From Anaerolinea thermolimosa (GTDB taxonomy: Bacteria > Chloroflexota > Anaerolineae > Anaerolineales > Anaerolineaceae), in the NCBI RefSeq assembly GCF_001050195.2, contig NZ_DF967965.1, positions 158,498-222,497 of the forward strand: a stretch of DNA of 64,000 nucleotides, written 5' to 3'. The translations under genes and the position numbers were made by a program. Positions 1-64,000 of the stretch are shown in pieces. The notes beneath the pieces are model-generated. The model searched no databases. It had not been told where the DNA came from and saw only the letters and a program-made list of their open reading frames with translations. Numbering within the stretch: the first letter of the stretch is position 1; the number at the start of each line of letters is the position of its first letter.

Positions 1-423
1 CCACAGCAACGCTCAACGGGGGTGGGGGTGGTGCTCAGTGTGTTGCTTGTGGGGGGGCTGGTGCTGGCCACCTGGCTGGAATATGGTCGGCCTGGGCGGA
101 CCGGGGTGGGGCAGGTGGAGCGCGCGGCCATGATTTTACTGGAAGCCATGCAACCCGGAGATGTGGTGCTGGCGGTTGAACCAGACGATGCTCCATTATG
201 GTTTTACCTGCTGGAAAAGGGGGCAGGGCGGGAATATTTTGAACTGAAGCGCGTTCCTGAATTGCGCCAATTCTATCTGGTGCTTGATCCATCGAAAGGG
301 CAAACAGTGGAGGGCGTGCTCCGTGAGCGTGGGCTTGACCCGGCGCTGTGTCCATCTGCCAGTGTGCAGGCGTGGCGCACGGTGGGTACCCTTGAGATTA
401 AACGCTGCAGGCTGGTGCCATGA
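1..423 (+). CDS. C-terminal end of a membrane glycosyltransferase-like protein (5' partial)
   Basis: The reading frame is open to the left edge, so the gene begins outside the window. About 140 residues are visible: a hydrophobic stretch (residues 8-24) followed by a soluble tail. The tail has features common in the C-terminal periplasmic portion of GT39/ArnT-like GT-C proteins (alternating strands, PGDVVLAVEP, a QAWRTVGTLEIKRC ending). Its TGA overlaps the ATG of the next gene (ATGA at 420-423), so the two are translationally coupled, and the next gene is itself GT39-like. The role is inferred from this context; no catalytic motif lies in the visible part. Confidence 0.6.
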   Translation, partial: PQQRSTGVGVVLSVLLVGGLVLATWLEYGRPGRTGVGQVERAAMILLEAMQPGDVVLAVEPDDAPLWFYLLEKGAGREYFELKRVPELRQFYLVLDPSKGQTVEGVLRERGLDPALCPSASVQAWRTVGTLEIKRCRLVP

Positions 424-1931
424 TGAAACGCGGTTGGAGCTGGAACCGGATGCACTGGGGGCTGGTAGTGTTGTTGCTGCTGGCAGGGTTGGCGGTGCGC
501 CTGTACGATCTGGAAGACCCGCCGCTTGATTTTCATCCCACCCGGCAGCTTCATTCGCTGATCATGGCAAGGGGCATGTACTATCAACATGCGACGAATG
601 TGCCTGAATGGCAGCGAGAGCGGGCAGTGCAACAGTGGCGCGCAGAGGGGGTCATTGAACCGCCGATCCTGGAGCGGGTGGTGTCCCTTATATATCAGCT
701 GGCCGGGCGTGAAATCCCCTATGCGGCGCGGGTGGTTTCGAGCCTGTTCTGGTTAATGGGGGGGGTTGGCCTCTATGCTCTGTGCCGACAGTTCTTTTCG
801 GTGCCAGCCAGCCTGGTGGGACTTGGCTTCTTTATCGTTTTACCGTATGCCATCTTTGCCAGTCGGGCTTTCCAGCCTGATCCGTTGATGACAGCTTTGA
901 TCGTCTGGAGCTGGTGGGCGTTTGCTCGCTGGTTATCTCAACCGGGGTGGAAGCAGACATGGCTGGCCGGTTTGCTGGGTGGAGGTGCCCTGCTGGTGAA
1001 GGGAACGGCGCTGTTCTGGGTGGTGCCTCCGTTGATCGGCGGGGTTGTGGCGCGGGGAGGCATCTGCCGATCCCTGCGCGATGCCCGGTTCTGGGTGCTG
1101 GGGGGGCTGGTGCTTCTGCCCTACGGCCTGTATACCCTCTGGGGTGTATGGGGAAACGGCTTTTTGCAGGATCAGTTCAGCCTGCGCTTCTTTCCACAAT
1201 ACTGGAGCGACCCGGCTTTTTACCTGCGCTGGTTTAATTTGCTCGATGCCGCCTTTGGCCTGCCCTGGCTGGGCCTGGGATTGCTTGGGATGCTCTTTTT
1301 GCCTGGCCGCCTCTCGCGCGGGCTGGGGTGGGGCGCCTGGCTGGGCTACCTGCTGCTGGGCCTGGCGCTCTCGCACCATATCGGTACGCATGATTACTAC
1401 AGTCTGCCTCTGGTACCGCTGCTGGGATGGGGGCTGGCAGCGCTGGCGGAAATTATCCGCTCTGGCCTTGGCGAGGGAAGGTGGAAACTGTATCTGGCGG
1501 CAGGGGTATTGCTGGGCATGGCGGGAATGAGCCTCTGGCAGGCGCGCACGGTGCTCAAACGGGCCGATTACCGCAATGAACCGGCTTTTTGGGCCGAACT
1601 GGCCGATCGTATGGGGCGAGACGCCGGGGTGGTAGGTATCACTCAGGATTACGGGGCGCGCCTGGTATACTGGGGATGGATTACTCCGTCCAACTGGTTG
1701 ACGGCTGCCGAATTTGACCTTCGGCGCAGTGCGGGGCAGACCTTTGACCTGCAGGCATGGTTTACCGAGCTGACCGCCGGAAAGCAGTTTTTCCTGGTGA
1801 CCATGCCCGAAGAGCTGGACCGTCAACCTGAATTGAAAGAGCTTCTTCAACAGCATTACCCTCTCTTTGCACAGGGACCGGGCTATCTCATTTATGATCT
1901 TCGTTCCCCGAAGTCCGGTGGAGGTAAATAA
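420..1931 (+). CDS. GT39/ArnT-like polytopic membrane glycosyltransferase
   Basis: A 503-residue protein with about ten hydrophobic segments (residues 14-30, 100-125, 135-155, 185-215, 225-245, 285-345 and 355-375) and a soluble C-terminus. The first extracellular loop carries the acidic pair LEDPPLDFHPTRQ, in the position where GT-C enzymes use acidic residues to bind polyprenyl-phosphate-linked sugars. The family transfers a sugar from a lipid-phosphate donor to an acceptor outside the cytoplasmic membrane. The gene overlaps its upstream neighbour by 4 bases and the downstream DUF6056-like gene by 1 base, so three membrane genes and a GT2 form one operon. Donor and acceptor cannot be read from sequence. 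Confidence 0.75.
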   Translation: MMKRGWSWNRMHWGLVVLLLLAGLAVRLYDLEDPPLDFHPTRQLHSLIMARGMYYQHATNVPEWQRERAVQQWRAEGVIEPPILERVVSLIYQLAGREIPYAARVVSSLFWLMGGVGLYALCRQFFSVPASLVGLGFFIVLPYAIFASRAFQPDPLMTALIVWSWWAFARWLSQPGWKQTWLAGLLGGGALLVKGTALFWVVPPLIGGVVARGGICRSLRDARFWVLGGLVLLPYGLYTLWGVWGNGFLQDQFSLRFFPQYWSDPAFYLRWFNLLDAAFGLPWLGLGLLGMLFLPGRLSRGLGWGAWLGYLLLGLALSHHIGTHDYYSLPLVPLLGWGLAALAEIIRSGLGEGRWKLYLAAGVLLGMAGMSLWQARTVLKRADYRNEPAFWAELADRMGRDAGVVGITQDYGARLVYWGWITPSNWLTAAEFDLRRSAGQTFDLQAWFTELTAGKQFFLVTMPEELDRQPELKELLQQHYPLFAQGPGYLIYDLRSPKSGGGK

Positions 1932-3361
1932 TGGCATTCTCTTCCCGAAAGTCCATGTCGGTAGATCTGGCGGCGGCGATGATGGGAGTGCTGGTGTTTG
2001 CCGCGGGAATCGCCTGGTTTGCTTATACAGGGACGTTTGCGCGCTACTGGGCGGATGATTACTGTTACAGCGCTGTGGCCCAGGATCATGGATTGCTGGG
2101 AAGTGTCTGGTTCTGGTATCTGGGATCGGGCAACCGATTTTCGACCATCACGCTGGTGGCGCTCAGTGAATGGTTGGGCAGCCGCGCGATTACGTTTATC
2201 CCGGCACTGGTTCTGGGGGTCTGGGTGGTGGGCTGGTGGTATTTTCTTTCGGGCCTGCTTCGCCATGCAGGCTGGGTGGGTCGGAAGCGCTGGTGGATGT
2301 TGATTGGTCTGCTGGAGGTGTATTTTTCTGCACTTCTGGCCCCTGACCGTTTGCAATCGCTCTACTGGCGGATGGGTACGCTCCATTACACCTTTCCACT
2401 GGGGTTGCTGCTCATCCATTTGGGGCTGATGCTTCGCCGGATAGAGCGCCCGCTGCCCCCCTGGTTTTTTCTGGGAAGCGGCTTCCTGGCATTTTATGCA
2501 GCAGGTTTTTCAGAGACGTTTGCTGCCCTGCAAACGGGCTTGCTTGGGTTGGGGCTGATCTGGGGCTGGCTGGAAGGCCGAAAGAGGCCTACCCTGCACC
2601 TGGCTCGCCTGATGGTAGCCGCCTGGATAGGATCGGTGCTGGCGATGGTGGTCATGTTCCTTTCTCCCTCCAACGTCTGGAGGCAGGCTGAGATGCCCCC
2701 ACCGGCCAGCCTGTGGGATCTGGCGGTGTATACGGTACGCTACACGCTGGATTTTATGCGTTACTCGGTTCGCGGGCAACCTTTGCCTTTGCTGGTATTC
2801 GGAATGATGATGGGCATCATTGGCTTTCTGATGGCCAGTGAATGGAAACCCTCGATTTCTGCCAGAAAGGCTTTGCTGGGCAGCGGGCTTTCACTGGTGA
2901 TCGGGTTGATTCTTCTTCTTTGCTGTGTGGCCCCCAGCGTGTATGCGGGTCTGCTCTATCCGGCTGGCCGGGCGCTCATGCCTGCCCGTTTTGTCTTTCT
3001 GGCCGGGGTGAGCGGCGCCATGATGGGGTTAGGGCTGGCTGTCTGGACTCTGGTACAGAAACCATCGTGGGGCTGGGTGCGGGGTGTGGCCGTGCTTTTT
3101 CTGCTGGCGGGATGTCTGTATCCGTTCAAAGCGTTGCCGGTGTTGCAACAGGAGACTTCGAGAATGGCCCTGAAAGCCGGGCTCTGGGATCAACGGGATG
3201 CTGAGATTCGGGCGGCGCGGGCTGCAGGAGATATGGAGGTGGTAGTGCGAGAGACGGATGTGGTGCAAAGCCTGCAGGAACTCGGCCCTGACCCGGAATT
3301 CTGGGTCAACCGCTGCGCTGCGTTGTATTATGATATAGATTCCATTACGGCGGTACGGTAG
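1931..3361 (+). CDS. DUF6056-like polytopic membrane protein
   Basis: A 476-residue protein with about 11 predicted membrane helices. After the first helix it carries FARYWADDYCYSAVAQ, followed by a GNRFS segment; this DDYCY and GR/NRFS arrangement is typical of DUF6056 proteins, which resemble GT-C glycosyltransferases. The first TM is residues 10-32. The DD pair in the first periplasmic loop is the likely functional site by analogy with GT-C enzymes. The ATG overlaps the preceding stop (TAATG), and a GT2 follows 7 bases downstream, so it probably acts in building a surface glycan. The function is inferred from fold and neighbours. Confidence 0.65.
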   Translation: MAFSSRKSMSVDLAAAMMGVLVFAAGIAWFAYTGTFARYWADDYCYSAVAQDHGLLGSVWFWYLGSGNRFSTITLVALSEWLGSRAITFIPALVLGVWVVGWWYFLSGLLRHAGWVGRKRWWMLIGLLEVYFSALLAPDRLQSLYWRMGTLHYTFPLGLLLIHLGLMLRRIERPLPPWFFLGSGFLAFYAAGFSETFAALQTGLLGLGLIWGWLEGRKRPTLHLARLMVAAWIGSVLAMVVMFLSPSNVWRQAEMPPPASLWDLAVYTVRYTLDFMRYSVRGQPLPLLVFGMMMGIIGFLMASEWKPSISARKALLGSGLSLVIGLILLLCCVAPSVYAGLLYPAGRALMPARFVFLAGVSGAMMGLGLAVWTLVQKPSWGWVRGVAVLFLLAGCLYPFKALPVLQQETSRMALKAGLWDQRDAEIRAARAAGDMEVVVRETDVVQSLQELGPDPEFWVNRCAALYYDIDSITAVR

Positions 3362-3368
3362 GGACGAG

Positions 3369-4136
3369 ATGCTGGTAACCATTGTGACCCCTTCTTTCAA
3401 CCAGGCGCGATTTTTAGAAGCGACCATGCGCTCGGTGCTGGAACAGGACTACCCTCAGATTGAATATATGGTGGTCGACGGTGGTTCGACGGATGGATCG
3501 GTGGAGGTCATTCAGAAATATGCCCACCGGTTGGCCTGGTGGGTCTCGGAGCCAGATCGTGGTCAGACGGATGCCATCAATAAGGGGTTTGCCCGGGCCC
3601 GGGGTGAGGTGCTGGCCTGGCTCAATTCGGATGACACCTATGAACCTGGCGCGGTACGGCGGGCAGTGGAGGCCCTGCAGGCCCATCCTCAGGCGGTGAT
3701 GGTTTATGGAGAGGCCAATTATATTGATGAGGCTGGCCGGGTCATCGGTCGTTTCCCGGCGGCACAGACCGATTATCGTCGTTTGCGCCGCGGGTACGTG
3801 CATATTCCTCAGCAGGCGGCCTTCTGGCGCGCGGAAGCCTGGCGTGCGGTTGGGCCGCTAGACCCCACCTTTTATTTTGCGATGGATTATGATCTGTGGG
3901 TGCGGTTATCCATGCTGGGGGCGCTGGTTTTCGTTCCGGGGCAGGTATGGGCGAACTTCCGCCTGCACCGCGATGCCAAAACGATCGCAGCGGATGATCG
4001 TTGCTGGCCGGAAATGTTGCGTGTGCATCGCCGCCTGGGCGGGGGTGGGCTGGCGCCCATTGTGTTGAAGTATTATTTGCGCCGGCTGGTTGCGCCCTAT
4101 ATCCGATGGAAGCGGAGCCGGCTCTTTGAGCGCTGA
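3369..4136 (+). CDS. family 2 glycosyltransferase
   Basis: A 255-residue cytoplasmic GT-A-fold enzyme. The N-terminus is MLVTIVTPSFNQARFLEATM, then VVDGGSTDGS (nucleotide binding, residues 35-44), SEPDRGQTDAINKGF, and the DxD-like LNSDDTYEPGA at about residue 90. A later QQAAFWRAEAW block is typical of the acceptor half of bacterial GT2 proteins that start with TPSFNQ. It transfers a nucleotide-activated sugar to a glycan acceptor; the sugar is not predictable. It is the last gene of the glycosyltransferase operon, starting 7 bases after the DUF6056 gene with a purine-rich GGGACGAG ribosome binding site. Confidence 0.85.
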   Translation: MLVTIVTPSFNQARFLEATMRSVLEQDYPQIEYMVVDGGSTDGSVEVIQKYAHRLAWWVSEPDRGQTDAINKGFARARGEVLAWLNSDDTYEPGAVRRAVEALQAHPQAVMVYGEANYIDEAGRVIGRFPAAQTDYRRLRRGYVHIPQQAAFWRAEAWRAVGPLDPTFYFAMDYDLWVRLSMLGALVFVPGQVWANFRLHRDAKTIAADDRCWPEMLRVHRRLGGGGLAPIVLKYYLRRLVAPYIRWKRSRLFER

Positions 4137-4169
4137 TGGGATGGGTTTGCCGTAGGATGTCCCCTGGAC

Positions 4170-4634
4170 ATGACCGCATGCAACATTTGCTCCCGTAGAT
4201 TCGTATACCAGGATAGGATGAAAGAGGCCTGGAGAAAGGAAAAATCGAGAGTGACCCGTTCTTCGCGTCAGATCACGTCGCCGGGATTCTTTCAGGGGCT
4301 GGGAAACCGCCTGCGCCTGATCGCCCGGCTCATGGCAGACCGGCGAGTCAGCCCGCTGTTGAAATTAATTCCGGTGGCTTCGCTGGTGTATCTGGTCGTT
4401 CCGACCGACCTTTTACCGATTATCCCCCTGGACGATGCGGCGGTTCTCTGGCTGGGTTCGTATCTTTTCGTGGAATTGTGTCCGCAGGAAGTGGTGAAAG
4501 AACACTGGGATAAGATCCTGGCCGCGAGTAATGTGTTGGATCCATCCTCTGAAGCGCCTGAGACCCCACCCGCCAGCCCGGAAATCATCGATGCAGAGTT
4601 TACCGAGATCGATTCGCCGCATTCGTCCGAATGA
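4170..4634 (+). CDS. YkvA/DUF1232-family small membrane protein
   Basis: A 154-residue reading frame whose core (about residues 50-105) is the DUF1232 pattern: KLIPVASLVYLVVPTDLLPI, then IPLDDAAVLWLGSYLFVELC, two short hydrophobic segments around a D-L-(L/I)-P turn. The N-terminus is basic and the C-terminus acidic and Pro-rich. The true start is uncertain. ATG at 4170 has no good ribosome binding site, ATG 4218 follows AGGATAGG, and GTG 4251 follows GAAAGGAAA; either internal start keeps the domain whole. The function of the family is unknown. It stands alone between the GT operon and the sugar dehydrogenase gene. Confidence 0.7.
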   Translation: MTACNICSRRFVYQDRMKEAWRKEKSRVTRSSRQITSPGFFQGLGNRLRLIARLMADRRVSPLLKLIPVASLVYLVVPTDLLPIIPLDDAAVLWLGSYLFVELCPQEVVKEHWDKILAASNVLDPSSEAPETPPASPEIIDAEFTEIDSPHSSE

Positions 4635-4728
4635 TGCTCCATTCTTTTGACAAAACTCCGCTTATACGGTAAAACAGACCGGAAAAGTACTGTTTTTAAC
4701 CGTGAGTGTTTTCTCTGGAGTAAAGCGA

Positions 4729-6066
4729 ATGCAATGGAAAATCATGCGATGGTTCCCGGTTTGGCTGGCTGGAGTGATGCTCTTCGTGGCGGCATGTTCG
4801 CCACAGCTGAAGCCGCCTGCCGACGGCGGTGTTCCTGCTTCCACATCCGGCACGGCTTATCCGGCTGCGAGCGTGCCCGGTTCGACGGCTTACCCCGTGG
4901 CCAGTGAGGCTTTTCCCACCGCCACACAAGGGCTTCCCACTGCCACACAATCTCCCACTGCCTCACCACTTGCGCCTGTGTCAGAAAATGTGACTGCCTT
5001 CCCTGATCCCCGTGCGTTCACCTGGCAGACAGTGGCTTCGGGCCTGGAGCGCCCAACCGACCTGGCGGGCGCCGGAGAAGGACGGTTACTCGTTCTGGAA
5101 CAACCCGGACGGGTGCGTTTAATCGTAAATGGGGGATTACAGGCAGCCCCCTTCCTGGATATTACCGACCGGGTGGGGTCTCAGGGAAATGAGCAGGGAT
5201 TGCTCGGAATTGCGCTGCACCCCCAATTTGCAGAAAATGGCTTTTTCTACCTGGACTATACCAATCGGGCCGGAGCAACGGTGATCTCACGCTTTCAGAC
5301 TCTGGCGGATGGTACCCGCGCCGACCCGGCCAGCGAGAAAATTCTGCTCACCATTGATCAGCCTTACGCCAACCACAATGGAGGGTCGCTGGCGTTTGGG
5401 CCAGATGGTATGCTCTACATTGGCACAGGAGACGGCGGTTCGGCCGGAGACCCACAGGGTAACGGACAGAAGTTGACCACCCTGCTGGGGAAGCTGTTGC
5501 GCATCGATGTGAATGGAGGCGACCCCTACGCCATTCCAGCCGATAACCCCTTTGCGGATGGGCAGCAGGGAAGGAAGGAGATTTGGGCGTACGGGTTGAG
5601 AAATCCGTGGCGTTTCTCCTTCGATCGGCTGACGGGTGATTTATGGATTGCGGATGTGGGGCAGAACGCCTGGGAGGAGATCAATTTTCAGTCAGCCGGA
5701 GCGCCCGGCGGGGTGAATTACGGCTGGAATTTCCGTGAAGGGGCGCATCCATACCGCGGCGAGCCTCCCGCGGGGTTATCCTTGACCGACCCGGTGGCAG
5801 AGTATCCTCACCCGGAAGGTTGCTCGGTGACGGGTGGTTTTGTCTACCGGGGAGAGAAGCTCCCTGAGTTCTTCGGCATTTATCTGTACGGTGATTACTG
5901 CAATGGACGGGTATGGGGGTTGTTACGCCAGCCGGATGGCAGCTGGCAGAGTCAACTGCTCTTTGAGACGGGCACGTATTTGAGTTCCTTTGGAGAAGAT
6001 GTTTCGGGAGAACTGTATCTGCTTGATCAGCGCAGCGGGTCGGTATTGACGCTGACGAGAAAATAG
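4729..6066 (+). CDS. PQQ-dependent aldose sugar dehydrogenase-like lipoprotein
   Basis: A 445-residue secreted beta-propeller of the soluble glucose/sorbosone dehydrogenase family (YliI/Asd-like), which oxidises aldose sugars with PQQ outside the membrane. The signal peptide ends in a lipobox (LFVAAC), so it should be a lipoprotein. A Ser/Thr/Pro/Ala linker with imperfect repeats (AYPAAS, AYPVAS, FPTATQ, LPTATQ) spans residues 25-75. Family motifs follow: ERPTDLAGAGEGRLLVLEQ, QGLLGIALHP, NHNGGSLAFGPDGMLYIGTG, ENPW-like LRNPWRFSFD and DVGQNAWEEIN. Start chosen at ATG 4729 because GGAG lies 8 bases upstream and the signal peptide then starts correctly; an upstream in-frame GTG at 4702 lacks such a site. 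Confidence 0.85.
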   Translation: MQWKIMRWFPVWLAGVMLFVAACSPQLKPPADGGVPASTSGTAYPAASVPGSTAYPVASEAFPTATQGLPTATQSPTASPLAPVSENVTAFPDPRAFTWQTVASGLERPTDLAGAGEGRLLVLEQPGRVRLIVNGGLQAAPFLDITDRVGSQGNEQGLLGIALHPQFAENGFFYLDYTNRAGATVISRFQTLADGTRADPASEKILLTIDQPYANHNGGSLAFGPDGMLYIGTGDGGSAGDPQGNGQKLTTLLGKLLRIDVNGGDPYAIPADNPFADGQQGRKEIWAYGLRNPWRFSFDRLTGDLWIADVGQNAWEEINFQSAGAPGGVNYGWNFREGAHPYRGEPPAGLSLTDPVAEYPHPEGCSVTGGFVYRGEKLPEFFGIYLYGDYCNGRVWGLLRQPDGSWQSQLLFETGTYLSSFGEDVSGELYLLDQRSGSVLTLTRK

Positions 6067-6127
6067 ATGATTTTTGTCGTGAATGTCCGTGACCTTCGGG
6101 TCTGGTGTTTCAGAGCTGGTTTGGAGA

Positions 6128-6133
6128 TATAAT
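6128..6133 (+). promoter_or_regulatory. -10 box of the small-protein gene
   Basis: A perfect TATAAT lies 40 bases before the ATG at 6173. No convincing -35 hexamer is seen at 16-18 bases spacing (TGTTTC region), so only the -10 element is proposed. Confidence 0.45.
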
Positions 6134-6172
6134 ACGGTTACAGGGTGTTTCCTGAAATGTGGAGGTTGAAGG

Positions 6173-6406
6173 ATGGCGAAGCGAGTCTGGCAGGAGATTA
6201 AGGTGTTGCATTGCGCCCATGCGGGCGGTGAGGTTGCGCTTGAAGCTGAGGTGCTGTATCCGGACGAGCATCTTCCCGATACACCACCGCGCGTGGTGGC
6301 ACACCGTTGTTCGCGCGGGTTGGAATGTGGCCTGATGAAAGAGGCTTCGTGCGTATGGGCGGGAACAAACCCGAACTACGACCCGTTTGCAGAGAAACCA
6401 GCCTAG
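6173..6406 (+). CDS. small conserved-type cysteine-containing protein, function unknown
   Basis: A 77-residue protein preceded by GGAGG with a 9-base spacing. It contains five cysteines or histidines in possible metal-binding spacing (LHCAHAGG, then VVAHRCSRGLECGLMKEASC) and no signal or membrane segment. It sits alone between its own -10 box (TATAAT at 6128-6133) and a strong hairpin terminator at 6433-6458, so it is a monocistronic unit. I recognise no named family. Zinc or iron-sulfur binding is an inference from the C-x5-C-x7-C pattern only. Confidence 0.65.
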   Translation: MAKRVWQEIKVLHCAHAGGEVALEAEVLYPDEHLPDTPPRVVAHRCSRGLECGLMKEASCVWAGTNPNYDPFAEKPA

Positions 6407-6432
6407 AATGGGTTTTTAGAAGATAAAAGGAG

Positions 6433-6458
6433 CCCCCGCCAGCTTGAGCCAGCGGGGG
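6433..6458. terminator. bidirectional hairpin terminator
   Basis: Arms CCCCCGC and GCGGGGG enclose a 12-base loop, followed on the plus strand by TTCTTT and on the minus strand by CTCCTTTTATC. It lies between two convergent genes (ends 6406 and 6481) and can serve both. Confidence 0.75.
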
Positions 6459-6480
6459 TTCTTTGATCCAGAGAAGCTTT

Positions 6481-7665
6481 TCAGGCGATGACCCCCAGTT
6501 TACGCCCAACCCGGGCGAATACCTCTAACCCCCGGTCAAGGTCGTCATGGCTGTGAGCGGCTGAGATCATAACCCGAATGCGCGCCTTGCCGCGTGGTAC
6601 CGTCGGAAAGCCGATAGCCATGGCAAACACGCCTTCTTCGAATAATTCACGGCTGAACTGCTGGGCCAGGGGAGCTTCACCGAGCATGATGGGGGTGATG
6701 GGGGTGACGCTGACCCCGGTATCAAATCCGAGGGATTTCATTTCTTTCTTGAAGTATTCTGCGTTGGCCCAGAGTTGATCCACCAGCCGGGTTGATTCTT
6801 CGAGCAGGTCGATGGCGGCCAGGCAGGCGGCAGTATCGGCGGCGGTGACGGCAGAGGAGAACAGGAAAGGCCGTCCGCGCTGGCGAAGCCATTCCACCAC
6901 CGGCGCGCTACCGGCCACAGCTCCGCCGACGACGCCAAAGGCTTTGGAGAAGGTACCCACTTCCACATCCACCTTCCCGTGCAGGTGGAAATGATCCACA
7001 ATGCCGCGTCCCCCGTGCCCCAGCACCCCCTCGCCATGGGCGTCATCGACCATAAGCATGACGCCGTAAGCGGAGGTGATGTCGTAGATGCGGTCGAGGG
7101 GGGCTATATCTCCGTCCATGCTGAAAACCCCATCGGTGATCGCCAGGGCACGCCGGTAAGTGCCCTCGTTCTCGCGGATACGTGCTTCCAGGTCGGCGAG
7201 ATCGCAATGGGCATAACGGACAATGCGCGCCCCTGAAAGACGGCATCCATCGATGATGCTGGCGTGGTTAAGTTCATCGGAGAAAATAACATCTTCCTTG
7301 CCGACCAGCGCGCTAATGGCCGCCAGGTTGGCGGTGAAACCGGATTGAAAAGTAATGGCGGCTTCGACCCCTTTGAAGGCGGCCAGCCGCTGTTCTAACT
7401 CCAGATGCAGATCGAGTGTTCCGGCGATGGTGCGCACTGCCGCCGGCCCACACCCGTATTTTTCGAGAGCTTCGCGGGCTCTGGCCACCAGCCCCGGGTG
7501 GTTGGCCATGCCGAGGTAGTTGTTGGAGCAGAAGTTGAGCACTCGCTTTCCGTCTACCGTCAGCCAGGCCCCCTGGGGTGAGCTGATGGTGCGAATGCGG
7601 TTATAAAGCCCGGCTTCTTTGAGGGCGTCAATCTCCTGGGTAATCCATGCGAGTCGATCGGTCAT
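6481..7665 (-). CDS. kbl: glycine C-acetyltransferase / 2-amino-3-ketobutyrate CoA ligase (AOS family)
   Basis: A roughly 394-residue PLP enzyme of the alpha-oxoamine synthase family. It shows [13 protein letters not shown] near the N-terminus, [44 protein letters not shown] and the PLP lysine motif [12 protein letters not shown]. The DAHGEGVLG form and the overall length match Kbl better than BioF. Kbl condenses glycine with acetyl-CoA, or cleaves 2-amino-3-oxobutyrate in threonine breakdown. The usual partner threonine dehydrogenase is not adjacent; a zinc alcohol dehydrogenase lies far away at 45976. GGAGGA precedes ATG 7665 by 5 bases; upstream in-frame ATGs at 7668 and 7677 are less well placed. 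Confidence 0.85.
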
Positions 7666-7710
7666 CATTTCCTCCATTAGGTTGAGTCTGACAGATGCAT
7701 ACGGATTATT

Positions 7711-7784
7711 TCACAGAAACTGGATTTTTACATCGGTCAAAAAGCCGCTTTCCTGCAGGGCATTCCTCACCTGCTATTTCCTGT
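7711..7784 (-). pseudogene. displaced 3' end of the helicase-domain gene
   Basis: Read on the minus strand, this segment encodes QVRNALQESGFLTDVKIQFL followed by TGA. That matches the C-terminal QVRNALQESGFLTD of the protein encoded at 9003-10673, then diverges. The codons for the shared L and T differ between the two copies (TTG/CTA, ACC/ACT), so the copies are related but diverged alleles and not a fresh duplication. It is most simply the original 3' end, cut off when the ATPase gene 7812-8942 was inserted. Confidence 0.65.
7741..7773. repeat. right copy of a 33-bp direct repeat flanking the ATPase insertion
   Basis: These 33 bases are identical to 9051-9083 in the same orientation. The repeat begins AAAGCCGCTTTCC and ends CCTCACCTG. 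The pair brackets the ATPase gene and lies in the coding 3' end of the helicase-domain gene. Confidence 0.85.
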
Positions 7785-7811
7785 ATTCATGGTCTCTCTG
7801 ATGAACAGGGC

Positions 7812-8942
7812 TCAGGGGAGGATGAAATCAAGGTAGTTCTCGCGTGTGATGCCCTGAAATTCTGCTTCCGGATAAGCCTTTCGCCAGACTTCGGGGGGGG
7901 TGATAGGTTTTTTGAACACCCACTTAAATTCATATCCGAAGAGTCTACCATCGCGTTCCTCGATGAGGTCAATTTCTTGCTGGTTGTATGTACGCCAGAA
8001 GAACAGATTGGCATGGATGGAGTGGTAGGTGAGGTATTTTAATCGTTCCATGAAGATAAAGTTTTCCCAGAGCAGGCCAACATCGTTCCGCTGGTCCAAT
8101 CCATTAAATTGTGCGATGAGGGCATTTCGAATTCCGTTGTCTACAAAGTAAAACTTCGATTTACGGGTTATTTCCTGCCTGAGATTTCGGCTAAAGCCCG
8201 GAAGCCGGATGATCACAAATACTTTTTCAAGTAAATCCAGGTAGCGTTGAACAGTTTTCACGTCTACACCCGTCTGGGTTGCCAGTTCGGTCATGGATAC
8301 TTCACTCCCTACCTGGAACGCGAGCAGTTTGAGCAGGTTCAATAAAGTGCGCGAACTTTTAATCCGATCAAATGCCAGAATGTCTTTGAGCAGATAGGAA
8401 TTGGTAATTTCCATGAGGATGTCAATACGTTCCTGGCGCCGAGTGGTTAACCACACCTCAGGATAACATCCAAAAATTAAAAAATCGGAGAGATTTTCGC
8501 GTAATTCAAAGCGATTATATGCAGAGAGGAATTCTTCCTGAGAAAGGGGATAAAGAAGTAAAGTTCTTTTTCGTCCGGTGAGGGGTTCGCCAATTTGCCC
8601 CGATAGCTCAAAGGAAGAAGAGCCTGTGGCAATGACCTGGATCCCGGGCACCTGGTCTACAATAATTTTGAGAGCCTTACCAATTTGCGGAATACTTTGA
8701 GCTTCATCGATGGCGAGTAGTTCGTATCCTTCGACGTAAGCCAGAATTTCGCGAAAATCCAGAGATCCGAGAACTTGCTGGGTTCTCAGGTTGTCACCGG
8801 AGTCCAGTTTATATTTCAGCCTGATATTCTGGAGGGTTTTCTGTAACAGAGTGGTTTTCCCAACTCTACGGGGGCCATAAAGCACCAGTACTTTACCGGG
8901 CCGAAGATGTGCTTCCAATGGTTCATAAACGCGGGTGAACAT
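7812..8942 (-). CDS. AAA ATPase with DUF4143 C-terminal domain
   Basis: A 376-residue protein of the widespread AAA/DUF4143 family. Walker A is VLYGPRRVGKTTLLQ (residues 20-34), Walker B-like LLAIDEAQSIPQ, and a sensor motif VIATGSSSFELS precedes the DUF4143 C-terminal half. That half contains a winged-helix-like stretch (MTELATQTGVDVKTVQRYLDLLEK) and the nuclease-like ending FWRTYNQQEIDLIEERDGRLFGYEFKW. The biochemical role is not settled; these genes are often mobile. Base composition is visibly more A/T-rich than its neighbours. It is flanked by 33-bp direct repeats and lies inside the 3' end of another gene, in the same orientation, so it looks acquired. Confidence 0.85.
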   Translation of the reverse strand: MFTRVYEPLEAHLRPGKVLVLYGPRRVGKTTLLQKTLQNIRLKYKLDSGDNLRTQQVLGSLDFREILAYVEGYELLAIDEAQSIPQIGKALKIIVDQVPGIQVIATGSSSFELSGQIGEPLTGRKRTLLLYPLSQEEFLSAYNRFELRENLSDFLIFGCYPEVWLTTRRQERIDILMEITNSYLLKDILAFDRIKSSRTLLNLLKLLAFQVGSEVSMTELATQTGVDVKTVQRYLDLLEKVFVIIRLPGFSRNLRQEITRKSKFYFVDNGIRNALIAQFNGLDQRNDVGLLWENFIFMERLKYLTYHSIHANLFFWRTYNQQEIDLIEERDGRLFGYEFKWVFKKPITPPEVWRKAYPEAEFQGITRENYLDFILP

Positions 8943-8966
8943 GATTCTATGATATACCAGATCTTT

Positions 8967-9015
8967 AAATTTGCATTAATTTGTGGAGTTAGAATCCATA
9001 AATTAATGCAAATTT
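8967..9015. promoter_or_regulatory. perfect 16-bp inverted repeat upstream of the ATPase gene
   Basis: Arms AAATTTGCATTAATTT (8967-8982) and AAATTAATGCAAATTT (9000-9015) are exact reverse complements around a 17-base centre. The site is 25 bases upstream of the ATPase start codon and also supplies the TAA stop of the helicase-domain gene. It could be an operator, a weak terminator or an element end. Confidence 0.6.
8988..9003 (+). repeat. solo sequence resembling the 5' part of the CRISPR repeat
   Basis: GTTAGAATCCATAAAT matches 15 of the first 16 bases of the CRISPR repeat unit (GTCAGAATCCATAAAT) found at 59141 onward. It lies in the loop of the inverted repeat at 8967-9015. It may be coincidence or a fragment of a repeat. 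Confidence 0.35.
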
Positions 9016-10673
9016 CGGGAGCGTGCTTCCTCGATGTGAGTATCAGTTAGAAAGCCGCTTTCCTGCAGGGCATTCCTCACCTGTTCCTGTGAACCCGGGC
9101 GTAAAAGTACGACGGTGGGTGAGAGCTCTTCGAGGATGAAACGTGAAGCGCGGGATTTTCGGAGAACCTCGAGTACCGCGGGAGAACTCACCCTGAGAAT
9201 CAGGGCCGATTCAATGGCGGCCTGGGTGCCAGAAGTTTCCCAGCGTTCCAGAGCCTGCACCAGCGACGGGGGTATGGCCTGTGGCTCAAGGTAGCGGCGC
9301 AGAAGGGCAAGGAATTGCCGGGGGTGTAAGCCCTGTGCGCTGGCACGTTGAAGCCCCTCAGGGGCAACCCGATACCGGTATTCGCCGGATTTTTCTTCTC
9401 CCCACAGGCAAAAGCGGGCAAGCTGGTAACGCAAGGTGCGCGGAGCCAGGCGTGGTACAGTGATCTGGCCGGAGGAGGTTAACCGCACCCGTTCGGTTTC
9501 TTCGGGCAGGCCCTTGGGAGCCTTTCCCTGCAGAAGGGCCTCGGCCCATGAGGTGAAGCGGAAAGCGGCCGGGGGGGCATCCGGTGCAGGAGAAGCCAGA
9601 TCGAGAATGCCCAGCCAGTGGAGGGGGCCGGTAATGATAAAGCGCACCAGAGCCCCGTCTACTTCGTCCCAATGCTCGAAGCCGCGCAGGTATTCCCCGC
9701 TTGTTTCGTGACGAATGAACCATGAATCGTAGTCGCCAGCCGGGCGTTGAAAATCGGGGTCCTGTTCTTGAATGGTGCGCACCAGAGAGGAGAGATTCCA
9801 CCATCCATTTCCAGGATCGGGGACGCGGTTAAGCCAGTCGAGGATGGCCCGACGCGCGCGCAGCGGATCATTTTGCCAGTCACCTTCAAACTTGAGGCCT
9901 GGCAGGAGGCGCAACTCATTAAAGAGAGGAGATTCCATCCAGGAACGGGTGAGATGGGCCAGCGCTTCAGCCCGTGGAGCTTCTAAAAAAGCGCGGGTAG
10001 CATCAGCGCGGGGCAGGCCATTTTCGTCGATCAGCCCTGCCGCATTGAGTAATTGGGCCAGAATCGATGGAGAAATGGGCCAGTTCCGATTGCTCAGGTT
10101 TTCAAGGGAGAGGCCCATGCGCAAAGCGGCCAGCAGGGTCGTTGCGTGGTCAAGGATCCAGTCGCCAGTCAGAATGGGATGGGCGCACTCCAGAGGGGTA
10201 GCGGGCCGACCGGGGGGAGCTTCGCGGGTAGATGCCAGGGGGCGAATCACTTCCAGCAGGTCATCGGGAATGTAAGCGTATTCCAGCGGTTCGGGATCTT
10301 CCGGGCTGTTGAGAAAGGCGCGGCCGATGAGGGCGCGATACCAGAGCACTTCAGCTGGAGACGCCGGATGAAGATCGGGGCGCTCTTTTTCTCGGCGCGC
10401 CGGGCCAAGTTGCCGCACGGTTCCAAAACGGCGGGTGAAAAGTGCCCAGCTCATCCGCCCCTCATGTTCCAGAACGGCCTGCAGGGCCATTTGAGCCTCA
10501 GACGGCAAAGCCGAAAGAACCTCTTCTCGCCATGGGGCCTGCAGAATGCCCCGCACGAGCTGAGGCAGGGCGGTGGCCACGTCGGGGGCGGTGAGTTCAA
10601 TTCCCCAGGCGGCGGCTACCATGCGCAGAAAACCAAAATCGCGCCCGCGCAGTGCATCGGATAGGGTCGGCAT
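9003..10673 (-). CDS. XPB/Ssl2-type helicase-associated domain protein
   Basis: About 556 residues from the start MPTLSDALRGRDFGFLRMVA. This N-terminus and the Leu/Arg-rich helical body fit the helicase XPB/Ssl2 N-terminal-domain proteins found in Chloroflexota and Actinobacteria; no Walker motif is present, so it is not itself an ATPase. The end (QEQVRNALQESGFLTDTH) repeats in the remnant at 7711-7784, showing that the current 3' end was supplied with the inserted ATPase gene. ATG 10673 is chosen over a 54-residue longer frame because TATAAT (10680-10685) ends six bases before it, which implies a leaderless message. It follows the diacylglycerol-kinase gene by 22 bases. Confidence 0.6.
   Translation of the reverse strand: MPTLSDALRGRDFGFLRMVAAAWGIELTAPDVATALPQLVRGILQAPWREEVLSALPSEAQMALQAVLEHEGRMSWALFTRRFGTVRQLGPARREKERPDLHPASPAEVLWYRALIGRAFLNSPEDPEPLEYAYIPDDLLEVIRPLASTREAPPGRPATPLECAHPILTGDWILDHATTLLAALRMGLSLENLSNRNWPISPSILAQLLNAAGLIDENGLPRADATRAFLEAPRAEALAHLTRSWMESPLFNELRLLPGLKFEGDWQNDPLRARRAILDWLNRVPDPGNGWWNLSSLVRTIQEQDPDFQRPAGDYDSWFIRHETSGEYLRGFEHWDEVDGALVRFIITGPLHWLGILDLASPAPDAPPAAFRFTSWAEALLQGKAPKGLPEETERVRLTSSGQITVPRLAPRTLRYQLARFCLWGEEKSGEYRYRVAPEGLQRASAQGLHPRQFLALLRRYLEPQAIPPSLVQALERWETSGTQAAIESALILRVSSPAVLEVLRKSRASRFILEELSPTVVLLRPGSQEQVRNALQESGFLTDTHIEEARSRNLH
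9051..9083. repeat. left copy of the 33-bp direct repeat flanking the ATPase insertion
   Basis: Identical to 7741-7773. It forms part of the intact C-terminal coding sequence of the helicase-domain gene. Confidence 0.85.
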
Positions 10674-10679
10674 ACCCTG

Positions 10680-10685
10680 ATTATA
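10680..10685 (-). promoter_or_regulatory. -10 box implying a leaderless transcript
   Basis: On the minus strand TATAAT is followed by CAGGGT and then ATG (10673). Transcription would begin at or next to the start codon, and no ribosome binding site is present. Confidence 0.4.
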
Positions 10686-10695
10686 TGCAAAAAGG

Positions 10696-11628
10696 TCAGG
10701 ATTTAAATCCCGGGGCGACCGCCCGAATGGCAGAAGGGAGACATTCGATTTTGAGATGGTTGACGGTGGAATGCATACCGGCGTAGATCTCTCCATCGGA
10801 ATGAATGTAGAGGGGGCGGTCGGAGTTGATTTCAAGGGTGCGGAAAGACAGAGAATGCACGTAGGAGAGCTTCTCGTGGGTTCCGTTCATGAAGTAAGGC
10901 ACGGTGAGCAACATGCGCCGCCGTCGAATGACGGGTACGCGCACCGAATTAAGCAGACCATCTTGCTGGCTGGCCTGCGGGGCAATATGAAAGCCACCCC
11001 CCTCACGTTTGCCGTTGCAGATCACCATCATGAGCAAAGATTCATCCCACTCTTGATGGTCGGTTCGCAGGTGGGCTTTGTAGGGGGTGTAATCGAGGAT
11101 AAGTGCCTGCATCATGGCCAGGAAATACACGGCGAATCCCTGAAAGAGAGCCACCCGGCGCGATCGGATGTTGATGAGGGCGTCGAAGCCAATGCCCAGG
11201 GTGTTTGTCCAGTACTCGCTGTGCCCGCGGTTGTCTTCCACGTGAGCCACATCAATCTCGTGTACCGGCCCCTGGAATGCCTGCCGCAGGGCTTCTTCAG
11301 GAATCGATGAAATTCCCAGGCTGTAGGCAAAATCATTCCCGGTGCCCACCGGGACGATCCCTAAAATGGGGCGTTTTTCGGGGGGTAGCTGCATCAGGCC
11401 GTTGACGACCTCGTGGACGGTGCCGTCGCCGCCCATGGCGATGACCTTTTCATAACCCTCTTCTCCAGCCTGACGCGCAAGCTCAGCGGCGTGGGTAGGG
11501 TAGACGGTTCCCGTCCAATCCGCGCCGCCCAGCTCGGTGAGCAGGGGGCGCAGAGAAGAAGCGATCGGCCATGAGCGGCCAAGGTTGGCAATGGGATTGA
11601 AAATGAGTTTAACTTTTTTCCTGAGCAT
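10696..11628 (-). CDS. diacylglycerol/lipid kinase (DagK, YegS-like)
   Basis: A 310-residue cytoplasmic enzyme of the DAGK catalytic family. It has the N-terminal phosphate-binding KVKLIFNPIANLGRS, the glycine-rich AMGGDGTVHEVVNGLM and GIVPVGTGNDFAYSLG, and a C-terminal beta-rich half with IHSDGEIYAG. The family phosphorylates diacylglycerol, sphingoid or other lipids using ATP. The length is typical. It is read on the minus strand ahead of the helicase-domain gene. The substrate cannot be decided from sequence. Confidence 0.85.
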   Translation of the reverse strand: MLRKKVKLIFNPIANLGRSWPIASSLRPLLTELGGADWTGTVYPTHAAELARQAGEEGYEKVIAMGGDGTVHEVVNGLMQLPPEKRPILGIVPVGTGNDFAYSLGISSIPEEALRQAFQGPVHEIDVAHVEDNRGHSEYWTNTLGIGFDALINIRSRRVALFQGFAVYFLAMMQALILDYTPYKAHLRTDHQEWDESLLMMVICNGKREGGGFHIAPQASQQDGLLNSVRVPVIRRRRMLLTVPYFMNGTHEKLSYVHSLSFRTLEINSDRPLYIHSDGEIYAGMHSTVNHLKIECLPSAIRAVAPGFKS

Positions 11629-12014
11629 GGGTTATTCACAGAGTGGGGAATGGCTGTTATTATAACCCGTTCAGGAGATGATCGTCGCGGAAATTCATAG
11701 GTGATGTTAATATTCCTCGGTTACAATGCAATGCATTGGATGGTTAGATTTGGGGTCTATGGATGAGAACCTTGTATCGTCTAAACGGGTGACTCGACAA
11801 GCCCCTATAAAATGGTAGAATCAAAATGAGGTTTTTACCATGATGAGAATTTCGGGAAGCGCCCGAGCTGGAGCTATTTTCCCAGCACCTTCTGGAAGTC
11901 AAACCTGTAGAAGCGTGGGTTCCAGACGGCTTCCCTGTTCATGCCAACCCTTCAGGATCGAGCGATCTGTAGCCTGGGGGGAAAGCGTGTTGAGCGTTTA
12001 GAGGAGATTGTATT
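11629..12014. other. intergenic region upstream of clpC
   Basis: 386 bases separate the divergent kinase and clpC genes. CCTATAAAATGG at 11805-11816 offers a candidate -10 box for clpC about 200 bases before its ATG, without a clear -35. A small dyad (CAATGCAATGCATTG) lies at about 11726-11740, and GAAGTCAAACC at about 11893 resembles one CtsR half-site but has no partner. No gene is supported here. Confidence 0.35.
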
Positions 12015-14534
<2,520 letters not shown>

Positions 14535-14565
14535 AAGAGGGCGGGGAAACCCGCCCTCTTTCTTT
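14535..14565 (+). terminator. clpC terminator
   Basis: An 11-bp perfect stem AAGAGGGCGGG/CCCGCCCTCTT with a GAAA tetraloop, followed by TCTTT, directly after the clpC stop codon. Confidence 0.9.
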
Positions 14566-14587
14566 GCAGGTGAAGTAAAATGAAAGT

Positions 14588-15565
14588 ATGGAAGAAATCA
14601 AGGATTCTGGATACGAGCCCGAAGAGATGAATGAGGCAGCCCGCGAGCCCAGAGGGGGAGGAACGCCATCCCTGTTGCCTCTTCCATTCACCGGAGAATC
14701 CTCCCTTGAAAAAACGGGGCCGTTATCTGCGTGGCTGGATCAGATTATTTGTGGCGACTGCCTGGAGGTATTAAAGCAAATCCCGGATGAAAGTATTGAT
14801 TTAATCGTAACTTCTCCTCCCTATGCTGATCAAAGGGCTTCCACTTACGGAGGAATTAAGCCAGATGCGTATGTGGCGTGGTTTTTACCCCGTTCGGCGG
14901 AGTTTCTCCGTATTCTAAAACCCAGCGGTTCGTTCGTTCTGAACATCAAAGAAAGGGTGGTGAATGGCGAGCGGCATACCTATGTGTTGGAATTGATCCT
15001 GGAGATGCGGCGGCAGGGTTGGCTCTGGACGGAAGAGTATATGTGGCACAAAAAAAATTCCCACCCGGGCAAGTGGCCAAATCGCTTCAGAGATAACTGG
15101 GAGCGATTGTTGCACTTCACCCGCACCAGACGGTTCTATATGAATCAAGAGGCGGTGATGGTGCCCGTGGGTGACTGGGCTCAGACCCGGTTGAAAAACC
15201 TTTCAGAAACCGACATGCGCCGGGATAATTCGCGGGTAGGGAGTGGATTCGGAAAAAGAATCGCAAACTGGGTGGGTCGAGAGATGGTCTACCCATCGAA
15301 TGTATTGTATATGCCCACCGAATGTTATAACCGAAAACACAGCGCCACTTTCCCGGTTGCTCTACCGGAGTGGTTCATCAAGCTTTTTACCCGCCCCGGA
15401 GATGTAGTTCTTGATCCCTTCAATGGCAGCGGAACGACCTGTGTGGCGGCCCAACGATTGGATCGTCATTATATTGGGATCGATATTAATCAGGAATATT
15501 GTGAGGTCGCACTCGAAAGACTCGCCCTTGAGAAAAAGAAAAATGGAAAGAATGGCAGCCGATGA
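14588..15565 (+). CDS. type II DNA methyltransferase (beta-class, N4-cytosine or N6-adenine)
   Basis: A 325-residue amino-methyltransferase. Catalytic motif IV (VTSPPYADQ) comes first, at about residue 77, and the SAM-binding motif I region (DPFNGSGTTCVAAQRLDRHYIG) comes last: the beta-class order. SPPY rather than DPPY favours N4-cytosine, though adenine is possible. The first 35 residues are not conserved-looking. The stop overlaps the ATG of the endonuclease gene (ATGA at 15562-15565). The pair lies between the clpC terminator and radA and is less G/C-rich than either, suggesting acquisition. It would protect host DNA from its partner nuclease. Confidence 0.9.
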   Translation: MEEIKDSGYEPEEMNEAAREPRGGGTPSLLPLPFTGESSLEKTGPLSAWLDQIICGDCLEVLKQIPDESIDLIVTSPPYADQRASTYGGIKPDAYVAWFLPRSAEFLRILKPSGSFVLNIKERVVNGERHTYVLELILEMRRQGWLWTEEYMWHKKNSHPGKWPNRFRDNWERLLHFTRTRRFYMNQEAVMVPVGDWAQTRLKNLSETDMRRDNSRVGSGFGKRIANWVGREMVYPSNVLYMPTECYNRKHSATFPVALPEWFIKLFTRPGDVVLDPFNGSGTTCVAAQRLDRHYIGIDINQEYCEVALERLALEKKKNGKNGSR

Positions 15566-16341
15566 CCACGCCGAAAGATACCCCTTCCCTTGATCTTCAT
15601 TTACTCAATGAGTTTGTCAATGAACATATCCAGAGCTTTCATGTTCGCAGGCTCGAACGATTGTCTCAGCTCACATTGAAGGACTTAATTCAGAAAAACC
15701 CTTATTTATTTCGGGCTAAAAATGTGAACAGGGCATCTGAGCTGATCGAGCAGACTATGGCGGCTTTTTTAAGTTCAAGTGAGGAAAAGATCTTTGGCGA
15801 TTTTTTAGAGAGCCTGGCGCTCTTTGTTGCTCAACAGAGCAGTATTGATGCTCATAAATCGGCGACCTCTGGTTTGGATCTCGAATTCTCAAAAAATGGG
15901 GTTTATTACGTGGTTTCTATAAAATCTGGCCCCAATTGGGGGAACTCCAGTCAACATAGTAAACTGGAAGATGATTTTAGAAAAGCGCAGATTCGCTTGC
16001 GTCAGGCAAGCGTTAAACTTAATGTGGTACCTGTGCTGGGCATTTGTTATGGAAAATCGAGGTCAGTGTGGACAAAAGGCGGGTACTTAAAGCTTGTTGG
16101 GCAGAATTTTTGGGCGCTGATCAGCGGCGAAAAAGATTTTTACATCCAAATTGTCGAACCGGTAGGGTATCGAGCGAAAGAACATAATGAAAGGTACCTG
16201 CTTGAAAAAGACCGAATTGCGAACAAACTGACGAAGGATTTTATTGAACATTTCTGTGACGAGCGCGGCCAGATTGACTGGGTGAAACTGGTGCAGGCCA
16301 ACAGCGGTGGTTACGATCTGGAGCAGATTCTTTCGGGGTGA
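15562..16341 (+). CDS. type II restriction endonuclease (PmeII-like)
   Basis: A 259-residue protein coupled to the methyltransferase. The core GLDLEFSKNGVYYVVSIKSG fits a PD-(D/E)xK nuclease fold with D/E in LDLEF and the catalytic lysine in SIK, followed by PNWGNSSQ. To my recollection this pattern is characteristic of the PmeII-family type II enzymes; the assignment to that family is tentative, the restriction role is well supported by context. The recognition sequence is unknown. It has A/T-rich codons compared with the flanking genes. It ends 3 bases before radA, so radA may be cotranscribed with the R-M genes. Confidence 0.8.
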   Translation: MTTPKDTPSLDLHLLNEFVNEHIQSFHVRRLERLSQLTLKDLIQKNPYLFRAKNVNRASELIEQTMAAFLSSSEEKIFGDFLESLALFVAQQSSIDAHKSATSGLDLEFSKNGVYYVVSIKSGPNWGNSSQHSKLEDDFRKAQIRLRQASVKLNVVPVLGICYGKSRSVWTKGGYLKLVGQNFWALISGEKDFYIQIVEPVGYRAKEHNERYLLEKDRIANKLTKDFIEHFCDERGQIDWVKLVQANSGGYDLEQILSG

Positions 16342-16344
16342 GGC

Positions 16345-17742
16345 GTGGCAAAACTACAGACCCGTTACGTATGCCAGAATTGCGGCAAGGTTGCTCCCAG
16401 GGCGATGGGTCGCTGCCCGCAGTGTGGCAGCTGGAACAGCATGGTTGAAGAGGTTGTGGCGCCTCCTCCCACGGGGACGCGCCTGGCAGAACCCGGCGGT
16501 CGGCCAGGGCTGGGTGGAGGTAATTTACCGCGGCGGATGCGTGAAATTGAGGGAGATAGCGAAAGCCGCCTCGCCGTGCCGATGGGCGAGTTTGCCCGGG
16601 TGCTGGGGGGAGGAATCGTTCCTGGCTCGATGGTGCTGGTGGGAGGCGACCCGGGGATCGGCAAATCGACCTTGATGTTGCAGATCGCGCTGGAGATGGC
16701 CCTCCACAGCCGGGTGCTTTATGTTTCGGGGGAGGAATCGGAACGGCAGATCAAAATGCGTGCCCTGCGCTTGCGCGATGAATCCGGCCTGCCAGATGAG
16801 CTGTTCCTGGTCACGGAAACGAATCTGGAGACCATTCTTGAGCACACCCGGGCAGTTCAGCCTGCATTGCTGGTTGTGGATTCCATTCAGACGGTGTACC
16901 TGCCAGGGATGGACTCTGCGGCGGGGTCTGTCTCACAGGTGCGTGAATGCTCCAGCCGCCTGCGCGACCTGGCCAAGGCTTCGGGTATTTCGGTCTTTGT
17001 CATCGGGCATGTGACCAAAGAAGGGATCATTGCCGGGCCGCGGGTGCTGGAGCATATTGTAGATACAGTGCTTTACCTGGAGGGAGATCGTTTTCAATCC
17101 TACCGGTTGCTGCGGTCGGTCAAGAACCGTTTTGGGGCCACCAGCGAGGTGGGGGTTTTTGAAATGCGCGAGCAGGGAATGATCGAGGTGACCAATCCTT
17201 CTGAGGCTTTCCTGGCTGAGCGCATGGTGAATGTGGCAGGCTCGGCGATTGCTGTGACCATGGAAGGTACGCGTCCGCTTCTGGTGGAAGTTCAGGGGCT
17301 GACCAGCCCTACCAGCCTGGGCAACCCCCGCCGCACGCCGAATGGTATTGATATTAACCGTCTGTTGATCATCACGGCTGTGCTTACCCGGCGGGTAGGG
17401 GTACGCCTTTCGGAGCAGGATGTTTTCGTGAATGTGGTGGGTGGCCTGCGCATTACGGAACCTGCGGCTGACCTGGCGGTGGCGGCGGCGATCGCTTCAT
17501 CGATGAAAGATGCTCCCGTGCGAGCTGACACAGTGTTGATCGGTGAGGTGGGGCTTTCGGGAGAATTGCGCATGGTGGGGCAGATGGGGGCGCGTTTGAA
17601 TGAGGCGCAAAAACTGGGTTTCAGGCAGGCCATTGTCCCGCGGCGGGTGCGGCGTGGAGCCGAACCCTGGCCAGATGGATTGCAGATCAGCGAGGCGCGT
17701 TCGCTACGTGAAGCACTGGCGCTGGCACTTTTACAGGAATAA
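16345..17742 (+). CDS. radA: DNA repair protein RadA (Sms)
   Basis: A 465-residue RecA-like ATPase helping branch migration in recombinational repair. It shows the N-terminal four-cysteine zinc finger (CQNCGKVAPRAMGRCPQCGSW), Walker A GGDPGIGKSTL, Walker B LLVVDSIQTVY, the RadA signature KNRFG (in SVKNRFGATSEVG) and a Lon-like C-terminal domain (GLTSPTSLGNPRRTPNG to LIGEVGLSGELRMV). Start is GTG at 16345, three bases after the endonuclease stop. Chloroflexota and Firmicutes often carry clpC and radA as neighbours; here an R-M pair separates them. Confidence 0.95.
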   Translation: MAKLQTRYVCQNCGKVAPRAMGRCPQCGSWNSMVEEVVAPPPTGTRLAEPGGRPGLGGGNLPRRMREIEGDSESRLAVPMGEFARVLGGGIVPGSMVLVGGDPGIGKSTLMLQIALEMALHSRVLYVSGEESERQIKMRALRLRDESGLPDELFLVTETNLETILEHTRAVQPALLVVDSIQTVYLPGMDSAAGSVSQVRECSSRLRDLAKASGISVFVIGHVTKEGIIAGPRVLEHIVDTVLYLEGDRFQSYRLLRSVKNRFGATSEVGVFEMREQGMIEVTNPSEAFLAERMVNVAGSAIAVTMEGTRPLLVEVQGLTSPTSLGNPRRTPNGIDINRLLIITAVLTRRVGVRLSEQDVFVNVVGGLRITEPAADLAVAAAIASSMKDAPVRADTVLIGEVGLSGELRMVGQMGARLNEAQKLGFRQAIVPRRVRRGAEPWPDGLQISEARSLREALALALLQE

Positions 17743-17814
17743 GCGAGGGAATGACCCTGGCCTGGTGTCGGGGAGAGCGATTCGGGTTTTCTACTTTGCA
17801 CAGGAGGTGATCTC

Positions 17815-18285
17815 ATGAAAGGAAATGAAGCAATACTTGAAACTCTCAACGCGTTGCTGGCCGATGAATTAACCGCCATCAACCAGTACATTCTGCATTC
17901 TGAAATGTGTGCCAACTGGGGTTACGAACGCCTGCACCAGGCCATCGAGAAGCGTGCTATTGACGAGATGAAGCACGCCGAGAAGCTCATCGGGCGCATT
18001 CTCTTCCTGGAGGGACGCCCGGTGGTCAACCAGCTTAAAGCGATGCACATCGGGGGAGACGTGGCAGAGCAATTCCAGAAGGATGTAGAATCGGAATATG
18101 GGGCGATTCGGGCCTACAACGAGGGTATCCGTCAGGCGGTGGCCCTGGGCGATAACGGCACACGTGACCTGCTGGAAGAGATTCTTGAAGATGAAGAAGC
18201 CCACACTGACTGGCTGGAAGCCCAGCTTGATCAGGTGAAACAGATGAGCCTGCAGCATTACCTGGCACAGCAAATCAAGAGCTGA
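17815..18285 (+). CDS. bfr: bacterioferritin
   Basis: A 156-residue four-helix ferritin-like iron store. Ferroxidase ligands are in place: E18, E51, H54, E94, and a late EExH at residues 126-129. The heme-ligand methionine is present as M52 (DEMKH). Length matches the family. A very strong ribosome binding site, AGGAGGTGATCTC, precedes ATG 17815. It is separated from radA by 72 bases, and a 13-bp stem-loop follows it. It stores Fe(III) and limits Fenton chemistry. Confidence 0.95.
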   Translation: MKGNEAILETLNALLADELTAINQYILHSEMCANWGYERLHQAIEKRAIDEMKHAEKLIGRILFLEGRPVVNQLKAMHIGGDVAEQFQKDVESEYGAIRAYNEGIRQAVALGDNGTRDLLEEILEDEEAHTDWLEAQLDQVKQMSLQHYLAQQIKS

Positions 18286-18315
18286 GCAATCGTGAGACGA
18301 TAATCCCGTTTTGAG

Positions 18316-18351
18316 CTGCACCCCGGAGAGAAAACCTGCTCCGGGGTGCAG
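18316..18351 (+). terminator. stem-loop after bacterioferritin
   Basis: A 13-bp perfect stem CTGCACCCCGGAG/CTCCGGGGTGCAG with a 10-base loop. The T-tract is poor (TGTAATTC), so termination may be inefficient or the hairpin may protect the transcript end. Confidence 0.6.
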
Positions 18352-18398
18352 TGTAATTCTCTACAATTTTGTTAACGCGGGCCTCACCGGTCAACCGG

Positions 18399-18404
18399 TA
18401 TAAT
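18399..18404 (+). promoter_or_regulatory. candidate -10 box for the multi-sensor HD-GYP gene
   Basis: TATAAT preceded by GG and by the near-palindrome ACCGGTCAACCGGT. No good -35 hexamer at normal spacing. It is 90 bases before ATG 18494. Confidence 0.4.
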
Positions 18405-18493
18405 GGAAATAATCCAGGCGAGAGGAGAGGTTCTGCTTTTGTATGGCGTTGATCCAGGAAATCGGGCAGAGGAAGGGGTAACCACAAACCGGT

Positions 18494-21400
18494 ATGGCGC
18501 TGAATGCAAACACCCCTGGTGACCTCTCCAGAGAATTGCAGGTATTGCATGGCATTGCCAGGGCGGCTTATGAATCACAGAGCGAAGATGAGCTTTTCGA
18601 GCGGGTTACTGCGTTAATCGCTGAAACCCTCTACCCGCACCAGTTCGGGGTCTTGCTCCTTAACCCTGAAACCCGGCATCTTGTCTTTCACCCTTCCTAC
18701 CGCGGCCTTTCGGAGAAATTCCTCAGCATGCAAATTCCCCTGGGCCAGGGAGTGACCGGAACGGTGGCCCTCACGGGGGAACCCATGAACGTGCCGGACG
18801 TCTCACGTTCGGAGATCTTTTTAGAGTATGAGCCCAATACCGGTTCGGAGTTGTGTGTGCCCCTGAAGGTGCGTGGAGAAGTAGTGGGGGTCATTGATGC
18901 CGAGAGTGCTCTTCGGGCGGCGTTTCGGGAAGAAGACGAGAGGTTGATGGTGACCCTGGCGCATCAGCTGGGGATGGCGCTGGAACGGCTGCGCTCTGAG
19001 CGGGACCTGCGTCGGCGGGTGGCCCAGCTGAATGCACTGCAGGAAGCCAGCCGGCAAATTGCCATGGCCAGCCTGGACGCCGAGACCGTTTACGCCACCA
19101 TCCATCGGGTGATTGCCAGTCTGATGCCTTTTGATGCGCTCGCCATCACCCTCTGGCGGCCAGAGCAAAAGGAGATCGAGGCCGTTTATCTCTTTGATGA
19201 TGGGCAGCGCTTCCCGCCCGTTCGGCATAGCGATGAAACAGGCTGGTCGGCTTACGTGTTGCGGACGGGAGTGTCTTTGCGGATCGGGGATTTTTTCAGG
19301 GAGCAAAAGATTGCTCCAGCCCCGGTCCATTTTGGCAGTCAACGGCGTACCCGTTCGGTGCTGGCGGTTCCCCTCAGGCGCAGCAGCCGGCCGATGGGTG
19401 TGCTTCTGGTGCAAAGTTACACCCCGAACCGTTATACCCAGGAAGACCTGGAAATGCTGGAAATGGTTTCCGGTTACGTTGGGGTGGCGGTAGAGAACAG
19501 CCTGCTCTATGAAGAGGCCGCCCGTCAGGCGCTTACTTTTGCCAACAGTTTCGATGCCATCATTCTTACGGACGGCCAGTCGCGAATTATCGATTGGAAC
19601 CCCGCCGCTGAGCGCATGTTTGGTTACAGGCGGCACGAAGTCCTCGGAAAGCCAGTCTGGGAGGTGACCCAGCCCCCGGAAGAACAGCAACCGGTGCAAA
19701 ATCGTATTTTCCGGGCGATGGAAGAGAACGGCCGGTGGGATGGCGAAGTGCCTATTTGCCGAAAAGATGGTTCCAGGGGTGTGGTAGACCTGGTAGTTCT
19801 GCCCGTCTACGGGGCGAATGGAGAATTAATCGCTACCATTGGGGTAAACCGAGATGTGACCCATCTCCGGCAAACGGAGCGCGCGTTACGCAGTATCGAG
19901 GTGCGGCTGGGGGCCATCGTTGAACAGGCGGCTGAATCGATCATCCTCGCCGACACCCGGGGGCGGGTGGTCTATGTGAACCCCTGTTTTGAGGAGACGA
20001 CCGGGTTCCCTAAAGCGGAAGTGCTTGGAAAGAGTGTGCGCCATCTGATGAGCGACTATCATGACTGGAGCTTCTATAAAGAGCTTCTGCGCACGGTAGC
20101 GGGTGGGCATTCCTGGTCGGGGATGCTGGTGAGCCAGCGCAAGGATGGTACCTACCTCTACGAGAATGTGACGGTCTTCCCCATTAAAGATGAACGGGGG
20201 GTAGCTGTCAATTATGCTGCCTTGAAGCGCGATATTACGGCGGAGATCCAGCGCGAGCGAGAGATGCAGGCCATTCAGACGGTTTCAACGGCCCTGCGGA
20301 AGGCCGTCAACCGGAGTGAAATGCTCCCCATCATCCTCGATCAGCTGATGGCTCTGCTCAATGCCCGGGGAGCCCTGATTGCCATGCTGGACGGGGAAAC
20401 CAATTCTCTCAGAGTAGAGATAGGGCGGGGGGTTTTCAGCATCTCTGAAGAATCTTATGTGCCGCCGGGCAAAGGGGTTACGGGGTTGATTTTTACCCGC
20501 TCGGCCCCTTTTCAGACAGATGATATTGAAAAAGAAGCGGATTATCGCCCTCTGGATGAACGTTTGCCGGAGAAGGGTATTCGGGCAGTCATCGGGGCAC
20601 CCCTGGTGGCACAGGGAGAGACGATGGGGGTGCTGTGGGTGGGGCGCGAGCGCCCGTTTTTGAGCGAAGAGTTCCGGGTGCTGCAGGCTGTAGCCGATAT
20701 GAGCGCCAATGCGATGCACCGTGCCAGCCTGCATGAACGTACACTGCGGTATGCTGAACAAACCGTGGCCATTACCGCGGCCGGCCGGGTGATGAGCGAG
20801 ACCCTGGATCGCACGGAAATTTATTCTCACCTTTCCCGTTCGATCCAGGCCCTGTTGGGTGGGATGAATGCGCTGGCCATATACCGCCTGGAAAACGATT
20901 CCGAATACTGTTCCTGTGTGTATATTTGTTGTAATGGCGAGGTGATAGAAGCTGAGAAGCTCTCGAGCCTGTCGCTGGTGGATGTTCACACCCCGCCGCT
21001 GGATGAGCTTTTCCGGGAGCATCGCCCGTACATTTTGCGTGAGCCATGGCCCGTGTTTGCCGAGATTGAAGCGCTGGTATGCAGTGCGCCGGAAAAAACT
21101 TCCAACGTGCTTGTTCCGATGGTAGCCCGCGGCAGGGTGATAGGCTTCCTGTATATCTTAAGCCTGGTCACAGAACGCTTCAGCACCGAAGAAATGGATT
21201 TGCTTTCTCTGGTGGGGAGCACAGCCGCCACTGCCATTGAAAATGCCGAACTTTACCACGGCCTGCAGCGCACCAATCGTGAGCTTCTTGAGGCGTACGA
21301 CAGCACCATCGAGGGATGGTCACGCGCACTTGATCTGCGCGACCGTGAGACAGAATCGCATACACAACGGGTGACCGAACTGACCCTGCGTGTGGCGCGG

Positions 21401-21901
21401 AGATTTGGGTTTTCGGAAGAACAGCTGGGGCATATCCGCCGCGGCGCTTTGTTACACGATATCGGTAAAATGGGCGTTCCTGATCGCATCCTTCATAAGC
21501 CCGAACCGCTGACCCCTGAGGAATGGATGGTGATGCGCATGCATCCGGTGTATGCCTATGAAATGCTCTCGCCGATTGCCTATCTGCGTCCGGCATTGAG
21601 TATTCCATACTGCCACCATGAATGGTGGAACGGCGCGGGTTACCCGCGCGGGTTGAAGGGAGAGGAGATACCGCTGGAGGCGCGCATCTTTGCTGTGGTG
21701 GATGTGTATGATGCGCTGACCTCTTCCCGACCCTACCGCCCTGCCTGGCCGCGCACTCAGGCATTGCGGCACATTCTGGCCGAAACCGGCACACATTTCG
21801 ATCCGCGCGTGGTGGAAGAGTTCATGCGGGTTGTCCCCTCCACTTTCCCGCTTGACCAGATGCAGCTTACCGGAGAAAAATCCCATGGATCAGATGCCTG
21901 A
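18494..21901 (+). CDS. multi-sensor GAF-GAF-PAS-PAS-GAF-GAF-HD-GYP protein
   Basis: An 1135-residue cytoplasmic signalling protein without membrane segments. Domain order is GAF (about 20-175), GAF (190-345), PAS (355-465), PAS (475-590), GAF (600-745), GAF (755-920), then HD-GYP (935-1115). HD-GYP proteins usually hydrolyse cyclic di-GMP. The metal motif HDIGKMGVPD is intact. The GYP-side motif is HHEWWNGAGYPRGL, where most active members have HHE-x-W/Y-DGSGYP; the D-to-N change may affect catalysis or specificity. Ligands for the GAF and PAS domains are unknown. Its last 17 bases overlap the LysW-like gene. Confidence 0.85.
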   Translation: MALNANTPGDLSRELQVLHGIARAAYESQSEDELFERVTALIAETLYPHQFGVLLLNPETRHLVFHPSYRGLSEKFLSMQIPLGQGVTGTVALTGEPMNVPDVSRSEIFLEYEPNTGSELCVPLKVRGEVVGVIDAESALRAAFREEDERLMVTLAHQLGMALERLRSERDLRRRVAQLNALQEASRQIAMASLDAETVYATIHRVIASLMPFDALAITLWRPEQKEIEAVYLFDDGQRFPPVRHSDETGWSAYVLRTGVSLRIGDFFREQKIAPAPVHFGSQRRTRSVLAVPLRRSSRPMGVLLVQSYTPNRYTQEDLEMLEMVSGYVGVAVENSLLYEEAARQALTFANSFDAIILTDGQSRIIDWNPAAERMFGYRRHEVLGKPVWEVTQPPEEQQPVQNRIFRAMEENGRWDGEVPICRKDGSRGVVDLVVLPVYGANGELIATIGVNRDVTHLRQTERALRSIEVRLGAIVEQAAESIILADTRGRVVYVNPCFEETTGFPKAEVLGKSVRHLMSDYHDWSFYKELLRTVAGGHSWSGMLVSQRKDGTYLYENVTVFPIKDERGVAVNYAALKRDITAEIQREREMQAIQTVSTALRKAVNRSEMLPIILDQLMALLNARGALIAMLDGETNSLRVEIGRGVFSISEESYVPPGKGVTGLIFTRSAPFQTDDIEKEADYRPLDERLPEKGIRAVIGAPLVAQGETMGVLWVGRERPFLSEEFRVLQAVADMSANAMHRASLHERTLRYAEQTVAITAAGRVMSETLDRTEIYSHLSRSIQALLGGMNALAIYRLENDSEYCSCVYICCNGEVIEAEKLSSLSLVDVHTPPLDELFREHRPYILREPWPVFAEIEALVCSAPEKTSNVLVPMVARGRVIGFLYILSLVTERFSTEEMDLLSLVGSTAATAIENAELYHGLQRTNRELLEAYDSTIEGWSRALDLRDRETESHTQRVTELTLRVARRFGFSEEQLGHIRRGALLHDIGKMGVPDRILHKPEPLTPEEWMVMRMHPVYAYEMLSPIAYLRPALSIPYCHHEWWNGAGYPRGLKGEEIPLEARIFAVVDVYDALTSSRPYRPAWPRTQALRHILAETGTHFDPRVVEEFMRVVPSTFPLDQMQLTGEKSHGSDA

Positions 21902-22064
21902 AGATGACTACAACGAACGACCACTCACAGCCTGCCCGGTTTGTTCTGCCGAGGTTGATTTAAGCTGGGCGGAGGTCGGAGAGAGGGTAGTGTGTACGGT
22001 GTGTGGGGCAGGGATGCTGGTGGTCTCTCTTGAGCCGCCCGAGGTTGAAGCCGAAGAAGAATAA
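21885..22064 (+). CDS. LysW-like zinc-ribbon acidic carrier protein
   Basis: A 59-residue protein with CPVC and CTVC around SAEVDLSWAEVGERVV, then VVSLEPPEVEAEEE. This closely follows the layout of LysW, the amino-group carrier of lysine/arginine biosynthesis: a four-cysteine zinc ribbon, V(V/G)LDP-like turn and an acidic tail ending in Glu, the attachment site. The standard EDWGE ending is absent; the tail ends in EEE. The start ATG 21885 lies inside the preceding gene, suggesting coupled translation. No lys or arg genes are adjacent, although an ATP-grasp ligase is at 61545. The carrier role is an inference. Confidence 0.6.
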   Translation: MDQMPEDDYNERPLTACPVCSAEVDLSWAEVGERVVCTVCGAGMLVVSLEPPEVEAEEE

Positions 22065-22066
22065 GC

Positions 22067-24115
22067 TCAGGGCTGAAAGATCTGCCCGCAATCGAGCTCA
22101 CGGTGGGCCTGTGAGAGGGCTTCCTGACGACCGGCGGAGGGGGGAATTTCGTCGCGAATACGGCGCCAGGTGGTGCAGAGATAATCGTGCATCACATAGG
22201 TGGGGTAATAGGCGCGGTCTGAGAGCTGGAGTGCGGTCTCCCACTGGCCAGTGTGCGCAGCTGCCAGAATGAAGGGTACCAGTTCGGGCTCACTGCGCGG
22301 GCGAAAACCCTCTGCCTGGGCCTGTTCCCAGAGCCGCATCATCTGTTCCCAGTCTCCCATTTGTTCGGCCAGACGGGCTTTTTGGTAGTAAAAGCACCAG
22401 GTATGAGGCGGCTCCGGGCCAAAGATGGCCCCGGGGGGCGGGCTGGATTCGATGGGGAGAATACGCGATAGATCCGAAAGGGGCAGGGCAGTGAGAATGG
22501 CTTTCTCCAGATAGGGGTTGTGTCGATCTGCCTCTGAAACGATCCACAAGCACTGATCCATTTCGGGCTGGTCTACCATCACCACACTCTGGGTAGCAGG
22601 GGCGCTGAAGGTAAGGAAGTTCTTCTCGTCGGCTACCTGGCCGTGTTGTTCAACGACCGCTTCCACATTGTAGCGATAAACATCAAAGTACCAGTAATAG
22701 GCCGGGCTGGGAAGGAGATTGGGAGAGTAGAGAAGGTTGATCGCCGAGATATTGGCCCAGGAGCCCATATAGGCTACCAGGGCGCCGTTGCCATAGAGCG
22801 CGGTGTAGGGTTCGAGGCCGGGAGCACGCCACTTCAATTGCCAGAAGAGGCGGCGTTGTTCTTCCCACGACCAGCGGTAGAGCGTGGCGTTACGCGCGTG
22901 CTGGCCTGTTGCCAGCCCCACCAGCAGACAAAGCACCAGCAACTGGGGCCTGCCGGGGCGGATGAGCCAGTCAATGAAGGCGCTTAACAGGATGGCCCCT
23001 CCGAACATGGCGGCCAGGCCAAAACGATCGTTATAGAGGAAGGTGGTATCGGTGATAAAGCGGCCAATGGACCAGCCGGGTGCGAAACCTGCCAGCAAGG
23101 CCACCCCGCCCAAAACCAGGGCTTCTCGCCGCCAGCGGTTTGCCGGAGACGCTTGCGGGGGGGAAACCCGTCGAAGGGCAACCCAGGCCATGATCAACGC
23201 GGCCAGGGCAATGAGCCAGGCCAGCCCGTTGGAGAGCGGTTGGAGAGAGAAGGCCGAGGGTTCCAGGGTGTATGCCCAGACGCCTACCATTCCATCCACC
23301 ACATCCTGCATCATGCGGGTGATGAGGTCGGGCAGGGTTTGCAGGGGGGAATGAAGCAAATTAAGCAGAAGAACCGGGGTGTTGCGGTCTGTGCCGGGAG
23401 TGGGCATGAAGCGCAGCCGCCAGAGTAAAAATCCCGCCAGAAGCCCCAGATAGGGCAGCCAGTGAAGGAAGACGCGCCTGATCTTTTGAGCCAGGGGGGT
23501 GGCATGATCAAGAGCGATGAAAAGAATCAGCGGGCGCAGCAGCTCCAGCCCGACGTAAAATTCCTGCGAGAAAAGCTGAGCGGCGTCGGCCAGGATGGCC
23601 AGCACAGACCAGCCCGGGTAACGGGCGGGGTTGCGTGCAGCGTGGATCATGGCGATAAGAGAGAGAAAGTACAGGAAGAAACAGATCCAGTGAAAGCTGA
23701 AGGTGAGGGCGGAGGGCTGTTGCATGAAGAGCGGGTAGATGGCAAAGAGAAGCACCGCTCCAAGGTTTCGGCGCGGATGTTCGGGCCAGAGCATGGCCAG
23801 GGTTTTCCAGGCGGCCAGAATGGTAAGCCAGCGCCAGAATAATGCCCACAACTGCCAGCCCAGGGGAGCCTCCCCGAGGATGCGAAAACCCAGCCACCAT
23901 GTCCAGAAGATCAGCGGGCGGTTCCCCCGCCAGGCATATTCCAGCAGACGAAGCGCCCCCCCGGAATGGTCCGCGGCAAGGATGATCCAGTCATCCAGGT
24001 AGAAACCCAACCACGGGGCTTGCAACCCGAACGCCAGGACACAGATCGCCAGAAGGAGTGCCGGGATGGCCAGAGGACGAAGCCGGGATGTGTTCATCAG
24101 CAGGTGTTGATTCAA
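22067..24115 (-). CDS. large polytopic membrane protein, GT-C-like
   Basis: A 682-residue protein with about 11 membrane helices in the first 440 residues. The early periplasmic loop LGFYLDDWIILAADHSGG has the acidic pair expected of GT-C glycosyltransferases or related DUF families. The C-terminal 230 residues are soluble and end in a TPR-like helical stretch (RLAEQMGDWEQMMRLWEQAQ and HTGQWETALQLSDRAYYP). It ends 2 bases from the LysW-like gene, convergently. It may glycosylate or assemble an envelope polymer, but no activity is shown by sequence alone. A second start codon at residue 7 is possible. Confidence 0.6.
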   Translation of the reverse strand: MNQHLLMNTSRLRPLAIPALLLAICVLAFGLQAPWLGFYLDDWIILAADHSGGALRLLEYAWRGNRPLIFWTWWLGFRILGEAPLGWQLWALFWRWLTILAAWKTLAMLWPEHPRRNLGAVLLFAIYPLFMQQPSALTFSFHWICFFLYFLSLIAMIHAARNPARYPGWSVLAILADAAQLFSQEFYVGLELLRPLILFIALDHATPLAQKIRRVFLHWLPYLGLLAGFLLWRLRFMPTPGTDRNTPVLLLNLLHSPLQTLPDLITRMMQDVVDGMVGVWAYTLEPSAFSLQPLSNGLAWLIALAALIMAWVALRRVSPPQASPANRWRREALVLGGVALLAGFAPGWSIGRFITDTTFLYNDRFGLAAMFGGAILLSAFIDWLIRPGRPQLLVLCLLVGLATGQHARNATLYRWSWEEQRRLFWQLKWRAPGLEPYTALYGNGALVAYMGSWANISAINLLYSPNLLPSPAYYWYFDVYRYNVEAVVEQHGQVADEKNFLTFSAPATQSVVMVDQPEMDQCLWIVSEADRHNPYLEKAILTALPLSDLSRILPIESSPPPGAIFGPEPPHTWCFYYQKARLAEQMGDWEQMMRLWEQAQAEGFRPRSEPELVPFILAAAHTGQWETALQLSDRAYYPTYVMHDYLCTTWRRIRDEIPPSAGRQEALSQAHRELDCGQIFQP

Positions 24116-24133
24116 ATCTTACCATAAAACGCG

Positions 24134-24161
24134 CCCTCCCCCCGAACTGGCGGGGGGAGGG
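24134..24161 (-). terminator. terminator downstream of the GAF/HD-GYP gene
   Basis: An 11-bp stem CCCTCCCCCCG/CGGGGGGAGGG with a 6-base loop, followed on the minus strand by GCGCGTTTTATGG. It separates the cassette ending at 24215 from the membrane-protein gene. Confidence 0.7.
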
Positions 24162-24214
24162 ACTCTGGGGAGTGAAGCGGAAGTCAACCGACGGTTCTTA
24201 ACCGTCAGTATTTG

Positions 24215-25342
24215 TCAGTTAAAAAGGCTGATGAACACCTGTACCACCTGAGGATCGAACTGCGTGCCCGCACAGCGGAGCAGTTCTTCGATGGCTTCCT
24301 CGTGGGAGAGGGGAGGGCGGTAGACACGTCCATCCACCATGGCCGAATACGCATCGGCGACGGTGAGAATGCGCGCTCCGAGAGGGATGCGTGTGCCGCT
24401 CAACCCGAAGGGATAACCACTGCCATCGTATTTTTCGTGGTGGGCAAGAACAAGCATGGCCACATGTTCCAGATTGGAAACCATGAGGATGATCTCTGCG
24501 CCTTTCTGGGGATGGGAACGGATGACTTCCCATTCCTGGGAGCTGAGCGGAGCAGGTTTATGGAGGACTTCGTCCGAAATGCCGATTTTGCCGATGTCAT
24601 GGAGAAGGGAGGCCCAGCGAATGGCCTGAATTTCTTCCTGCGAGCAGTTCATGGCAACCGCAGTGCGCACAGCCAGTTCGGTCATTCTATCGCTGTGGTT
24701 GCCGGTGTAGTTATCACGAGCTTCGATCGCTTTAGCCAGAGCGAGCACGGTTTCGAGCTGGCTTTCTTTGAGGCGGCTGCTCAAACGCGCGCGGTAAATA
24801 GCGCTTGCGGCCTGGTCGGCCATCAGGGTTACCAGGCGCAGGCGTTCTCCGTCCTCCGGGGTCCAGCGGTCGCCCAGGGTGAGCAACCCAACGGGTTCGC
24901 CATCCACACACAATGGGGCGAGGCAAACGTTGTCAACCAGATGCAAGCCCAGGCGGCGGCGCACTGGCAGCGGAAAGGCGGAATCCTCCGCGCTTATGAT
25001 CAAAGGCTGGGTGCAGGTCAAATAACCCTCCGGGATATAAAGATCGGGCCGCAGGTGGCGTACCTGTTCCTGCAGTGCTGGCGGAAAAGCCGGGTGGAAG
25101 TGAAGCGCCTGCGTATATAGCGTGCGATCAGTTTCCAGAGTGTAAATTCGGCAGAACTGCACCTGAAAAATATCTACCGCGTTACTGGCGATGTAATCCA
25201 GCAGAGTTTCAAGCCGGTTGGTCGCTACCAGCTGCCGGCTGAGGTTAAAAAAGTGATTTAACCGCTCGCGCGAAAAAACGTCCGCGCGTGGGGCGGTTCG
25301 CCGATAAAGATGGGTTAACTGTAAACTGCTACCAGTAGCCAT
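24215..25342 (-). CDS. GAF-HD-GYP phosphodiesterase-like protein
   Basis: A 375-residue soluble protein. An N-terminal GAF-type domain (about 30-190) is followed by a complete HD-GYP domain: HSDRMTELAVRTA, HDIGKIGISDEVLHKP, HPQKGAEIIL, HHEKYDGSGYPFGL, VADAYSAMVDGRVYR. All canonical metal and GYP residues are present, so hydrolysis of cyclic di-GMP or a related dinucleotide is likely. It is the last gene of a minus-strand cassette with the NHLP-like protein, a DUF5317 protein and a short membrane peptide, and may convert the cassette's signal into a second-messenger change. Confidence 0.9.
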   Translation of the reverse strand: MATGSSLQLTHLYRRTAPRADVFSRERLNHFFNLSRQLVATNRLETLLDYIASNAVDIFQVQFCRIYTLETDRTLYTQALHFHPAFPPALQEQVRHLRPDLYIPEGYLTCTQPLIISAEDSAFPLPVRRRLGLHLVDNVCLAPLCVDGEPVGLLTLGDRWTPEDGERLRLVTLMADQAASAIYRARLSSRLKESQLETVLALAKAIEARDNYTGNHSDRMTELAVRTAVAMNCSQEEIQAIRWASLLHDIGKIGISDEVLHKPAPLSSQEWEVIRSHPQKGAEIILMVSNLEHVAMLVLAHHEKYDGSGYPFGLSGTRIPLGARILTVADAYSAMVDGRVYRPPLSHEEAIEELLRCAGTQFDPQVVQVFISLFN

Positions 25343-25411
25343 AGGTGGGGTCCTTATCCGGACAGGGAGGAGCTTCCACTGCCAGAACCGGGAGGTGAAG
25401 ACCCGGAGCCA

Positions 25412-25705
25412 TTAATCGGCGGCGGCAGGAGCACTGCTTTGCCGTGAAGAATCGAGGTTGTGCAACTGCGAGGCAAATTCGGCCAGGCTGGTGGCATGAA
25501 TAGAGGCCAGGCGTTTTCTTTCTTCTCTGGGAAGCTGAAAGCTTTCACCACCATAGCCGGCGGCGATAGCCTTATCGGGGTTGGTGAGGAGCATTTTTCG
25601 GAATTGAGAACTGATCACCGCCGCGGTAAGCAGGCGGCTGAGCTCCTGCTGGGGATAGGTTTCGGAAGGTCCGGTGAGATTACTTTCATGAAATTGGGTA
25701 ACCAT
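25412..25705 (-). CDS. NHLP/Os1348-like small protein (possible RiPP-type precursor)
   Basis: A 97-residue protein with a helical core LSRLLTAAVISSQFRKMLL, TNPDKAIAAGYGG, REERKRLASIHATSLAEFA. This resembles the leader region of nitrile-hydratase-like (NHLP clan, Os1348-type) precursors. The tail in this frame is short and Ala-rich (SSAPAAAD). Directly behind the stop, a +1-shifted frame reads NGSGSSPPGSGSGSSSLSG and ends at 25354, 11 bases before the HD-GYP start. That Gly/Ser tail looks like a real C-terminus, so a frameshift (sequencing, mutation or programmed) is possible. No modification enzyme is visible nearby. Confidence 0.6.
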   Translation of the reverse strand: MVTQFHESNLTGPSETYPQQELSRLLTAAVISSQFRKMLLTNPDKAIAAGYGGESFQLPREERKRLASIHATSLAEFASQLHNLDSSRQSSAPAAAD

Positions 25706-25721
25706 GGTCGTTTCCCTTCTT

Positions 25722-26327
25722 TCATTGCGAAATCGATAAACTCTGGTTGGGCCCGGTTGCCAGGGGATGTGTGGCGGGGGCGCTGAGGGCCCAGAGCGCG
25801 AGGATAATCCCGCAGGAAACCAGGGCGTCTCCCAGGCTGAAGGCTACGTAATGACCGGCGCCATAAGGGATGAGAAAGCGATCGGAGAGGAACCCCAGGC
25901 GGGTCTGCTCGGTGGGGAGCAGGATGTCTTTTCCGGTGCCGAGGCGTTCTCCGAGGGGCAGGCTGGCGGCGGTTTGGGGGAAGATCACAGCTACCGTCTC
26001 GGGGCTGATCGGCATCAGACCGCCGTTAAGGAGGATGACGGTCAGATTGAGGATCAGCCCCAGAGAGAGTAGCCAGAACCCCGGTTTGGAAAAGTTCAGG
26101 AGAGCGAAGATCAGCAGGGCGATTTGTGAAGTCACGAGTGCAGCGGGGGCCCAGTGATCGGGGAAGGTTGCCCGGGTGGGCAGAACGAAGGCGAAGAGTT
26201 GCGGCAGGAAGGCAACGAAGACCAGCCAGCTACCGCGGACCTCATAGGAGCGCAGGGGACGCCGAAAGATCGCCGCGCGGATCAGCGTGGCAGTCAATCC
26301 CAGGAGGACCGCTGATAGGAGAAACAT
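25722..26327 (-). CDS. DUF5317 membrane protein
   Basis: A 201-residue protein with five or six hydrophobic segments and the conserved-looking blocks NGGLMPISPETV and TRLGFLSDRFLIPYG....YVAFSLGDALVSCGI, which I associate with DUF5317. The function of that family is unknown. It starts 6 bases after the stop of the 44-residue peptide gene and ends 16 bases before the NHLP-like gene, so all four genes of the cassette should be cotranscribed. A role in processing or sensing the short peptide is a guess from the gene order. Confidence 0.75.
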   Translation of the reverse strand: MFLLSAVLLGLTATLIRAAIFRRPLRSYEVRGSWLVFVAFLPQLFAFVLPTRATFPDHWAPAALVTSQIALLIFALLNFSKPGFWLLSLGLILNLTVILLNGGLMPISPETVAVIFPQTAASLPLGERLGTGKDILLPTEQTRLGFLSDRFLIPYGAGHYVAFSLGDALVSCGIILALWALSAPATHPLATGPNQSLSISQ

Positions 26328-26333
26328 GCCGGT

Positions 26334-26468
26334 TTAGTGATAGAAACCGCCGGTATCTTCGGGGGCGCCAGCGCCCAGGATGAAAAGAACAAGGGTGAGG
26401 ATCAACAGCGCCAGGCGAACTTTCTGGCCATCCATGCGGGTGATGAAGAGTTGAAAAGCGGTTTTCAT
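26334..26468 (-). CDS. 44-residue single-span membrane peptide
   Basis: ATG at 26468 is preceded by GGAGGGAGACC, one of the best ribosome binding sites in the window. The peptide has a basic N-terminus (MKTAFQLFITRMDGQKVRL), one hydrophobic helix (LALLILTLVLFILGAG) and a short polar end APEDTGGFYH. The layout resembles secreted or membrane-anchored signal peptides. It is the first gene of the cassette. On the minus strand a TGCTAGGAT (26505-26513) gives an extended -10 candidate 37 bases upstream. I know no named family. Confidence 0.65.
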   Translation of the reverse strand: MKTAFQLFITRMDGQKVRLALLILTLVLFILGAGAPEDTGGFYH

Positions 26469-26610
26469 GGTCTCCCTCCGAAAAAACTGGAATTTGATGT
26501 TTTTATCCTAGCAGGGGGGAGGCTACAAAACAGGCTACAAAACGGGCCCGATGGGGGCCGAATCTCAAACTCTCATCCAACTCTTAACTTATTTTAATGT
26601 TTTCGGGGTG

Positions 26611-27153
26611 TTAAAACAGGAAGGAAAGCATGGTGCTCAGCGTGGGTTGGGCCGCAAGGAACGCGCCGCCCATAAGCAGGCCGAGGATGGCTCCGGCGGC
26701 AATGTCGGAGAGGTAATGCACGCCGGTGGCCACGCGTGCCAGTGAAACGAGGGGTGCCCAGAAGGCAAGCACCAGGCTCAGCCAGGTGGGGCCGTTCCCG
26801 GCTGCCAGAACAGCCAGCAAGAAGGCGCGGGTAGCATGCCCGGAAGGGAAGGAGTGAGGATCAAAATTACGGTACAGGGTACCCCATTCACCGGGTGGGC
26901 GCTGGCGTCGGATGGTTTGTTTGAGGGCAAAGATGCTCAGGGCCTGAATGCCCACCGCTACGGCAAAGAACACCGCCCAACGGCGTAAGGGTGGGTTGCC
27001 CACCAGCCAGAGCAGGAGGAACCCGCTCATCCAGAGCCAGGAATCGCCGGAATGGGCCAGAAAGACAGCCGGTGCCCACCACCGGCTGTGCTCTGAAGGG
27101 AGGCGGAGGCGGGCGGTCAGGCGGGCATCGAGTGAGAGAAGGGTCTGGAGCAT
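26611..27153 (-). CDS. PAP2-family membrane phosphatase
   Basis: About 180 residues with five or six membrane helices and the three-part PAP2 signature: KQTIRRQRPP, then HSFPSGHATRAF, then SLARVATGVHYLSDI. These enzymes remove phosphate from lipid phosphates such as undecaprenyl pyrophosphate or phosphatidic acid. ATG 27153 is chosen because it lies 13 bases after the upstream gene's stop; a longer frame would start inside that gene. The ribosome binding site is weak. It follows a nucleotidyltransferase gene. Confidence 0.85.
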   Translation of the reverse strand: MLQTLLSLDARLTARLRLPSEHSRWWAPAVFLAHSGDSWLWMSGFLLLWLVGNPPLRRWAVFFAVAVGIQALSIFALKQTIRRQRPPGEWGTLYRNFDPHSFPSGHATRAFLLAVLAAGNGPTWLSLVLAFWAPLVSLARVATGVHYLSDIAAGAILGLLMGGAFLAAQPTLSTMLSFLF

Positions 27154-27166
27154 GAGGTCGTGGGGT

Positions 27167-27934
27167 TCAGGGATGAGAAAGATCAGCGCGTAACAGATCC
27201 AGCTGGAAGGGTTTGTCCACGTCCATGCCAATTTCAGCATAGGGGCAGGGCAGGGCGCGGCCATTCATGCCCAGTCGGTGGCTGACGCGCGCCTCAGCCT
27301 GAGAGAGGTCAAGCTGCCCCAGAAGCAGAAGAATGAGGGTATCGAACCCCACCAGGGCGGCCTGACGCAGGGGGTTCTTGCGGGCTTCGATCAGCCTGCG
27401 GGTGAACGGATGTTCGCCCAGGGCAAGCGTCAGGCTGACGGCGTTCAGATCTCCTCCACAGAACTCTCCCCCTTTCAGGCGGACGTAGGTACGGCGAGAT
27501 TGCGGAAACCGGGCTTCCATCACCTGCCGCTGAACGACGGTGTAATAGAGATCAGCCCTGGATTGCTGTACGTGCTCGATCAACCAGTCTACCATTTCAC
27601 CGCGCAGGGCGGGGATATCGGATGAACACACCAGGAAATGGGTGGAGGTTGGGTCAAGCCGGGCAAGGTGATGCGCCCCGGCCTGAATGTTGGCCAGCAT
27701 CTCGCCCTGATCGGGGAGAATTTCCAGCGGGCGGCGGCTGAAGAGCTCAGTCCGGGGGGGAAGCCCAACGAGGATAATTCGTTCTACTGCCTGCGCTTCG
27801 TTAAGCGCGTCGAGCACCCATTGCACCATGGGTTTCCCGGCAATCTCCAGCAGAGCCTTGGGTTCTCCATGAGTCAACGGGTAGAGAGGGTCGCCAGGAG
27901 AGGGGCGTCCACCGGCAGTAACGACGACGTTCAT
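27167..27934 (-). CDS. MobA-like nucleotidyltransferase
   Basis: A 255-residue protein of the NTP_transf_3 type: MNVVVTAGGRPSPGDPLYPL, EPKALLEIAGKPMVQWVLDAL and FLVCSSDIPALRGEMVDWL (metal-binding SDIP in place of DxD). The middle part is less typical than MobA (CGGDLNAVSL), so it may transfer a nucleotide to a sugar, lipid or cofactor other than molybdopterin. It overlaps the preceding gene by 4 bases and lies 13 bases before the PAP2 gene, a three-gene minus-strand operon. Confidence 0.75.
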   Translation of the reverse strand: MNVVVTAGGRPSPGDPLYPLTHGEPKALLEIAGKPMVQWVLDALNEAQAVERIILVGLPPRTELFSRRPLEILPDQGEMLANIQAGAHHLARLDPTSTHFLVCSSDIPALRGEMVDWLIEHVQQSRADLYYTVVQRQVMEARFPQSRRTYVRLKGGEFCGGDLNAVSLTLALGEHPFTRRLIEARKNPLRQAALVGFDTLILLLLGQLDLSQAEARVSHRLGMNGRALPCPYAEIGMDVDKPFQLDLLRADLSHP

Positions 27935-28851
27935 GCCTGTAACTCCTGCACTTTTGGGGTGAAAGGAAGTTGATCAAGCAGGTTGTTAAGCCAGGTGAAG
28001 TAATCGCCGGGGTGGGCATAATCTACGGGGGTTTTCCGGCCAGAGGCAGCCAGGATGGCGGCTTCCATCATGTTGGTGCCAAAAGAACGTCCTTCAAGCA
28101 CGGGGGTGGTGGTGATCAGGTAGCGCACGCCGCTTTCTCTGAAGACGGCCACGTCTTCAGGGGTGGTGGTGTTGGTGATGATGACTTTCCCCTGCATGTT
28201 TTCAGGCATGTAGCGGTAGATGTAGTGGCAGTCTCCCAGGATGACATCGGCCTGGTCAAAAAAACGGGTATGGGTGGGGTGACGCTTTCCCTGAGATTCA
28301 CCGACGGGATAAACCCAGTGGAAGGGCAGACGGCTGACCAGCGGGAGAAGCACCGCTGCCAGAACGCGAATGCCACGGGTGGTGCGGATGGGAAGGGGAA
28401 TGCCGAGGGAGTAAATCAGGTCACCGAAGGTACAGTGTAAACCGGCCTCCTCAGCGGCGCGTGCCAGCCCCCAGCGATCTACGGCAGTGGTTACGAGAGC
28501 GGTTTTCCGGGGAAGAGCTTCGGCTACCTGCCGGAGTGCGTGCAGGGCGCGGGGTTCAAGGGTGGCCTTCAGGCCGTTACCGTCTACCACCGGGGTGTGG
28601 CGTACGAAGCGGGTGATCTGCCGGATAGAATGGAGAGGATACCAGCGGTTACCGACGAGAAAGCCCAGGTCGGTACCGCCCACTCCAAAGGCATCCACCT
28701 GACCATCGAGCTCTCGATAAAGTTGAGCGGCCTTTTCCAGGTCGCCGTCGGTGCCGATGCGTTCGATGCGAACAGTTTCGCCAAGCAGGGAAATTTCAAC
28801 CGTTTTATTGCGTTTGGATGAGCCAATGCTGATGCTGACGGCGTGTTTCAT
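27931..28851 (-). CDS. conserved hypothetical protein with a C-terminal dehydrogenase-like half
   Basis: About 306 residues. It starts at MKHAVSISIGSSKRNKTVEI because GGAGG lies 8 bases upstream; an upstream ATG at 28875 is less well placed. Blocks include DAFGVGGTDLGFLVG, TFGDLIYSLGIPLPI, DCHYIYRYMPENMQGKVIITN and TTTPVLEGRSFGTNMMEAA. Similar proteins are, to my recollection, sometimes labelled quinate 5-dehydrogenase in Chloroflexota, but the catalytic signature of that family is not evident to me. It is the first gene of the operon with the nucleotidyltransferase and the PAP2 phosphatase. Confidence 0.55.
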   Translation of the reverse strand: MKHAVSISIGSSKRNKTVEISLLGETVRIERIGTDGDLEKAAQLYRELDGQVDAFGVGGTDLGFLVGNRWYPLHSIRQITRFVRHTPVVDGNGLKATLEPRALHALRQVAEALPRKTALVTTAVDRWGLARAAEEAGLHCTFGDLIYSLGIPLPIRTTRGIRVLAAVLLPLVSRLPFHWVYPVGESQGKRHPTHTRFFDQADVILGDCHYIYRYMPENMQGKVIITNTTTPEDVAVFRESGVRYLITTTPVLEGRSFGTNMMEAAILAASGRKTPVDYAHPGDYFTWLNNLLDQLPFTPKVQELQA

Positions 28852-29126
28852 CCTCTTTACCTCCGGGGTGTTCACGAGTATACCCCGATCGGGACGATTT
28901 TACCATTCCCGGCTGCGTTCGGGCAGGACGCGATTGGGAAGCACCAGAGTGACCTGACCCTGACCCTTGTTTCATGTCTCGAACCGGGCAGATGTTTTTA
29001 ACCTGTGAGAGGCTCGATCTATCCGGGGATGGGGTGCTTTACTTTTCATCTTTTAGGTGTTTAATAGGAAAATGAGTTTGACCGATGTGCAGGCAGTGTT
29101 GTATCTGAGTCTTTCGGAATGACCCT

Positions 29127-32021
29127 GTGAAAACAACTTTCCATTCCCGCCGTTTAGAAGTGATCCTTCGCCGCATGTTGACCCTCAACCTGCTGTTACC
29201 GGTGTTGCTGGCTACCCTGCTCACCGGCCTGGCGGCGGGTGCTCTAGCGGCCAGGGCGTTGGAGATGCGCCAACAGGTGCTGCTCCGGTATCTGGAGGAG
29301 CGGGTGACCCTGGAGCTGGGATTAATCCAGCAGGGGGTGCTGGCGGTTGCCCGGACAGGCGGGGGTGATGAGGCGCTTAACCTTTTCCATGCGGCGGCGC
29401 CCCGGGTGGATGTGCTCTACCGTCTTGATGGGCGGGGGCAACTGGTGGCCATTCAACCCCCGGAATGGCAGAGGTACGTGGGGATGGATTTTTCGAACCA
29501 GGTATTTGCCGGGCAGGAAGGTGAATGGGAGAAGGTGAGCATTTCAACCCCGGCCACATCACCTCTTACCGGGAAGCGGGTGGTGTACCTGACCACGCCA
29601 TTGGCTGATGGAGGCCGTCTGGCGGCTGAGGTAAGCCTGGAAACCCTGCGGCAATGGCTGGTGGAGAGTGTGAAGCAAAACGATGAGCTCAGGGGGGTAA
29701 GCCTGTTTGATGCATCCGGGGCGCTCCTGGCGTATAGCGGTGAGGTTTTAGCGATGGATGGCGGGAGCGGCCTTCAGCGAAGAGGAAGCACGTGGGTGCT
29801 GGTGGAGACGGCCCGCCTTGCCAACGGGTGGGTGATGCGCACTGCGGCCAATGTATCCGGGGGATGGGTGGGATTTGTTCCGGCGCTGGTGGGTTTGCTG
29901 CTGTTTGTCCCGTGGCTGTGCATCTGGCTGATTTTACGGTTTGGGCGGCAGGTGAGCCAGCTTGTTTTACGCCCGTTGAAGCTGCTTAACGAACGCACTG
30001 CTCAGATTGCCCGGGGAGATTTCTCTCGCTGGGTGTCTTTCGATACGGTGGTTTCCAGTTTTCAGGAAGTGGCCGAGCTTGCGGCCAGCTTTCAGCGAAT
30101 GCAGCAGGAGGTGCAACAGCGCCAGGCGGCCCTGCAGGTGAGCGAGGCGCGCTTTCGTGAGATGGCCGACTTGCTACCGGACATGGTTTTCGAGCTGGAT
30201 GCCATGCGCCGTATTCGCTATGCTAACCGGGCGGCAGTGGCTCTGCTGGGCGAGCAGGAGACGGGCAACCATCAGCTCTTCGATCGTCTGCTTGAGCCTG
30301 ACGAATTGCGCGGCTTACAGGAAATCTTCCGGCAGGCGGCTGCCGGGAAGCTACCTCATCATTCGGTGATGCGTTTCCGCCGCCCGGATGGTTCCACCTT
30401 CCCGGGCGAAATGGCGGTGAGTGCTCAGCGTGGAGCAGATGGTAATCTGCTGGGTTTTCGCGGGGTTGTGCGTGACATCACCGAGCGGCTTTCTTTTGAG
30501 GAGACCCTGCGGCGTTCGTATCAGTTATTTACTGAGGGGCCAGTGGTGGTTTTTCGGGTTCAGGGAGGAAAAGAACGCCGGCTGGAATATGTGTCGCCTA
30601 ATGTGAGCCAGTACGGCTACTCGCCGCACGATTTCACCGGCCAGGAAGACTTTTTCCGGCAGGTAATCCATCCTGAGGATCGGGAACAGGTGGCGGAGAA
30701 AATGCGAAAGCAGCTGGAAGGGAAGGAGCGCTTTTTTGATCAGGAATACCGGCTGGTGCGAGCCGATGGTGCGGTGCGCTGGGTCTACGATTTTACCAGT
30801 ATCAGCCGTGATTCTTCCGGGCAGGCCACCCATATTGATTGGTATCTGCTGGATATTACAGAGCGGAAGCTTGCCGAGGAGCGGATTAATACCCAGCTCC
30901 GGCAGATGGCCGCCCTGCAACTGGTGGATGCTTCCATTTCGGCCAACGCCGACCTGAAAATTACCCTTGATTTACTCAACGCTCAATTACTTGAGCTGCT
31001 TGGGGTAGATGCGGCGATGGTGTTGCGTTACAATCCGAAAACGCAGCTGCTGGAAGGGGTTACCGGACGGGGGCTGGGGAGTTTAAACCCGGCGGATGTG
31101 CGTTTACGGATGGGAGAGAGTTACGCAGGCCGGGCCGCTCGCCAGCGTCGGGCGATTACCCTGACCATGCCCGATGGACAGCTGGCCCGGGGGTTTAAAA
31201 TGGCTCAGCTTGCCGCGGAGCACTTTGTATCTTATGCGGCACTGCCGTTAATGGCTAAAGACCAGGTAATGGGGGTGCTGGAGATTTTCAGCCGTGCTCC
31301 CCTGACTTTTGAACCCGCATGGATGGATTTTCTGGAGATGATGGCGGCGCAGGCGGCGATTGCCATTGACAACGCTAACTTGCTGGAAGACCTGCAACAC
31401 TCCAACGAAGAACTGCGAGAAGCCTACGAGGCCACCATCCGCGGGCTTTCGCGGGCGCTGGAATTGCGGGATAAAGAAACCGAGGGCCACAGCCAGCGCG
31501 TCAGTGATCTCACGGTACGGCTGGCGCGGAAGGCCGGTGTGGAAGAGGAGGCCATTGAATTTATTCGCATTGGTGCTCTCTTGCACGATATCGGCAAGTT
31601 AGGCGTACCTGACACTATCCTGCATAAGGAGGGTCAGCTAACCGAAGCCGAGTGGGAGATCATGCGCCGCCATCCTGAGCTGGCCCGGCAAATGCTTGCC
31701 ACGATTGAATACCTGCGTCCGGCGCTGGTGATTCCGCAGTATCACCATGAACGCTGGGATGGAAGCGGGTATCCCTACGGGCTGGTCGGTGAAGATATTC
31801 CTCTGGCGGCACGGGTGTTCGCGGTGGTGGATGTGTGGGATGCGCTCAGTTTCGATCGTCCCTATCGATCGGCGTGGCCGATGGAAAAAGTGATTGAATA
31901 TCTGGTAAACGAGGCTGGCAGGCAGTTCGACCCCCGCCTGGTGGCTTTGTTCCTGGAAGTGCTGGTGGAAGAGGCAGAGGCTAACCTGGAAGGGCAAGCG
32001 AAGAGCGAGCTAAAAGCTTGA
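29127..32021 (+). CDS. membrane HD-GYP receptor (sensor, HAMP, PAS, PAS, GAF, HD-GYP)
   Basis: A 964-residue transmembrane receptor. TM1 is about residues 19-45, an extracytoplasmic sensor of about 200 residues follows, TM2 is about 245-272, then HAMP (280-335), two PAS/PAC domains (345-460, 465-585), GAF (600-755) and HD-GYP (770-950). The catalytic motifs HDIGKLGVPD and HHERWDGSGYPYGL are complete, so it is expected to hydrolyse cyclic di-GMP in response to an outside signal. The start is GTG 29127; ATG 29175 just before TM1 is an alternative. Its C-terminal codons contain the -35 box of the tRNA promoter. Confidence 0.85.
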   Translation: MKTTFHSRRLEVILRRMLTLNLLLPVLLATLLTGLAAGALAARALEMRQQVLLRYLEERVTLELGLIQQGVLAVARTGGGDEALNLFHAAAPRVDVLYRLDGRGQLVAIQPPEWQRYVGMDFSNQVFAGQEGEWEKVSISTPATSPLTGKRVVYLTTPLADGGRLAAEVSLETLRQWLVESVKQNDELRGVSLFDASGALLAYSGEVLAMDGGSGLQRRGSTWVLVETARLANGWVMRTAANVSGGWVGFVPALVGLLLFVPWLCIWLILRFGRQVSQLVLRPLKLLNERTAQIARGDFSRWVSFDTVVSSFQEVAELAASFQRMQQEVQQRQAALQVSEARFREMADLLPDMVFELDAMRRIRYANRAAVALLGEQETGNHQLFDRLLEPDELRGLQEIFRQAAAGKLPHHSVMRFRRPDGSTFPGEMAVSAQRGADGNLLGFRGVVRDITERLSFEETLRRSYQLFTEGPVVVFRVQGGKERRLEYVSPNVSQYGYSPHDFTGQEDFFRQVIHPEDREQVAEKMRKQLEGKERFFDQEYRLVRADGAVRWVYDFTSISRDSSGQATHIDWYLLDITERKLAEERINTQLRQMAALQLVDASISANADLKITLDLLNAQLLELLGVDAAMVLRYNPKTQLLEGVTGRGLGSLNPADVRLRMGESYAGRAARQRRAITLTMPDGQLARGFKMAQLAAEHFVSYAALPLMAKDQVMGVLEIFSRAPLTFEPAWMDFLEMMAAQAAIAIDNANLLEDLQHSNEELREAYEATIRGLSRALELRDKETEGHSQRVSDLTVRLARKAGVEEEAIEFIRIGALLHDIGKLGVPDTILHKEGQLTEAEWEIMRRHPELARQMLATIEYLRPALVIPQYHHERWDGSGYPYGLVGEDIPLAARVFAVVDVWDALSFDRPYRSAWPMEKVIEYLVNEAGRQFDPRLVALFLEVLVEEAEANLEGQAKSELKA

Positions 32022-32046
32022 CACGTTTTCACCTTACGGGTAAAAT
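32018..32046 (+). promoter_or_regulatory. tRNA-Phe promoter
   Basis: TTGACA (32018-32023), 17-base spacer, TAAAAT (32041-32046), 12 bases before the tRNA. The -35 overlaps the TGA stop of the HD-GYP receptor gene. Confidence 0.8.
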
Positions 32047-32057
32047 CACACACGCAA

Positions 32058-32130
32058 GCCGAGGTAGCTCAGTTGGTAGAGCACGCGACTGAAAATTGCG
32101 GTGTCGACAGTTCGATCCTGTCCCTCGGCA
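32058..32130 (+). tRNA. tRNA-Phe (anticodon GAA)
   Basis: Complete cloverleaf: acceptor GCCGAGG/CCTCGGC, D-arm GCTC..GAGC, anticodon stem CGCGA/TTGCG with loop CTGAAAA (anticodon GAA), variable loop GTGTC, T-arm GACAG TTCGATC CTGTC, discriminator A. CCA is not encoded (CAG follows). Confidence 0.97.
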
Positions 32131-32133
32131 CAG

Positions 32134-32162
32134 ACCACCCGGAAACCCCGGGTGGTTTTTTT
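32134..32162 (+). terminator. tRNA-Phe terminator
   Basis: A 9-bp stem ACCACCCGG/CCGGGTGGT with loop AAACC, followed by seven T. Confidence 0.9.
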
Positions 32163-32180
32163 CCTGGAGAGCGCATTCGG

Positions 32181-32186
32181 GTATAA
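32181..32186 (+). promoter_or_regulatory. -10 box of the 3D/G5 protein gene
   Basis: TATAAT preceded by GG, about 46 bases ahead of ATG 32232. The -35 region is weak. Confidence 0.4.
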
Positions 32187-32231
32187 TGCGCAGAGAAATG
32201 GGTCCGGGCGTTTCCGGGCTTGATAGATGGA

Positions 32232-33611
32232 ATGAACACAACTCATCGCGTTCTTTTACCGGTCGGTCTGATCTTGCTGGGATTGCTTTTATGGGGGGGA
32301 TATTTCACCCAGCCGGTGACCCTGGTGGTTGACGGTGAAGTGCTGCAGGTACGCGGCCTGTTCCTTACCGTGCAGGATGTGCTTCGTTATACCGGGCAAC
32401 CGGTGCGCCCGGTTGATCGGCTCGATCCCTCTCTCGCGGCCTGGATTCCTGCCGATGGAAGGGTGGTGCTGGAGCACGCCCGACCGGTTTCGGTCTGGAC
32501 GGGGGGGCTTCCACTGACTTTCGAAAGCCCGGAGCGTATTCCGGCAAATTTGCTGGCGGCTTTGAACCTGAAGCTTTTCCCGGAAGATGAGGTTTGGGTG
32601 AATGGCCTTCGCATCGATCCTTCGCGCCCCTTGCCCAGGGCTGACCGGCTTTACCTGCAGTTTCGTCCGGCGACAAGGGTGGAGATTCAACAGGATGGAA
32701 ACCGGCAGGTGATCTATGCTGCCGGTGACACACTGGGGCAGGCTTTGTGGCGTGCCGGGCTGCCGTTGAAGGCGGGAGATCGGCTCTCTTTACCGCTGGA
32801 GACGCCATTGCGTGAGCCAGTGGCAGTGGAGATGCGCCGCGCCCGGCAGGTAACCGTGCGGTGGCAGGACCAGGAAGTAACCTCGCGTACCGCGGCAGTT
32901 ACGGTAGGTGAAGCTCTGGCAGAACTGGGTCTCTCGCTGCAGGGTTTGGATTTCAGCCAGCCGCCGGAAGACGCGCCCCTGCCCGCTGATGGGAAAATCC
33001 GCGTGGTGCGGGTGCGTGAAGAGGTACTCCTCCAGCAGACGAATGTACCCTATGGTAAACAACTGGTGGCCGATCCCACCCTGGAACTCGACCAGCGGCG
33101 GGTGATCACCCCGGGGAAGTTTGGGGTGAAGGTGAGCCGCCAGCGGGTGCGATACGAGGACGGACGCGAGGTAAGCCGCCAGACCGAAGCCGAATGGGTG
33201 GCCGCCGAGCCGCAGGATCAGGTACTGGGGTACGGCACGCAGGCAGTGGTCAAAACGCTCAACACCCCGGAGGGCACTTTTGAATATTATCGGGCTGTGC
33301 CGGTATATGCCACCTCCTACTCACCCTGCCAGCAGGGAACAGGGCGGTGTAGCCGCAGTACCTCCAGTGGAATGCTTTTACAGAAAGGCGTGGTGGCGGT
33401 GACCCTGCCGTGGTATCGCCTCTTCCGAGGGGCACGTGTGTATATTCCCGGTTACGGGGTGGGAGTGATCGGCGACGTGGGTGGAGGGATCGCCGGAGTG
33501 TACTGGATAGATTTAGGGTACAGTGATGAGGACTATGTTCCATGGGCACAAACAGTGACGGTTTACTTCCTGACGCCGGTTCCAGCGAACGTCCCGCCGA
33601 TTTTACCCTGA
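32232..33611 (+). CDS. DUF348/G5/3D-domain cell-wall protein (YabE-like)
   Basis: About 459 residues. One N-terminal membrane anchor (VLLPVGLILLGLLLWGGYF) is followed by ubiquitin-like DUF348 repeats (VTLVVDGEVLQVRG...TVQDVLRYTG; TRVEIQQDGNRQVIYAAGDT; VTVRWQDQEVTSRTAAVTVG). A G5-type stretch comes next (about residues 255-330), then a C-terminal 3D domain with GVGVIGDVGGGIAGVYWIDL and a final DEDYVPW; its aspartates are the usual catalytic positions. Relatives act on peptidoglycan, like YabE or resuscitation-promoting factors. ATG 32232 is preferred to a TTG four codons earlier. rsmA starts inside its 3' end. Confidence 0.8.
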   Translation: MNTTHRVLLPVGLILLGLLLWGGYFTQPVTLVVDGEVLQVRGLFLTVQDVLRYTGQPVRPVDRLDPSLAAWIPADGRVVLEHARPVSVWTGGLPLTFESPERIPANLLAALNLKLFPEDEVWVNGLRIDPSRPLPRADRLYLQFRPATRVEIQQDGNRQVIYAAGDTLGQALWRAGLPLKAGDRLSLPLETPLREPVAVEMRRARQVTVRWQDQEVTSRTAAVTVGEALAELGLSLQGLDFSQPPEDAPLPADGKIRVVRVREEVLLQQTNVPYGKQLVADPTLELDQRRVITPGKFGVKVSRQRVRYEDGREVSRQTEAEWVAAEPQDQVLGYGTQAVVKTLNTPEGTFEYYRAVPVYATSYSPCQQGTGRCSRSTSSGMLLQKGVVAVTLPWYRLFRGARVYIPGYGVGVIGDVGGGIAGVYWIDLGYSDEDYVPWAQTVTVYFLTPVPANVPPILP

Positions 33612-34441
33612 GCCTGCCGCCACTGGAGATTGGCGCGCTCCTTCGGGCGCATGGGCTCAGGCCACAGCGAGACCTCGGGCAGAATTTCCTGGCCGATTCT
33701 TCCATTTTACGGCGCATCGTGCAGGCGGCAGAATTGCCACCCGGCGCAGCGGTTCTGGAGGTGGGGCCGGGACTGGGCTCTTTAACGCGCTGGCTGGCGG
33801 TAGTTGCCCGGCGGGTCGTGGCGGTGGAGCTGGATGCCCATCTTTTACCGGTGCTCGAAGATGTACTTGGCGGGCTGGGAAACGTGGAAATCGTCCAGGG
33901 TGATATCCTGCAGCTCGACCCGGCAACACTGATGAATGAAGATGGTTATTTCGTTACCGCGAATATCCCTTATTACATCACCTCGGCGTTAATTCGGCAT
34001 TTGCTTGAGGCACGGGTGAAGCCCAGGCGCATTGTGTTGACTGTGCAGCGTGAGGTGGCGGAGCGCATTTGTGCCGTGCCGGGGGAGATGAGCCTGCTGG
34101 CTCTGAGTGTGCAGATGTATGGCCGCCCCAGGGTAGTGTTACGTATTCCCGCAGGAGCGTTCATTCCGCCGCCGAAGGTGGATTCGGCGGTGGTGCGCAT
34201 TGACCTTTACGAAACGCTCCCCTATTCGGAAAGTACGCGCGAGGGGATCTTCCGGATGGCAAAAGCAGGCTTCAGCCAGAAGCGAAAGACCCTGCGCAAC
34301 GCTCTGGCAGGCGGGTTGCAGATTTCCACGGCAGAAAGTAGTGCTCTGCTGGAAAGGGCCGGGATTGACCCGCAACGTCGGGCTGAAACCCTCACTCTGG
34401 AAGAGTGGGCTGCGCTGGCACAGGCTCGGGGTTTGGATTAA
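33542..34441 (+). CDS. rsmA: 16S rRNA adenine dimethyltransferase RsmA (KsgA)
   Basis: A 299-residue SAM-dependent enzyme that dimethylates A1518 and A1519 of 16S rRNA. Motifs: RDLGQNFLADSSI, LEVGPGLGSLTRWL (motif I), VAVELDAHLLPVL, NIPYYITSALIRHLL (motif IV) and IPAGAFIPPPKVDSAVV. The start overlaps the preceding gene by 70 bases in another frame, giving a 30-residue leader before the conserved part. YabE-like and RsmA genes are often neighbours in Gram-positive-type genomes, as here. Confidence 0.95.
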   Translation: MGTNSDGLLPDAGSSERPADFTLSLPPLEIGALLRAHGLRPQRDLGQNFLADSSILRRIVQAAELPPGAAVLEVGPGLGSLTRWLAVVARRVVAVELDAHLLPVLEDVLGGLGNVEIVQGDILQLDPATLMNEDGYFVTANIPYYITSALIRHLLEARVKPRRIVLTVQREVAERICAVPGEMSLLALSVQMYGRPRVVLRIPAGAFIPPPKVDSAVVRIDLYETLPYSESTREGIFRMAKAGFSQKRKTLRNALAGGLQISTAESSALLERAGIDPQRRAETLTLEEWAALAQARGLD

Positions 34442-34448
34442 CGGGGGG

Positions 34449-35174
34449 TTATTGCTTCTGCAGGTCGTGGTACATGCCCAGAAGCTGCCAGGTGCGTATA
34501 GCGGCTTCTACCTGGATGCGGAAATTCATTTTCGATTGTCCCCATCGCCGATCGGCAAAGTAGATGGGAATCTCGCAGGCGTGAAACCCCAGACGGGAGG
34601 CCACGTAGTTCATTTCTACCTGGAAGACATATCCGTTGGATTTAATCCGCTCAAGGGGCATGGCGCGCAGGGTGGAAGCTTTCCAGAGCTTGAAGCCACC
34701 CGTGACGTCTCGAATTGGGAGCCCCAGAATGGTGCGGGCGTAGAAGTTTCCCCAGCCCGAGAGCGCCTTGCGCCAGAAAGGCCAGCGTTCATCCAGACTG
34801 CCCCCGGGTACATAACGCGAGCCAATGGCGTAATCGCAGGTCTGGAGGGCGTCGATCAACGCGGGCACTTTTTCTACGGGGTGGGAGAAATCGGCATCCA
34901 TCTGGCCGATGGCGTCTGCTCCCTGCTGCATGGCGCGTTGAAACCCCTGGATATAGGCTGAACCCAGCCCCAGTTTGCCAGAGCGGTGAAGCACATCAAC
35001 CCGCCCTGAGGTTTGCACGGCCAGTTCATCGGCAATACGCCCGGTGCCATCGGGGCTGTTGTCGTCTACGACCAGCAGGGATAATTCTGGCAGAGGAAGA
35101 TCGAATAAAGCGGAGACCAATCTGGGCAGGTTCTCCGCTTCGTTATAAGTGGGGATCACAAAAGTGACTTTCAC
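34449..35174 (-). CDS. dolichol-phosphate mannosyltransferase-like GT2 (polyprenol monophosphomannose synthase)
   Basis: A 241-residue GT2: MKVTFVIPTYNEAENLPRLV, VVDDNSPDGTGRIAD, the metal-binding MDADFSHPVEKV, AIGSRYVPGGS, GWGNFYARTILGLPIRDVTGGFKLWK and WGQSKMNF. This matches the DPM1 type, which moves mannose or glucose from the nucleotide sugar to polyprenyl phosphate; it could supply donors to the GT-C proteins elsewhere in the window. Its first 4 bases overlap the response-regulator gene. Confidence 0.85.
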   Translation of the reverse strand: MKVTFVIPTYNEAENLPRLVSALFDLPLPELSLLVVDDNSPDGTGRIADELAVQTSGRVDVLHRSGKLGLGSAYIQGFQRAMQQGADAIGQMDADFSHPVEKVPALIDALQTCDYAIGSRYVPGGSLDERWPFWRKALSGWGNFYARTILGLPIRDVTGGFKLWKASTLRAMPLERIKSNGYVFQVEMNYVASRLGFHACEIPIYFADRRWGQSKMNFRIQVEAAIRTWQLLGMYHDLQKQ

Positions 35175-36031
35175 GTTGGTTTACAGTAGCGCTCCAGTTC
35201 CGATTTTACCGCAGACAGGCTGTTTAATGGGGAGTTCAGAAGGGAGAGCTCGCCGATTTGAACAGCCAGCTTCTGCCCCTGGAACGAGTTGCTATCGCGG
35301 TGCCTGTCGCTGTAAAAAAAGTCGAAGGAGCGCTCTAACTGTTTTCGGACACGTTCTTTCAGCCCGGGAGCGTTCTCTGGCAGGGTGATGATGAGAAAGT
35401 CGGTGGGGGAGAGTTGCCCCAGAAAATCGCTGGCAGAACCATAATCGCGCACCACATCGCGCAGCAAAAGCGCCACCGCACGGAGCATATCATCGGCGGC
35501 AACAAACCCATACACCTCGCGGAAGGGTTCAATGTGTTGCAGAGAGACCACCAGCAGTATGTTGCGGCGATGGGCGATGGCGTTGATCAGGGCTTCATCC
35601 AGCAGCGTGCCTTCGGGCAGGCCGGTGATGGGGCTGGTGAGCGGACGCTGGCTGGCACGCTGAAGGGTGTTGCGCACCCGCAGGCGTAGCTCCTGAATAT
35701 CAAATGGTTTGGTGATGTAATCGTCTGCCTGCAGTTCCAGGCCTTTAAGCCGGTCATCGCGGGCGCGCTTTTCGGTGAGAAAAATAATGGGGATGGTGCG
35801 TGTTTTGCGGTTCGTGCGCAAACGCCGGGCCACTTCGAAGCCGTCGATGTCGGGCAGGCGAATATCCAGGATGATCAGGTCGGGGGTGTTGCTCTGAGCG
35901 GCGCGAATACCATCTTCACCCCAGTTGACCGTCAGCACTTCATAATCCTGGACGCGGAAGTATGCGGTGAGCATATCGGCAATGTCCAGGTCGTCCTCGA
36001 CGATCAAGATGGTCGGTTTGGTTTCGGTCAT
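35171..36031 (-). CDS. response regulator with C-terminal GGDEF-like domain
   Basis: About 286 residues from ATG 36031, preceded by AAGGGGGG. The receiver is complete (ILIVEDDLD, LIILDIRLP with phospho-acceptor Asp, FLTEKRARDDRL, ADDYITKPFD). The C-terminal half (LTSPITGLPEGTLLDEALINA to DFLIITLPEN) has the start of a GGDEF fold but no GGDEF motif, so cyclase activity is unlikely; it may be a regulatory relic. No histidine kinase is adjacent. It lies downstream of the V4R and roadblock genes. Confidence 0.8.
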   Translation of the reverse strand: MTETKPTILIVEDDLDIADMLTAYFRVQDYEVLTVNWGEDGIRAAQSNTPDLIILDIRLPDIDGFEVARRLRTNRKTRTIPIIFLTEKRARDDRLKGLELQADDYITKPFDIQELRLRVRNTLQRASQRPLTSPITGLPEGTLLDEALINAIAHRRNILLVVSLQHIEPFREVYGFVAADDMLRAVALLLRDVVRDYGSASDFLGQLSPTDFLIITLPENAPGLKERVRKQLERSFDFFYSDRHRDSNSFQGQKLAVQIGELSLLNSPLNSLSAVKSELERYCKPT

Positions 36032-36060
36032 GCACAACCCCCCTTCCCACACGGAGAAGG

Positions 36061-36693
36061 TCAGGCGATGGGCTCTTTGTAAATCACGAAATCGCAGGTA
36101 GAGTCACCCGCGGCGATGCAATGGGTTTCAACGACTTTGAATTCTCGCCCGCCGGAGACCCACTTCAGACCTTCCTGGAGTAAGCCTGTGGCCATGTGAC
36201 AGCAGGGCTTATCGGTATGGCGCCCGTAACACACCGGACAACGATGGATGGTGTAGACGAAGTGGTCTTCCTTCTCTTCGACGGTGGAGAGCTGGTCGCT
36301 GGTGGTGGAGAAGATCTTTGCCATGGCGGGGAGGCCGATGCGTAACTTGGTAGGCAAAGGGAGAATTTTAAAGGCCAGGTCTCCTGCGCCAGCCAGGGCA
36401 CCGAAGTTGCGCAGTCCTTCCATGAAAACGGCCCGCCCGGCGCGTTGAGCCAGCCCGCGCCCACCGCGTGGGCCGTACATTTCTTCAAGCGCGCCGTTAA
36501 GCGAGGAGAAATCGGCAAAGTCAAAAGCCCGTTCGAGGTTATCAGCGGGCAGATTGTCGATGAGATGAGAAAGCCCCGCCAGGTTGAGGATGGCATTGAG
36601 GCCATTTTTCCCCATGACCTCTTCGAGGGCTCCCAGGGCAAGACGGGCAATTTTATTCGGGTAATACAGGCCGCTCTTGGGAATTGGCTCCAT
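36061..36693 (-). CDS. V4R-domain protein
   Basis: A 210-residue soluble protein. The N-terminal half is helical (LALGALEEVMGKNGLNAIL). The C-terminal half carries the V4R pattern: HRCPVCYGRHTDKPCCHMATGLLQEGLKWVSG...VVETHCIAAGDSTCDFVIYK. The clustered cysteines and histidines suggest metal binding. V4R domains bind small hydrocarbons or act as signal-input modules. The gene is followed by a response regulator and preceded by a roadblock gene, an arrangement that suggests a sensory set. Confidence 0.8.
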   Translation of the reverse strand: MEPIPKSGLYYPNKIARLALGALEEVMGKNGLNAILNLAGLSHLIDNLPADNLERAFDFADFSSLNGALEEMYGPRGGRGLAQRAGRAVFMEGLRNFGALAGAGDLAFKILPLPTKLRIGLPAMAKIFSTTSDQLSTVEEKEDHFVYTIHRCPVCYGRHTDKPCCHMATGLLQEGLKWVSGGREFKVVETHCIAAGDSTCDFVIYKEPIA

Positions 36694-36706
36694 GAATGGT
36701 TTCCTC

Positions 36707-37078
36707 TCAGATGAGTTTGGTCAGGTCTTCGGCGGCCCGGCGCATATCCAGGAAGATCAGGCCGAGTTTGGCCTGTTCGCGGGCCAGCGCGGTGAGCACG
36801 GCTTCTTCGCCGACCGACATGAGGACGACGTAGCCCTTTTCGCCTTTGATATAAACCTGATCGAGAGAGCCGCGCCCCAGTTCGGTGGCAATGCGCTCAC
36901 CCAGGGAAAGCATGGCGGCAGACATGGCCGAAACCCGATCTTCTTCCACGCCTTGCGGGAGGGCAGAGGCAATTGTCAGACCGTCCACGCTCACCACCGC
37001 CGAAGCTTCGATATCGGGAGAGGAAGCCTGCAGCTCGCGCAGCCGGTCAACCATCATTTGCGTGCGTGATCTAGTCAA
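36707..37078 (-). CDS. roadblock/LC7-domain protein
   Basis: A 123-residue alpha/beta protein: VVSVDGLTIASALPQGVEEDRVSAMSAAMLSLGERIATELG...GYVVLMSVGEEAVLTALA. This is the roadblock/LC7 fold of MglB-type regulators of small GTPases. No GTPase is adjacent in the window. It is the first gene of the minus-strand roadblock, V4R, response regulator and GT2 operon; 13 bases separate it from the V4R gene. Confidence 0.85.
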   Translation of the reverse strand: MTRSRTQMMVDRLRELQASSPDIEASAVVSVDGLTIASALPQGVEEDRVSAMSAAMLSLGERIATELGRGSLDQVYIKGEKGYVVLMSVGEEAVLTALAREQAKLGLIFLDMRRAAEDLTKLI

Positions 37079-37203
37079 GGTGGCGCTCCTTACTGGGATT
37101 CTGAGGCAAAAGCGGATTCCTTAAAGAAACCCTTTACAACTTTAACACAGCCGTTGGGTCGTGTCAAGTTGAGGGAGTAGCCCAGGCGTGGTTAAAAAAT
37201 GGA

Positions 37204-37232
37204 TTGTAAAGCAACTGTTAGGTGTGTTATCA
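37204..37232 (+). promoter_or_regulatory. promoter of the NitT/TauT-type ABC operon
   Basis: TTGTAA (37204-37209), exactly 17 bases, TTATCA (37227-37232). About 85 bases of leader follow before ATG 37324; I could not match it to a known riboswitch. Confidence 0.6.
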
Positions 37233-37323
37233 TCCAGGGTTGCGGCAAGGCGGTTCTCTTTCTGAAAGACGTGCATGTTTCATGCCAGCCGCAGAGATGA
37301 TTACTCTTATCGGAGGAGTCTCA

Positions 37324-38292
37324 ATGAAGCGAGTTCTTTTGTCGTTCCTGGTAGTTTCTCTCTGGCTGGGGATGCTTTCGGGCTGTGCCCCGACCTCTTC
37401 TCAGGCTACCCCGGCGCCGGTGACGTTGAAAATTGTCGCCCTTCCTATTCTGGATACGTTGCCTATCCTGGTGGCGCAAAATCAGGGGCTGTTTGAGAAG
37501 AACGGGGTGAAGGTGGAGTTTATCCCTGCCGCTTCGGCGCCGGAGCGTGATCAACTCATTGCCTCAGGGCAGGCTGACGGGATGATCAATGAATTGCTCT
37601 CGGCGATGTTCTTCAATAAAGAGAGTGTGCGCGTGCAGGTGGTGCGTTATGCCCGCTCGGCTTCCAGTGGCTCGGCTCTGTTCACATTGCTGGCATACCC
37701 CGGCGCCGGCATTGCGACCCCTGCCGATCTGAAAGGGAAGGCCATTGGGATTTCGGAGGGAACGATCATTGCTTACCTCACCGAGCGAATGTTAAGCGCC
37801 GAGGGGGTCAATCCTTCGGAGGTTAAATTTATTTCGACCCCGAAGATCGATGGCCGTCTGGCGTTGTTGCAGAGTGGTGAGCTGGATGCCGCAGTGTTAC
37901 CCGAACCCCTGGCCAGCGTGGCGGCCAAAGGCGGCTCGGTGGTGGTGCTTGCGGATACCCGCCATCCTGAATTCAGTTTCAGTACATTGAGTTTCCGCAA
38001 GGAAGTGCTGGAGGCCAACCCCGAGGCGGTAAAAGGCTTTCTACGGGGCATCGAGGCTGCCACCGATTTGATCAACAAAGAGCCGGCAAAATGGAAGCAG
38101 ATTCTGGTGGAGCAGAAGATTCTGCCACCGGCGCTGGTGGATACCTTCCAGGTACCGCAATTTGTTAAGGCCGGAGTACCCACCGAAGCCCAGTACAATG
38201 ATGCCCTGGCCTGGGCCAAAGAAAAGGGTTATCTGGATAAGGACATTCCCTACGCTGATTGTGTCAACGGGAATTTCTTGCCCGGCAAGTAG
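37324..38292 (+). CDS. ABC transporter substrate-binding lipoprotein (NitT/TauT/SsuA-like)
   Basis: A 322-residue lipoprotein. Signal peptide MKRVLLSFLVVSLWLGMLSG with lipobox LSGC is followed by the two-lobed NMT1/ThiY-like fold: VTLKIVALPILDTLPILVAQNQGLF, then ADGMINELLSAMFF, GKAIGISEGTIIAYLTERML and LQSGELDAAVLPEPLASVA. The family binds nitrate, sulfonates, pyrimidines or similar small anions; the ligand here is unknown. ATG 37324 is chosen for GGAGGAG seven bases upstream. It leads an operon with an ATPase and a permease. Confidence 0.9.
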   Translation: MKRVLLSFLVVSLWLGMLSGCAPTSSQATPAPVTLKIVALPILDTLPILVAQNQGLFEKNGVKVEFIPAASAPERDQLIASGQADGMINELLSAMFFNKESVRVQVVRYARSASSGSALFTLLAYPGAGIATPADLKGKAIGISEGTIIAYLTERMLSAEGVNPSEVKFISTPKIDGRLALLQSGELDAAVLPEPLASVAAKGGSVVVLADTRHPEFSFSTLSFRKEVLEANPEAVKGFLRGIEAATDLINKEPAKWKQILVEQKILPPALVDTFQVPQFVKAGVPTEAQYNDALAWAKEKGYLDKDIPYADCVNGNFLPGK

Positions 38293-38310
38293 CAAGGAAA
38301 GCGCCCCCGG

Positions 38311-39072
38311 ATGATCACCCTGGAATCGGTCACTTTTCGATACGGGACGGGAACGCCGATCTTCGACCATTTCAGTTGGACGGCGGCGCGGGGTGAGGTC
38401 TGGGCGGTGCTGGGGCCTTCAGGGTGTGGAAAGAGCACCCTGCTCCATCTGCTGGCCGGGTTGCTCCAGCCAACAGGGGGGAGGGTGATCATCGATGGGC
38501 AGCCCCTCACACGCCCACGTCCCTACACCGGGTTGATCATCCAGGATTATGGCCTGTTACCCTGGGCCACCGTGCGTGAGAATGCCGCCCTCGGTTTACG
38601 CATCCGTAATTTTTATGGGCCGGATGGCACTCACGCCCCGCGCGATTACCGCCCTACCCTGGAGGTCACCCCGTGGCTGGAGCGGCTGGGGCTGCTGGAG
38701 GTGGCTGATCATTTCCCGGGGCAAATCTCAGGAGGACAGCGCCAGCGCACCGCCATCGCACGGACGCTGGCGCTGCACCCGGATGTGTTGTTGATGGACG
38801 AACCTTTTTCCTCTCTGGACGCCCCCACCCGCGAAAGTCTGCAGGGGTTGGTGCTTGACCTGTGGAGAGAACAGGCCCTCACGCTGGTGATGGTGACCCA
38901 TGCGATTGAGGAGGCCGCGTTTGTGGGGCAAAAAATCCTTTTGCTGGGTCAGCCGCCCAACCGGGAAGCAGTCGTTCTGGATAATCCCGGTGCTGGAAGC
39001 CCATCTTACCGGGAATCGGAGCCGTATCAGGGGATGTGCCGGGAACTGCGGGCAAGACTGGGGGGGCGATGA
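38311..39072 (+). CDS. ABC transporter ATP-binding protein (TauB/SsuB-like)
   Basis: A 253-residue ATPase. Walker A is GPSGCGKSTLLHLLAG, Q-loop IIQDYGLLPWATV, signature ISGGQRQRTAIARTL, Walker B VLLMDEPFSSLDAPT, H-loop VTHAIEEAAF. The insertion between the Q-loop and signature (IRNFYGPDGTHAPRDYRPTL) is longer than usual. It overlaps the permease start by 4 bases and sits 18 bases after the substrate-binding gene. Confidence 0.92.
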   Translation: MITLESVTFRYGTGTPIFDHFSWTAARGEVWAVLGPSGCGKSTLLHLLAGLLQPTGGRVIIDGQPLTRPRPYTGLIIQDYGLLPWATVRENAALGLRIRNFYGPDGTHAPRDYRPTLEVTPWLERLGLLEVADHFPGQISGGQRQRTAIARTLALHPDVLLMDEPFSSLDAPTRESLQGLVLDLWREQALTLVMVTHAIEEAAFVGQKILLLGQPPNREAVVLDNPGAGSPSYRESEPYQGMCRELRARLGGR

Positions 39073-39809
39073 AAAGGCGCGATCTGTTTCTGGCTACGGC
39101 GACACTCCTGGTCTTGTGGCAGATTTTTGCCTGGATCGTCCGGTTACCCATTCTGCCAGCGCCGCTGGTGGTGGCCAAAACTCTTGTGGTGGAACTGGTG
39201 AAGGGGGATCTCTGGCGGCATTTCCTGGCGAGTCTCTGGCGGGTGGTGGCCTCTACTGCGCTTTCCATCGGGCTGGCGGCTCCAGCAGGGCTGGCGCTGG
39301 GGCAAAGCCGAAAACTGAGCAAGGTTTTCTTACCGGTAATCTACATCCTTTATCCCATTCCCAAGGTGGTTTTTGTCCCGGTGCTGTTACTTTTCTTTGG
39401 TATCGGGGATCTTTCCAAAATTCTGGTGATCTTCCTGGTGCTCTTCTTCCAAATTCTGGTGCTGGTGCGGGATCAGGCCGCGGCCCTGCGCCCTGAGCTG
39501 ATCCTCTCGGTGCGCAGCCTGGGAGCTGGAAGGCGGGCGCTCTTTCGCTTTGTGTATTTACCGGCCAGCCTGCCAGCGATTCTGACCGCCCTGCGCCAGT
39601 CGATTGGCACGGCGGTGGCAGTGTTGTATGTGGTGGAGTTCTTTGCTACCAATCTGGGTCTGGGATATTACATCGCCTTTCAGGGGAGTACGCTGCTCAA
39701 TTATCCGGCCATGTACGCCGGGATTGTGATGATGAGCCTGCTCGGGTTATCGCTGTATTTTCTTGTAGATCGGTTGGAGAAGACCCTCTGCCGGTGGCAG
39801 GGTCAGTAA
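39069..39809 (+). CDS. ABC transporter permease (NitT/TauT family)
   Basis: A 246-residue inner-membrane protein with six membrane segments and the BPD_transp_1 coupling motif RSLGAGRRALFRFVYLPASLPAIL. The start ATG 39069 overlaps the ATPase stop (ATGA). It completes a substrate-binding, ATPase, permease set for a small anion or nitrogen/sulfur compound. Confidence 0.9.
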   Translation: MKRRDLFLATATLLVLWQIFAWIVRLPILPAPLVVAKTLVVELVKGDLWRHFLASLWRVVASTALSIGLAAPAGLALGQSRKLSKVFLPVIYILYPIPKVVFVPVLLLFFGIGDLSKILVIFLVLFFQILVLVRDQAAALRPELILSVRSLGAGRRALFRFVYLPASLPAILTALRQSIGTAVAVLYVVEFFATNLGLGYYIAFQGSTLLNYPAMYAGIVMMSLLGLSLYFLVDRLEKTLCRWQGQ

Positions 39810-39833
39810 ACGGGTTAAGTTAAGAACAAGGGG

Positions 39834-40733
39834 TCAGAAAATCTTACCCATGATCAGCCCGATGGAGAAGAGCAGGCAAAACAGCAGTTCAAGCTGACCG
39901 CTGCCAGCCAGAGAGGCGTTCAGCGCGCGTCCCGAATCGCGCCAGACGGCCCGGGCCAGCCGCACGGCCACCGGCAGTGAGCCCCAGCTCAGAAATACCC
40001 ATGGGGTGAATAGCCCGGAAAGGGCCAGAATGCCTGTGCTGAGGTAAGCCAGTACCAGAATGACCAGGTATTCGCGGCGCGCCCAGGCTTCGCCGAAACG
40101 GGCGGCCAGGGTATGCTTCCCGGAGGCCCGGTCGGTGGGAATATCGCGCAGGTTATTCACAACCAGGATGTTCACCACCAGAAAACCCACCGGAAAGGAA
40201 GCGGCCAATGCGGCCAGGTTGATCTGGCGGGCCTGGACGTAGTACGACCCGGCCACTGCCGCCAGACCGAAGAAAAGAAAAACGAAAACTTCCCCCCATC
40301 CACTGTAACCGTAGGGCCGTGGCCCCCCGGTGTAGGCAAGAGCTGCCAGGATAGAAGCCAGCCCGATAACGGCGACCGGCCAACCGGCCACAAAAATCAG
40401 GTATACGCCGCAGAGGGAAGCCAGGGCAAAAACGACCCCCGTACCGCGCATCATTTCACCTTCGCTGAGCAAACCCGCCTGGGTAACGCGCAGTGGCCCG
40501 AGGCGATGGGCGTTATCGACACCTTTCTGGTAGTCGAAGAGGTCGTTAGCGTAGTTCGCGCCGATTTGAATAAGCAGTGCCCCCATCATGGCAGCCAGGG
40601 CGGGGAGGAGCGCAAATAGACCATCACTCCAGGCCAGGGCGCTACCAACGATGACCGGTGCGAGGGCCGCGGGTAGAGTACGCGGGCGGGCGGCAAGCCA
40701 CCAGGCGTGAAGTTTTGAGTTTTGCCTCTGCAT
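39834..40733 (-). CDS. menA: 1,4-dihydroxy-2-naphthoate polyprenyltransferase
   Basis: A 299-residue UbiA-type membrane prenyltransferase with eight or nine helices. The two Asp-rich motifs are NYANDLFDYQKGVDNAHRLG and NNLRDIPTDRASGKHTLAARFG. The N-terminus AWWLAARPRTLPAALAPVIVGSALA is typical of MenA. It attaches the isoprenoid tail in menaquinone synthesis, so the organism likely uses menaquinone. No other men genes are adjacent. It ends 24 bases from the convergent ABC operon. Confidence 0.92.
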   Translation of the reverse strand: MQRQNSKLHAWWLAARPRTLPAALAPVIVGSALAWSDGLFALLPALAAMMGALLIQIGANYANDLFDYQKGVDNAHRLGPLRVTQAGLLSEGEMMRGTGVVFALASLCGVYLIFVAGWPVAVIGLASILAALAYTGGPRPYGYSGWGEVFVFLFFGLAAVAGSYYVQARQINLAALAASFPVGFLVVNILVVNNLRDIPTDRASGKHTLAARFGEAWARREYLVILVLAYLSTGILALSGLFTPWVFLSWGSLPVAVRLARAVWRDSGRALNASLAGSGQLELLFCLLFSIGLIMGKIF

Positions 40734-40752
40734 CGCCCGGAGTATATCACAA

Positions 40753-41436
40753 TCACCGCCCGATGAAGGCGGCTGGAACCAGCAAAAGCCAGAAGAATCG
40801 GGCGGTATCAGAGTGGATCAGGGCCAGAGCGATGGAAAGCAGGAAGACCCCGGGGATGATCAGGGAGCGCAACCCTTCCCGGCGAACCTCAGCCGGTGGA
40901 AGAGAAGGATCGATCAGAGAAGCGCGGGAGGAAGCATACCACCACAGACCTGCGGAGAGCAATCCGGTGCAGGTCATCGACAGAGCATAAAAGATGGTGG
41001 CGGTGCGGTTGGTTGAGTCGCTGATGAGGGTGGTAGGGAATGGAATGAAGGCCACACTCATCAGCAGGAGCAGGTTTAGAAGGATAAGCCGGCGGTCGTA
41101 CTGCCGGATGTGTCGAAATTTCCGGTGATGGCCGATCCAGAAGGTGCCAATGACGAGAAAACTGAGTGCATACGCCAGATACCGAGGCCAGATCTCCAGT
41201 AAGGCAGTGAAAAGCCGGGCGTCATCTGGGGCCGTTTCACCTGCGGGGAGGTGGATTTCAAGCGCGAGGAGGGTGATGGCGATGGCAAAGACCGCGTCGC
41301 TGAAGAAAACCAGCCGTTCGAAGCCAAGGGTATCTTCCCTGCGGCCGGGTGGCACCTCAGGATGGGAGGAAGGGTTTCCGGTTGCTCTTTGCTTTTCTGG
41401 CCTCACAGGGCGGGGGTTTCGGGTGTGGGTTTCCAT
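40753..41436 (-). CDS. TMEM175/DUF1211-family membrane protein
   Basis: A 227-residue protein with six hydrophobic segments and the family signature LVFFSDAVFAIAITLLALEIHLP, which lines the pore in TMEM175-type potassium channels. Bacterial members conduct potassium. Its start overlaps the upstream CPBP gene by 34 bases in another frame, so it is probably cotranscribed with it. Confidence 0.85.
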   Translation of the reverse strand: METHTRNPRPVRPEKQRATGNPSSHPEVPPGRREDTLGFERLVFFSDAVFAIAITLLALEIHLPAGETAPDDARLFTALLEIWPRYLAYALSFLVIGTFWIGHHRKFRHIRQYDRRLILLNLLLLMSVAFIPFPTTLISDSTNRTATIFYALSMTCTGLLSAGLWWYASSRASLIDPSLPPAEVRREGLRSLIIPGVFLLSIALALIHSDTARFFWLLLVPAAFIGR

Positions 41437-42176
41437 GTTCGAAGGAGATAAATTCCAAAGAGCATCAACAGGGTAACCTGGAGAACATCCAGAGGAATGG
41501 CCGGAAACCGGGTATATTTCAGGGCCAGGTCGTGCAGACCATGGAGAATGACCGGAATCCAGATAGTATTGGTGCGGAGACGGATGGCGCCGAGGCCGAT
41601 CCCGTGCACAAATGCCCCTACCATCTGGGCCAGAACAATAAACGGGTTGCGATAAAGCAGGTTACCCACATGGATTAAGGCAAACAGGAGGGCGGAAAGT
41701 ACTACACTCCGTGTTACCCCGGTAGGTTTGAGCACCCGCATCACGATGCCGCGCATCAGGCCTTCTTCCATGAAACCGGTCAGTGCATACGCTACGACCA
41801 GATAGAGAAAGCTCTTCCATTCGACCGGCTGAATGCCCCCAAGGAAAGGCAAGACCAGTACTACGATTGCCGGAAAGATCATCAGCCGCACGTCGCGCCA
41901 GGCAGATGGGGGGTTAAACCCGGCTTCGTGCCATAAGTGCCAGACCGAAAGGGCAATGGCCACGACGATGGACATGGCGACCAGGGCGATAAACTCGGGC
42001 TGGAATTGGGGAAAAAGGGCTTTGGCCGCGAGGCCAGCCAGGGTTGCCAGAACCAGATAAGCCAGGAACAAAAGCCAGGCAGAGCGAACGGGATGTTTTT
42101 GAAAGGAGTCGGGCAGGGTGGAAATAGATGGATCGCCAGGCGATCGGAGAACGGGTGAGGTGGTGTCGAGGTTCAT
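41403..42176 (-). CDS. CPBP-family intramembrane metalloprotease (Rce1-like)
   Basis: A 257-residue protein with eight hydrophobic segments and the three catalytic motifs: MEEGLMRGIVMRVL (EE-x3-R), SALLFALIHVGNLL (F-x3-H) and AFVHGIGLGAIRLRT. These glutamyl proteases cleave in the membrane; substrates in bacteria are mostly unknown. It is followed by the TMEM175-like gene, and the MsrQ-like gene is upstream with a gap of about 93 bases. Confidence 0.85.
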   Translation of the reverse strand: MNLDTTSPVLRSPGDPSISTLPDSFQKHPVRSAWLLFLAYLVLATLAGLAAKALFPQFQPEFIALVAMSIVVAIALSVWHLWHEAGFNPPSAWRDVRLMIFPAIVVLVLPFLGGIQPVEWKSFLYLVVAYALTGFMEEGLMRGIVMRVLKPTGVTRSVVLSALLFALIHVGNLLYRNPFIVLAQMVGAFVHGIGLGAIRLRTNTIWIPVILHGLHDLALKYTRFPAIPLDVLQVTLLMLFGIYLLRTWKPTPETPAL

Positions 42177-42269
42177 GCAAAATCCTTCTTAATAAGGTAA
42201 ATATTATCCTGTAAGCAAATTATAATAGCTCTGCGGTTGTTTGTCCAAAAAATGGAATGGACGGAGGTT

Positions 42270-42998
42270 TTACCGCTCAGGATGGATTTTCCTTGAGGGA
42301 AGGAGTGTATGCAGTTTCCCGGCAAGTCGGCGCCGCACAGCAGGGAGGCGCAGCCCAAGTAAAAGGAGCACTACCAGCCCGGCCAGTAAGGGCCGGAAGA
42401 CATCGCCCTGCAGGCGGAGGAAATCACCTTTAACCGCCCAACCGAAATGAAGGACAATCAGCAGGTTGATGAGGTAAGTCAGGCGGTGCAGGCGCTTCCA
42501 GTTTTTCCCGAGGCGCACCTTCCAGGTGTTGAAGGAAGTCAGGGCCAGCGCCGAAAGCAGGAGAAATCCAGCCAGACCCACGAGGATGAAGGGCTTTTCT
42601 GTGAGGGCCTGGAGTAGCAAACGAGCGTTAAAGCCGTAGTCGAGGCCGATGAATAGGAGAAAATGGAGGAAGGCGTAAAAATAGGCGTACAACCCCAGGG
42701 GACGACGTGCTTTGAGCACGCTTGGCCAGCGCAGGAGGGTGTTGAGGGGAGTACATGCCAGCGAAAGGATGAGCAGGGTGATGGCAATATCACCGGTGCG
42801 TTGTTCCGCGGCCTGAATGGGGTTTACCGTCAACCTGCCGGTGAAGGCATCGAAAGCCAGGAGCAGTAGCGGCAGCCACGCGCCAATGTTCACCACCCAG
42901 AGCAGTATGGTGCCGTGTGACCGCCTTGCGGAAGTGCCACGGTTTGACTGCGGGTTGACCGGATCAGGCCGGGGTGGTGAGGAGAAAGGGCAGGGCAT
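42270..42998 (-). CDS. MsrQ/YedZ-like heme membrane protein
   Basis: A 242-residue ferric-reductase-like membrane protein with six helices. Candidate heme ligands are the histidines in AYFYAFLHFLLFI and LTYLINLLIVLHFGWAVKG, as in MsrQ. MsrQ passes electrons to the molybdoprotein MsrP, which repairs oxidised methionine outside the membrane; msrP is not in this window, but msrA starts 153 bases away, divergently. Confidence 0.8.
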   Translation of the reverse strand: MPCPFSSPPRPDPVNPQSNRGTSARRSHGTILLWVVNIGAWLPLLLLAFDAFTGRLTVNPIQAAEQRTGDIAITLLILSLACTPLNTLLRWPSVLKARRPLGLYAYFYAFLHFLLFIGLDYGFNARLLLQALTEKPFILVGLAGFLLLSALALTSFNTWKVRLGKNWKRLHRLTYLINLLIVLHFGWAVKGDFLRLQGDVFRPLLAGLVVLLLLGLRLPAVRRRLAGKLHTLLPSRKIHPER

Positions 42999-43151
42999 GG
43001 GATGATCTGCAAATACCGAGCAATCCTTTGGGGTATTGTACTCTCAGGAAGGCAGGTTGTGGAAAAGTTTGTATGACCCCTAAAAGGTGAGAGAATGACG
43101 GTAGAATAAAGCTTTTAAATGGTATTGTAGAGCTAAAAGGAGGATCGGTAA

Positions 43152-43727
43152 ATGGTTCAATCATCGCAAGAACAAGGTGCATCCACGGGAGCTCATCTGG
43201 AGGTGGCTACCCTGGCAGGGGGGTGTTTCTGGTGTCTGGAGGCTGTGTTCGACGACCTGAAGGGAGTGGTGGATGTTGTTTCGGGTTATACGGGGGGGCA
43301 TGTTCGTCATCCATCTTACCGGCAGGTGTGCACCGGGACGACCGGCCATGCCGAGGCAGTGCAGATCACTTTCGACCCGTCGCAGATCACATATCGTGAG
43401 CTGCTGGAGGTCTTTTTTTCTATCCACGACCCCACCACGCTCAACCGGCAGGGCGCTGATGTGGGAACGCAATATCGTTCGGCTATTTTTTACCATACGG
43501 CTGAACAGAAAACGATCGCTGAAACGGTGATGGCAGAATTGCAGGCCGAAAACCCGTGGGGCAGGCCCATCGTAACCGAGCTGGCTCCGATGGAAGTGTT
43601 CTTCCCTGCTGAGGATTACCATCAGGAATACTTTGCAAGGAACCCGGAGCAAGGGTACTGCAGGGTAGTGATCGCTCCCAAGCTGGAGAAATTCCGGCAC
43701 ACATTTATGAATCGTCTTAAGGGATAG
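43152..43727 (+). CDS. msrA: peptide-methionine (S)-S-oxide reductase MsrA
   Basis: A 191-residue enzyme. The catalytic motif is [16 protein letters not shown], with [19 protein letters not shown] and the conserved DYHQEYF near the C-terminus. It reduces methionine S-sulfoxide with thioredoxin. AAAAGGAGG lies about 9 bases before ATG 43152. Confidence 0.95.
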
Positions 43728-43806
43728 GAATTCCGGCGATTTCTGGCGGGGTAACGGGCATTTCATTGTAGAATCAGGGTATTCAGGCTGTTTTCGGGAG
43801 GTGGTC

Positions 43807-45024
43807 ATGCCAGAGGCGGTCATCATCGATGCAGTACGTACCCCGATCGGTGCACTGGGAGGGGTGCTGGCGCATGTACGCCCCGATGACCTGGCGGCGC
43901 ATATTCTGCGAGCTATCCTGGAGCGCACCGGAGTAGACCCGGCGCTGGTGGAGGAAGTTTATCTGGGGTGCGCCAACCAGGCTGGAGAGGACAACCGCAA
44001 TGTGGCGCGCATGGCTTCCCTGCTGGCCGGGCTGCCGGTGGAGGTGGCCGGGGTGACGGTTAATCGACTCTGTGCCTCTGGCCTGACGGCGGTTAACATG
44101 GCGGCGCGCGCCATTCGCTGTGGTGAGGGAGAAGTGTTTCTTGCCGGGGGGGTAGAGAGCATGTCGCGTGCGCCCTATTCTTTACCCAAAGCCGAAAGTG
44201 CCTTTGCCTTTGGCAACCTTACCGCTTACGATACCGCGCTGGGATGGCGGTATCCCAACCCGCGTATGGCCGAAAAATACGGGCTGGAGTCGATGGGTGA
44301 GACGGCTGAAAACATTGCCGAGCAGACGGGTATCAGCCGGGAGGCGCAGGATCGATTTGCGCTGGAGAGTCACCGCCGGGCCATTGCGGCGATCGATTCG
44401 GGCAAATTTGCGCAGGAGATCGCTCCGGTGATTGTTCCGCAGAAAAAAGGAGACCCACTTCTTGTGGATACTGATGAGCGTCCGCGACGGGATACTTCGC
44501 TGGAGGCGCTTGCGCGGTTGAAACCGGCCTTTCGTAAAGACGGAACGGTAACCGCAGGCAATGCTTCGGGGATGAACGACGGCGCGGCGGCTTTACTGTT
44601 GATGAGCGATCGTCGGGCATCGGAACTGGGCCTCCGCCCCCTGGCGCGCATTGTGGCGTCGGCGGCGGCAGGGGTGGAGCCGCGTGTGATGGGGCTGGGG
44701 CCGGTGCCGGCCACCCAAAAGGTCCTTTCCCGCGCCGGGCTGAAGCTGGATCAGGTGGGGCTGGTAGAGATTAATGAGGCCTTTGCGGTGCAAACACTGG
44801 CCGTGATGGATGCCCTGGGCCTGACGCATGAGCGAGTCAATGTAAATGGCGGGGCGATTGCTCTGGGGCATCCTCTGGGGTGTTCAGGGGCACGCATTCT
44901 AACGACCCTGCTTCATGAAATGAAACGGCGCGCACCGGCAGAGAAGCGTCCTTACTATGGGCTGGCAACCCTGTGTGTGGGGGTGGGGCAGGGAGAAGCC
45001 ACCCTGGTGGAGTGGCTGGCATGA
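43807..45024 (+). CDS. thiolase (acetyl-CoA C-acyltransferase)
   Basis: A 405-residue thiolase. The nucleophilic cysteine is in [13 protein letters not shown], followed by [12 protein letters not shown]; the C-terminal pair is [17 protein letters not shown] (His) and [10 protein letters not shown] (Cys). It forms or cleaves beta-ketoacyl-CoA. ATG 43807 is used because GGGAGGT lies at good distance; the upstream GTG at 43801 has none. Residues resemble the beta-ketoadipyl-CoA/PaaJ branch, but the substrate is uncertain. It overlaps the epimerase gene by 4 bases. Confidence 0.92.
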
Positions 45025-45995
45025 GAGCGTTGGTCACGGGGGCCTCTGGCTTTATTGGTTCTCAGCTTTGTCGGGCATTGCTTGCCCGGGGGTTTCAGGT
45101 GCGGGCCTTTCATCGCCCAACCAGTCCATTGCGGTTGCTGGAAGGGTTGGAGGTGGAACATGCCGTAGGCGATCTGACCCGCCCCGAAACGCTGACCGCG
45201 GCGATGCAGGATGTGGAAGTGGTGTTTCATGCTGCCGCCTGGATGGGCGGAAATGATCCCGGACGGTTCTACGCAGTGACGGTAGAGGGAACCCGCGCAG
45301 TGCTGGCTGCGGCGCTTCAGCATGGGGTGCGCCGGGTGGTACATACCAGCTCGGCGGCGGCGCTTGGGGTGCCAGAGGTCAAAGGTGACTGCCTGATGAA
45401 CGAGAACCACACCTGGAATCTGCGCCCGGATGTGTATCCCTACGGTTATGCCAAATACCTGGCTGAGATGGAGGTGCAAAAGGCCGTGGCGCAGGGGTTG
45501 GATGTGGTGATCGTCAATCCGACGATGGTTTTCGGCGCGGGAGACCTGTACCGGCAATCCCGCTCCATCCTGATGCAGGTAGCGGCGGGTAAGGTGGGGG
45601 TGACGATTGAAGGGGGGATCAACGTGGTTCACATTGCGGATGTGGTTGACGGGCACCTGGCCGCCTTTGAAAAAGGGCGTACCGGCGAGCGTTATCTTCT
45701 GGGGGGAGAAAATCTCTCTTATCTTTCCATGCTCCAGAAGATGGCCGCAGTTACCGGAGGGCCAGCTCCCAGTCTGGTGATACCCGCCTGGCTGGCACGG
45801 ACTCTGGGCAGGGTAGCGAGGGTTTTCCGTAACGTTCTCGATCTGCCCGTTGAGCCTGATCTGCTTCAGCTGGCGGGGTATTCTTTTTACTATGATACGC
45901 GTAAGGCCGAGGTGGAGCTGGGTGTTCGCGCTTCACGCCCGGCTGAAGAGGCTTTTGCTGAAGCCTACGCGTGGTTTACTTCACAGGGAAAATAA
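45021..45995 (+). CDS. NAD(P)-dependent epimerase/dehydratase-family (extended SDR) protein
   Basis: A 324-residue short-chain dehydrogenase. It shows [18 protein letters not shown] (nucleotide binding), [18 protein letters not shown] and the catalytic [14 protein letters not shown] (YxxxK). The late [14 protein letters not shown] is typical of dihydroflavonol-reductase-like members. The substrate is unknown. The ATG overlaps the thiolase stop (ATGA at 45021-45024), so the pair is coupled. It overlaps the convergent alcohol dehydrogenase by 20 bases. Confidence 0.85.
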
Positions 45996-46986
45996 CTGCC
46001 TTCATCACGCCCTGTTCCACTTCGCACACTGTGCGGTAAATGGCAGGGAGCTCTTCCAGTGAACCGCGATGGGTGACCAGCACATGCGGGTCGATCTGCC
46101 GGGTGCGCATCAGTTCCATCACCTGGCGGCCCTGGTGCATGCCTGAGTACCAGCTTCCCTGAATGCGCAGGGTACGGCGGATGATTTGATCGCTGGGGCG
46201 TAGGGTGATTTGCGCTCCCTCACCCACCGAAACGAGCGTGCCCCCAACGCGCAGAGAGGATAAAGCCAGCGGGTAGGCGGAGCTCTTTCCGGAACATTCC
46301 AGGGCCACACGCACCCCCAGCCCTGAAGTTAAATCTCGAACGGCGTCAGGTAGCTGTTCATCGGGCGGAAGAGCGGCATCGGCCCCCAGGCGGAGGGCAA
46401 AGTCTCGGCGATAGGGGAGGGGGTCGGCGGCAATCACGTAAGCTCCGCGCAGTTTGGCGAGGATGACCGCCGCCATGCCGATCGGCCCCAGGCCGGTGAT
46501 GAGCACATCGTCGCCATGGCGTACCTCGCCACGCTCCAGGGCCCCATACGGGGTGCCGAAATTATCGAAGATGAGACAGGCCGCTTCGTCATCCAGGTCG
46601 TCGGGAACGGGCAGGCAGTTTCGTTCCCAGGCGGCTACCAGTTCGGCATACCCGCCATTGATATCTAGGCTGCCATCCCATTGCGGGCAGAGAATAAAGT
46701 CACCGGCGCGGCATGCCGGGCAGTGACCACAGCCACCCACATTATTAACAGCCACACGTTGACCAACCCGCAGGCGCGTTACCCCCGGGCCGAGGGCAAT
46801 CACACGCCCGGCCACTTCATGACCGATGATCCAGGTCACCGGCTCGGGGTGGCGCCACATCCATTTATCTGAACCGCAGATACCGGTGGCGGTGATTTGA
46901 ATGAGCACCTGGCCCTCTGAAGGGGCCGGGTCGGGAACAGTCACAAGGCGTACATCACCCGCTCCAAAAGAATGAATGGCTTTCAT
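45976..46986 (-). CDS. zinc-dependent alcohol/threonine dehydrogenase-type MDR protein
   Basis: A 336-residue medium-chain dehydrogenase: TATGICGSDKWMWR and GHEVAGRV (catalytic zinc), the structural zinc cluster GCGHCPACRAGDFILC and the Rossmann motif ITGLGPIGMAAVI. It oxidises or reduces an alcohol or polyol with NAD(P). The substrate is not predictable. The ATG at 46986 follows AGAGGGAGAAG. Its end overlaps the convergent epimerase gene. Confidence 0.88.
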   Translation of the reverse strand: MKAIHSFGAGDVRLVTVPDPAPSEGQVLIQITATGICGSDKWMWRHPEPVTWIIGHEVAGRVIALGPGVTRLRVGQRVAVNNVGGCGHCPACRAGDFILCPQWDGSLDINGGYAELVAAWERNCLPVPDDLDDEAACLIFDNFGTPYGALERGEVRHGDDVLITGLGPIGMAAVILAKLRGAYVIAADPLPYRRDFALRLGADAALPPDEQLPDAVRDLTSGLGVRVALECSGKSSAYPLALSSLRVGGTLVSVGEGAQITLRPSDQIIRRTLRIQGSWYSGMHQGRQVMELMRTRQIDPHVLVTHRGSLEELPAIYRTVCEVEQGVMKAVIFPVK

Positions 46987-47081
46987 GCTCTTCTCCCTCT
47001 TGAACCAGGAAAGGTGTATTTCACTGGATGCTTCTGAATATTATGGCCCAGGGTGATGAAAGCGCAAGAGGAGACCGGCTT

Positions 47082-47112
47082 AAAAAATGCCCCTGGCAGA
47101 CACCAGGGGCAT
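47082..47112 (-). terminator. terminator of the arsenic operon
   Basis: A 10-bp stem ATGCCCCTGG/CCAGGGGCAT with a 6-base loop; on the minus strand it is followed by a run of T after the ArsM stop at 47133. Confidence 0.85.
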
Positions 47113-47132
47113 GGTAAAGAGAAGGAAGAATT

Positions 47133-48620
47133 TCAGGAGGAGCCGCAGCCACAGGGGGTTGAGGCAGGCTCTCCGGTTGGACGGCGGGCGGAGATGCCCG
47201 CACTGTAGATCGCTACATCCCCGGCCTGCCCCAGCGTTGGGCTGCGCCGTACGATGATGTCAGTAAAACCGGCCTGAGCCATGAGGTCGATGTATTCTTT
47301 CTCGGGCAGGGCACCGGTGATGCACCCGGCCCAGCCTGCGGAGTCGATTTGAAGCTCGAAGGGAAGAGGGCCACTGGCGACCACGTCACTCACTTCGAGA
47401 CGGCCCCCGGGTTTCAACACCCTGAAGGCCTCGCGGAAAACCTGTCCTTTATCTTCGGTGAGGTTGATGACGCAGTTGGAGAGGATAACATCGACAGACT
47501 GGTCAGCTACAGGCAGAGCTTCGGCCTCACCCTGGCGGAACTCCACATTGGTCAGGCCGTTGCGCGCGGCAGTAGCACGGGCGCGTTCGAGCATGGCGGG
47601 GGTCATGTCCACACCGATCACCCGCCCCGCTGGGCCTACCTTTTGCGCTGCCAGAAAGGCGTCCAGACCGCCCCCGCTGCCAATGTCGAGCACCACTTCG
47701 CCGGGCTTCAGGCTGGCAAAAGCAAAAGGATTCCCGCACCCCAGAGAAAATTCGGCGGCTTCAGCGGGTGCACCGGTCAGCTCGTTGGGAGAGTAACCTG
47801 CCGCAAAGTTGACCTCATTCTCCCCCGGTGCGCAACAGCAGGGGATATTTCCTTCAGGGGCTGTGCTGCAGCAGGAAGCAGACTCAGGCGATGGCGTGCA
47901 ATGGCATGAAGCCGGACTCGCAGCGAGGGCGGCATAATTCTCCTGAACGGCCGCCCGCATGGGCAGTCGCCGCGTACCGGTGGCGACGAATACGCTGATG
48001 ACTGCTTCTCGCCCGGCAGGATCGGAAATGGCCGGGCTGGCAGACCGGGCACAGCACGATTGCCCTGTGCAATCGACGATGATGTTGACCAGCCCGGCTT
48101 CTCTGAACCAGTTTCGCACAGACTGGCGATCAAAACCCTGCCAGACGTCCGCCATTTCTTCCTTAAGCCAGGCGTACGGGTGTTCATCCATGTCGGTGAT
48201 CACCAGCCGTCCGCCCGGGCGCAGGACGCGCACCATTTCGCGAATGGCAGCCTGAGGGTCGGGGGTGTGATGAAGATACATGTTGGCGAACACGGCATCC
48301 AGGCTTTCGTCAGGGAAGGGCAGAGAAAGGCCATCGGAATGGTGAAATTCAACGTTGCTCAGGTGGCTCAGGTTCTTCCGGGCTACTTCAAGCATTTCTT
48401 CTGAGGCGTCGACGAGGTAAACGCGCCGTACCAGCGCGGCAAGGGCCTCGGTGAGGAAGCCTGTGCCGCCCCCCACATCTGCAACGGCCATTTCGGGGCG
48501 GAGGTAGGCTTTAGCGATGGCTGATTGACGCACCTCAGGGCCAAAATAACCGGCGCGTATCTGGTCCCACTGCCCGGCTACCTGACGGAAATAACGGGAT
48601 GAAGCTTCGGTCATGGACAT
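47133..48620 (-). CDS. arsM: arsenite methyltransferase ArsM with an extra N-terminal methyltransferase domain
   Basis: A 495-residue two-domain protein. Residues about 1-190 form a class I SAM methyltransferase (VADVGGGTGFLTEAL, YLHHTPDPQAAIREMVRVLRPGG). A Cys-rich linker, about residues 205-270, has clusters such as CCST and CCCAPG. Residues 275-475 are canonical ArsM: SLGCGNP, LDIGSGGGLDAFLAAQ, LSNCVINLTEDK and WAGCITGALP, holding the three conserved arsenite-binding cysteines, ending in PCGCGSS. ArsM converts As(III) to methylated arsenicals. It is 72 bases downstream of arsR with a second operator-like site between. Usual ArsM proteins lack the first domain and linker. Confidence 0.9.
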   Translation of the reverse strand: MSMTEASSRYFRQVAGQWDQIRAGYFGPEVRQSAIAKAYLRPEMAVADVGGGTGFLTEALAALVRRVYLVDASEEMLEVARKNLSHLSNVEFHHSDGLSLPFPDESLDAVFANMYLHHTPDPQAAIREMVRVLRPGGRLVITDMDEHPYAWLKEEMADVWQGFDRQSVRNWFREAGLVNIIVDCTGQSCCARSASPAISDPAGREAVISVFVATGTRRLPMRAAVQENYAALAASPASCHCTPSPESASCCSTAPEGNIPCCCAPGENEVNFAAGYSPNELTGAPAEAAEFSLGCGNPFAFASLKPGEVVLDIGSGGGLDAFLAAQKVGPAGRVIGVDMTPAMLERARATAARNGLTNVEFRQGEAEALPVADQSVDVILSNCVINLTEDKGQVFREAFRVLKPGGRLEVSDVVASGPLPFELQIDSAGWAGCITGALPEKEYIDLMAQAGFTDIIVRRSPTLGQAGDVAIYSAGISARRPTGEPASTPCGCGSS

Positions 48621-48645
48621 GCTTGATTCCTTTCGTGAAAGATGC

Positions 48646-48667
48646 TTGATCGCAAAAATACGATAAA
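48646..48667. promoter_or_regulatory. second ArsR operator-like site, upstream of arsM
   Basis: TTGATCGCAA-AA-ATACGATAAA matches the perfect operator at 49055-49076 at 17 of 20 arm positions with the same 2-base spacing. It lies between the arsR stop and the arsM start, so arsM may have extra local control. Confidence 0.55.
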
Positions 48668-48692
48668 AGAAGGATAAAAAAAGAACCTGCTT

Positions 48693-49043
48693 CTAGCAGC
48701 AATCGACGGGCGGGCGTTCGGCTTCTGAGGAGCAGCAATCGGGCAGCCAGCGGGCAATTTGCTCTTTCAAAAAACGAATGCCTTCTGGATGGATGCAGTA
48801 GCAGGTGGCGGGGCCTTCGATCTCCCCTTCGATCAGCCCGGCTTCACGCAATACCTTGAGGTGCTGGCTGACGGTAGACTGAGCCAGGGTGGTGAATTCT
48901 ACGATGTCTCCGGTGATGCAGGCCTGCCGGTGTGCCAGAAATTGCATGATGCGAAAACGCACCGGGTTGCCAAGTGCCTTAAGCATGCGGGCGAGGCGCT
49001 GCTCTTCGGCGGTCATCTCGTGGATCAACGGTACTTCTTTCAT
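48693..49043 (-). CDS. arsR: ArsR-family metalloregulator
   Basis: A 116-residue winged-helix repressor. The helix-turn-helix is TTLAQSTVSQHLKVLREAGLI, preceded by KALGNPVRFRIMQFLAHRQAC. Cysteines occur at QAC, TCYC and in the C-terminal CC pairs (LPDCCSSEAERPPVDCC); a CC pair at the C-terminus is a likely As(III) sensor site. It should repress its own promoter through the operator at 49055-49076. GGAGCCGG lies before ATG 49043. Confidence 0.9.
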   Translation of the reverse strand: MKEVPLIHEMTAEEQRLARMLKALGNPVRFRIMQFLAHRQACITGDIVEFTTLAQSTVSQHLKVLREAGLIEGEIEGPATCYCIHPEGIRFLKEQIARWLPDCCSSEAERPPVDCC

Positions 49044-49054
49044 GTTCCGGCTCC

Positions 49055-49076
49055 TTTATCGTAATTTTACGATAAA
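49055..49076. promoter_or_regulatory. ArsR operator
   Basis: A perfect 10-bp inverted repeat TTTATCGTAA-TT-TTACGATAAA. It covers the -10 box of the arsR promoter and ends 12 bases before the arsR start codon. Confidence 0.8.
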
Positions 49077-49091
49077 AGGGGACGCTGTCAA
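49064..49091 (-). promoter_or_regulatory. arsR promoter
   Basis: On the minus strand: TTGACA (49086-49091), 16-base spacer, TAAAAT (49064-49069) centred in the operator. Confidence 0.75.
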
Positions 49092-49110
49092 GGGTTTTGG
49101 GGAGGAATTT

Positions 49111-49139
49111 CTGGCAGATGTCGCAGGATGTGGTAAAAT
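49111..49139 (+). promoter_or_regulatory. crcB promoter
   Basis: CTGGCA (49111-49116), 17-base spacer, TAAAAT (49134-49139) with an upstream TGG giving an extended -10. It is just ahead of the riboswitch and divergent from the arsR promoter. Confidence 0.6.
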
Positions 49140-49140
49140 C

Positions 49141-49194
49141 GGGCTGGCGATGAGGCTCGCCCGAATTGTCTTCTCCAGACTGATGGCCTCTACG
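49141..49194 (+). ncRNA. fluoride riboswitch (crcB motif)
   Basis: The core matches the crcB motif: GGGCTGGCGATGAGGCTCGC, a pairing/pseudoknot region, then CTGATGGCCTCTACG. The distal CCTCTACG is shared with the following terminator stem, the expected expression platform: fluoride binding should free read-through into crcB. Confidence 0.87.
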
Positions 49195-49219
49195 AAAGAT
49201 GCTTTCGTAGAGGTTTTTT
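49187..49219 (+). terminator. riboswitch-controlled terminator ahead of crcB
   Basis: A 12-bp perfect stem CCTCTACGAAAG/CTTTCGTAGAGG with a 3-base loop and six T. It ends 22 bases before the crcB start codon. Confidence 0.9.
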
Positions 49220-49241
49220 GTTGGATATTTTTGGAGACAGA

Positions 49242-49640
49242 ATGCGTTTTTATCGGAGCAGATCCTTGGAAACCTTTCTTCTTATCTCTCTTGGGGCAGT
49301 GCTTGGGGCCAATCTGCGTTACTGGGTGGGCGGCTGGGTGGCCGAACGACTGGGAGCTCAGTTCCCTTTTGGCACCCTGATGATTAATCTGACCGGGAGC
49401 CTGGTGCTGGGTTTTTTTCTTACCCTGGCTACCCAGCGGTTTCTGATTGACCCGCGTTTGCGGGTGTTCTTTACCATCGGGTTTTTAGGCTCGTACACCA
49501 CGTTTTCGACGTACACTTATGAAAGCGTGGTGCTCATGACGACGGGTCACTGGGTGATGGGGTCACTCAACCTGCTGGGCAGTGCACTGCTGGGGGGGGT
49601 GGCGGCAGGGTTGGGCGTCTGGCTGGGACGCCTGGTGTAA
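49242..49640 (+). CDS. crcB: fluoride exporter CrcB (Fluc)
   Basis: A 132-residue membrane protein with four helices. Family motifs: GANLRYWVGGWV, GTLMINLTGSLVLGFFL and GFLGSYTTFSTYTYES, which forms the fluoride path. It works as a dual-topology dimer that exports fluoride. ATG 49242 follows TTTTTGGAGACAGA. Expression is under the riboswitch at 49141. Confidence 0.95.
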   Translation: MRFYRSRSLETFLLISLGAVLGANLRYWVGGWVAERLGAQFPFGTLMINLTGSLVLGFFLTLATQRFLIDPRLRVFFTIGFLGSYTTFSTYTYESVVLMTTGHWVMGSLNLLGSALLGGVAAGLGVWLGRLV

Positions 49641-49655
49641 AAAAGGAGGCGGATT

Positions 49656-50912
49656 ATGACATTCTCTCCCCTTGCGCGGAATGCCAAACGCTTGCGGATT
49701 TATTTTGGAGAAAGTGATCAATGGCGCGGCAGGCCGCTTTACCTGGCTCTGCTCGATGCATTAAAGAAACAGGGGCTGGCCGGGGCGACGGTAGTGCGGG
49801 GTGTGGCTGGTTTTGGGGCGCATTCGCACATTCATACGGCGTCTATCCTTCGCCTGTCGGAAGATCTGCCTCTGGTCCTGGAGGTGATTGATACTCCCGA
49901 AAAGGTAGAACAGGCGCTGGAGGTCGTCTCGGCGATGGTGCGAGAGGGGCTGGTCACTCTGGAGGATGTGGAGGTGGTGTCTTATACGCACCGTTATCTT
50001 CACCCGTTACCCGCCGACCGCCCTGTGCGTGAAGTGATGACCCGCGACCCGGTTTCGGTGCAGGCAGAGGGAGCGGCGCTGGACGCCTGGAAGAGTATGC
50101 TGGCGCATGGTGTGAAGGCTCTGCCAGTGGTGGATGAACAGGGGCTGGTGGTGGGCCTGCTCACCAGCGAAGACCTGGTGGAACGTGCCGGTTTAAGCGC
50201 CCGGCTGGCGGTAGCACAGCGCCTGGATGAGGAAACGCTTCAGGCAGAAATGGAGCTGTTGCGCCGTTCAGGGTTACGGGTGAAAGAGGTGATGTCGCAG
50301 CCGCCCATTACGGTGCGGGCCGAAGACTCGCTTGGCCTGGCCGCTGCCCGCATGGTGCGTTATGCGGTGACGCGCCTGCCGGTGGTGGATGAGCAGGGGC
50401 GGCTGGTGGGGGTGATCTCGCGCCTGGATGTGCTGCGCCAGGTGATGGAAATGCCGCGGCGCCCGTTGCGGCAGGCGCCCCCTCATGAGGCCGCACGGCT
50501 GGTGGGTGAGGTGATGACCGGCGATGTGCCCAGGGTGCATGAAGACGCCGATTTATCAGAGGTGATTGGGGCGTTCCTTGCCAGCGGGGAGCACCGCTTG
50601 ATCGTGGTGGACGGAGAAGGCCGACCGGTGGGGCTGATCAGCGACAGCGATGTGATCGGGCGCATTCAGCCGCAGGAACGACGGGGGGTGCTGGGGGCGT
50701 TGCGCGGGCGCAATGTGGCCGTAAGCTTAAAAGTGCAGGCGCGTGAGCTGATGTCTCCGGGAGTGGAGACGATCCCGGCAGATACCACGATTGTGGAGGC
50801 TGTGCACCGGATGCTCTCTCTTGGCCGCAAATGGCTGGTGGTAGTTGATGAGAAGGGCAGGCCCCTCGGGCTTATTGATCGTGAGATTGCGCTGGAATCG
50901 CTGATTCGCTAG
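49656..50912 (+). CDS. DUF190 protein with four CBS domains
   Basis: A 418-residue soluble protein. DUF190 spans about residues 5-108 (LRIYFGESDQWRGRPLYLAL, GFGAHSHIHTASILRLSEDLP). CBS domains lie near 122-175, 205-262, 278-335 and 360-415, each with a LPVVDEQG or VVDEKGRPLGL block. CBS pairs bind adenine nucleotides. DUF190 genes commonly accompany crcB; here it starts 15 bases after crcB with an AAAAAGGAGG site. A regulatory role in fluoride or ion export is inferred. Four CBS domains is more than the usual DUF190 protein has. Confidence 0.88.
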   Translation: MTFSPLARNAKRLRIYFGESDQWRGRPLYLALLDALKKQGLAGATVVRGVAGFGAHSHIHTASILRLSEDLPLVLEVIDTPEKVEQALEVVSAMVREGLVTLEDVEVVSYTHRYLHPLPADRPVREVMTRDPVSVQAEGAALDAWKSMLAHGVKALPVVDEQGLVVGLLTSEDLVERAGLSARLAVAQRLDEETLQAEMELLRRSGLRVKEVMSQPPITVRAEDSLGLAAARMVRYAVTRLPVVDEQGRLVGVISRLDVLRQVMEMPRRPLRQAPPHEAARLVGEVMTGDVPRVHEDADLSEVIGAFLASGEHRLIVVDGEGRPVGLISDSDVIGRIQPQERRGVLGALRGRNVAVSLKVQARELMSPGVETIPADTTIVEAVHRMLSLGRKWLVVVDEKGRPLGLIDREIALESLIR

Positions 50913-51028
50913 AAGGGGAGCCTTTCAGGGCTGCTTTCGGGTGCAACCGGGGGTTGGGGCGGGGCATGATTGCCCCGGGGGTGTGTCATGCCCCAGAAGT
51001 TCAGGCCCGGAATTGCCAGAAAAGAGTG

Positions 51029-51057
51029 TTTACATTTCTTTAAGATCGTTGTACAAT
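51029..51057 (+). promoter_or_regulatory. strong promoter of the double-permease ABC operon
   Basis: TTTACA (51029-51034), exactly 17 bases, TACAAT (51052-51057). The expected start point at about 51064 is almost at the ATG of the upstream ORF (51067). Confidence 0.8.
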
Positions 51058-51066
51058 CACCCTGGT

Positions 51067-51156
51067 ATGGACGAGAACCTGTCAACCGATGCCAGTTCTG
51101 ATTCAGTGCCCCTAGCGGGTGCGGCTGAAGTTTTGGCTTATCTGAACGATGGCTGA
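51067..51156 (+). CDS. 29-residue upstream ORF, apparently leaderless
   Basis: ATG 51067 begins about 3 bases after the predicted transcription start and has no ribosome binding site, so it would be read as a leaderless message. The peptide is MDENLSTDASSDSVPLAGAA followed by EVLAYLNDG. No membrane segment or amino-acid run is evident. The stop is 31 bases before the attenuator-like hairpin at 51188. It could be a leader peptide, or the region could be an unrecognised RNA switch. Confidence 0.4.
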   Translation: MDENLSTDASSDSVPLAGAAEVLAYLNDG

Positions 51157-51187
51157 CGCATAAAGCAGAACATCGCTGGATGGTCTC

Positions 51188-51222
51188 TGCCCTGCGTCAT
51201 GCCTGCGCAGGGCATTTTCTTT
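51188..51222 (+). terminator. attenuator-like terminator before the ABC permease gene
   Basis: A 9-bp stem TGCCCTGCG/CGCAGGGCA with a 9-base loop followed by TTTTCTTTT, only 17 bases ahead of the permease ATG and inside the transcript. It must be bypassed for expression. The rest of 50913-51238 holds no other gene. Confidence 0.8.
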
Positions 51223-51238
51223 TCAGGAGAGCAGCGCG

Positions 51239-52960
51239 ATGAAATGGATGATGCGTCTCTTCAATGCCGGGTTAGAAGATGAAAAGGCGTTCGACTGGGG
51301 AGATGTGTTTGTTCTCCTTCTGCTGGTGGCCCTGCTTTATGGCGGGGCCCGGTTGGCCTTCCAGGCGCCGGAGGTCATCCAGGGGCCAACGATTTCGCTT
51401 TCTCCTTCCATGTTGCCCTATTACACCCTGCGGTCGGTGGGGCGCATGGCCGGCGCGTACCTGCTTTCCATGATTTTTACCCTTTTTTACGGGCGGACGG
51501 CCGCCTACAACCGCACCGCCGAAAAGGTATTGATGCCCCTGCTGGACGTGCTCCAGAGTGTGCCGATCCTCTCTTTTTTGCCGGTAGTTTTGCTGGGGTT
51601 GAGCGCCCTGCTCCCCGTGAGCCTGGCGGCTGAGCTGGCTTCGGTGGTGCTCATCTTTACGAGCCAGGTGTGGAATTTGACCTTTGCCTGGTATCAATCT
51701 CTGACCACCATTCCCAGAGAATTGCGAGAGGCGAGCGCGATTTTCCGCCTGAATACCTGGTTTCAGTTTAAAACGCTGGAGCTGCCTTTTGCAGCGATTA
51801 GCCTGGTGTGGAACAGCATGATGAGCTGGGCGGGGGGCTGGTTCTTCCTGATGGCGGCAGAAATCTTTACGGTGGGCCAGCGCGATTTCCGCCTGCCGGG
51901 GCTGGGAGCTTACCTGCACGAGGCGGCCAATCAGCAAAATATGCAGGCCATCGGCTGGGGGGTGGGCGCCCTGGTGCTCACGGTGGTGTTACTCGATCAG
52001 TTCGTCTGGCGGCCATTAATGGCCTGGACGGAACGCTTTAAAGTGGAAATGGTGGAAAGCGATACCCCGCCCACCTCCTGGTTTTACGATCTTTTAAACG
52101 GCTCGCGCATCCTGCGCTGGTTTGGTCAGCGGGTGATGCACCCGTTCATGGAGGCCATCGATCGCTTCATGCTGCGTATCGAGCCGCCCGGCCCCCCGCA
52201 GGAGAAACCCGCGCGGCTTTCCTGGCCGTTGAGGCTGGGGCCGGTGGCGGTTGGAGGGGCGGGGTTGTATTTTGCTTACCGCGCTGTGCTCATGCTCCTC
52301 ACGATGGCGCCGGAGCACTGGGCACAGGTTGCCCTGGGGGTGGCGGCAACCCTGGCGCGGGTGCTGATTGCCCTGCTGGTTGCGCTGGCCTGGACGATCC
52401 CTGTGGGGGTGATCATCGGTACCAACCAGCGCCTGGCAACGCTGTTACAGCCGCTGGTGCAGGTGATTGCCTCGGTACCGGCTACGGCGATCTTCCCGGT
52501 GTTTGTACTGTTGCTGGTGCGCCTTCCGGGTGGGCTGAACCTGGCGGCGGTGTTACTCATGCTGATGGGTACACAATGGTACCTGCTCTTCAATATTATT
52601 GCCGGAGCCAGCGCGATCCCGCAGGACCTCAAATATACTGCCCGGCTTATCCATCTCAGCCGCTGGGAGCGCTGGCGCACGCTCATTCTGCCGGGGCTGT
52701 TCCCCTACCTGGTCACCGGGGCGATTACGGCCTCGGGCGGGGCGTGGAACGCGAGCATTGTTTCGGAGTACATTACCTTCGGGGGCAAAGCCTTGCATAC
52801 GGTGGGCATCGGCTCGCTGATTGCCCAGGCCACGGCGGCGGGTGATTACCCCCTTCTGCTGGCTGCCACGTTGAGTATGATCCTGGCGGTGGTGCTCATC
52901 AACCGCCTCTTCTGGCGCAGGCTGTATCAGACGGCTGAAGAACGTTATCGAATGGAGTGA
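51239..52960 (+). CDS. ABC transporter protein with two fused permease domains
   Basis: A 573-residue membrane protein with about 12 helices in two copies of the NitT/TauT permease fold. Coupling motifs are TTIPRELREASAIFRLNTWF (about 155-175) and IPQDLKYTARLIHLSRWERW (about 460-480), each followed by LP. The copies are joined by a soluble linker (about 270-340). AGGAGA lies before ATG 51239. Such fused permeases pair with the ATPase type encoded next. No substrate-binding protein is nearby, so it may use a distant one or none; the substrate is unknown. Confidence 0.88.
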   Translation: MKWMMRLFNAGLEDEKAFDWGDVFVLLLLVALLYGGARLAFQAPEVIQGPTISLSPSMLPYYTLRSVGRMAGAYLLSMIFTLFYGRTAAYNRTAEKVLMPLLDVLQSVPILSFLPVVLLGLSALLPVSLAAELASVVLIFTSQVWNLTFAWYQSLTTIPRELREASAIFRLNTWFQFKTLELPFAAISLVWNSMMSWAGGWFFLMAAEIFTVGQRDFRLPGLGAYLHEAANQQNMQAIGWGVGALVLTVVLLDQFVWRPLMAWTERFKVEMVESDTPPTSWFYDLLNGSRILRWFGQRVMHPFMEAIDRFMLRIEPPGPPQEKPARLSWPLRLGPVAVGGAGLYFAYRAVLMLLTMAPEHWAQVALGVAATLARVLIALLVALAWTIPVGVIIGTNQRLATLLQPLVQVIASVPATAIFPVFVLLLVRLPGGLNLAAVLLMLMGTQWYLLFNIIAGASAIPQDLKYTARLIHLSRWERWRTLILPGLFPYLVTGAITASGGAWNASIVSEYITFGGKALHTVGIGSLIAQATAAGDYPLLLAATLSMILAVVLINRLFWRRLYQTAEERYRME

Positions 52961-52964
52961 CCCT

Positions 52965-54272
52965 ATGCTGCAACAGAATCCGCTGGTGGAATTGAAACAT
53001 GTGGAGCAAATTTACGGCAGTGGCGCGCGGCGTTTTACCGCGGTGCAGGATGTCAACCTGACCATTCAGGAAGGGGAATTTGTGGCCCTGCTGGGGCCTT
53101 CGGGTTGCGGCAAAAGTACGCTTCTGCGCATCATCACCGGCCTGCAAAAGCCCGATTCCGGGGTGGTGCTCTATCGCGGTCAGCCTTTACAGGGGGTCAA
53201 CCCGCATGCTACGATCGTTTTCCAGACCTTTGCGCTCTTTCCCTGGTTAACAGTTCTGGAGAACGTGGAGCTGGCCCTGAAGGCACGGGGTGTGCCCGAA
53301 AAGGAACGGGTGCGGATTGCGATAGACCTGCTTGACCGGGTGGGTCTGGACGGCTTTGAAAATGCGTATCCGCGCGAGCTTTCGGGGGGGATGCGCCAGA
53401 AGGTGGGTTTTGCGCGTGCCATGGCCGTGGAACCGGAACTGCTCTGTCTGGATGAACCTTTCTCGGCACTCGACCCGCTTTCGGCGGAGTCGCTGCGTGG
53501 CGAGTTGATGGAGTTGTGGACCTCCAACGCCATTCCCACCCGGGCCATCCTCATGGTGAGCCATAATATTGAAGAGGCAATTTTCATGGCTGACCGCATT
53601 GTGGTGATGGATAAAGATCCCGGGCGGATCATTTCGGTGCTGGAGGTGGGTTTGCCGCATCCGCGCCAGACGCGTTCACCGCAATTTCAGGCCAAGGTTG
53701 ACCTGGTCTACTCCATTCTGGCCGGGCAGACTCAGCCCGAAGCCGTGGAATTTGGTTCGGCGCCTGGTGAGCCGGGGCGCACGCGTGCCCTGCCGCAGGT
53801 TCAGATCAACGACCTGACCGGTTTACTCGAACACCTGGACGAAATTCCCGGTGATCGCACCGATATTTACCGCCTGGTCGATGAGCTGGGGATGGACTCG
53901 GATCACTTGCTGCTGTTGATCGAAACTGCCGAGCTGCTGGGTTTTGCGCGCATTGACAAGGGCGATATCATGCTCACCGCGCTGGGTGAGACCTTTGCCG
54001 AGGCGAGCATTCTGGCGCGCAAGGAGATCTTCGCCACGCGCATTCGCCGTCTGCCGCTCTTCCGCTGGCTGCTGGGGATGCTGCAGGCCAGCGAACGACA
54101 GAGCCTGCGCGGTGAAGTGGTTCGAATGGCGCTGGAGCTGGAGTTCCCTCCCGAAGAGGCCGAGCGGCAGTTGAACACCATCATTCACTGGGGCCGGTAT
54201 GCCGAGTTGCTCTCGTATGACGATGACACGGAAACGATCTACCTGGAAAGCGCCGTTCCGGTAGCGGCATAA
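52965..54272 (+). CDS. ABC transporter ATP-binding protein with AAA-associated C-terminal domain
   Basis: A 435-residue protein. The N-terminal 250 residues are a NitT/TauT-type ATPase: Walker A GPSGCGKSTLLRIITG, Q-loop VFQTFALFPWLTV, signature LSGGMRQKVGFARAM, Walker B LLCLDEPFSALDPLS and VSHNIEEAIFMAD. The C-terminal 150 residues (QVINDLTGLLEHLDE to GRYAELLSYDDDTETIYLES) are the AAA-associated extension, a winged-helix-like regulatory domain. It starts 4 bases after the double permease and completes its transporter. Confidence 0.92.
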   Translation: MLQQNPLVELKHVEQIYGSGARRFTAVQDVNLTIQEGEFVALLGPSGCGKSTLLRIITGLQKPDSGVVLYRGQPLQGVNPHATIVFQTFALFPWLTVLENVELALKARGVPEKERVRIAIDLLDRVGLDGFENAYPRELSGGMRQKVGFARAMAVEPELLCLDEPFSALDPLSAESLRGELMELWTSNAIPTRAILMVSHNIEEAIFMADRIVVMDKDPGRIISVLEVGLPHPRQTRSPQFQAKVDLVYSILAGQTQPEAVEFGSAPGEPGRTRALPQVQINDLTGLLEHLDEIPGDRTDIYRLVDELGMDSDHLLLLIETAELLGFARIDKGDIMLTALGETFAEASILARKEIFATRIRRLPLFRWLLGMLQASERQSLRGEVVRMALELEFPPEEAERQLNTIIHWGRYAELLSYDDDTETIYLESAVPVAA

Positions 54273-54332
54273 AAGCAGCGAAACCGCTATACAATGGTAG
54301 AAAGGATGGTTTGAATCGCAGAGGTTACGAGT

Positions 54333-55478
54333 ATGCCCAAAGAGACCCTTTCTCCGCGCGAACGCTGGCTGGCGGTACTGCGCCATGAGCTCCCGGACCG
54401 CGTGCCCATGGATTACTGGGCCACGCCTGAGTTTTCGGCCAGACTGATCCGCCACCTGGGATTGAGTGACCGCCCTGAAACTGAGCTGGCCGCTGAACTG
54501 CGCGGCCCGGCGTATGATAACACCCTCAAACCGGTGGAGAGTCATGCACTGCTTTTGCAGGCCCTGGCACTGCTCCATGTTGATTTTGTCATCAGTGTGG
54601 GGCCGCGCTACGCTGGGCCGCCCCTGCCGCCGGATACAGACGTCTTCGGGGTGCGTTATCGCCCGGTAGATTACGGCTCCGGCATCTACGACGAGGCGGT
54701 CTCGCACCCGCTGGCGGGGTTTGAGTCGGTGGAGGAGATCGAGGCGTGTTACCGCTGGCCCGACCCCGACTGGTGGGATTACTCCCAGATTCCCGCACAG
54801 ATTGCCCCGTGGGAAGGGCGCTACCCAATCCGTGGAGGTGGCTCGGAGCCATTCCTCACCTACAAGAACCTGCGGGGAGATGAGCAGGCAATGATGGACC
54901 TTGTGCTTCACCCGGAGATCGTGGAGTATTGCCTGAGTAAGCTCTTCGACCTGGCCTATACCAACACCCTGCGCATCTTTGAGGCCATCCCCGGTAAGGT
55001 AGACCTCACCTACGTGGCGGAGGATATGGGCGGGCAGGAATCCTTGATGTTTTCCAGGAAGCACATCCGGCGCTTTTTGTTGCCGGGTATGAAGCGCATG
55101 GCCGAACTGGCGCACCAGGCAGGGGCGTATGTGTTTCATCATAACGACGGCAACTGCCGGGCAATTTTGCCGGAGATGATCGATGAGGTGGGGATTGACG
55201 TGCTCAACCCCATTCAGTGGCGTTCGAAAGGCATGGAACGTGAAGGCCTCAAGGCCGATTTCGGTGGACGGCTGGTGTTCCATGGGGCGATGGATAATCA
55301 GTACACCCTGCCTTTTGGGAGTGTCGCCGAAGTGGAACAGGAAGTGCTGGATAACCTGCGCATCCTGGGGGCGGGCGGGGGATATGTGCTGGCGCCCTGC
55401 CACAACATTCAACCGGTAAGCCCGGTGGAGAACGTGCTGGCCATGTACCGGGCGGGTTTCGAGCACGGCTGGTATTGA
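54333..55478 (+). CDS. uroporphyrinogen decarboxylase-family protein (URO-D/corrinoid methyltransferase type)
   Basis: A 381-residue TIM-barrel protein: LSPRERWLAVLRHELPDRVPMDYWATPEFS at the N-terminus, then DLTYVAEDMGGQESLMFSRKHI, HHNDGNCRAILPEMIDEVGID and VLNPIQWRSKGME. These fit the broad URO-D superfamily, which includes true heme-pathway decarboxylases and MtaA/CmuA-type methyl transfer to thiols from corrinoids. There are no heme genes nearby, so a methyltransferase or sugar-related role is more likely than HemE. A clear terminator follows. A second member lies at 60271. Confidence 0.8.
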   Translation: MPKETLSPRERWLAVLRHELPDRVPMDYWATPEFSARLIRHLGLSDRPETELAAELRGPAYDNTLKPVESHALLLQALALLHVDFVISVGPRYAGPPLPPDTDVFGVRYRPVDYGSGIYDEAVSHPLAGFESVEEIEACYRWPDPDWWDYSQIPAQIAPWEGRYPIRGGGSEPFLTYKNLRGDEQAMMDLVLHPEIVEYCLSKLFDLAYTNTLRIFEAIPGKVDLTYVAEDMGGQESLMFSRKHIRRFLLPGMKRMAELAHQAGAYVFHHNDGNCRAILPEMIDEVGIDVLNPIQWRSKGMEREGLKADFGGRLVFHGAMDNQYTLPFGSVAEVEQEVLDNLRILGAGGGYVLAPCHNIQPVSPVENVLAMYRAGFEHGWY

Positions 55479-55506
55479 GCGGTATTTCTGGCGTGGCTTT
55501 CGAGCG

Positions 55507-55539
55507 CCGGGCTTCTCAGAGTGAAGCCCGGTTTTTTTT
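55507..55539 (+). terminator. terminator after the first URO-D gene
   Basis: A 9-bp stem CCGGGCTTC/GAAGCCCGG with a 7-base loop and eight T. Confidence 0.92.
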
Positions 55540-55574
55540 GAATTGGTCTCGCCGTGGTGGTGGGTGAAACCCTC

Positions 55575-55603
55575 TTGAATTTTCAGAATGATTATTGTAT
55601 GAT
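55575..55603 (+). promoter_or_regulatory. promoter of the ribose-type ABC operon
   Basis: TTGAAT (55575-55580), 17-base spacer, TATGAT (55598-55603). Confidence 0.75.
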
Positions 55604-55901
55604 GAAAGCGTTCTGATAACGTTCACGGTCATCGATCCCTGACTTATCGTTCCTTACCTGTATCGGGTGGTTTCTCCGCAGTTCGTGTGGTTTGAACGAA
55701 AGGAGGTGAGACCCTGTCCGCCCGACCGGTCCCATCGAATGATTTCATCCTGTTTTTCTTAACCGGCAGAGGGGGTGCCTGACGTCCCGGTTGGGCCCGG
55801 CTGATGTGTTATGTGTCTCCGTTGGTAGGTGCAAACTGACTTGCATCTGTTCTATTCCACTGGCTCAGTTGTGAATTCTATTTTTCTCTAAGGAGGGGAA
55901 A
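55604..55901 (+). other. about 300-base transcribed leader of the ABC operon
   Basis: The region between the promoter and ATG 55902 has no ordinary gene. It contains a very strong Shine-Dalgarno-like AAAGGAGGTGAG at 55699-55710 followed by short frames only: a 17-codon frame from GTG 55706, and a 22-codon frame beginning with CTG 55714. A second site AAGGAGGGGAAA precedes the real start. It may be a leader peptide region or an RNA element I do not recognise. Confidence 0.4.
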
Positions 55902-56954
55902 ATGAAACCCGGTGTATCACCTGTTCGGTTCTTCCTGACCTTCCTGTTCATTCTCGCCACGCTGGCGCTGGTAGCCTGCCAGGGCGCTTCAACTGCCACA
56001 CCTACCCCGGCCCAGGCTGGCGCCGAGGCCGCTCCGAGCGGCAAATGGTGCAGTAACGTGCGTATCGTCTTCTTCCCCGGCGGCCCGCAGGGTGGGGTCT
56101 TCGCGGTGAACGTTTATAACGGGGCGCGGCAGGCGGAGGCCGACCTGGGCCCCAAGGTGGATTACGTCTGGTCGGACTGGGATCCGCAGAAGATGATCCA
56201 GCAATTCACCGAGGCGGCCGCCACCAAGCCGGATGGTATCGCGGTGATGGGGCACCCCGGCGATGAAGCCTTCGACCCGCTCATCGAGGATGCCATCTCC
56301 AAGGGCATTATCGTGACCAGCCAGAACACCATGCTGCCCAAGATGGAAGCCAAATACGCCTCGAAGGGGTTTGGCTATGTGGGGCAAGACCTGTACGGCG
56401 CCGGGCATGCGCTGGGGGCAGAAGCGGTGAAGCGCTTTGGCCTCAAGGCGGGCGACCGGGCGATGGTCTGGGGTCTGCTTTCTCAGCCGGCGCGCGGTGA
56501 ACGCACCAAGGGCGTGATCGATGCGCTTAAGGAAGCCGGGCTGACGGTGGACTATCTGGAGATTGACGCCGCCACCAACAAAGACCCGGCGGCAGGCACC
56601 CCCACCTTCACCGGTTATGTTTCTTCGCACCCCGATGTCAAACTGGTGGTGACCGATCACGGCGGCCTGACGGCCACCATGGAAACCTACCTTAAAGCGG
56701 CGGGGAAAGGCCCCGATGACATCATCGGCATCGGGTTTGACCTCTCACCGGCTACGGTGACGGCCATCCGTGGGGGTTGGACCGACCTGGTGATTGACCA
56801 GCAACCCTGGCTGCAGGGGTATCTGCCGATCCTGCAGATCTGCCTGACCAAGGTGTACGGCTTCTCGGGCCTGCACATCGATACGGGCGGCGGCTTTGCC
56901 TCGAAGGATAACGTGGAACTGCTGGCCCCGCTGGCCGAGAAGAACATCCGCTAA
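55902..56954 (+). CDS. sugar ABC transporter substrate-binding lipoprotein (RbsB-like)
   Basis: A 350-residue lipoprotein with signal peptide and lipobox LALVAC, a Thr/Pro/Ala linker, then a Peripla_BP_4 fold: NVRIVFFPGGPQGGVFAVNV, TKPDGIAVMGHPGDEAFDPL, YVGQDLYGAGHALGAEAVKR, VTDHGGLTATMETYLKAAGK and GFDLSPATVTAIRGGWTDLV. This type binds pentoses, autoinducer-2 or similar. AAGGAGGGG lies before ATG. It leads an operon with an ATPase and a permease. Confidence 0.92.
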   Translation: MKPGVSPVRFFLTFLFILATLALVACQGASTATPTPAQAGAEAAPSGKWCSNVRIVFFPGGPQGGVFAVNVYNGARQAEADLGPKVDYVWSDWDPQKMIQQFTEAAATKPDGIAVMGHPGDEAFDPLIEDAISKGIIVTSQNTMLPKMEAKYASKGFGYVGQDLYGAGHALGAEAVKRFGLKAGDRAMVWGLLSQPARGERTKGVIDALKEAGLTVDYLEIDAATNKDPAAGTPTFTGYVSSHPDVKLVVTDHGGLTATMETYLKAAGKGPDDIIGIGFDLSPATVTAIRGGWTDLVIDQQPWLQGYLPILQICLTKVYGFSGLHIDTGGGFASKDNVELLAPLAEKNIR

Positions 56955-57072
56955 TCTTTGATCCGCCCACCGGCGGCGCATCTCTGCGGCGTGGGTGAGT
57001 GACGGGCTGGCCTCCCCACGCCGCAGCCGATCAGGTGGGGGCGCTGCTTCAGAAGGCCGAGGAGTGGAGCGT

Positions 57073-57876
57073 ATGGACTATTTTTTACAGATGAGGAATA
57101 TCTCCAAAACGTTTGGTGAGGTGAAGGCCCTGCGCAACGTGAACTTTGAGGTGGGCACGAATGAGATCGTCGGCCTGCTGGGAGATAACGGGGCGGGAAA
57201 ATCGACCCTGATCAAAATCATCATGGGCTATCACCGCCCTGACCCCGGCGGCGAGATCATCCTCAAAGGGAAGAAGGTGGAAGACTGGAGCGTGGAGAAG
57301 GCGCGCAGTTACGGCATTGAGGCGGTGTATCAGGAACGCGCTCTGGCCGACCTGCAGCCCCTCTGGCGCAACATCTTCATGGGGCGCGAGATCACCAACC
57401 GCTTTGGCGTTTTAGACGTGAAGAAGATGCGCGAAGAAACCGACCGGCTGATGCGCACCACCATGGGGTTCACTTCGGCGGCCATCTCAGCCGATTCGCT
57501 GGTGCGCAATATGTCTGGCGGGGAGCGACAGGGAGTGGCCATTACCCGTGCGCTTTACTTCCAGGCCGAGATGATCATCCTCGACGAGCCGACCATGGGG
57601 CTCTCCCTCTCAGAGACTAAAAAATGCCTGGAGTTTGTAGAGGATATTAAGAAAGCCGGTAAGTGTTGTATTTTCATTGACCACAACATTTACCACGTGT
57701 ATCCGGTGGCAGACCGTATTGTGGTGATCGACCGCGGCATGGTAGCCGGTCAGTTCTACAAAAACCAGGTGAGCCTGGAAGAATTGACGGCGCGCCTGTA
57801 CCTCGTCGCCCAGACCGGCAGGCTCAACAGCAATGGCGAGGCAGGGGCCGGAGAAGAGCCGCGCGGGGAACTCTGA
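57073..57876 (+). CDS. sugar ABC transporter ATP-binding protein (single-domain RbsA/XylG-like)
   Basis: A 267-residue single ATPase domain: Walker A GDNGAGKSTLIKIIMG, Q-loop YQERALADLQPLWRN, signature MSGGERQGVAITRAL, Walker B MIILDEPTMGLSLSE, IDHNIYHVYPVADRI. RbsA proteins usually have two fused ATPase halves; this is one half, so it should act as a homodimer. ATG 57073 is chosen for the domain start, with GAGGAGTGGAG upstream. The next gene follows after 26 bases. Confidence 0.9.
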   Translation: MDYFLQMRNISKTFGEVKALRNVNFEVGTNEIVGLLGDNGAGKSTLIKIIMGYHRPDPGGEIILKGKKVEDWSVEKARSYGIEAVYQERALADLQPLWRNIFMGREITNRFGVLDVKKMREETDRLMRTTMGFTSAAISADSLVRNMSGGERQGVAITRALYFQAEMIILDEPTMGLSLSETKKCLEFVEDIKKAGKCCIFIDHNIYHVYPVADRIVVIDRGMVAGQFYKNQVSLEELTARLYLVAQTGRLNSNGEAGAGEEPRGEL

Positions 57877-57902
57877 ATGTGTCCATTATGGGAGAAGGTG
57901 CG

Positions 57903-58922
57903 ATGAATTCCAATTCCGTCAAGGCAGAGCTTCCTTCAAGAACGACCCTCTGGAGCGCCGTCACCCGGCTGTTGCGGCGTTACGGGTTGCAGATCGGGAT
58001 TGTCTTTGTGGGGATTTTCGTCTGGCTGTTGTTTCTGATCGGCTCCCCCAGGACGTTCCTTTCCTTCCCCATTTATTCTTCCTTCATGTCCACCACGCCG
58101 TTCTTCGCCCTCATGGCTCTGCCCCTCACCCTGGTGATCATTGCGGCAGAGATTGACCTTTCGTTCCCGTCGATTATGGCCTTTGGGATGACCGCCTTCG
58201 CGCTGGTGCTCACCCGTACGGGCAATGTGGCGCTGGCGTTTGTGGCCTGCCTGCTGGCGGGGTTGTTCGCTGGCTGGCTGAACGGCATCATCGTGGTGCG
58301 GGTGGGCATTCCATCGCTGGTGGCCACGCTGGGCACCCAGTTCTTCTGGCGCGGGGTGGTGCTGGTGGTGACGGCAGGCAACGGCATTGGCCTCACGTCA
58401 ACGATTGGTACGGTTTTCCATGAGGGGGTGGCCGGGCGCATCGGCGGGCTGGTGCCGGCGCAGATGATCTGGACGGTGGCGGCGGCGGTGGTGCTCTGGT
58501 TTGTGCTCAACCGGCACCGCTTTGGAGCGCACGTTTACCTGGTGGGCGACAACGTGGAAAGCGCCCGACTGATGGGGGTGAACGTGGAGCGGACGAAGAT
58601 CACCGTTTTTGCGCTCATGGGGCTGTTTGCGGCCTTTGCCGGGTTTGTGGTGAGTGAAGAAGTGCTCTACTTCTGGCCGACGCTGGGGGAGGGGTATTTG
58701 TTGAATACGCTGGCCTCGGTGTTCCTGGGGGGCACCTCGGTGTTTGGCGGCACGGGCACCATTTTTGGCACGTTTGTGGCCTCGTTTATCATCGGGGCGA
58801 TCAATGCCGGTATTGTGGCCGCCGGGCTGACGGGCTTCTGGACGAATGTGATTTACGGTTTGATTGTGGTGGTTTCGGTTTCACTGCAGGCGGTGTTGAG
58901 CCGTAAACTGGCGCACTCCTAG
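57903..58922 (+). CDS. sugar ABC transporter permease (RbsC-like)
   Basis: A 339-residue membrane protein with about nine helices and BPD_transp_2 features: LTLVIIAAEIDLSFPSIMAF, AGWLNGIIVVRVGIPSLVATLG, YLVGDNVESARLMGVNVERT and VFLGGTSVFGGTGTIFGTFV. ATG 57903 with GGAGAAGGTG is preferred; upstream in-frame ATG 57888 and GTG 57879 are alternatives. It completes the operon, followed by a long hairpin. Confidence 0.92.
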   Translation: MNSNSVKAELPSRTTLWSAVTRLLRRYGLQIGIVFVGIFVWLLFLIGSPRTFLSFPIYSSFMSTTPFFALMALPLTLVIIAAEIDLSFPSIMAFGMTAFALVLTRTGNVALAFVACLLAGLFAGWLNGIIVVRVGIPSLVATLGTQFFWRGVVLVVTAGNGIGLTSTIGTVFHEGVAGRIGGLVPAQMIWTVAAAVVLWFVLNRHRFGAHVYLVGDNVESARLMGVNVERTKITVFALMGLFAAFAGFVVSEEVLYFWPTLGEGYLLNTLASVFLGGTSVFGGTGTIFGTFVASFIIGAINAGIVAAGLTGFWTNVIYGLIVVVSVSLQAVLSRKLAHS

Positions 58923-58932
58923 GCGGTGCCTG

Positions 58933-58994
58933 TTCGCGCACCCCCCCTCTGAAAAGGTTCATTTTGGGCGATTTTTTCAGGGGGGGTGCGCGAA
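58933..58994. repeat. long GC-rich hairpin between the ABC operon and the CRISPR leader
   Basis: A 15-bp perfect outer stem (TTCGCGCACCCCCCC with its complement at 58980-58994) plus inner partly paired TCTGAAAA/TTTTTTCA. It lacks a downstream T-run, so it may be a 3'-end stabiliser, a weak terminator or an insulator for the CRISPR array. Confidence 0.7.
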
Positions 58995-59084
58995 AAATGA
59001 GAAGGTGGGGCCAGCATGGATAAAAAAAGCAGAAAGAGAGGAAGAAGTGGAAAGGCCCCTGCTTTTTTCGGCGCGAGAGACCTC

Positions 59085-59113
59085 TTTACAAAGCCAGATG
59101 GGCATGTTATACT
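59085..59113 (+). promoter_or_regulatory. CRISPR leader promoter
   Basis: TTTACA (59085-59090), exactly 17 bases, TATACT (59108-59113). The predicted start at about 59120 is 20 bases before the first repeat, so the array is read on the plus strand from the leader end. Confidence 0.75.
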
Positions 59114-59140
59114 GGGGTCAGTGGATGGGGTGATTGTACA

Positions 59141-60126
59141 GTCAGAATCCATAAATGCCCGTCAGGGCATTAAGACCGAGACCGACCCGCCAGGAACGCA
59201 AATCTGGCTGGAGCGTCAGAATCCATAAATGCCCGTCAGGGCATTAAGACTTTGTTGGCCGGATTGGCCTTGCTGGCCGGATTGGGTCAGAATCCATAAA
59301 TGCCCGTCAGGGCATTAAGACTGAGCGGGTGAGAAAAGTTGATAATCACGGTAGTCCTCCGTCAGAATCCATAAATGCCCGTCAGGGCATTAAGACCAAG
59401 CCGCGTCATCATTGGGGAATGGCCCCCCTATCAGGGGTCAGAATCCATAAATGCCCGTCAGGGCATTAAGACGGATTTGTGCTTTCATTGACGCCGAGCA
59501 CGCTCTTGGTCAGAATCCATAAATGCCCGTCAGGGCATTAAGACGCGGCCTGAGTTGCCGACGGGTCAAATCGATCACGAATGTCAGAATCCATAAATGC
59601 CCGTCAGGGCATTAAGACTTACAGGCAGGACATTCAAACTCAGCATAGAAAAAATTGTAGGTCAGAATCCATAAATGCCCGTCAGGGCATTAAGACTCAC
59701 GGCATGCTAATGTTATTGCATCACGATTCATCACGTCAGAATCCATAAATGCCCGTCAGGGCATTAAGACGTTCTATATCCAAGGAGCTCGCCCCCATCG
59801 AGCTCCTTCAGTCAGAATCCATAAATGCCCGTCAGGGCATTAAGACCGGTCAGACCGGGCAATGGAGGATGACATGGTATTCAAAAGTCAGAATCCATAA
59901 ATGCCCGTCAGGGCATTAAGACTAGTACAGGGATGAAAGTGTCCTTGTTTTCAACAATCCGTCAGAATCCATAAATGCCCGTCAGGGCATTAAGACACCT
60001 TGACCGCATACTGGTTGTACGCGGTCACATGCCCAAGTCAGAATCCATAAATGCCCGTCAGGGCATTAAGACGGGGCCGGTTCTCGTGCCCCTCCAGAAA
60101 GGCCGTCTCTCTCTGTCAGAATCCAT
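59141..60126 (+). CRISPR. CRISPR array, 13 full 36-bp repeats plus a truncated terminal repeat, 13 spacers
   Basis: The repeats are identical: they begin GTCAGAATCCATAAATGCCC and end GGGCATTAAGAC. The centre folds as AATGCCC-GTCA-GGGCATT, leaving an 8-base 3' tag ATTAAGAC, as expected of Cas6-processed crRNA of type I or III. Repeat starts are 59141, 59215, 59286, 59361, 59437, 59509, 59583, 59661, 59735, 59811, 59887, 59961 and 60037. A last repeat at 60115 keeps only 12 bases, which fixes the far end. Spacers are 35-42 bases. The promoter at 59085 gives the leader side. No cas1, cas2 or interference genes are in the window; a CARF protein is at 63181. Confidence 0.99.
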
Positions 60127-60146
60127 GCGATAGCCAGGAGAACTTA

Positions 60147-60183
60147 CCCCGGGGGTGATGTTCATCCCGCGGGGGAGTTTTTT
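60147..60183 (+). terminator. CRISPR trailer terminator
   Basis: A G/C-rich stem (CCCCGGGGGTGATG against CATCCCGCGGGG, imperfect) followed by GAG and six T, just after the last spacer. Confidence 0.65.
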
Positions 60184-60207
60184 CACCCACCGGGAGGATC
60201 AAAATTC

Positions 60208-60236
60208 TGGACAGCCCCGTTGTGCCGGGGTATGAT
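60208..60236 (+). promoter_or_regulatory. promoter of the second URO-D operon
   Basis: TGGACA (60208-60213), 17-base spacer, TATGAT (60231-60236), 34 bases before ATG 60271. Confidence 0.75.
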
Positions 60237-60270
60237 TAACGCATCTCACCCTGCAGAGAGAGACCAGCCC

Positions 60271-61557
60271 ATGCCTTCTTCTCGTGAGCTTGTTTCCCGG
60301 GCGCTGAACTTCCAGCCGGTAGAGCGTATTCCCAAAGACCTGGGGGGCATGCGTTCTACTTCCATCAGCGCGTTTGCCTACCCCGGCCTGGTGCGTGCAC
60401 TTGGCCTGCCGCCGCGCCCCCCGCGGGTGGAAGATACCTGGCAGATGCTCGCTCTGCCCGATCTGGACGTGCTCGATGCGCTGGGGGTAGACGTGGTGAG
60501 CATCCTCGATGGCGTGACCAATGCCCTGCCGCCCGAGGCCCAGGCTGATCTCTGGCACGATTACGATTTCGGCGGGCGTCTGCAGGCGCAGGTGCGCCAC
60601 CCGGAGGCCTTCGCGGCTCTGCCGGATGGCACGCTGGTACAGAACGGCAAATTGCGCATGCCGCCGGGGGCGTTTGTCTTCGATGAGGAGCACGCCGGCC
60701 AGGCGTTGGACCTTTCGGCGGAATTGCCAAAGCTCGACCTGAAGCGCTTCAGGCAGGAGGTGGAAGCCGGCCTGTTGCGCGATGATGAGGTGCGCGCCAT
60801 TCGTGCGCTCTGCGCGCGGGTGCGGGATGCTACCGACCGCGCGGTGTTCTTTAACGATGCGTCTCTGCAGGCCATGCTGGGGATCGGCGCCTTTCAGGGT
60901 GTGGCGATCTTCCCCATGCTTTGCCTCACCGAGCCCGATTACGTGCACGAACTGCATGAGATCGTCACCCGGCGGGCAGAGGTGAACATTGCCAGGCTGA
61001 TGCCCGAGATTGCCCCGTATATCGACGTGGCCATGCTGGCGGCCGACGACTGGGGTACCCAGCAGGGGTTGTTTGCCTCGCCGCGCGTCTTCCGGGAGCT
61101 GTTCCTGCCCTATTACCGACGGATCAATGAGGCGATGCGCCGCCATGCCCCCGGGGTGAAGCGCTTTTTGCACTCGTGCGGGGCGATCTACGACCTCATC
61201 GATCTCATCGTGGAGGCCGGGTTTGAGGTGCTTAACCCGGTGCAGTGGACGGCGGGAGGGCATTCATTTAGAGAGTGGAAGGCAAAGACCCACGGGCGCA
61301 TTGCGCTGTGGGGCGGTGGGGTTGATGCCCAGCGCACTCTGCCCCTGGGCACGGTGGAGGATGTGGCGCGTGAGGTGCGTGAGGTGGCGGCCTGTTTTGC
61401 GCGGGGGAGTGGGTATGTCTTCTGCAACATTCACAACATTCTGGCTGAGATTCCCCCCGAGAAGGTGCTTGCCCTCTATCGGGCAGTGGACGAAGTAACC
61501 CCCGTGATGGAGGAGACGACCTTCCCTGACCGAGGTGAGAAAACGTGGCTCCATTGA
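60271..61557 (+). CDS. uroporphyrinogen decarboxylase-family protein
   Basis: A 428-residue member of the URO-D superfamily, distinct from the one at 54333: SSRELVSRALNFQPVERIPKDLG, DVVSILDGVTNALPPEAQ, AADDWGTQQGLFASPRVFRE, FLHSCGAIYDLIDLIVEAGF and VLNPVQWTAGG. The SPRVFRE and HSCG patterns recall MtaA-type methyltransferases, where His/Cys bind zinc. ATG 60271 is preferred to an upstream in-frame GTG (60220) because the promoter lies between them. Its end overlaps the ATP-grasp gene by 13 bases, so the downstream genes share this promoter. Confidence 0.8.
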   Translation: MPSSRELVSRALNFQPVERIPKDLGGMRSTSISAFAYPGLVRALGLPPRPPRVEDTWQMLALPDLDVLDALGVDVVSILDGVTNALPPEAQADLWHDYDFGGRLQAQVRHPEAFAALPDGTLVQNGKLRMPPGAFVFDEEHAGQALDLSAELPKLDLKRFRQEVEAGLLRDDEVRAIRALCARVRDATDRAVFFNDASLQAMLGIGAFQGVAIFPMLCLTEPDYVHELHEIVTRRAEVNIARLMPEIAPYIDVAMLAADDWGTQQGLFASPRVFRELFLPYYRRINEAMRRHAPGVKRFLHSCGAIYDLIDLIVEAGFEVLNPVQWTAGGHSFREWKAKTHGRIALWGGGVDAQRTLPLGTVEDVAREVREVAACFARGSGYVFCNIHNILAEIPPEKVLALYRAVDEVTPVMEETTFPDRGEKTWLH

Positions 61558-62615
61558 AGATGAAACCAAAGAACGGCAACAACGGCGCCCTGCCGGAAAG
61601 GGTGGCCATTGTATACAGCGATGCCCGGCGCGAGTACTTCCCGACCGAGGAGCAATACCTGACTGAAAAGGACGCCGACCGCGATGCCGCGCAGATCGGT
61701 CGCTATCTGGAGTCGCTGGGCATTGAGGTGTTTCTCTACCCCGGTGATGCCACCCTGCCCGAACGGTTGAGTGCAGACCGCCCGGTGGTGGTGATCAATC
61801 TGGTGGATTCATTCAAAGGAGAAGAAAACCTGGCGGCTACCATCCCGGGTGTGCTGGAGCTGTTAGAGTTCCCCTACACAGGGGCGGGCATTCTGGGGCT
61901 TTCGCTGGATACCAACAAATTCCTGGTGAAGAAGCTTCTTCAACAGCACGGCATTCCGGTGCCGCATTACCAGCTTTTCAACTCGCCGCGCGGGCACCTC
62001 GACCCTACCCTGCGCTTTCCGCTGATCTCCAAGCTGAACGCCGTCCACGGCTCGGTAGAGATCACCGCCGACGCCGTCTCTGAAACCGAAAAGCATCTGC
62101 GCGAACGCCTCCGCTACCTGATCGGCACGTACCATCAGCCGGTGCTGGTGGAAGAATTCATTGTGGGGCGTGAGATTTCGGCCATTTTGCTGGAGGGAAA
62201 GAACAAGAAGGTCTACCTGGCCGAAAGGGTGTTCACGCGTGAAGAGGGGAAGTACACTTTCGTCACCTTTGAAGACCAGTGGCTTTCGGCGCTGGGGACA
62301 GCCTTTCATTATGAACGTTTTGATGATCCCATCCTGAAGGAGTATGTGAAGCGCGCTTTCGATGTGACGAACATGCGCGATTATGGCAAGTTCGATATCC
62401 GGCTGGATCAATCGGGGCGCTACTTTTTTATCGATACCAATTGCAACCCGGCTTTTGGCGCCAAAGAGATGGATGTGGCGCTGGGGGCGATCCTTGACCT
62501 GTACGGGGTTTCTTTCTATGATGTGCTGAAGCGCCTGTTGCAGAAAACGGCGCGCCAGACTCAGGTGCAGGTGGCGGCATACGGGGGGAACGGAAAGGTT
62601 GGTGGGGTGAAATGA
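61545..62615 (+). CDS. ATP-grasp ligase (D-Ala-D-Ala ligase-like)
   Basis: A 356-residue ATP-grasp enzyme: VAIVYSDARREY, DRPVVVINLVDSFKGEENLAATIPGVLELLEFPYTG, LSLDTNKFLVKKLLQQHGIPVP, PLISKLNAVHGSVEI, VLVEEFIVGREISAILLEG and FDIRLDQSGRYFFIDTNCNPAFG (metal-binding Asp, Asn). It joins a carboxylate to an amine using ATP. The fit to true Ddl is partial (the N-terminal half differs), so it may act on an unknown substrate. GAGGTGAG lies 5 bases before GTG 61545; ATG 61560 is an alternative. Confidence 0.8.
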   Translation: MAPLKMKPKNGNNGALPERVAIVYSDARREYFPTEEQYLTEKDADRDAAQIGRYLESLGIEVFLYPGDATLPERLSADRPVVVINLVDSFKGEENLAATIPGVLELLEFPYTGAGILGLSLDTNKFLVKKLLQQHGIPVPHYQLFNSPRGHLDPTLRFPLISKLNAVHGSVEITADAVSETEKHLRERLRYLIGTYHQPVLVEEFIVGREISAILLEGKNKKVYLAERVFTREEGKYTFVTFEDQWLSALGTAFHYERFDDPILKEYVKRAFDVTNMRDYGKFDIRLDQSGRYFFIDTNCNPAFGAKEMDVALGAILDLYGVSFYDVLKRLLQKTARQTQVQVAAYGGNGKVGGVK

Positions 62616-63121
62616 ACGCTGACTTTGCATCGATTAAAGACCTTTTTGAACTGCTTTCGTATGTGGCCATTTTGCTGGGCATTCCAACGGGGTTATACCA
62701 GTATTACCGCTCGGTGAAGAAGGAACAGCAAGACCGCGAGTACGGCACGTATAACGCGCTGGATGAGAAGTATCTCCAGTTTTTAAAACTGTGTTTTGAG
62801 AACCCTGAGCTGGATGTGTTCGAAGTTCCCGACGCCGCGCCCCAGCCATTGAATGAAACGCAAAAGAAACAGGAATTGATTGCCCTGACGATGCTTCTTT
62901 CGATCTGTGAACGGGCGTATCTGATGTACAGCGATCAATCGACGGCGGTGAAACGGCGGCAGTGGTCAGGCTGGGATGGTTTCATCCGCGATTACTGCCG
63001 GCGGGAGAACTTCAGGCGGGCGCTGGCGCGGGCGGGTGAGGGGTTTGACCTGGGCTTTCAGGCGTACATCCGGCGGGTGCTGGCTGAAGTAGAAACGGAC
63101 GCGCTTAATCCTGGCGGGTAG
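62612..63121 (+). CDS. membrane-anchored small protein, unknown function
   Basis: A 169-residue protein. One N-terminal hydrophobic helix (LLSYVAILLGIPTGLYQYYR) is followed by a charged helical region (KKEQQDREYGTYNALDEKYLQFLKLCFENPELDVFEVP) and a C-terminal helical domain (QWSGWDGFIRDYCRRENFRRALARAG). The pattern is like many single-pass proteins of unknown function with a YxxLDxxY-type segment. It overlaps the ATP-grasp gene (ATGA at 62612-62615) and precedes the CARF gene by 59 bases. No family is recognised. Confidence 0.6.
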   Translation: MNADFASIKDLFELLSYVAILLGIPTGLYQYYRSVKKEQQDREYGTYNALDEKYLQFLKLCFENPELDVFEVPDAAPQPLNETQKKQELIALTMLLSICERAYLMYSDQSTAVKRRQWSGWDGFIRDYCRRENFRRALARAGEGFDLGFQAYIRRVLAEVETDALNPGG

Positions 63122-63180
63122 GCGGGGCAGGGGGCCGTTGGAAAACCGGGTATACCAAATAGAGAGAAGAATCGAGGATC

Positions 63181-63693
63181 ATGCAGATGCATCACTCCAC
63201 GGTGCTGATCGCCACTCTGGGGAGCGAGCCCCAGGTGGTGACAGCCACCTTCGACTTGTTGCGCGCGCGGGGTGAAGAACCCGGGCAGGTGCAGGTTATT
63301 CATACCCTGGCAGATTCTGAGCCGATGGCTCAGGCTGTTGAGGTGTTACGTAAAGAAGCCGCGGCGGGCCTGCCGCTGGTGCTGGTGCCGCTGAAGCGAC
63401 CCGATGGCCGCCCCTTTGTCGATGTGGAGACGCAATCGGCGGCAGAGGCGGTCTTCCGGGCACTCTACCGGGCGGTGTGGCAGACCAAGCGCGCGGGTGC
63501 GCGGGTGCATCTTTCGATTGCCGGGGGGCGCAAGACGATGGCCGTGTTCGGCATGGTGACGGCGCAGCTGCTTTTCGAGGAGGGAGATCACCTGTGGCAT
63601 CTGTTCTCTGAGGGTGATTTTTTGAGGAGCCGCCGTCTGCACCCTCAACCGGGAGACGAGGTGCACCTGATGGAGATCCCTGTCATTCGCTAG
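63181..63693 (+). CDS. CARF-type CRISPR-associated protein (NE0113/ring-nuclease family)
   Basis: A 170-residue Rossmann-like protein: STVLIATLGSEPQVVTATFDLL at the N-terminus, LVLVPLKRPDGRPFVDV, and the CARF signature HLSIAGGRKTMAVFGMVTAQLL, HLWHLFSEG, LMEIPVIR. This fits the Cas_NE0113/CRISPR ring-nuclease type, which binds or cleaves cyclic oligoadenylate in type III immunity. GAGGATC precedes ATG 63181. It ends in TAG, and the same frame continues into an HTH domain. It lies 3 kb from the CRISPR array. Confidence 0.8.
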   Translation: MQMHHSTVLIATLGSEPQVVTATFDLLRARGEEPGQVQVIHTLADSEPMAQAVEVLRKEAAAGLPLVLVPLKRPDGRPFVDVETQSAAEAVFRALYRAVWQTKRAGARVHLSIAGGRKTMAVFGMVTAQLLFEEGDHLWHLFSEGDFLRSRRLHPQPGDEVHLMEIPVIR

Positions 63694-63708
63694 AGTGAGC
63701 TTTCGCCA

Positions 63709-64000
63709 GTGGCGCAGTCGCTGGCGCAGGTGGAAGACCCCTACCTGGCGCTGGAGGAAGTGCGGCGCCTGCAGTTGAATGAAAAGCTCAAACAGGCGCG
63801 GGTGTTTGTGCAGCAGATTCTCAGCCCGGCTGAGGCGCGGGTGGTGGCCCTGCTGGTGCGTGAGGGGTTGAGCGATGCCGAGCTGGCTTCACGGCTTTCG
63901 CTCTCAGCCCGCACGGTGGAGCAGCATTTGCGTTCAGCGTATGCCAAGGCCGCTCAGCACTGGGAGATGGAGGCGGTCAATCGCACGCAATTGATGGCGC
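63709..64000 (+). CDS. HTH (LuxR/GerE-type) domain, in frame behind the CARF gene, partial
   Basis: The frame is open from the codon after the CARF stop (63694) to the edge of the window. It encodes a Gln/Leu-rich linker (VAQSLAQVEDPYLALEEVRR), then LSPAEARVVALLVREGLSDA, ELASRLSLSARTVEQHL, a GerE-like helix-turn-helix. It is in the same frame as the CARF protein, separated only by TAG at 63691-63693. Either it is a separate gene starting at GTG 63709 with a weak ribosome binding site, or it is the DNA-binding half of a CARF-HTH regulator broken by a nonsense change. Confidence 0.6.
   Translation, partial: MAQSLAQVEDPYLALEEVRRLQLNEKLKQARVFVQQILSPAEARVVALLVREGLSDAELASRLSLSARTVEQHLRSAYAKAAQHWEMEAVNRTQLMA

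Follow-up and report, generated by a model that had tools for sequence, protein, structure and literature searches.

A TAG stop codon between the CARF and HTH halves of a predicted type III-A CRISPR-Cas leader gene in Anaerolinea thermolimosa

Introduction

Nucleases that a messenger activates are the best-known feature of bacterial type III CRISPR systems. Among the CARF proteins that carry a DNA-binding half, the archaeal CARF-HTH factor Csa3 is described, in passages of PMC9704534 and PMC8699464, as a cA4-binding CARF domain fused to a DNA-binding domain. Moreover, the C-terminal winged HTH (wHTH) of Sis0811 is reported to be auto-inhibitory in a section of PMC10018336. The same section states that mutation of Ser11 cuts the cleavage by the ring nuclease Sso2081 by about 80%, that the equivalent of this serine is apparently non-critical in Sis0455, and that motif I has been proposed as a signature of those CARF domains that degrade the messenger. 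As for the family considered here, proteins with a CARF domain of the NE0113 type were predicted to be transcription regulators by Makarova and colleagues (2014) in a passage of PMC4012209. A part of Hoikkala and colleagues (2025) takes Csx14 as a member of the Crn1 family and applies a limit of 250 residues (PMC12409355), by which, on our reasoning, fused CARF-HTH proteins would be passed over. PADLOC (CARF3) and Pfam (PF09623) already list the fused family, and no paper devoted to the bacterial CARF-LuxR HTH family was found in the open-access literature, which was searched in part.

Results

Domains and coding signal on both sides of the TAG

The window, which covers positions 158498-222497 of contig 1, is the whole stretch of 64,000 nucleotides that was analysed and ends within the gene under study. 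The relevant features, all of them on the plus strand, are the following:

59125-60074, plus strand: CRISPR array region located upstream of the operon and containing the 36-base repeat GTCAGAATCCATAAATGCCCGTCAGGGCATTAAGAC 13 times
63181-63693, plus strand: CARF domain frame (CARF3 / Cas_NE0113 / Csx14-like), 170 aa plus the TAG
63691-63693, plus strand: TAG at the CARF/linker junction; its alignment column holds Trp for 63 of the 80 distinct homologs and a stop for none
63694-64000 and on past the window, plus strand: LuxR/GerE-type HTH preceded by a linker helix, both in frame with the CARF domain, placed by Pfam matches and the model of the fused ortholog L041
63709-63711, plus strand: GTG, the first in-frame ATG/GTG/TTG past the TAG and a candidate re-initiation site, with 15 bases between the two

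The CARF frame starts at the ATG at 63181 and is terminated by the TAG, after which the same frame stays open to the end of the window and closes at a TGA 117 codons past the TAG (L002:5543-5545, equal to window 64045-64047; L002 position + 58502 = window coordinate). In a Pfam search, the first half matched Cas_NE0113 (PF09623) with 105.9 bits, over a cut-off of 23, and the second half matched Sigma70_ECF (37.6 bits, cut-off 21.1) and GerE (28.8 bits, cut-off 23.5). The original prediction of a CARF frame ended by this TAG, with a linker and a LuxR/GerE-type HTH following in frame, was thus borne out by the frame reading and by the Pfam matches to both halves. Furthermore, the model of the fused ortholog L041 (pLDDT 93.1) comprised a CARF domain, a helical linker and an HTH, with helices at residues 192-218, 221-233, 237-244 and 248-265; the residue equivalent to the TAG was placed directly past the last CARF strand, opening the first short helix of the linker. 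Sequence relatives of the second half of L041 included GerE (1fse) and other LuxR-type HTH proteins.

When 78.4 kb of contiguous sequence was scanned for codon usage, with 45 long ORFs as the training set, three in-frame stops turned out to be flanked by coding-like sequence both before and after. The highest downstream coding score of the three was that of the TAG at 63691 (0.40, and 0.45 over the first 20 codons), on a scale on which the 45 long ORFs had a mean of 0.21, while the first-20-codon scores of the other two were 0.10 and −0.11. These two were discarded: across the stop at window 14144 (minus strand) the translation was, by eye, unlike one protein, and just past the stop at window 49638 (plus strand) the coding signal was absent. 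The open frame beyond the TAG at 63691 is more than chance. In the same scan TAG terminated 5 of the 45 long ORFs, being therefore an ordinary terminator in this stretch of the genome.

Position in the operon

The window gene is the leader gene of a type III-A CRISPR-Cas operon that otherwise looks intact. Downstream on the same strand, and all found intact when searched, are Cas10/Csm1, Csm2, Csm3, Csm4, Csm5, a TIGR02221 CARF-HEPN protein and a Card1-like nuclease; further downstream are Csx15 and Cas1, both also intact, a cas2-sized frame (assigned by its size), a second CRISPR array and then, nearby, an intact Cas6. Cas10/Csm1 scored 600.7 bits (cut-off 170), and 118 bases separate the end of the HTH frame from the cas10 ATG, so the gene sits beside the cas10/csm genes and on their strand, as a type III-A accessory gene does. 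The second array (L002:15587-16696) lies 3′ of the cas1/cas2 frames and has the identical 36-base repeat, and the operon thus has an array on either side. Beyond approximately 200 bases of unrelated sequence, a further, degenerate copy of the repeat was seen within L002:16861-16928. On the other side, just 5′ of the CARF gene, an ORF of 169 aa (window 62612-63121) has a hydrophobic N-terminal stretch; NCBIfam and PADLOC gave no match for it, and Pfam none over the cut-off.

A similar position was frequent among the relatives. In 25 of 41 named loci, which are part of the 80 kept loci, cas10 (20 loci) or cmr1 (5 loci) started 0.9-1.35 kb from the start of the match and on the same strand, the next gene being judged from this distance; four of the 41 loci (L050, L061, L075 and L079) had less than 400 bases downstream. 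No match to any of 12 cas queries was found at nine of the 41, five of which had at least 1.6 kb downstream. Heading such operons is compatible with a regulator of the operon. A palindromic Gibbs search upstream of 14 genes of the window subgroup established no shared operator: the palindrome score at width 16 was 147 in the 14 upstream regions (nulls, 129-142) and that at width 20 was 161 (138-152 in six shuffled sets), several sites resembling −10 boxes. Control of the operon is for this reason proposed from position and domains.

The CARF half

The CARF half is predicted to be complete as a domain, the AlphaFold model of the 170-residue product having a mean pLDDT of 95.8. With this product as the query, the best solved matches in Foldseek were Sis0455 (7z55; E 9.2e-08, TM 0.65 by query) and Sso2081 (7ygh), together with the CARF domain of Cad1. 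The Crn1 enzymes Sso2081 and Sis0455 were its best solved matches by sequence and among the best by fold. The label 'CARF-type' therefore holds, as the nearest solved relatives are Crn1 ring nucleases and the CARF domain of Cad1. Csa3, whose structure 6wxq appeared at Foldseek rank 42 for the fused ortholog L041, ranked further from the window CARF than Crn1 and Cad1 did. In addition, Csa3 is associated with type I-A systems and has a winged HTH, in contrast to the type III-A association and the LuxR/GerE-type HTH of the window gene.

In comparison with Sso2081, the GGRK motif is retained, with a lysine equivalent to Lys106, whereas motif I, which is GTS in Sso2081 (Thr10, Ser11), is GSE in the window CARF and GTE in the family consensus. 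The serine that is important for the cleavage by Sso2081 is thus absent. The Crn1 combination of a GTS motif I with Lys106 was not found in the window CARF, and the NCBIfam Crn1 model gave 12.9 bits against the window frame (cut-off 125). On these residues, ring-nuclease activity of the window CARF is uncertain.

Fused relatives

The PADLOC profile PDLC01851 (CARF3, 279 positions), which has no curated cut-off given and whose CARF3 clade identity was taken from PADLOC names, matched the 170-aa window query over positions 2-166 (E 2.2e-61). In L041 the match covered residues 11-285 (profile positions 2-275), and in the paralog from the same genome residues 1-283 (profile positions 1-277). The profile therefore spans CARF and HTH almost end to end in these two proteins, whereas the window product stops at the junction and the full architecture, with the C-terminal HTH in one polypeptide, is absent from it. 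The Csx14 model TIGR03642 scored 65.5 bits for the window gene and 58.3 for the intact L041, both under the curated cut-off of 90.35, and was matched by 31 of the 31 members of set A4 at E <= 0.001. The intact family resembles the ring nucleases Sso1393 and Sis0811 in having a CARF domain and a C-terminal HTH, but the HTH is of the LuxR/GerE type instead of the archaeal winged type, and the likeness found here consists of the Foldseek match 7pq3. A DNA-binding HTH joined to the CARF domain, as in CARF-HTH transcription factors, is what the relatives have and what the TAG parts in the window gene.

On the genomes surveyed, the fused CARF-HTH protein is the usual form of the gene in Chloroflexota. 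Within the genus, four of the five genomes had matches (G000, G001, G003 and G004) and none was found in G002; G000 is the window's genome, one unbroken fusion was present in G003 and two in G004, and the frame in G001 exits at a contig end. Across 147 genomes of the family, 23 matches were obtained at E <= 1.2e-25, the window copy being the sole one with an internal stop. The surveys of the order and of the phylum, for which 400 genomes each were drawn evenly from the larger groups and at most six candidates were scored per genome, gave 62 and 65 matches, respectively, at E <= 1e-20, 10 of which were shared. Among the 117 distinct matches listed from both, about eight of which are partial and end before or start after the junction, a stop at the junction was present in the window copy only, so that homologs are indeed normally fused. 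Internal stops were seen in two of these 117, namely the window gene and G172:C13:7032-7853. The latter was rejected as a second junction stop, its TGA and TAG apparently falling in a frameshifted stretch of the CARF domain. Likewise, the short matches G248:C233, G193:C537 and G242:C98 were rejected as split genes, each of them reaching a contig end. In the deltaproteobacterial L071 (JACQEL010000663.1, 1486-2300), a lesion in the linker shifts the HTH into another frame; its halves are parted by a frame change with the Trp kept, while those of the window gene are parted by the TAG. None of the homologs examined had the two-gene layout that the original prediction had set against itself, with a natural end of the CARF gene and a separate, well-started gene for the HTH.

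Residue at the position of the TAG

In the alignment of the 80 distinct homologs, the 63 with Trp in the TAG column (the paralog from the same genome included) were followed by Leu (7), Arg (4) and Tyr (2), with Ile, Pro, Val and Met appearing once each. Trp is therefore not invariant, as another residue was present in 17 of the 80. The column sample consisted of 41 of the 80 kept loci, 55 loci from the order and phylum surveys (L168-L197 and L204-L228), P0001 and P0002, that is, 98 sequences, from which 16 duplicates and the window gene, present twice (P0001 and L182), were subtracted. Over the compared stretch, the G003 gene is identical to L041 and one of the G004 genes to L047. L081-L116 and L118-L120, most of which are longer frames with a different C-terminal part, were kept apart from the count, as were the loci of the family survey (147 genomes) and the order and phylum matches that had no locus. 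As the aligned sequences were stop-to-stop frames, a stop in this column would appear as a gap, and the only gap was that of L182, the window's own gene. The TAG is one base from the Trp codon that is usual at its position. An Arg was present at the junction column in L042, L054, L059 and L190, the HTH of the first three being close to that of the window gene.

Second copy in the same genome

An intact paralog was found on contig 2 (L003:1222-2079, minus strand) as an unbroken CARF-HTH frame of 285 residues. Read with an X at the TAG, the window frame had 38% identity to it over 260 positions (E 1e-51), with both domains aligned. Its immediate downstream neighbour is a RAMP (cmr1-like) gene, and a strong match to the Cas10 palm domain lies at a distance of about 2 kb. 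This domain had four matches in the genome, two of them strong, one in the window operon and the other near the paralog. By its sequence, the genome thus seems to hold two type III systems with one CARF-HTH gene apiece.

Fate of the HTH half

With the topology fixed and the CARF and HTH halves compared, the HTH/CARF (C/N) ratio of the tip branch was 0.82 for the window gene and 1.03 at the median, which places the gene 50th of 80 from the top. Conserved columns numbered 36 in the CARF half and 12 in the HTH half, and the window gene departed from 2 of the former (median 4) and 1 of the latter (median 1). Neither the tip branches nor the conserved columns gave a sign of accelerated divergence or decay in the HTH half, which means that the stop is recent, or that the HTH still matters, or that the stop is not real; the absence of decay fits a kept function as well as recency. 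Besides, of the 79 single changes by which the intact ortholog would gain a stop, 4 fall in codons 171-181 around the junction, so that random nonsense at this place would be uncommon (approximately 5%), although unremarkable after the fact.

The predicted Shine-Dalgarno pairing before the GTG at 63709 was equalled or beaten by 43% of random positions. The test is a weak one, as the start of the CARF frame is itself inseparable from random positions, 34% of which were as strong. In the same weak test, some in-frame starts further along outscored both the GTG and the CARF start; among them, the TTG at 63775 had a predicted pairing of −9.3 kcal/mol (random mean −4.0, sd 2.7), with the paired stretch sitting far upstream of the TTG. 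Finally, no CUA (amber) anticodon was found in the 51 tRNA matches of the genome that were read with ARAGORN, a survey in which 150 of 189 first-look candidates were scored and a divergent tRNA might thus be missed.

Discussion

Intact members of the family would be one-component regulators with an N-terminal CARF domain, a joining helix and a C-terminal LuxR/GerE-type HTH. Upon target recognition, Cas10 would produce a cyclic oligoadenylate, the CARF dimer would bind this messenger, the DNA binding of the HTH would change and the type III operon headed by the gene would be tuned, while the CARF domain may also cleave or remove the messenger. The role of a cyclic-oligoadenylate-controlled transcription factor can reasonably be proposed for the intact family and is a putative one. 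The main product of the window gene would be a complete CARF domain without the DNA-binding half. As the TAG ends the protein at a domain boundary, sensing would persist, uncoupled from the transcriptional output of the III-A operon. Moreover, given the auto-inhibitory wHTH of Sis0811, any catalytic activity of the window CARF could be changed once the HTH is lost.

The most probable explanation, and one that we hold with some assurance, is that a nonsense substitution arose recently at the domain boundary, leaving the CARF domain complete and uncoupling the HTH. We infer that the TAG is a recent change in this lineage; the species is represented by a single genome, which bears on both the fixation and the recency of the stop. 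A sequencing or assembly error, under which the organism would make an ordinary fused CARF-HTH protein, is unlikely. It would agree with a usual Trp codon one base away, with an HTH half that has not decayed, with the other operon genes searched being intact and with the lack of a second strain for comparison. However, the assembly (4.17 Mb, 6 contigs) is reported to be 99.99% complete with 4.69% contamination, the scan of 78.4 kb showed no other comparable interruption, and in such an assembly natural gene disruptions are expected more than stops made by base calling, which counts against an error.

The remaining alternatives keep a function for the sequence past the TAG. It is improbable that the gene is functionally split, with a stop at the TAG and a restart at the GTG at 63709 or at another internal start giving a free CARF domain and a separate GerE-like HTH protein. 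The in-frame GTG a few bases past the TAG, the stronger pairing predicted for the TTG at 63775 (with its stretch far upstream), the HTH half that is not decaying and the existence of stand-alone LuxR-type HTH proteins, such as the GerE matched here, would suit it, but the pairing before the GTG is ordinary, in a test that is weak, no homolog examined has a two-gene arrangement with a started HTH, and the lesion in L071 is a different kind of change. A decoupled regulator, whose free CARF domain would bind or destroy the messenger while a re-initiated GerE-like HTH would run the III-A operon messenger-free, is quite improbable. Least credible, and very improbable indeed, is a programmed or suppressed read-through of the TAG that would yield some full-length, switchable regulator: the frame is unbroken beyond the TAG and the junction is at the start of the linker, but the CUA anticodon is absent from the tRNA matches read, TAG is in ordinary use as a terminator of long ORFs in the same stretch, and no homolog examined shares the stop. 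Fused homologs with Trp are the outcome that the original prediction tied to a recent inactivation or a switchable regulator; of these two, the switch is not supported, given the unshared stop, the lack of a CUA anticodon among the tRNAs read and the ordinary use of TAG.

Taking the nonsense substitution as the preferred reading, the stop codon itself is probably an ordinary mutation, a lesion that one genome carries in a gene of a known kind. Messenger-controlled transcription in bacteria has a good candidate in the conserved CARF-LuxR HTH gene that heads many type III operons in Chloroflexota. Furthermore, sensor and DNA-binding halves that are parted beside an intact second copy offer a natural comparison for the contribution of the HTH. 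The recognition helices of the two copies differ (SEHTIANQLTRIY in the paralog vs. SARTVEQHLRSAY in the window gene), so that the paralog is probably not a stand-in and a substitution in trans is doubtful. As a separate observation, the Csx15 gene (L002:13663-14046) shares one operon with a Crn1-related CARF gene, and a passage of PMC12409355 reports Csx15 and Crn1 together at seven loci.
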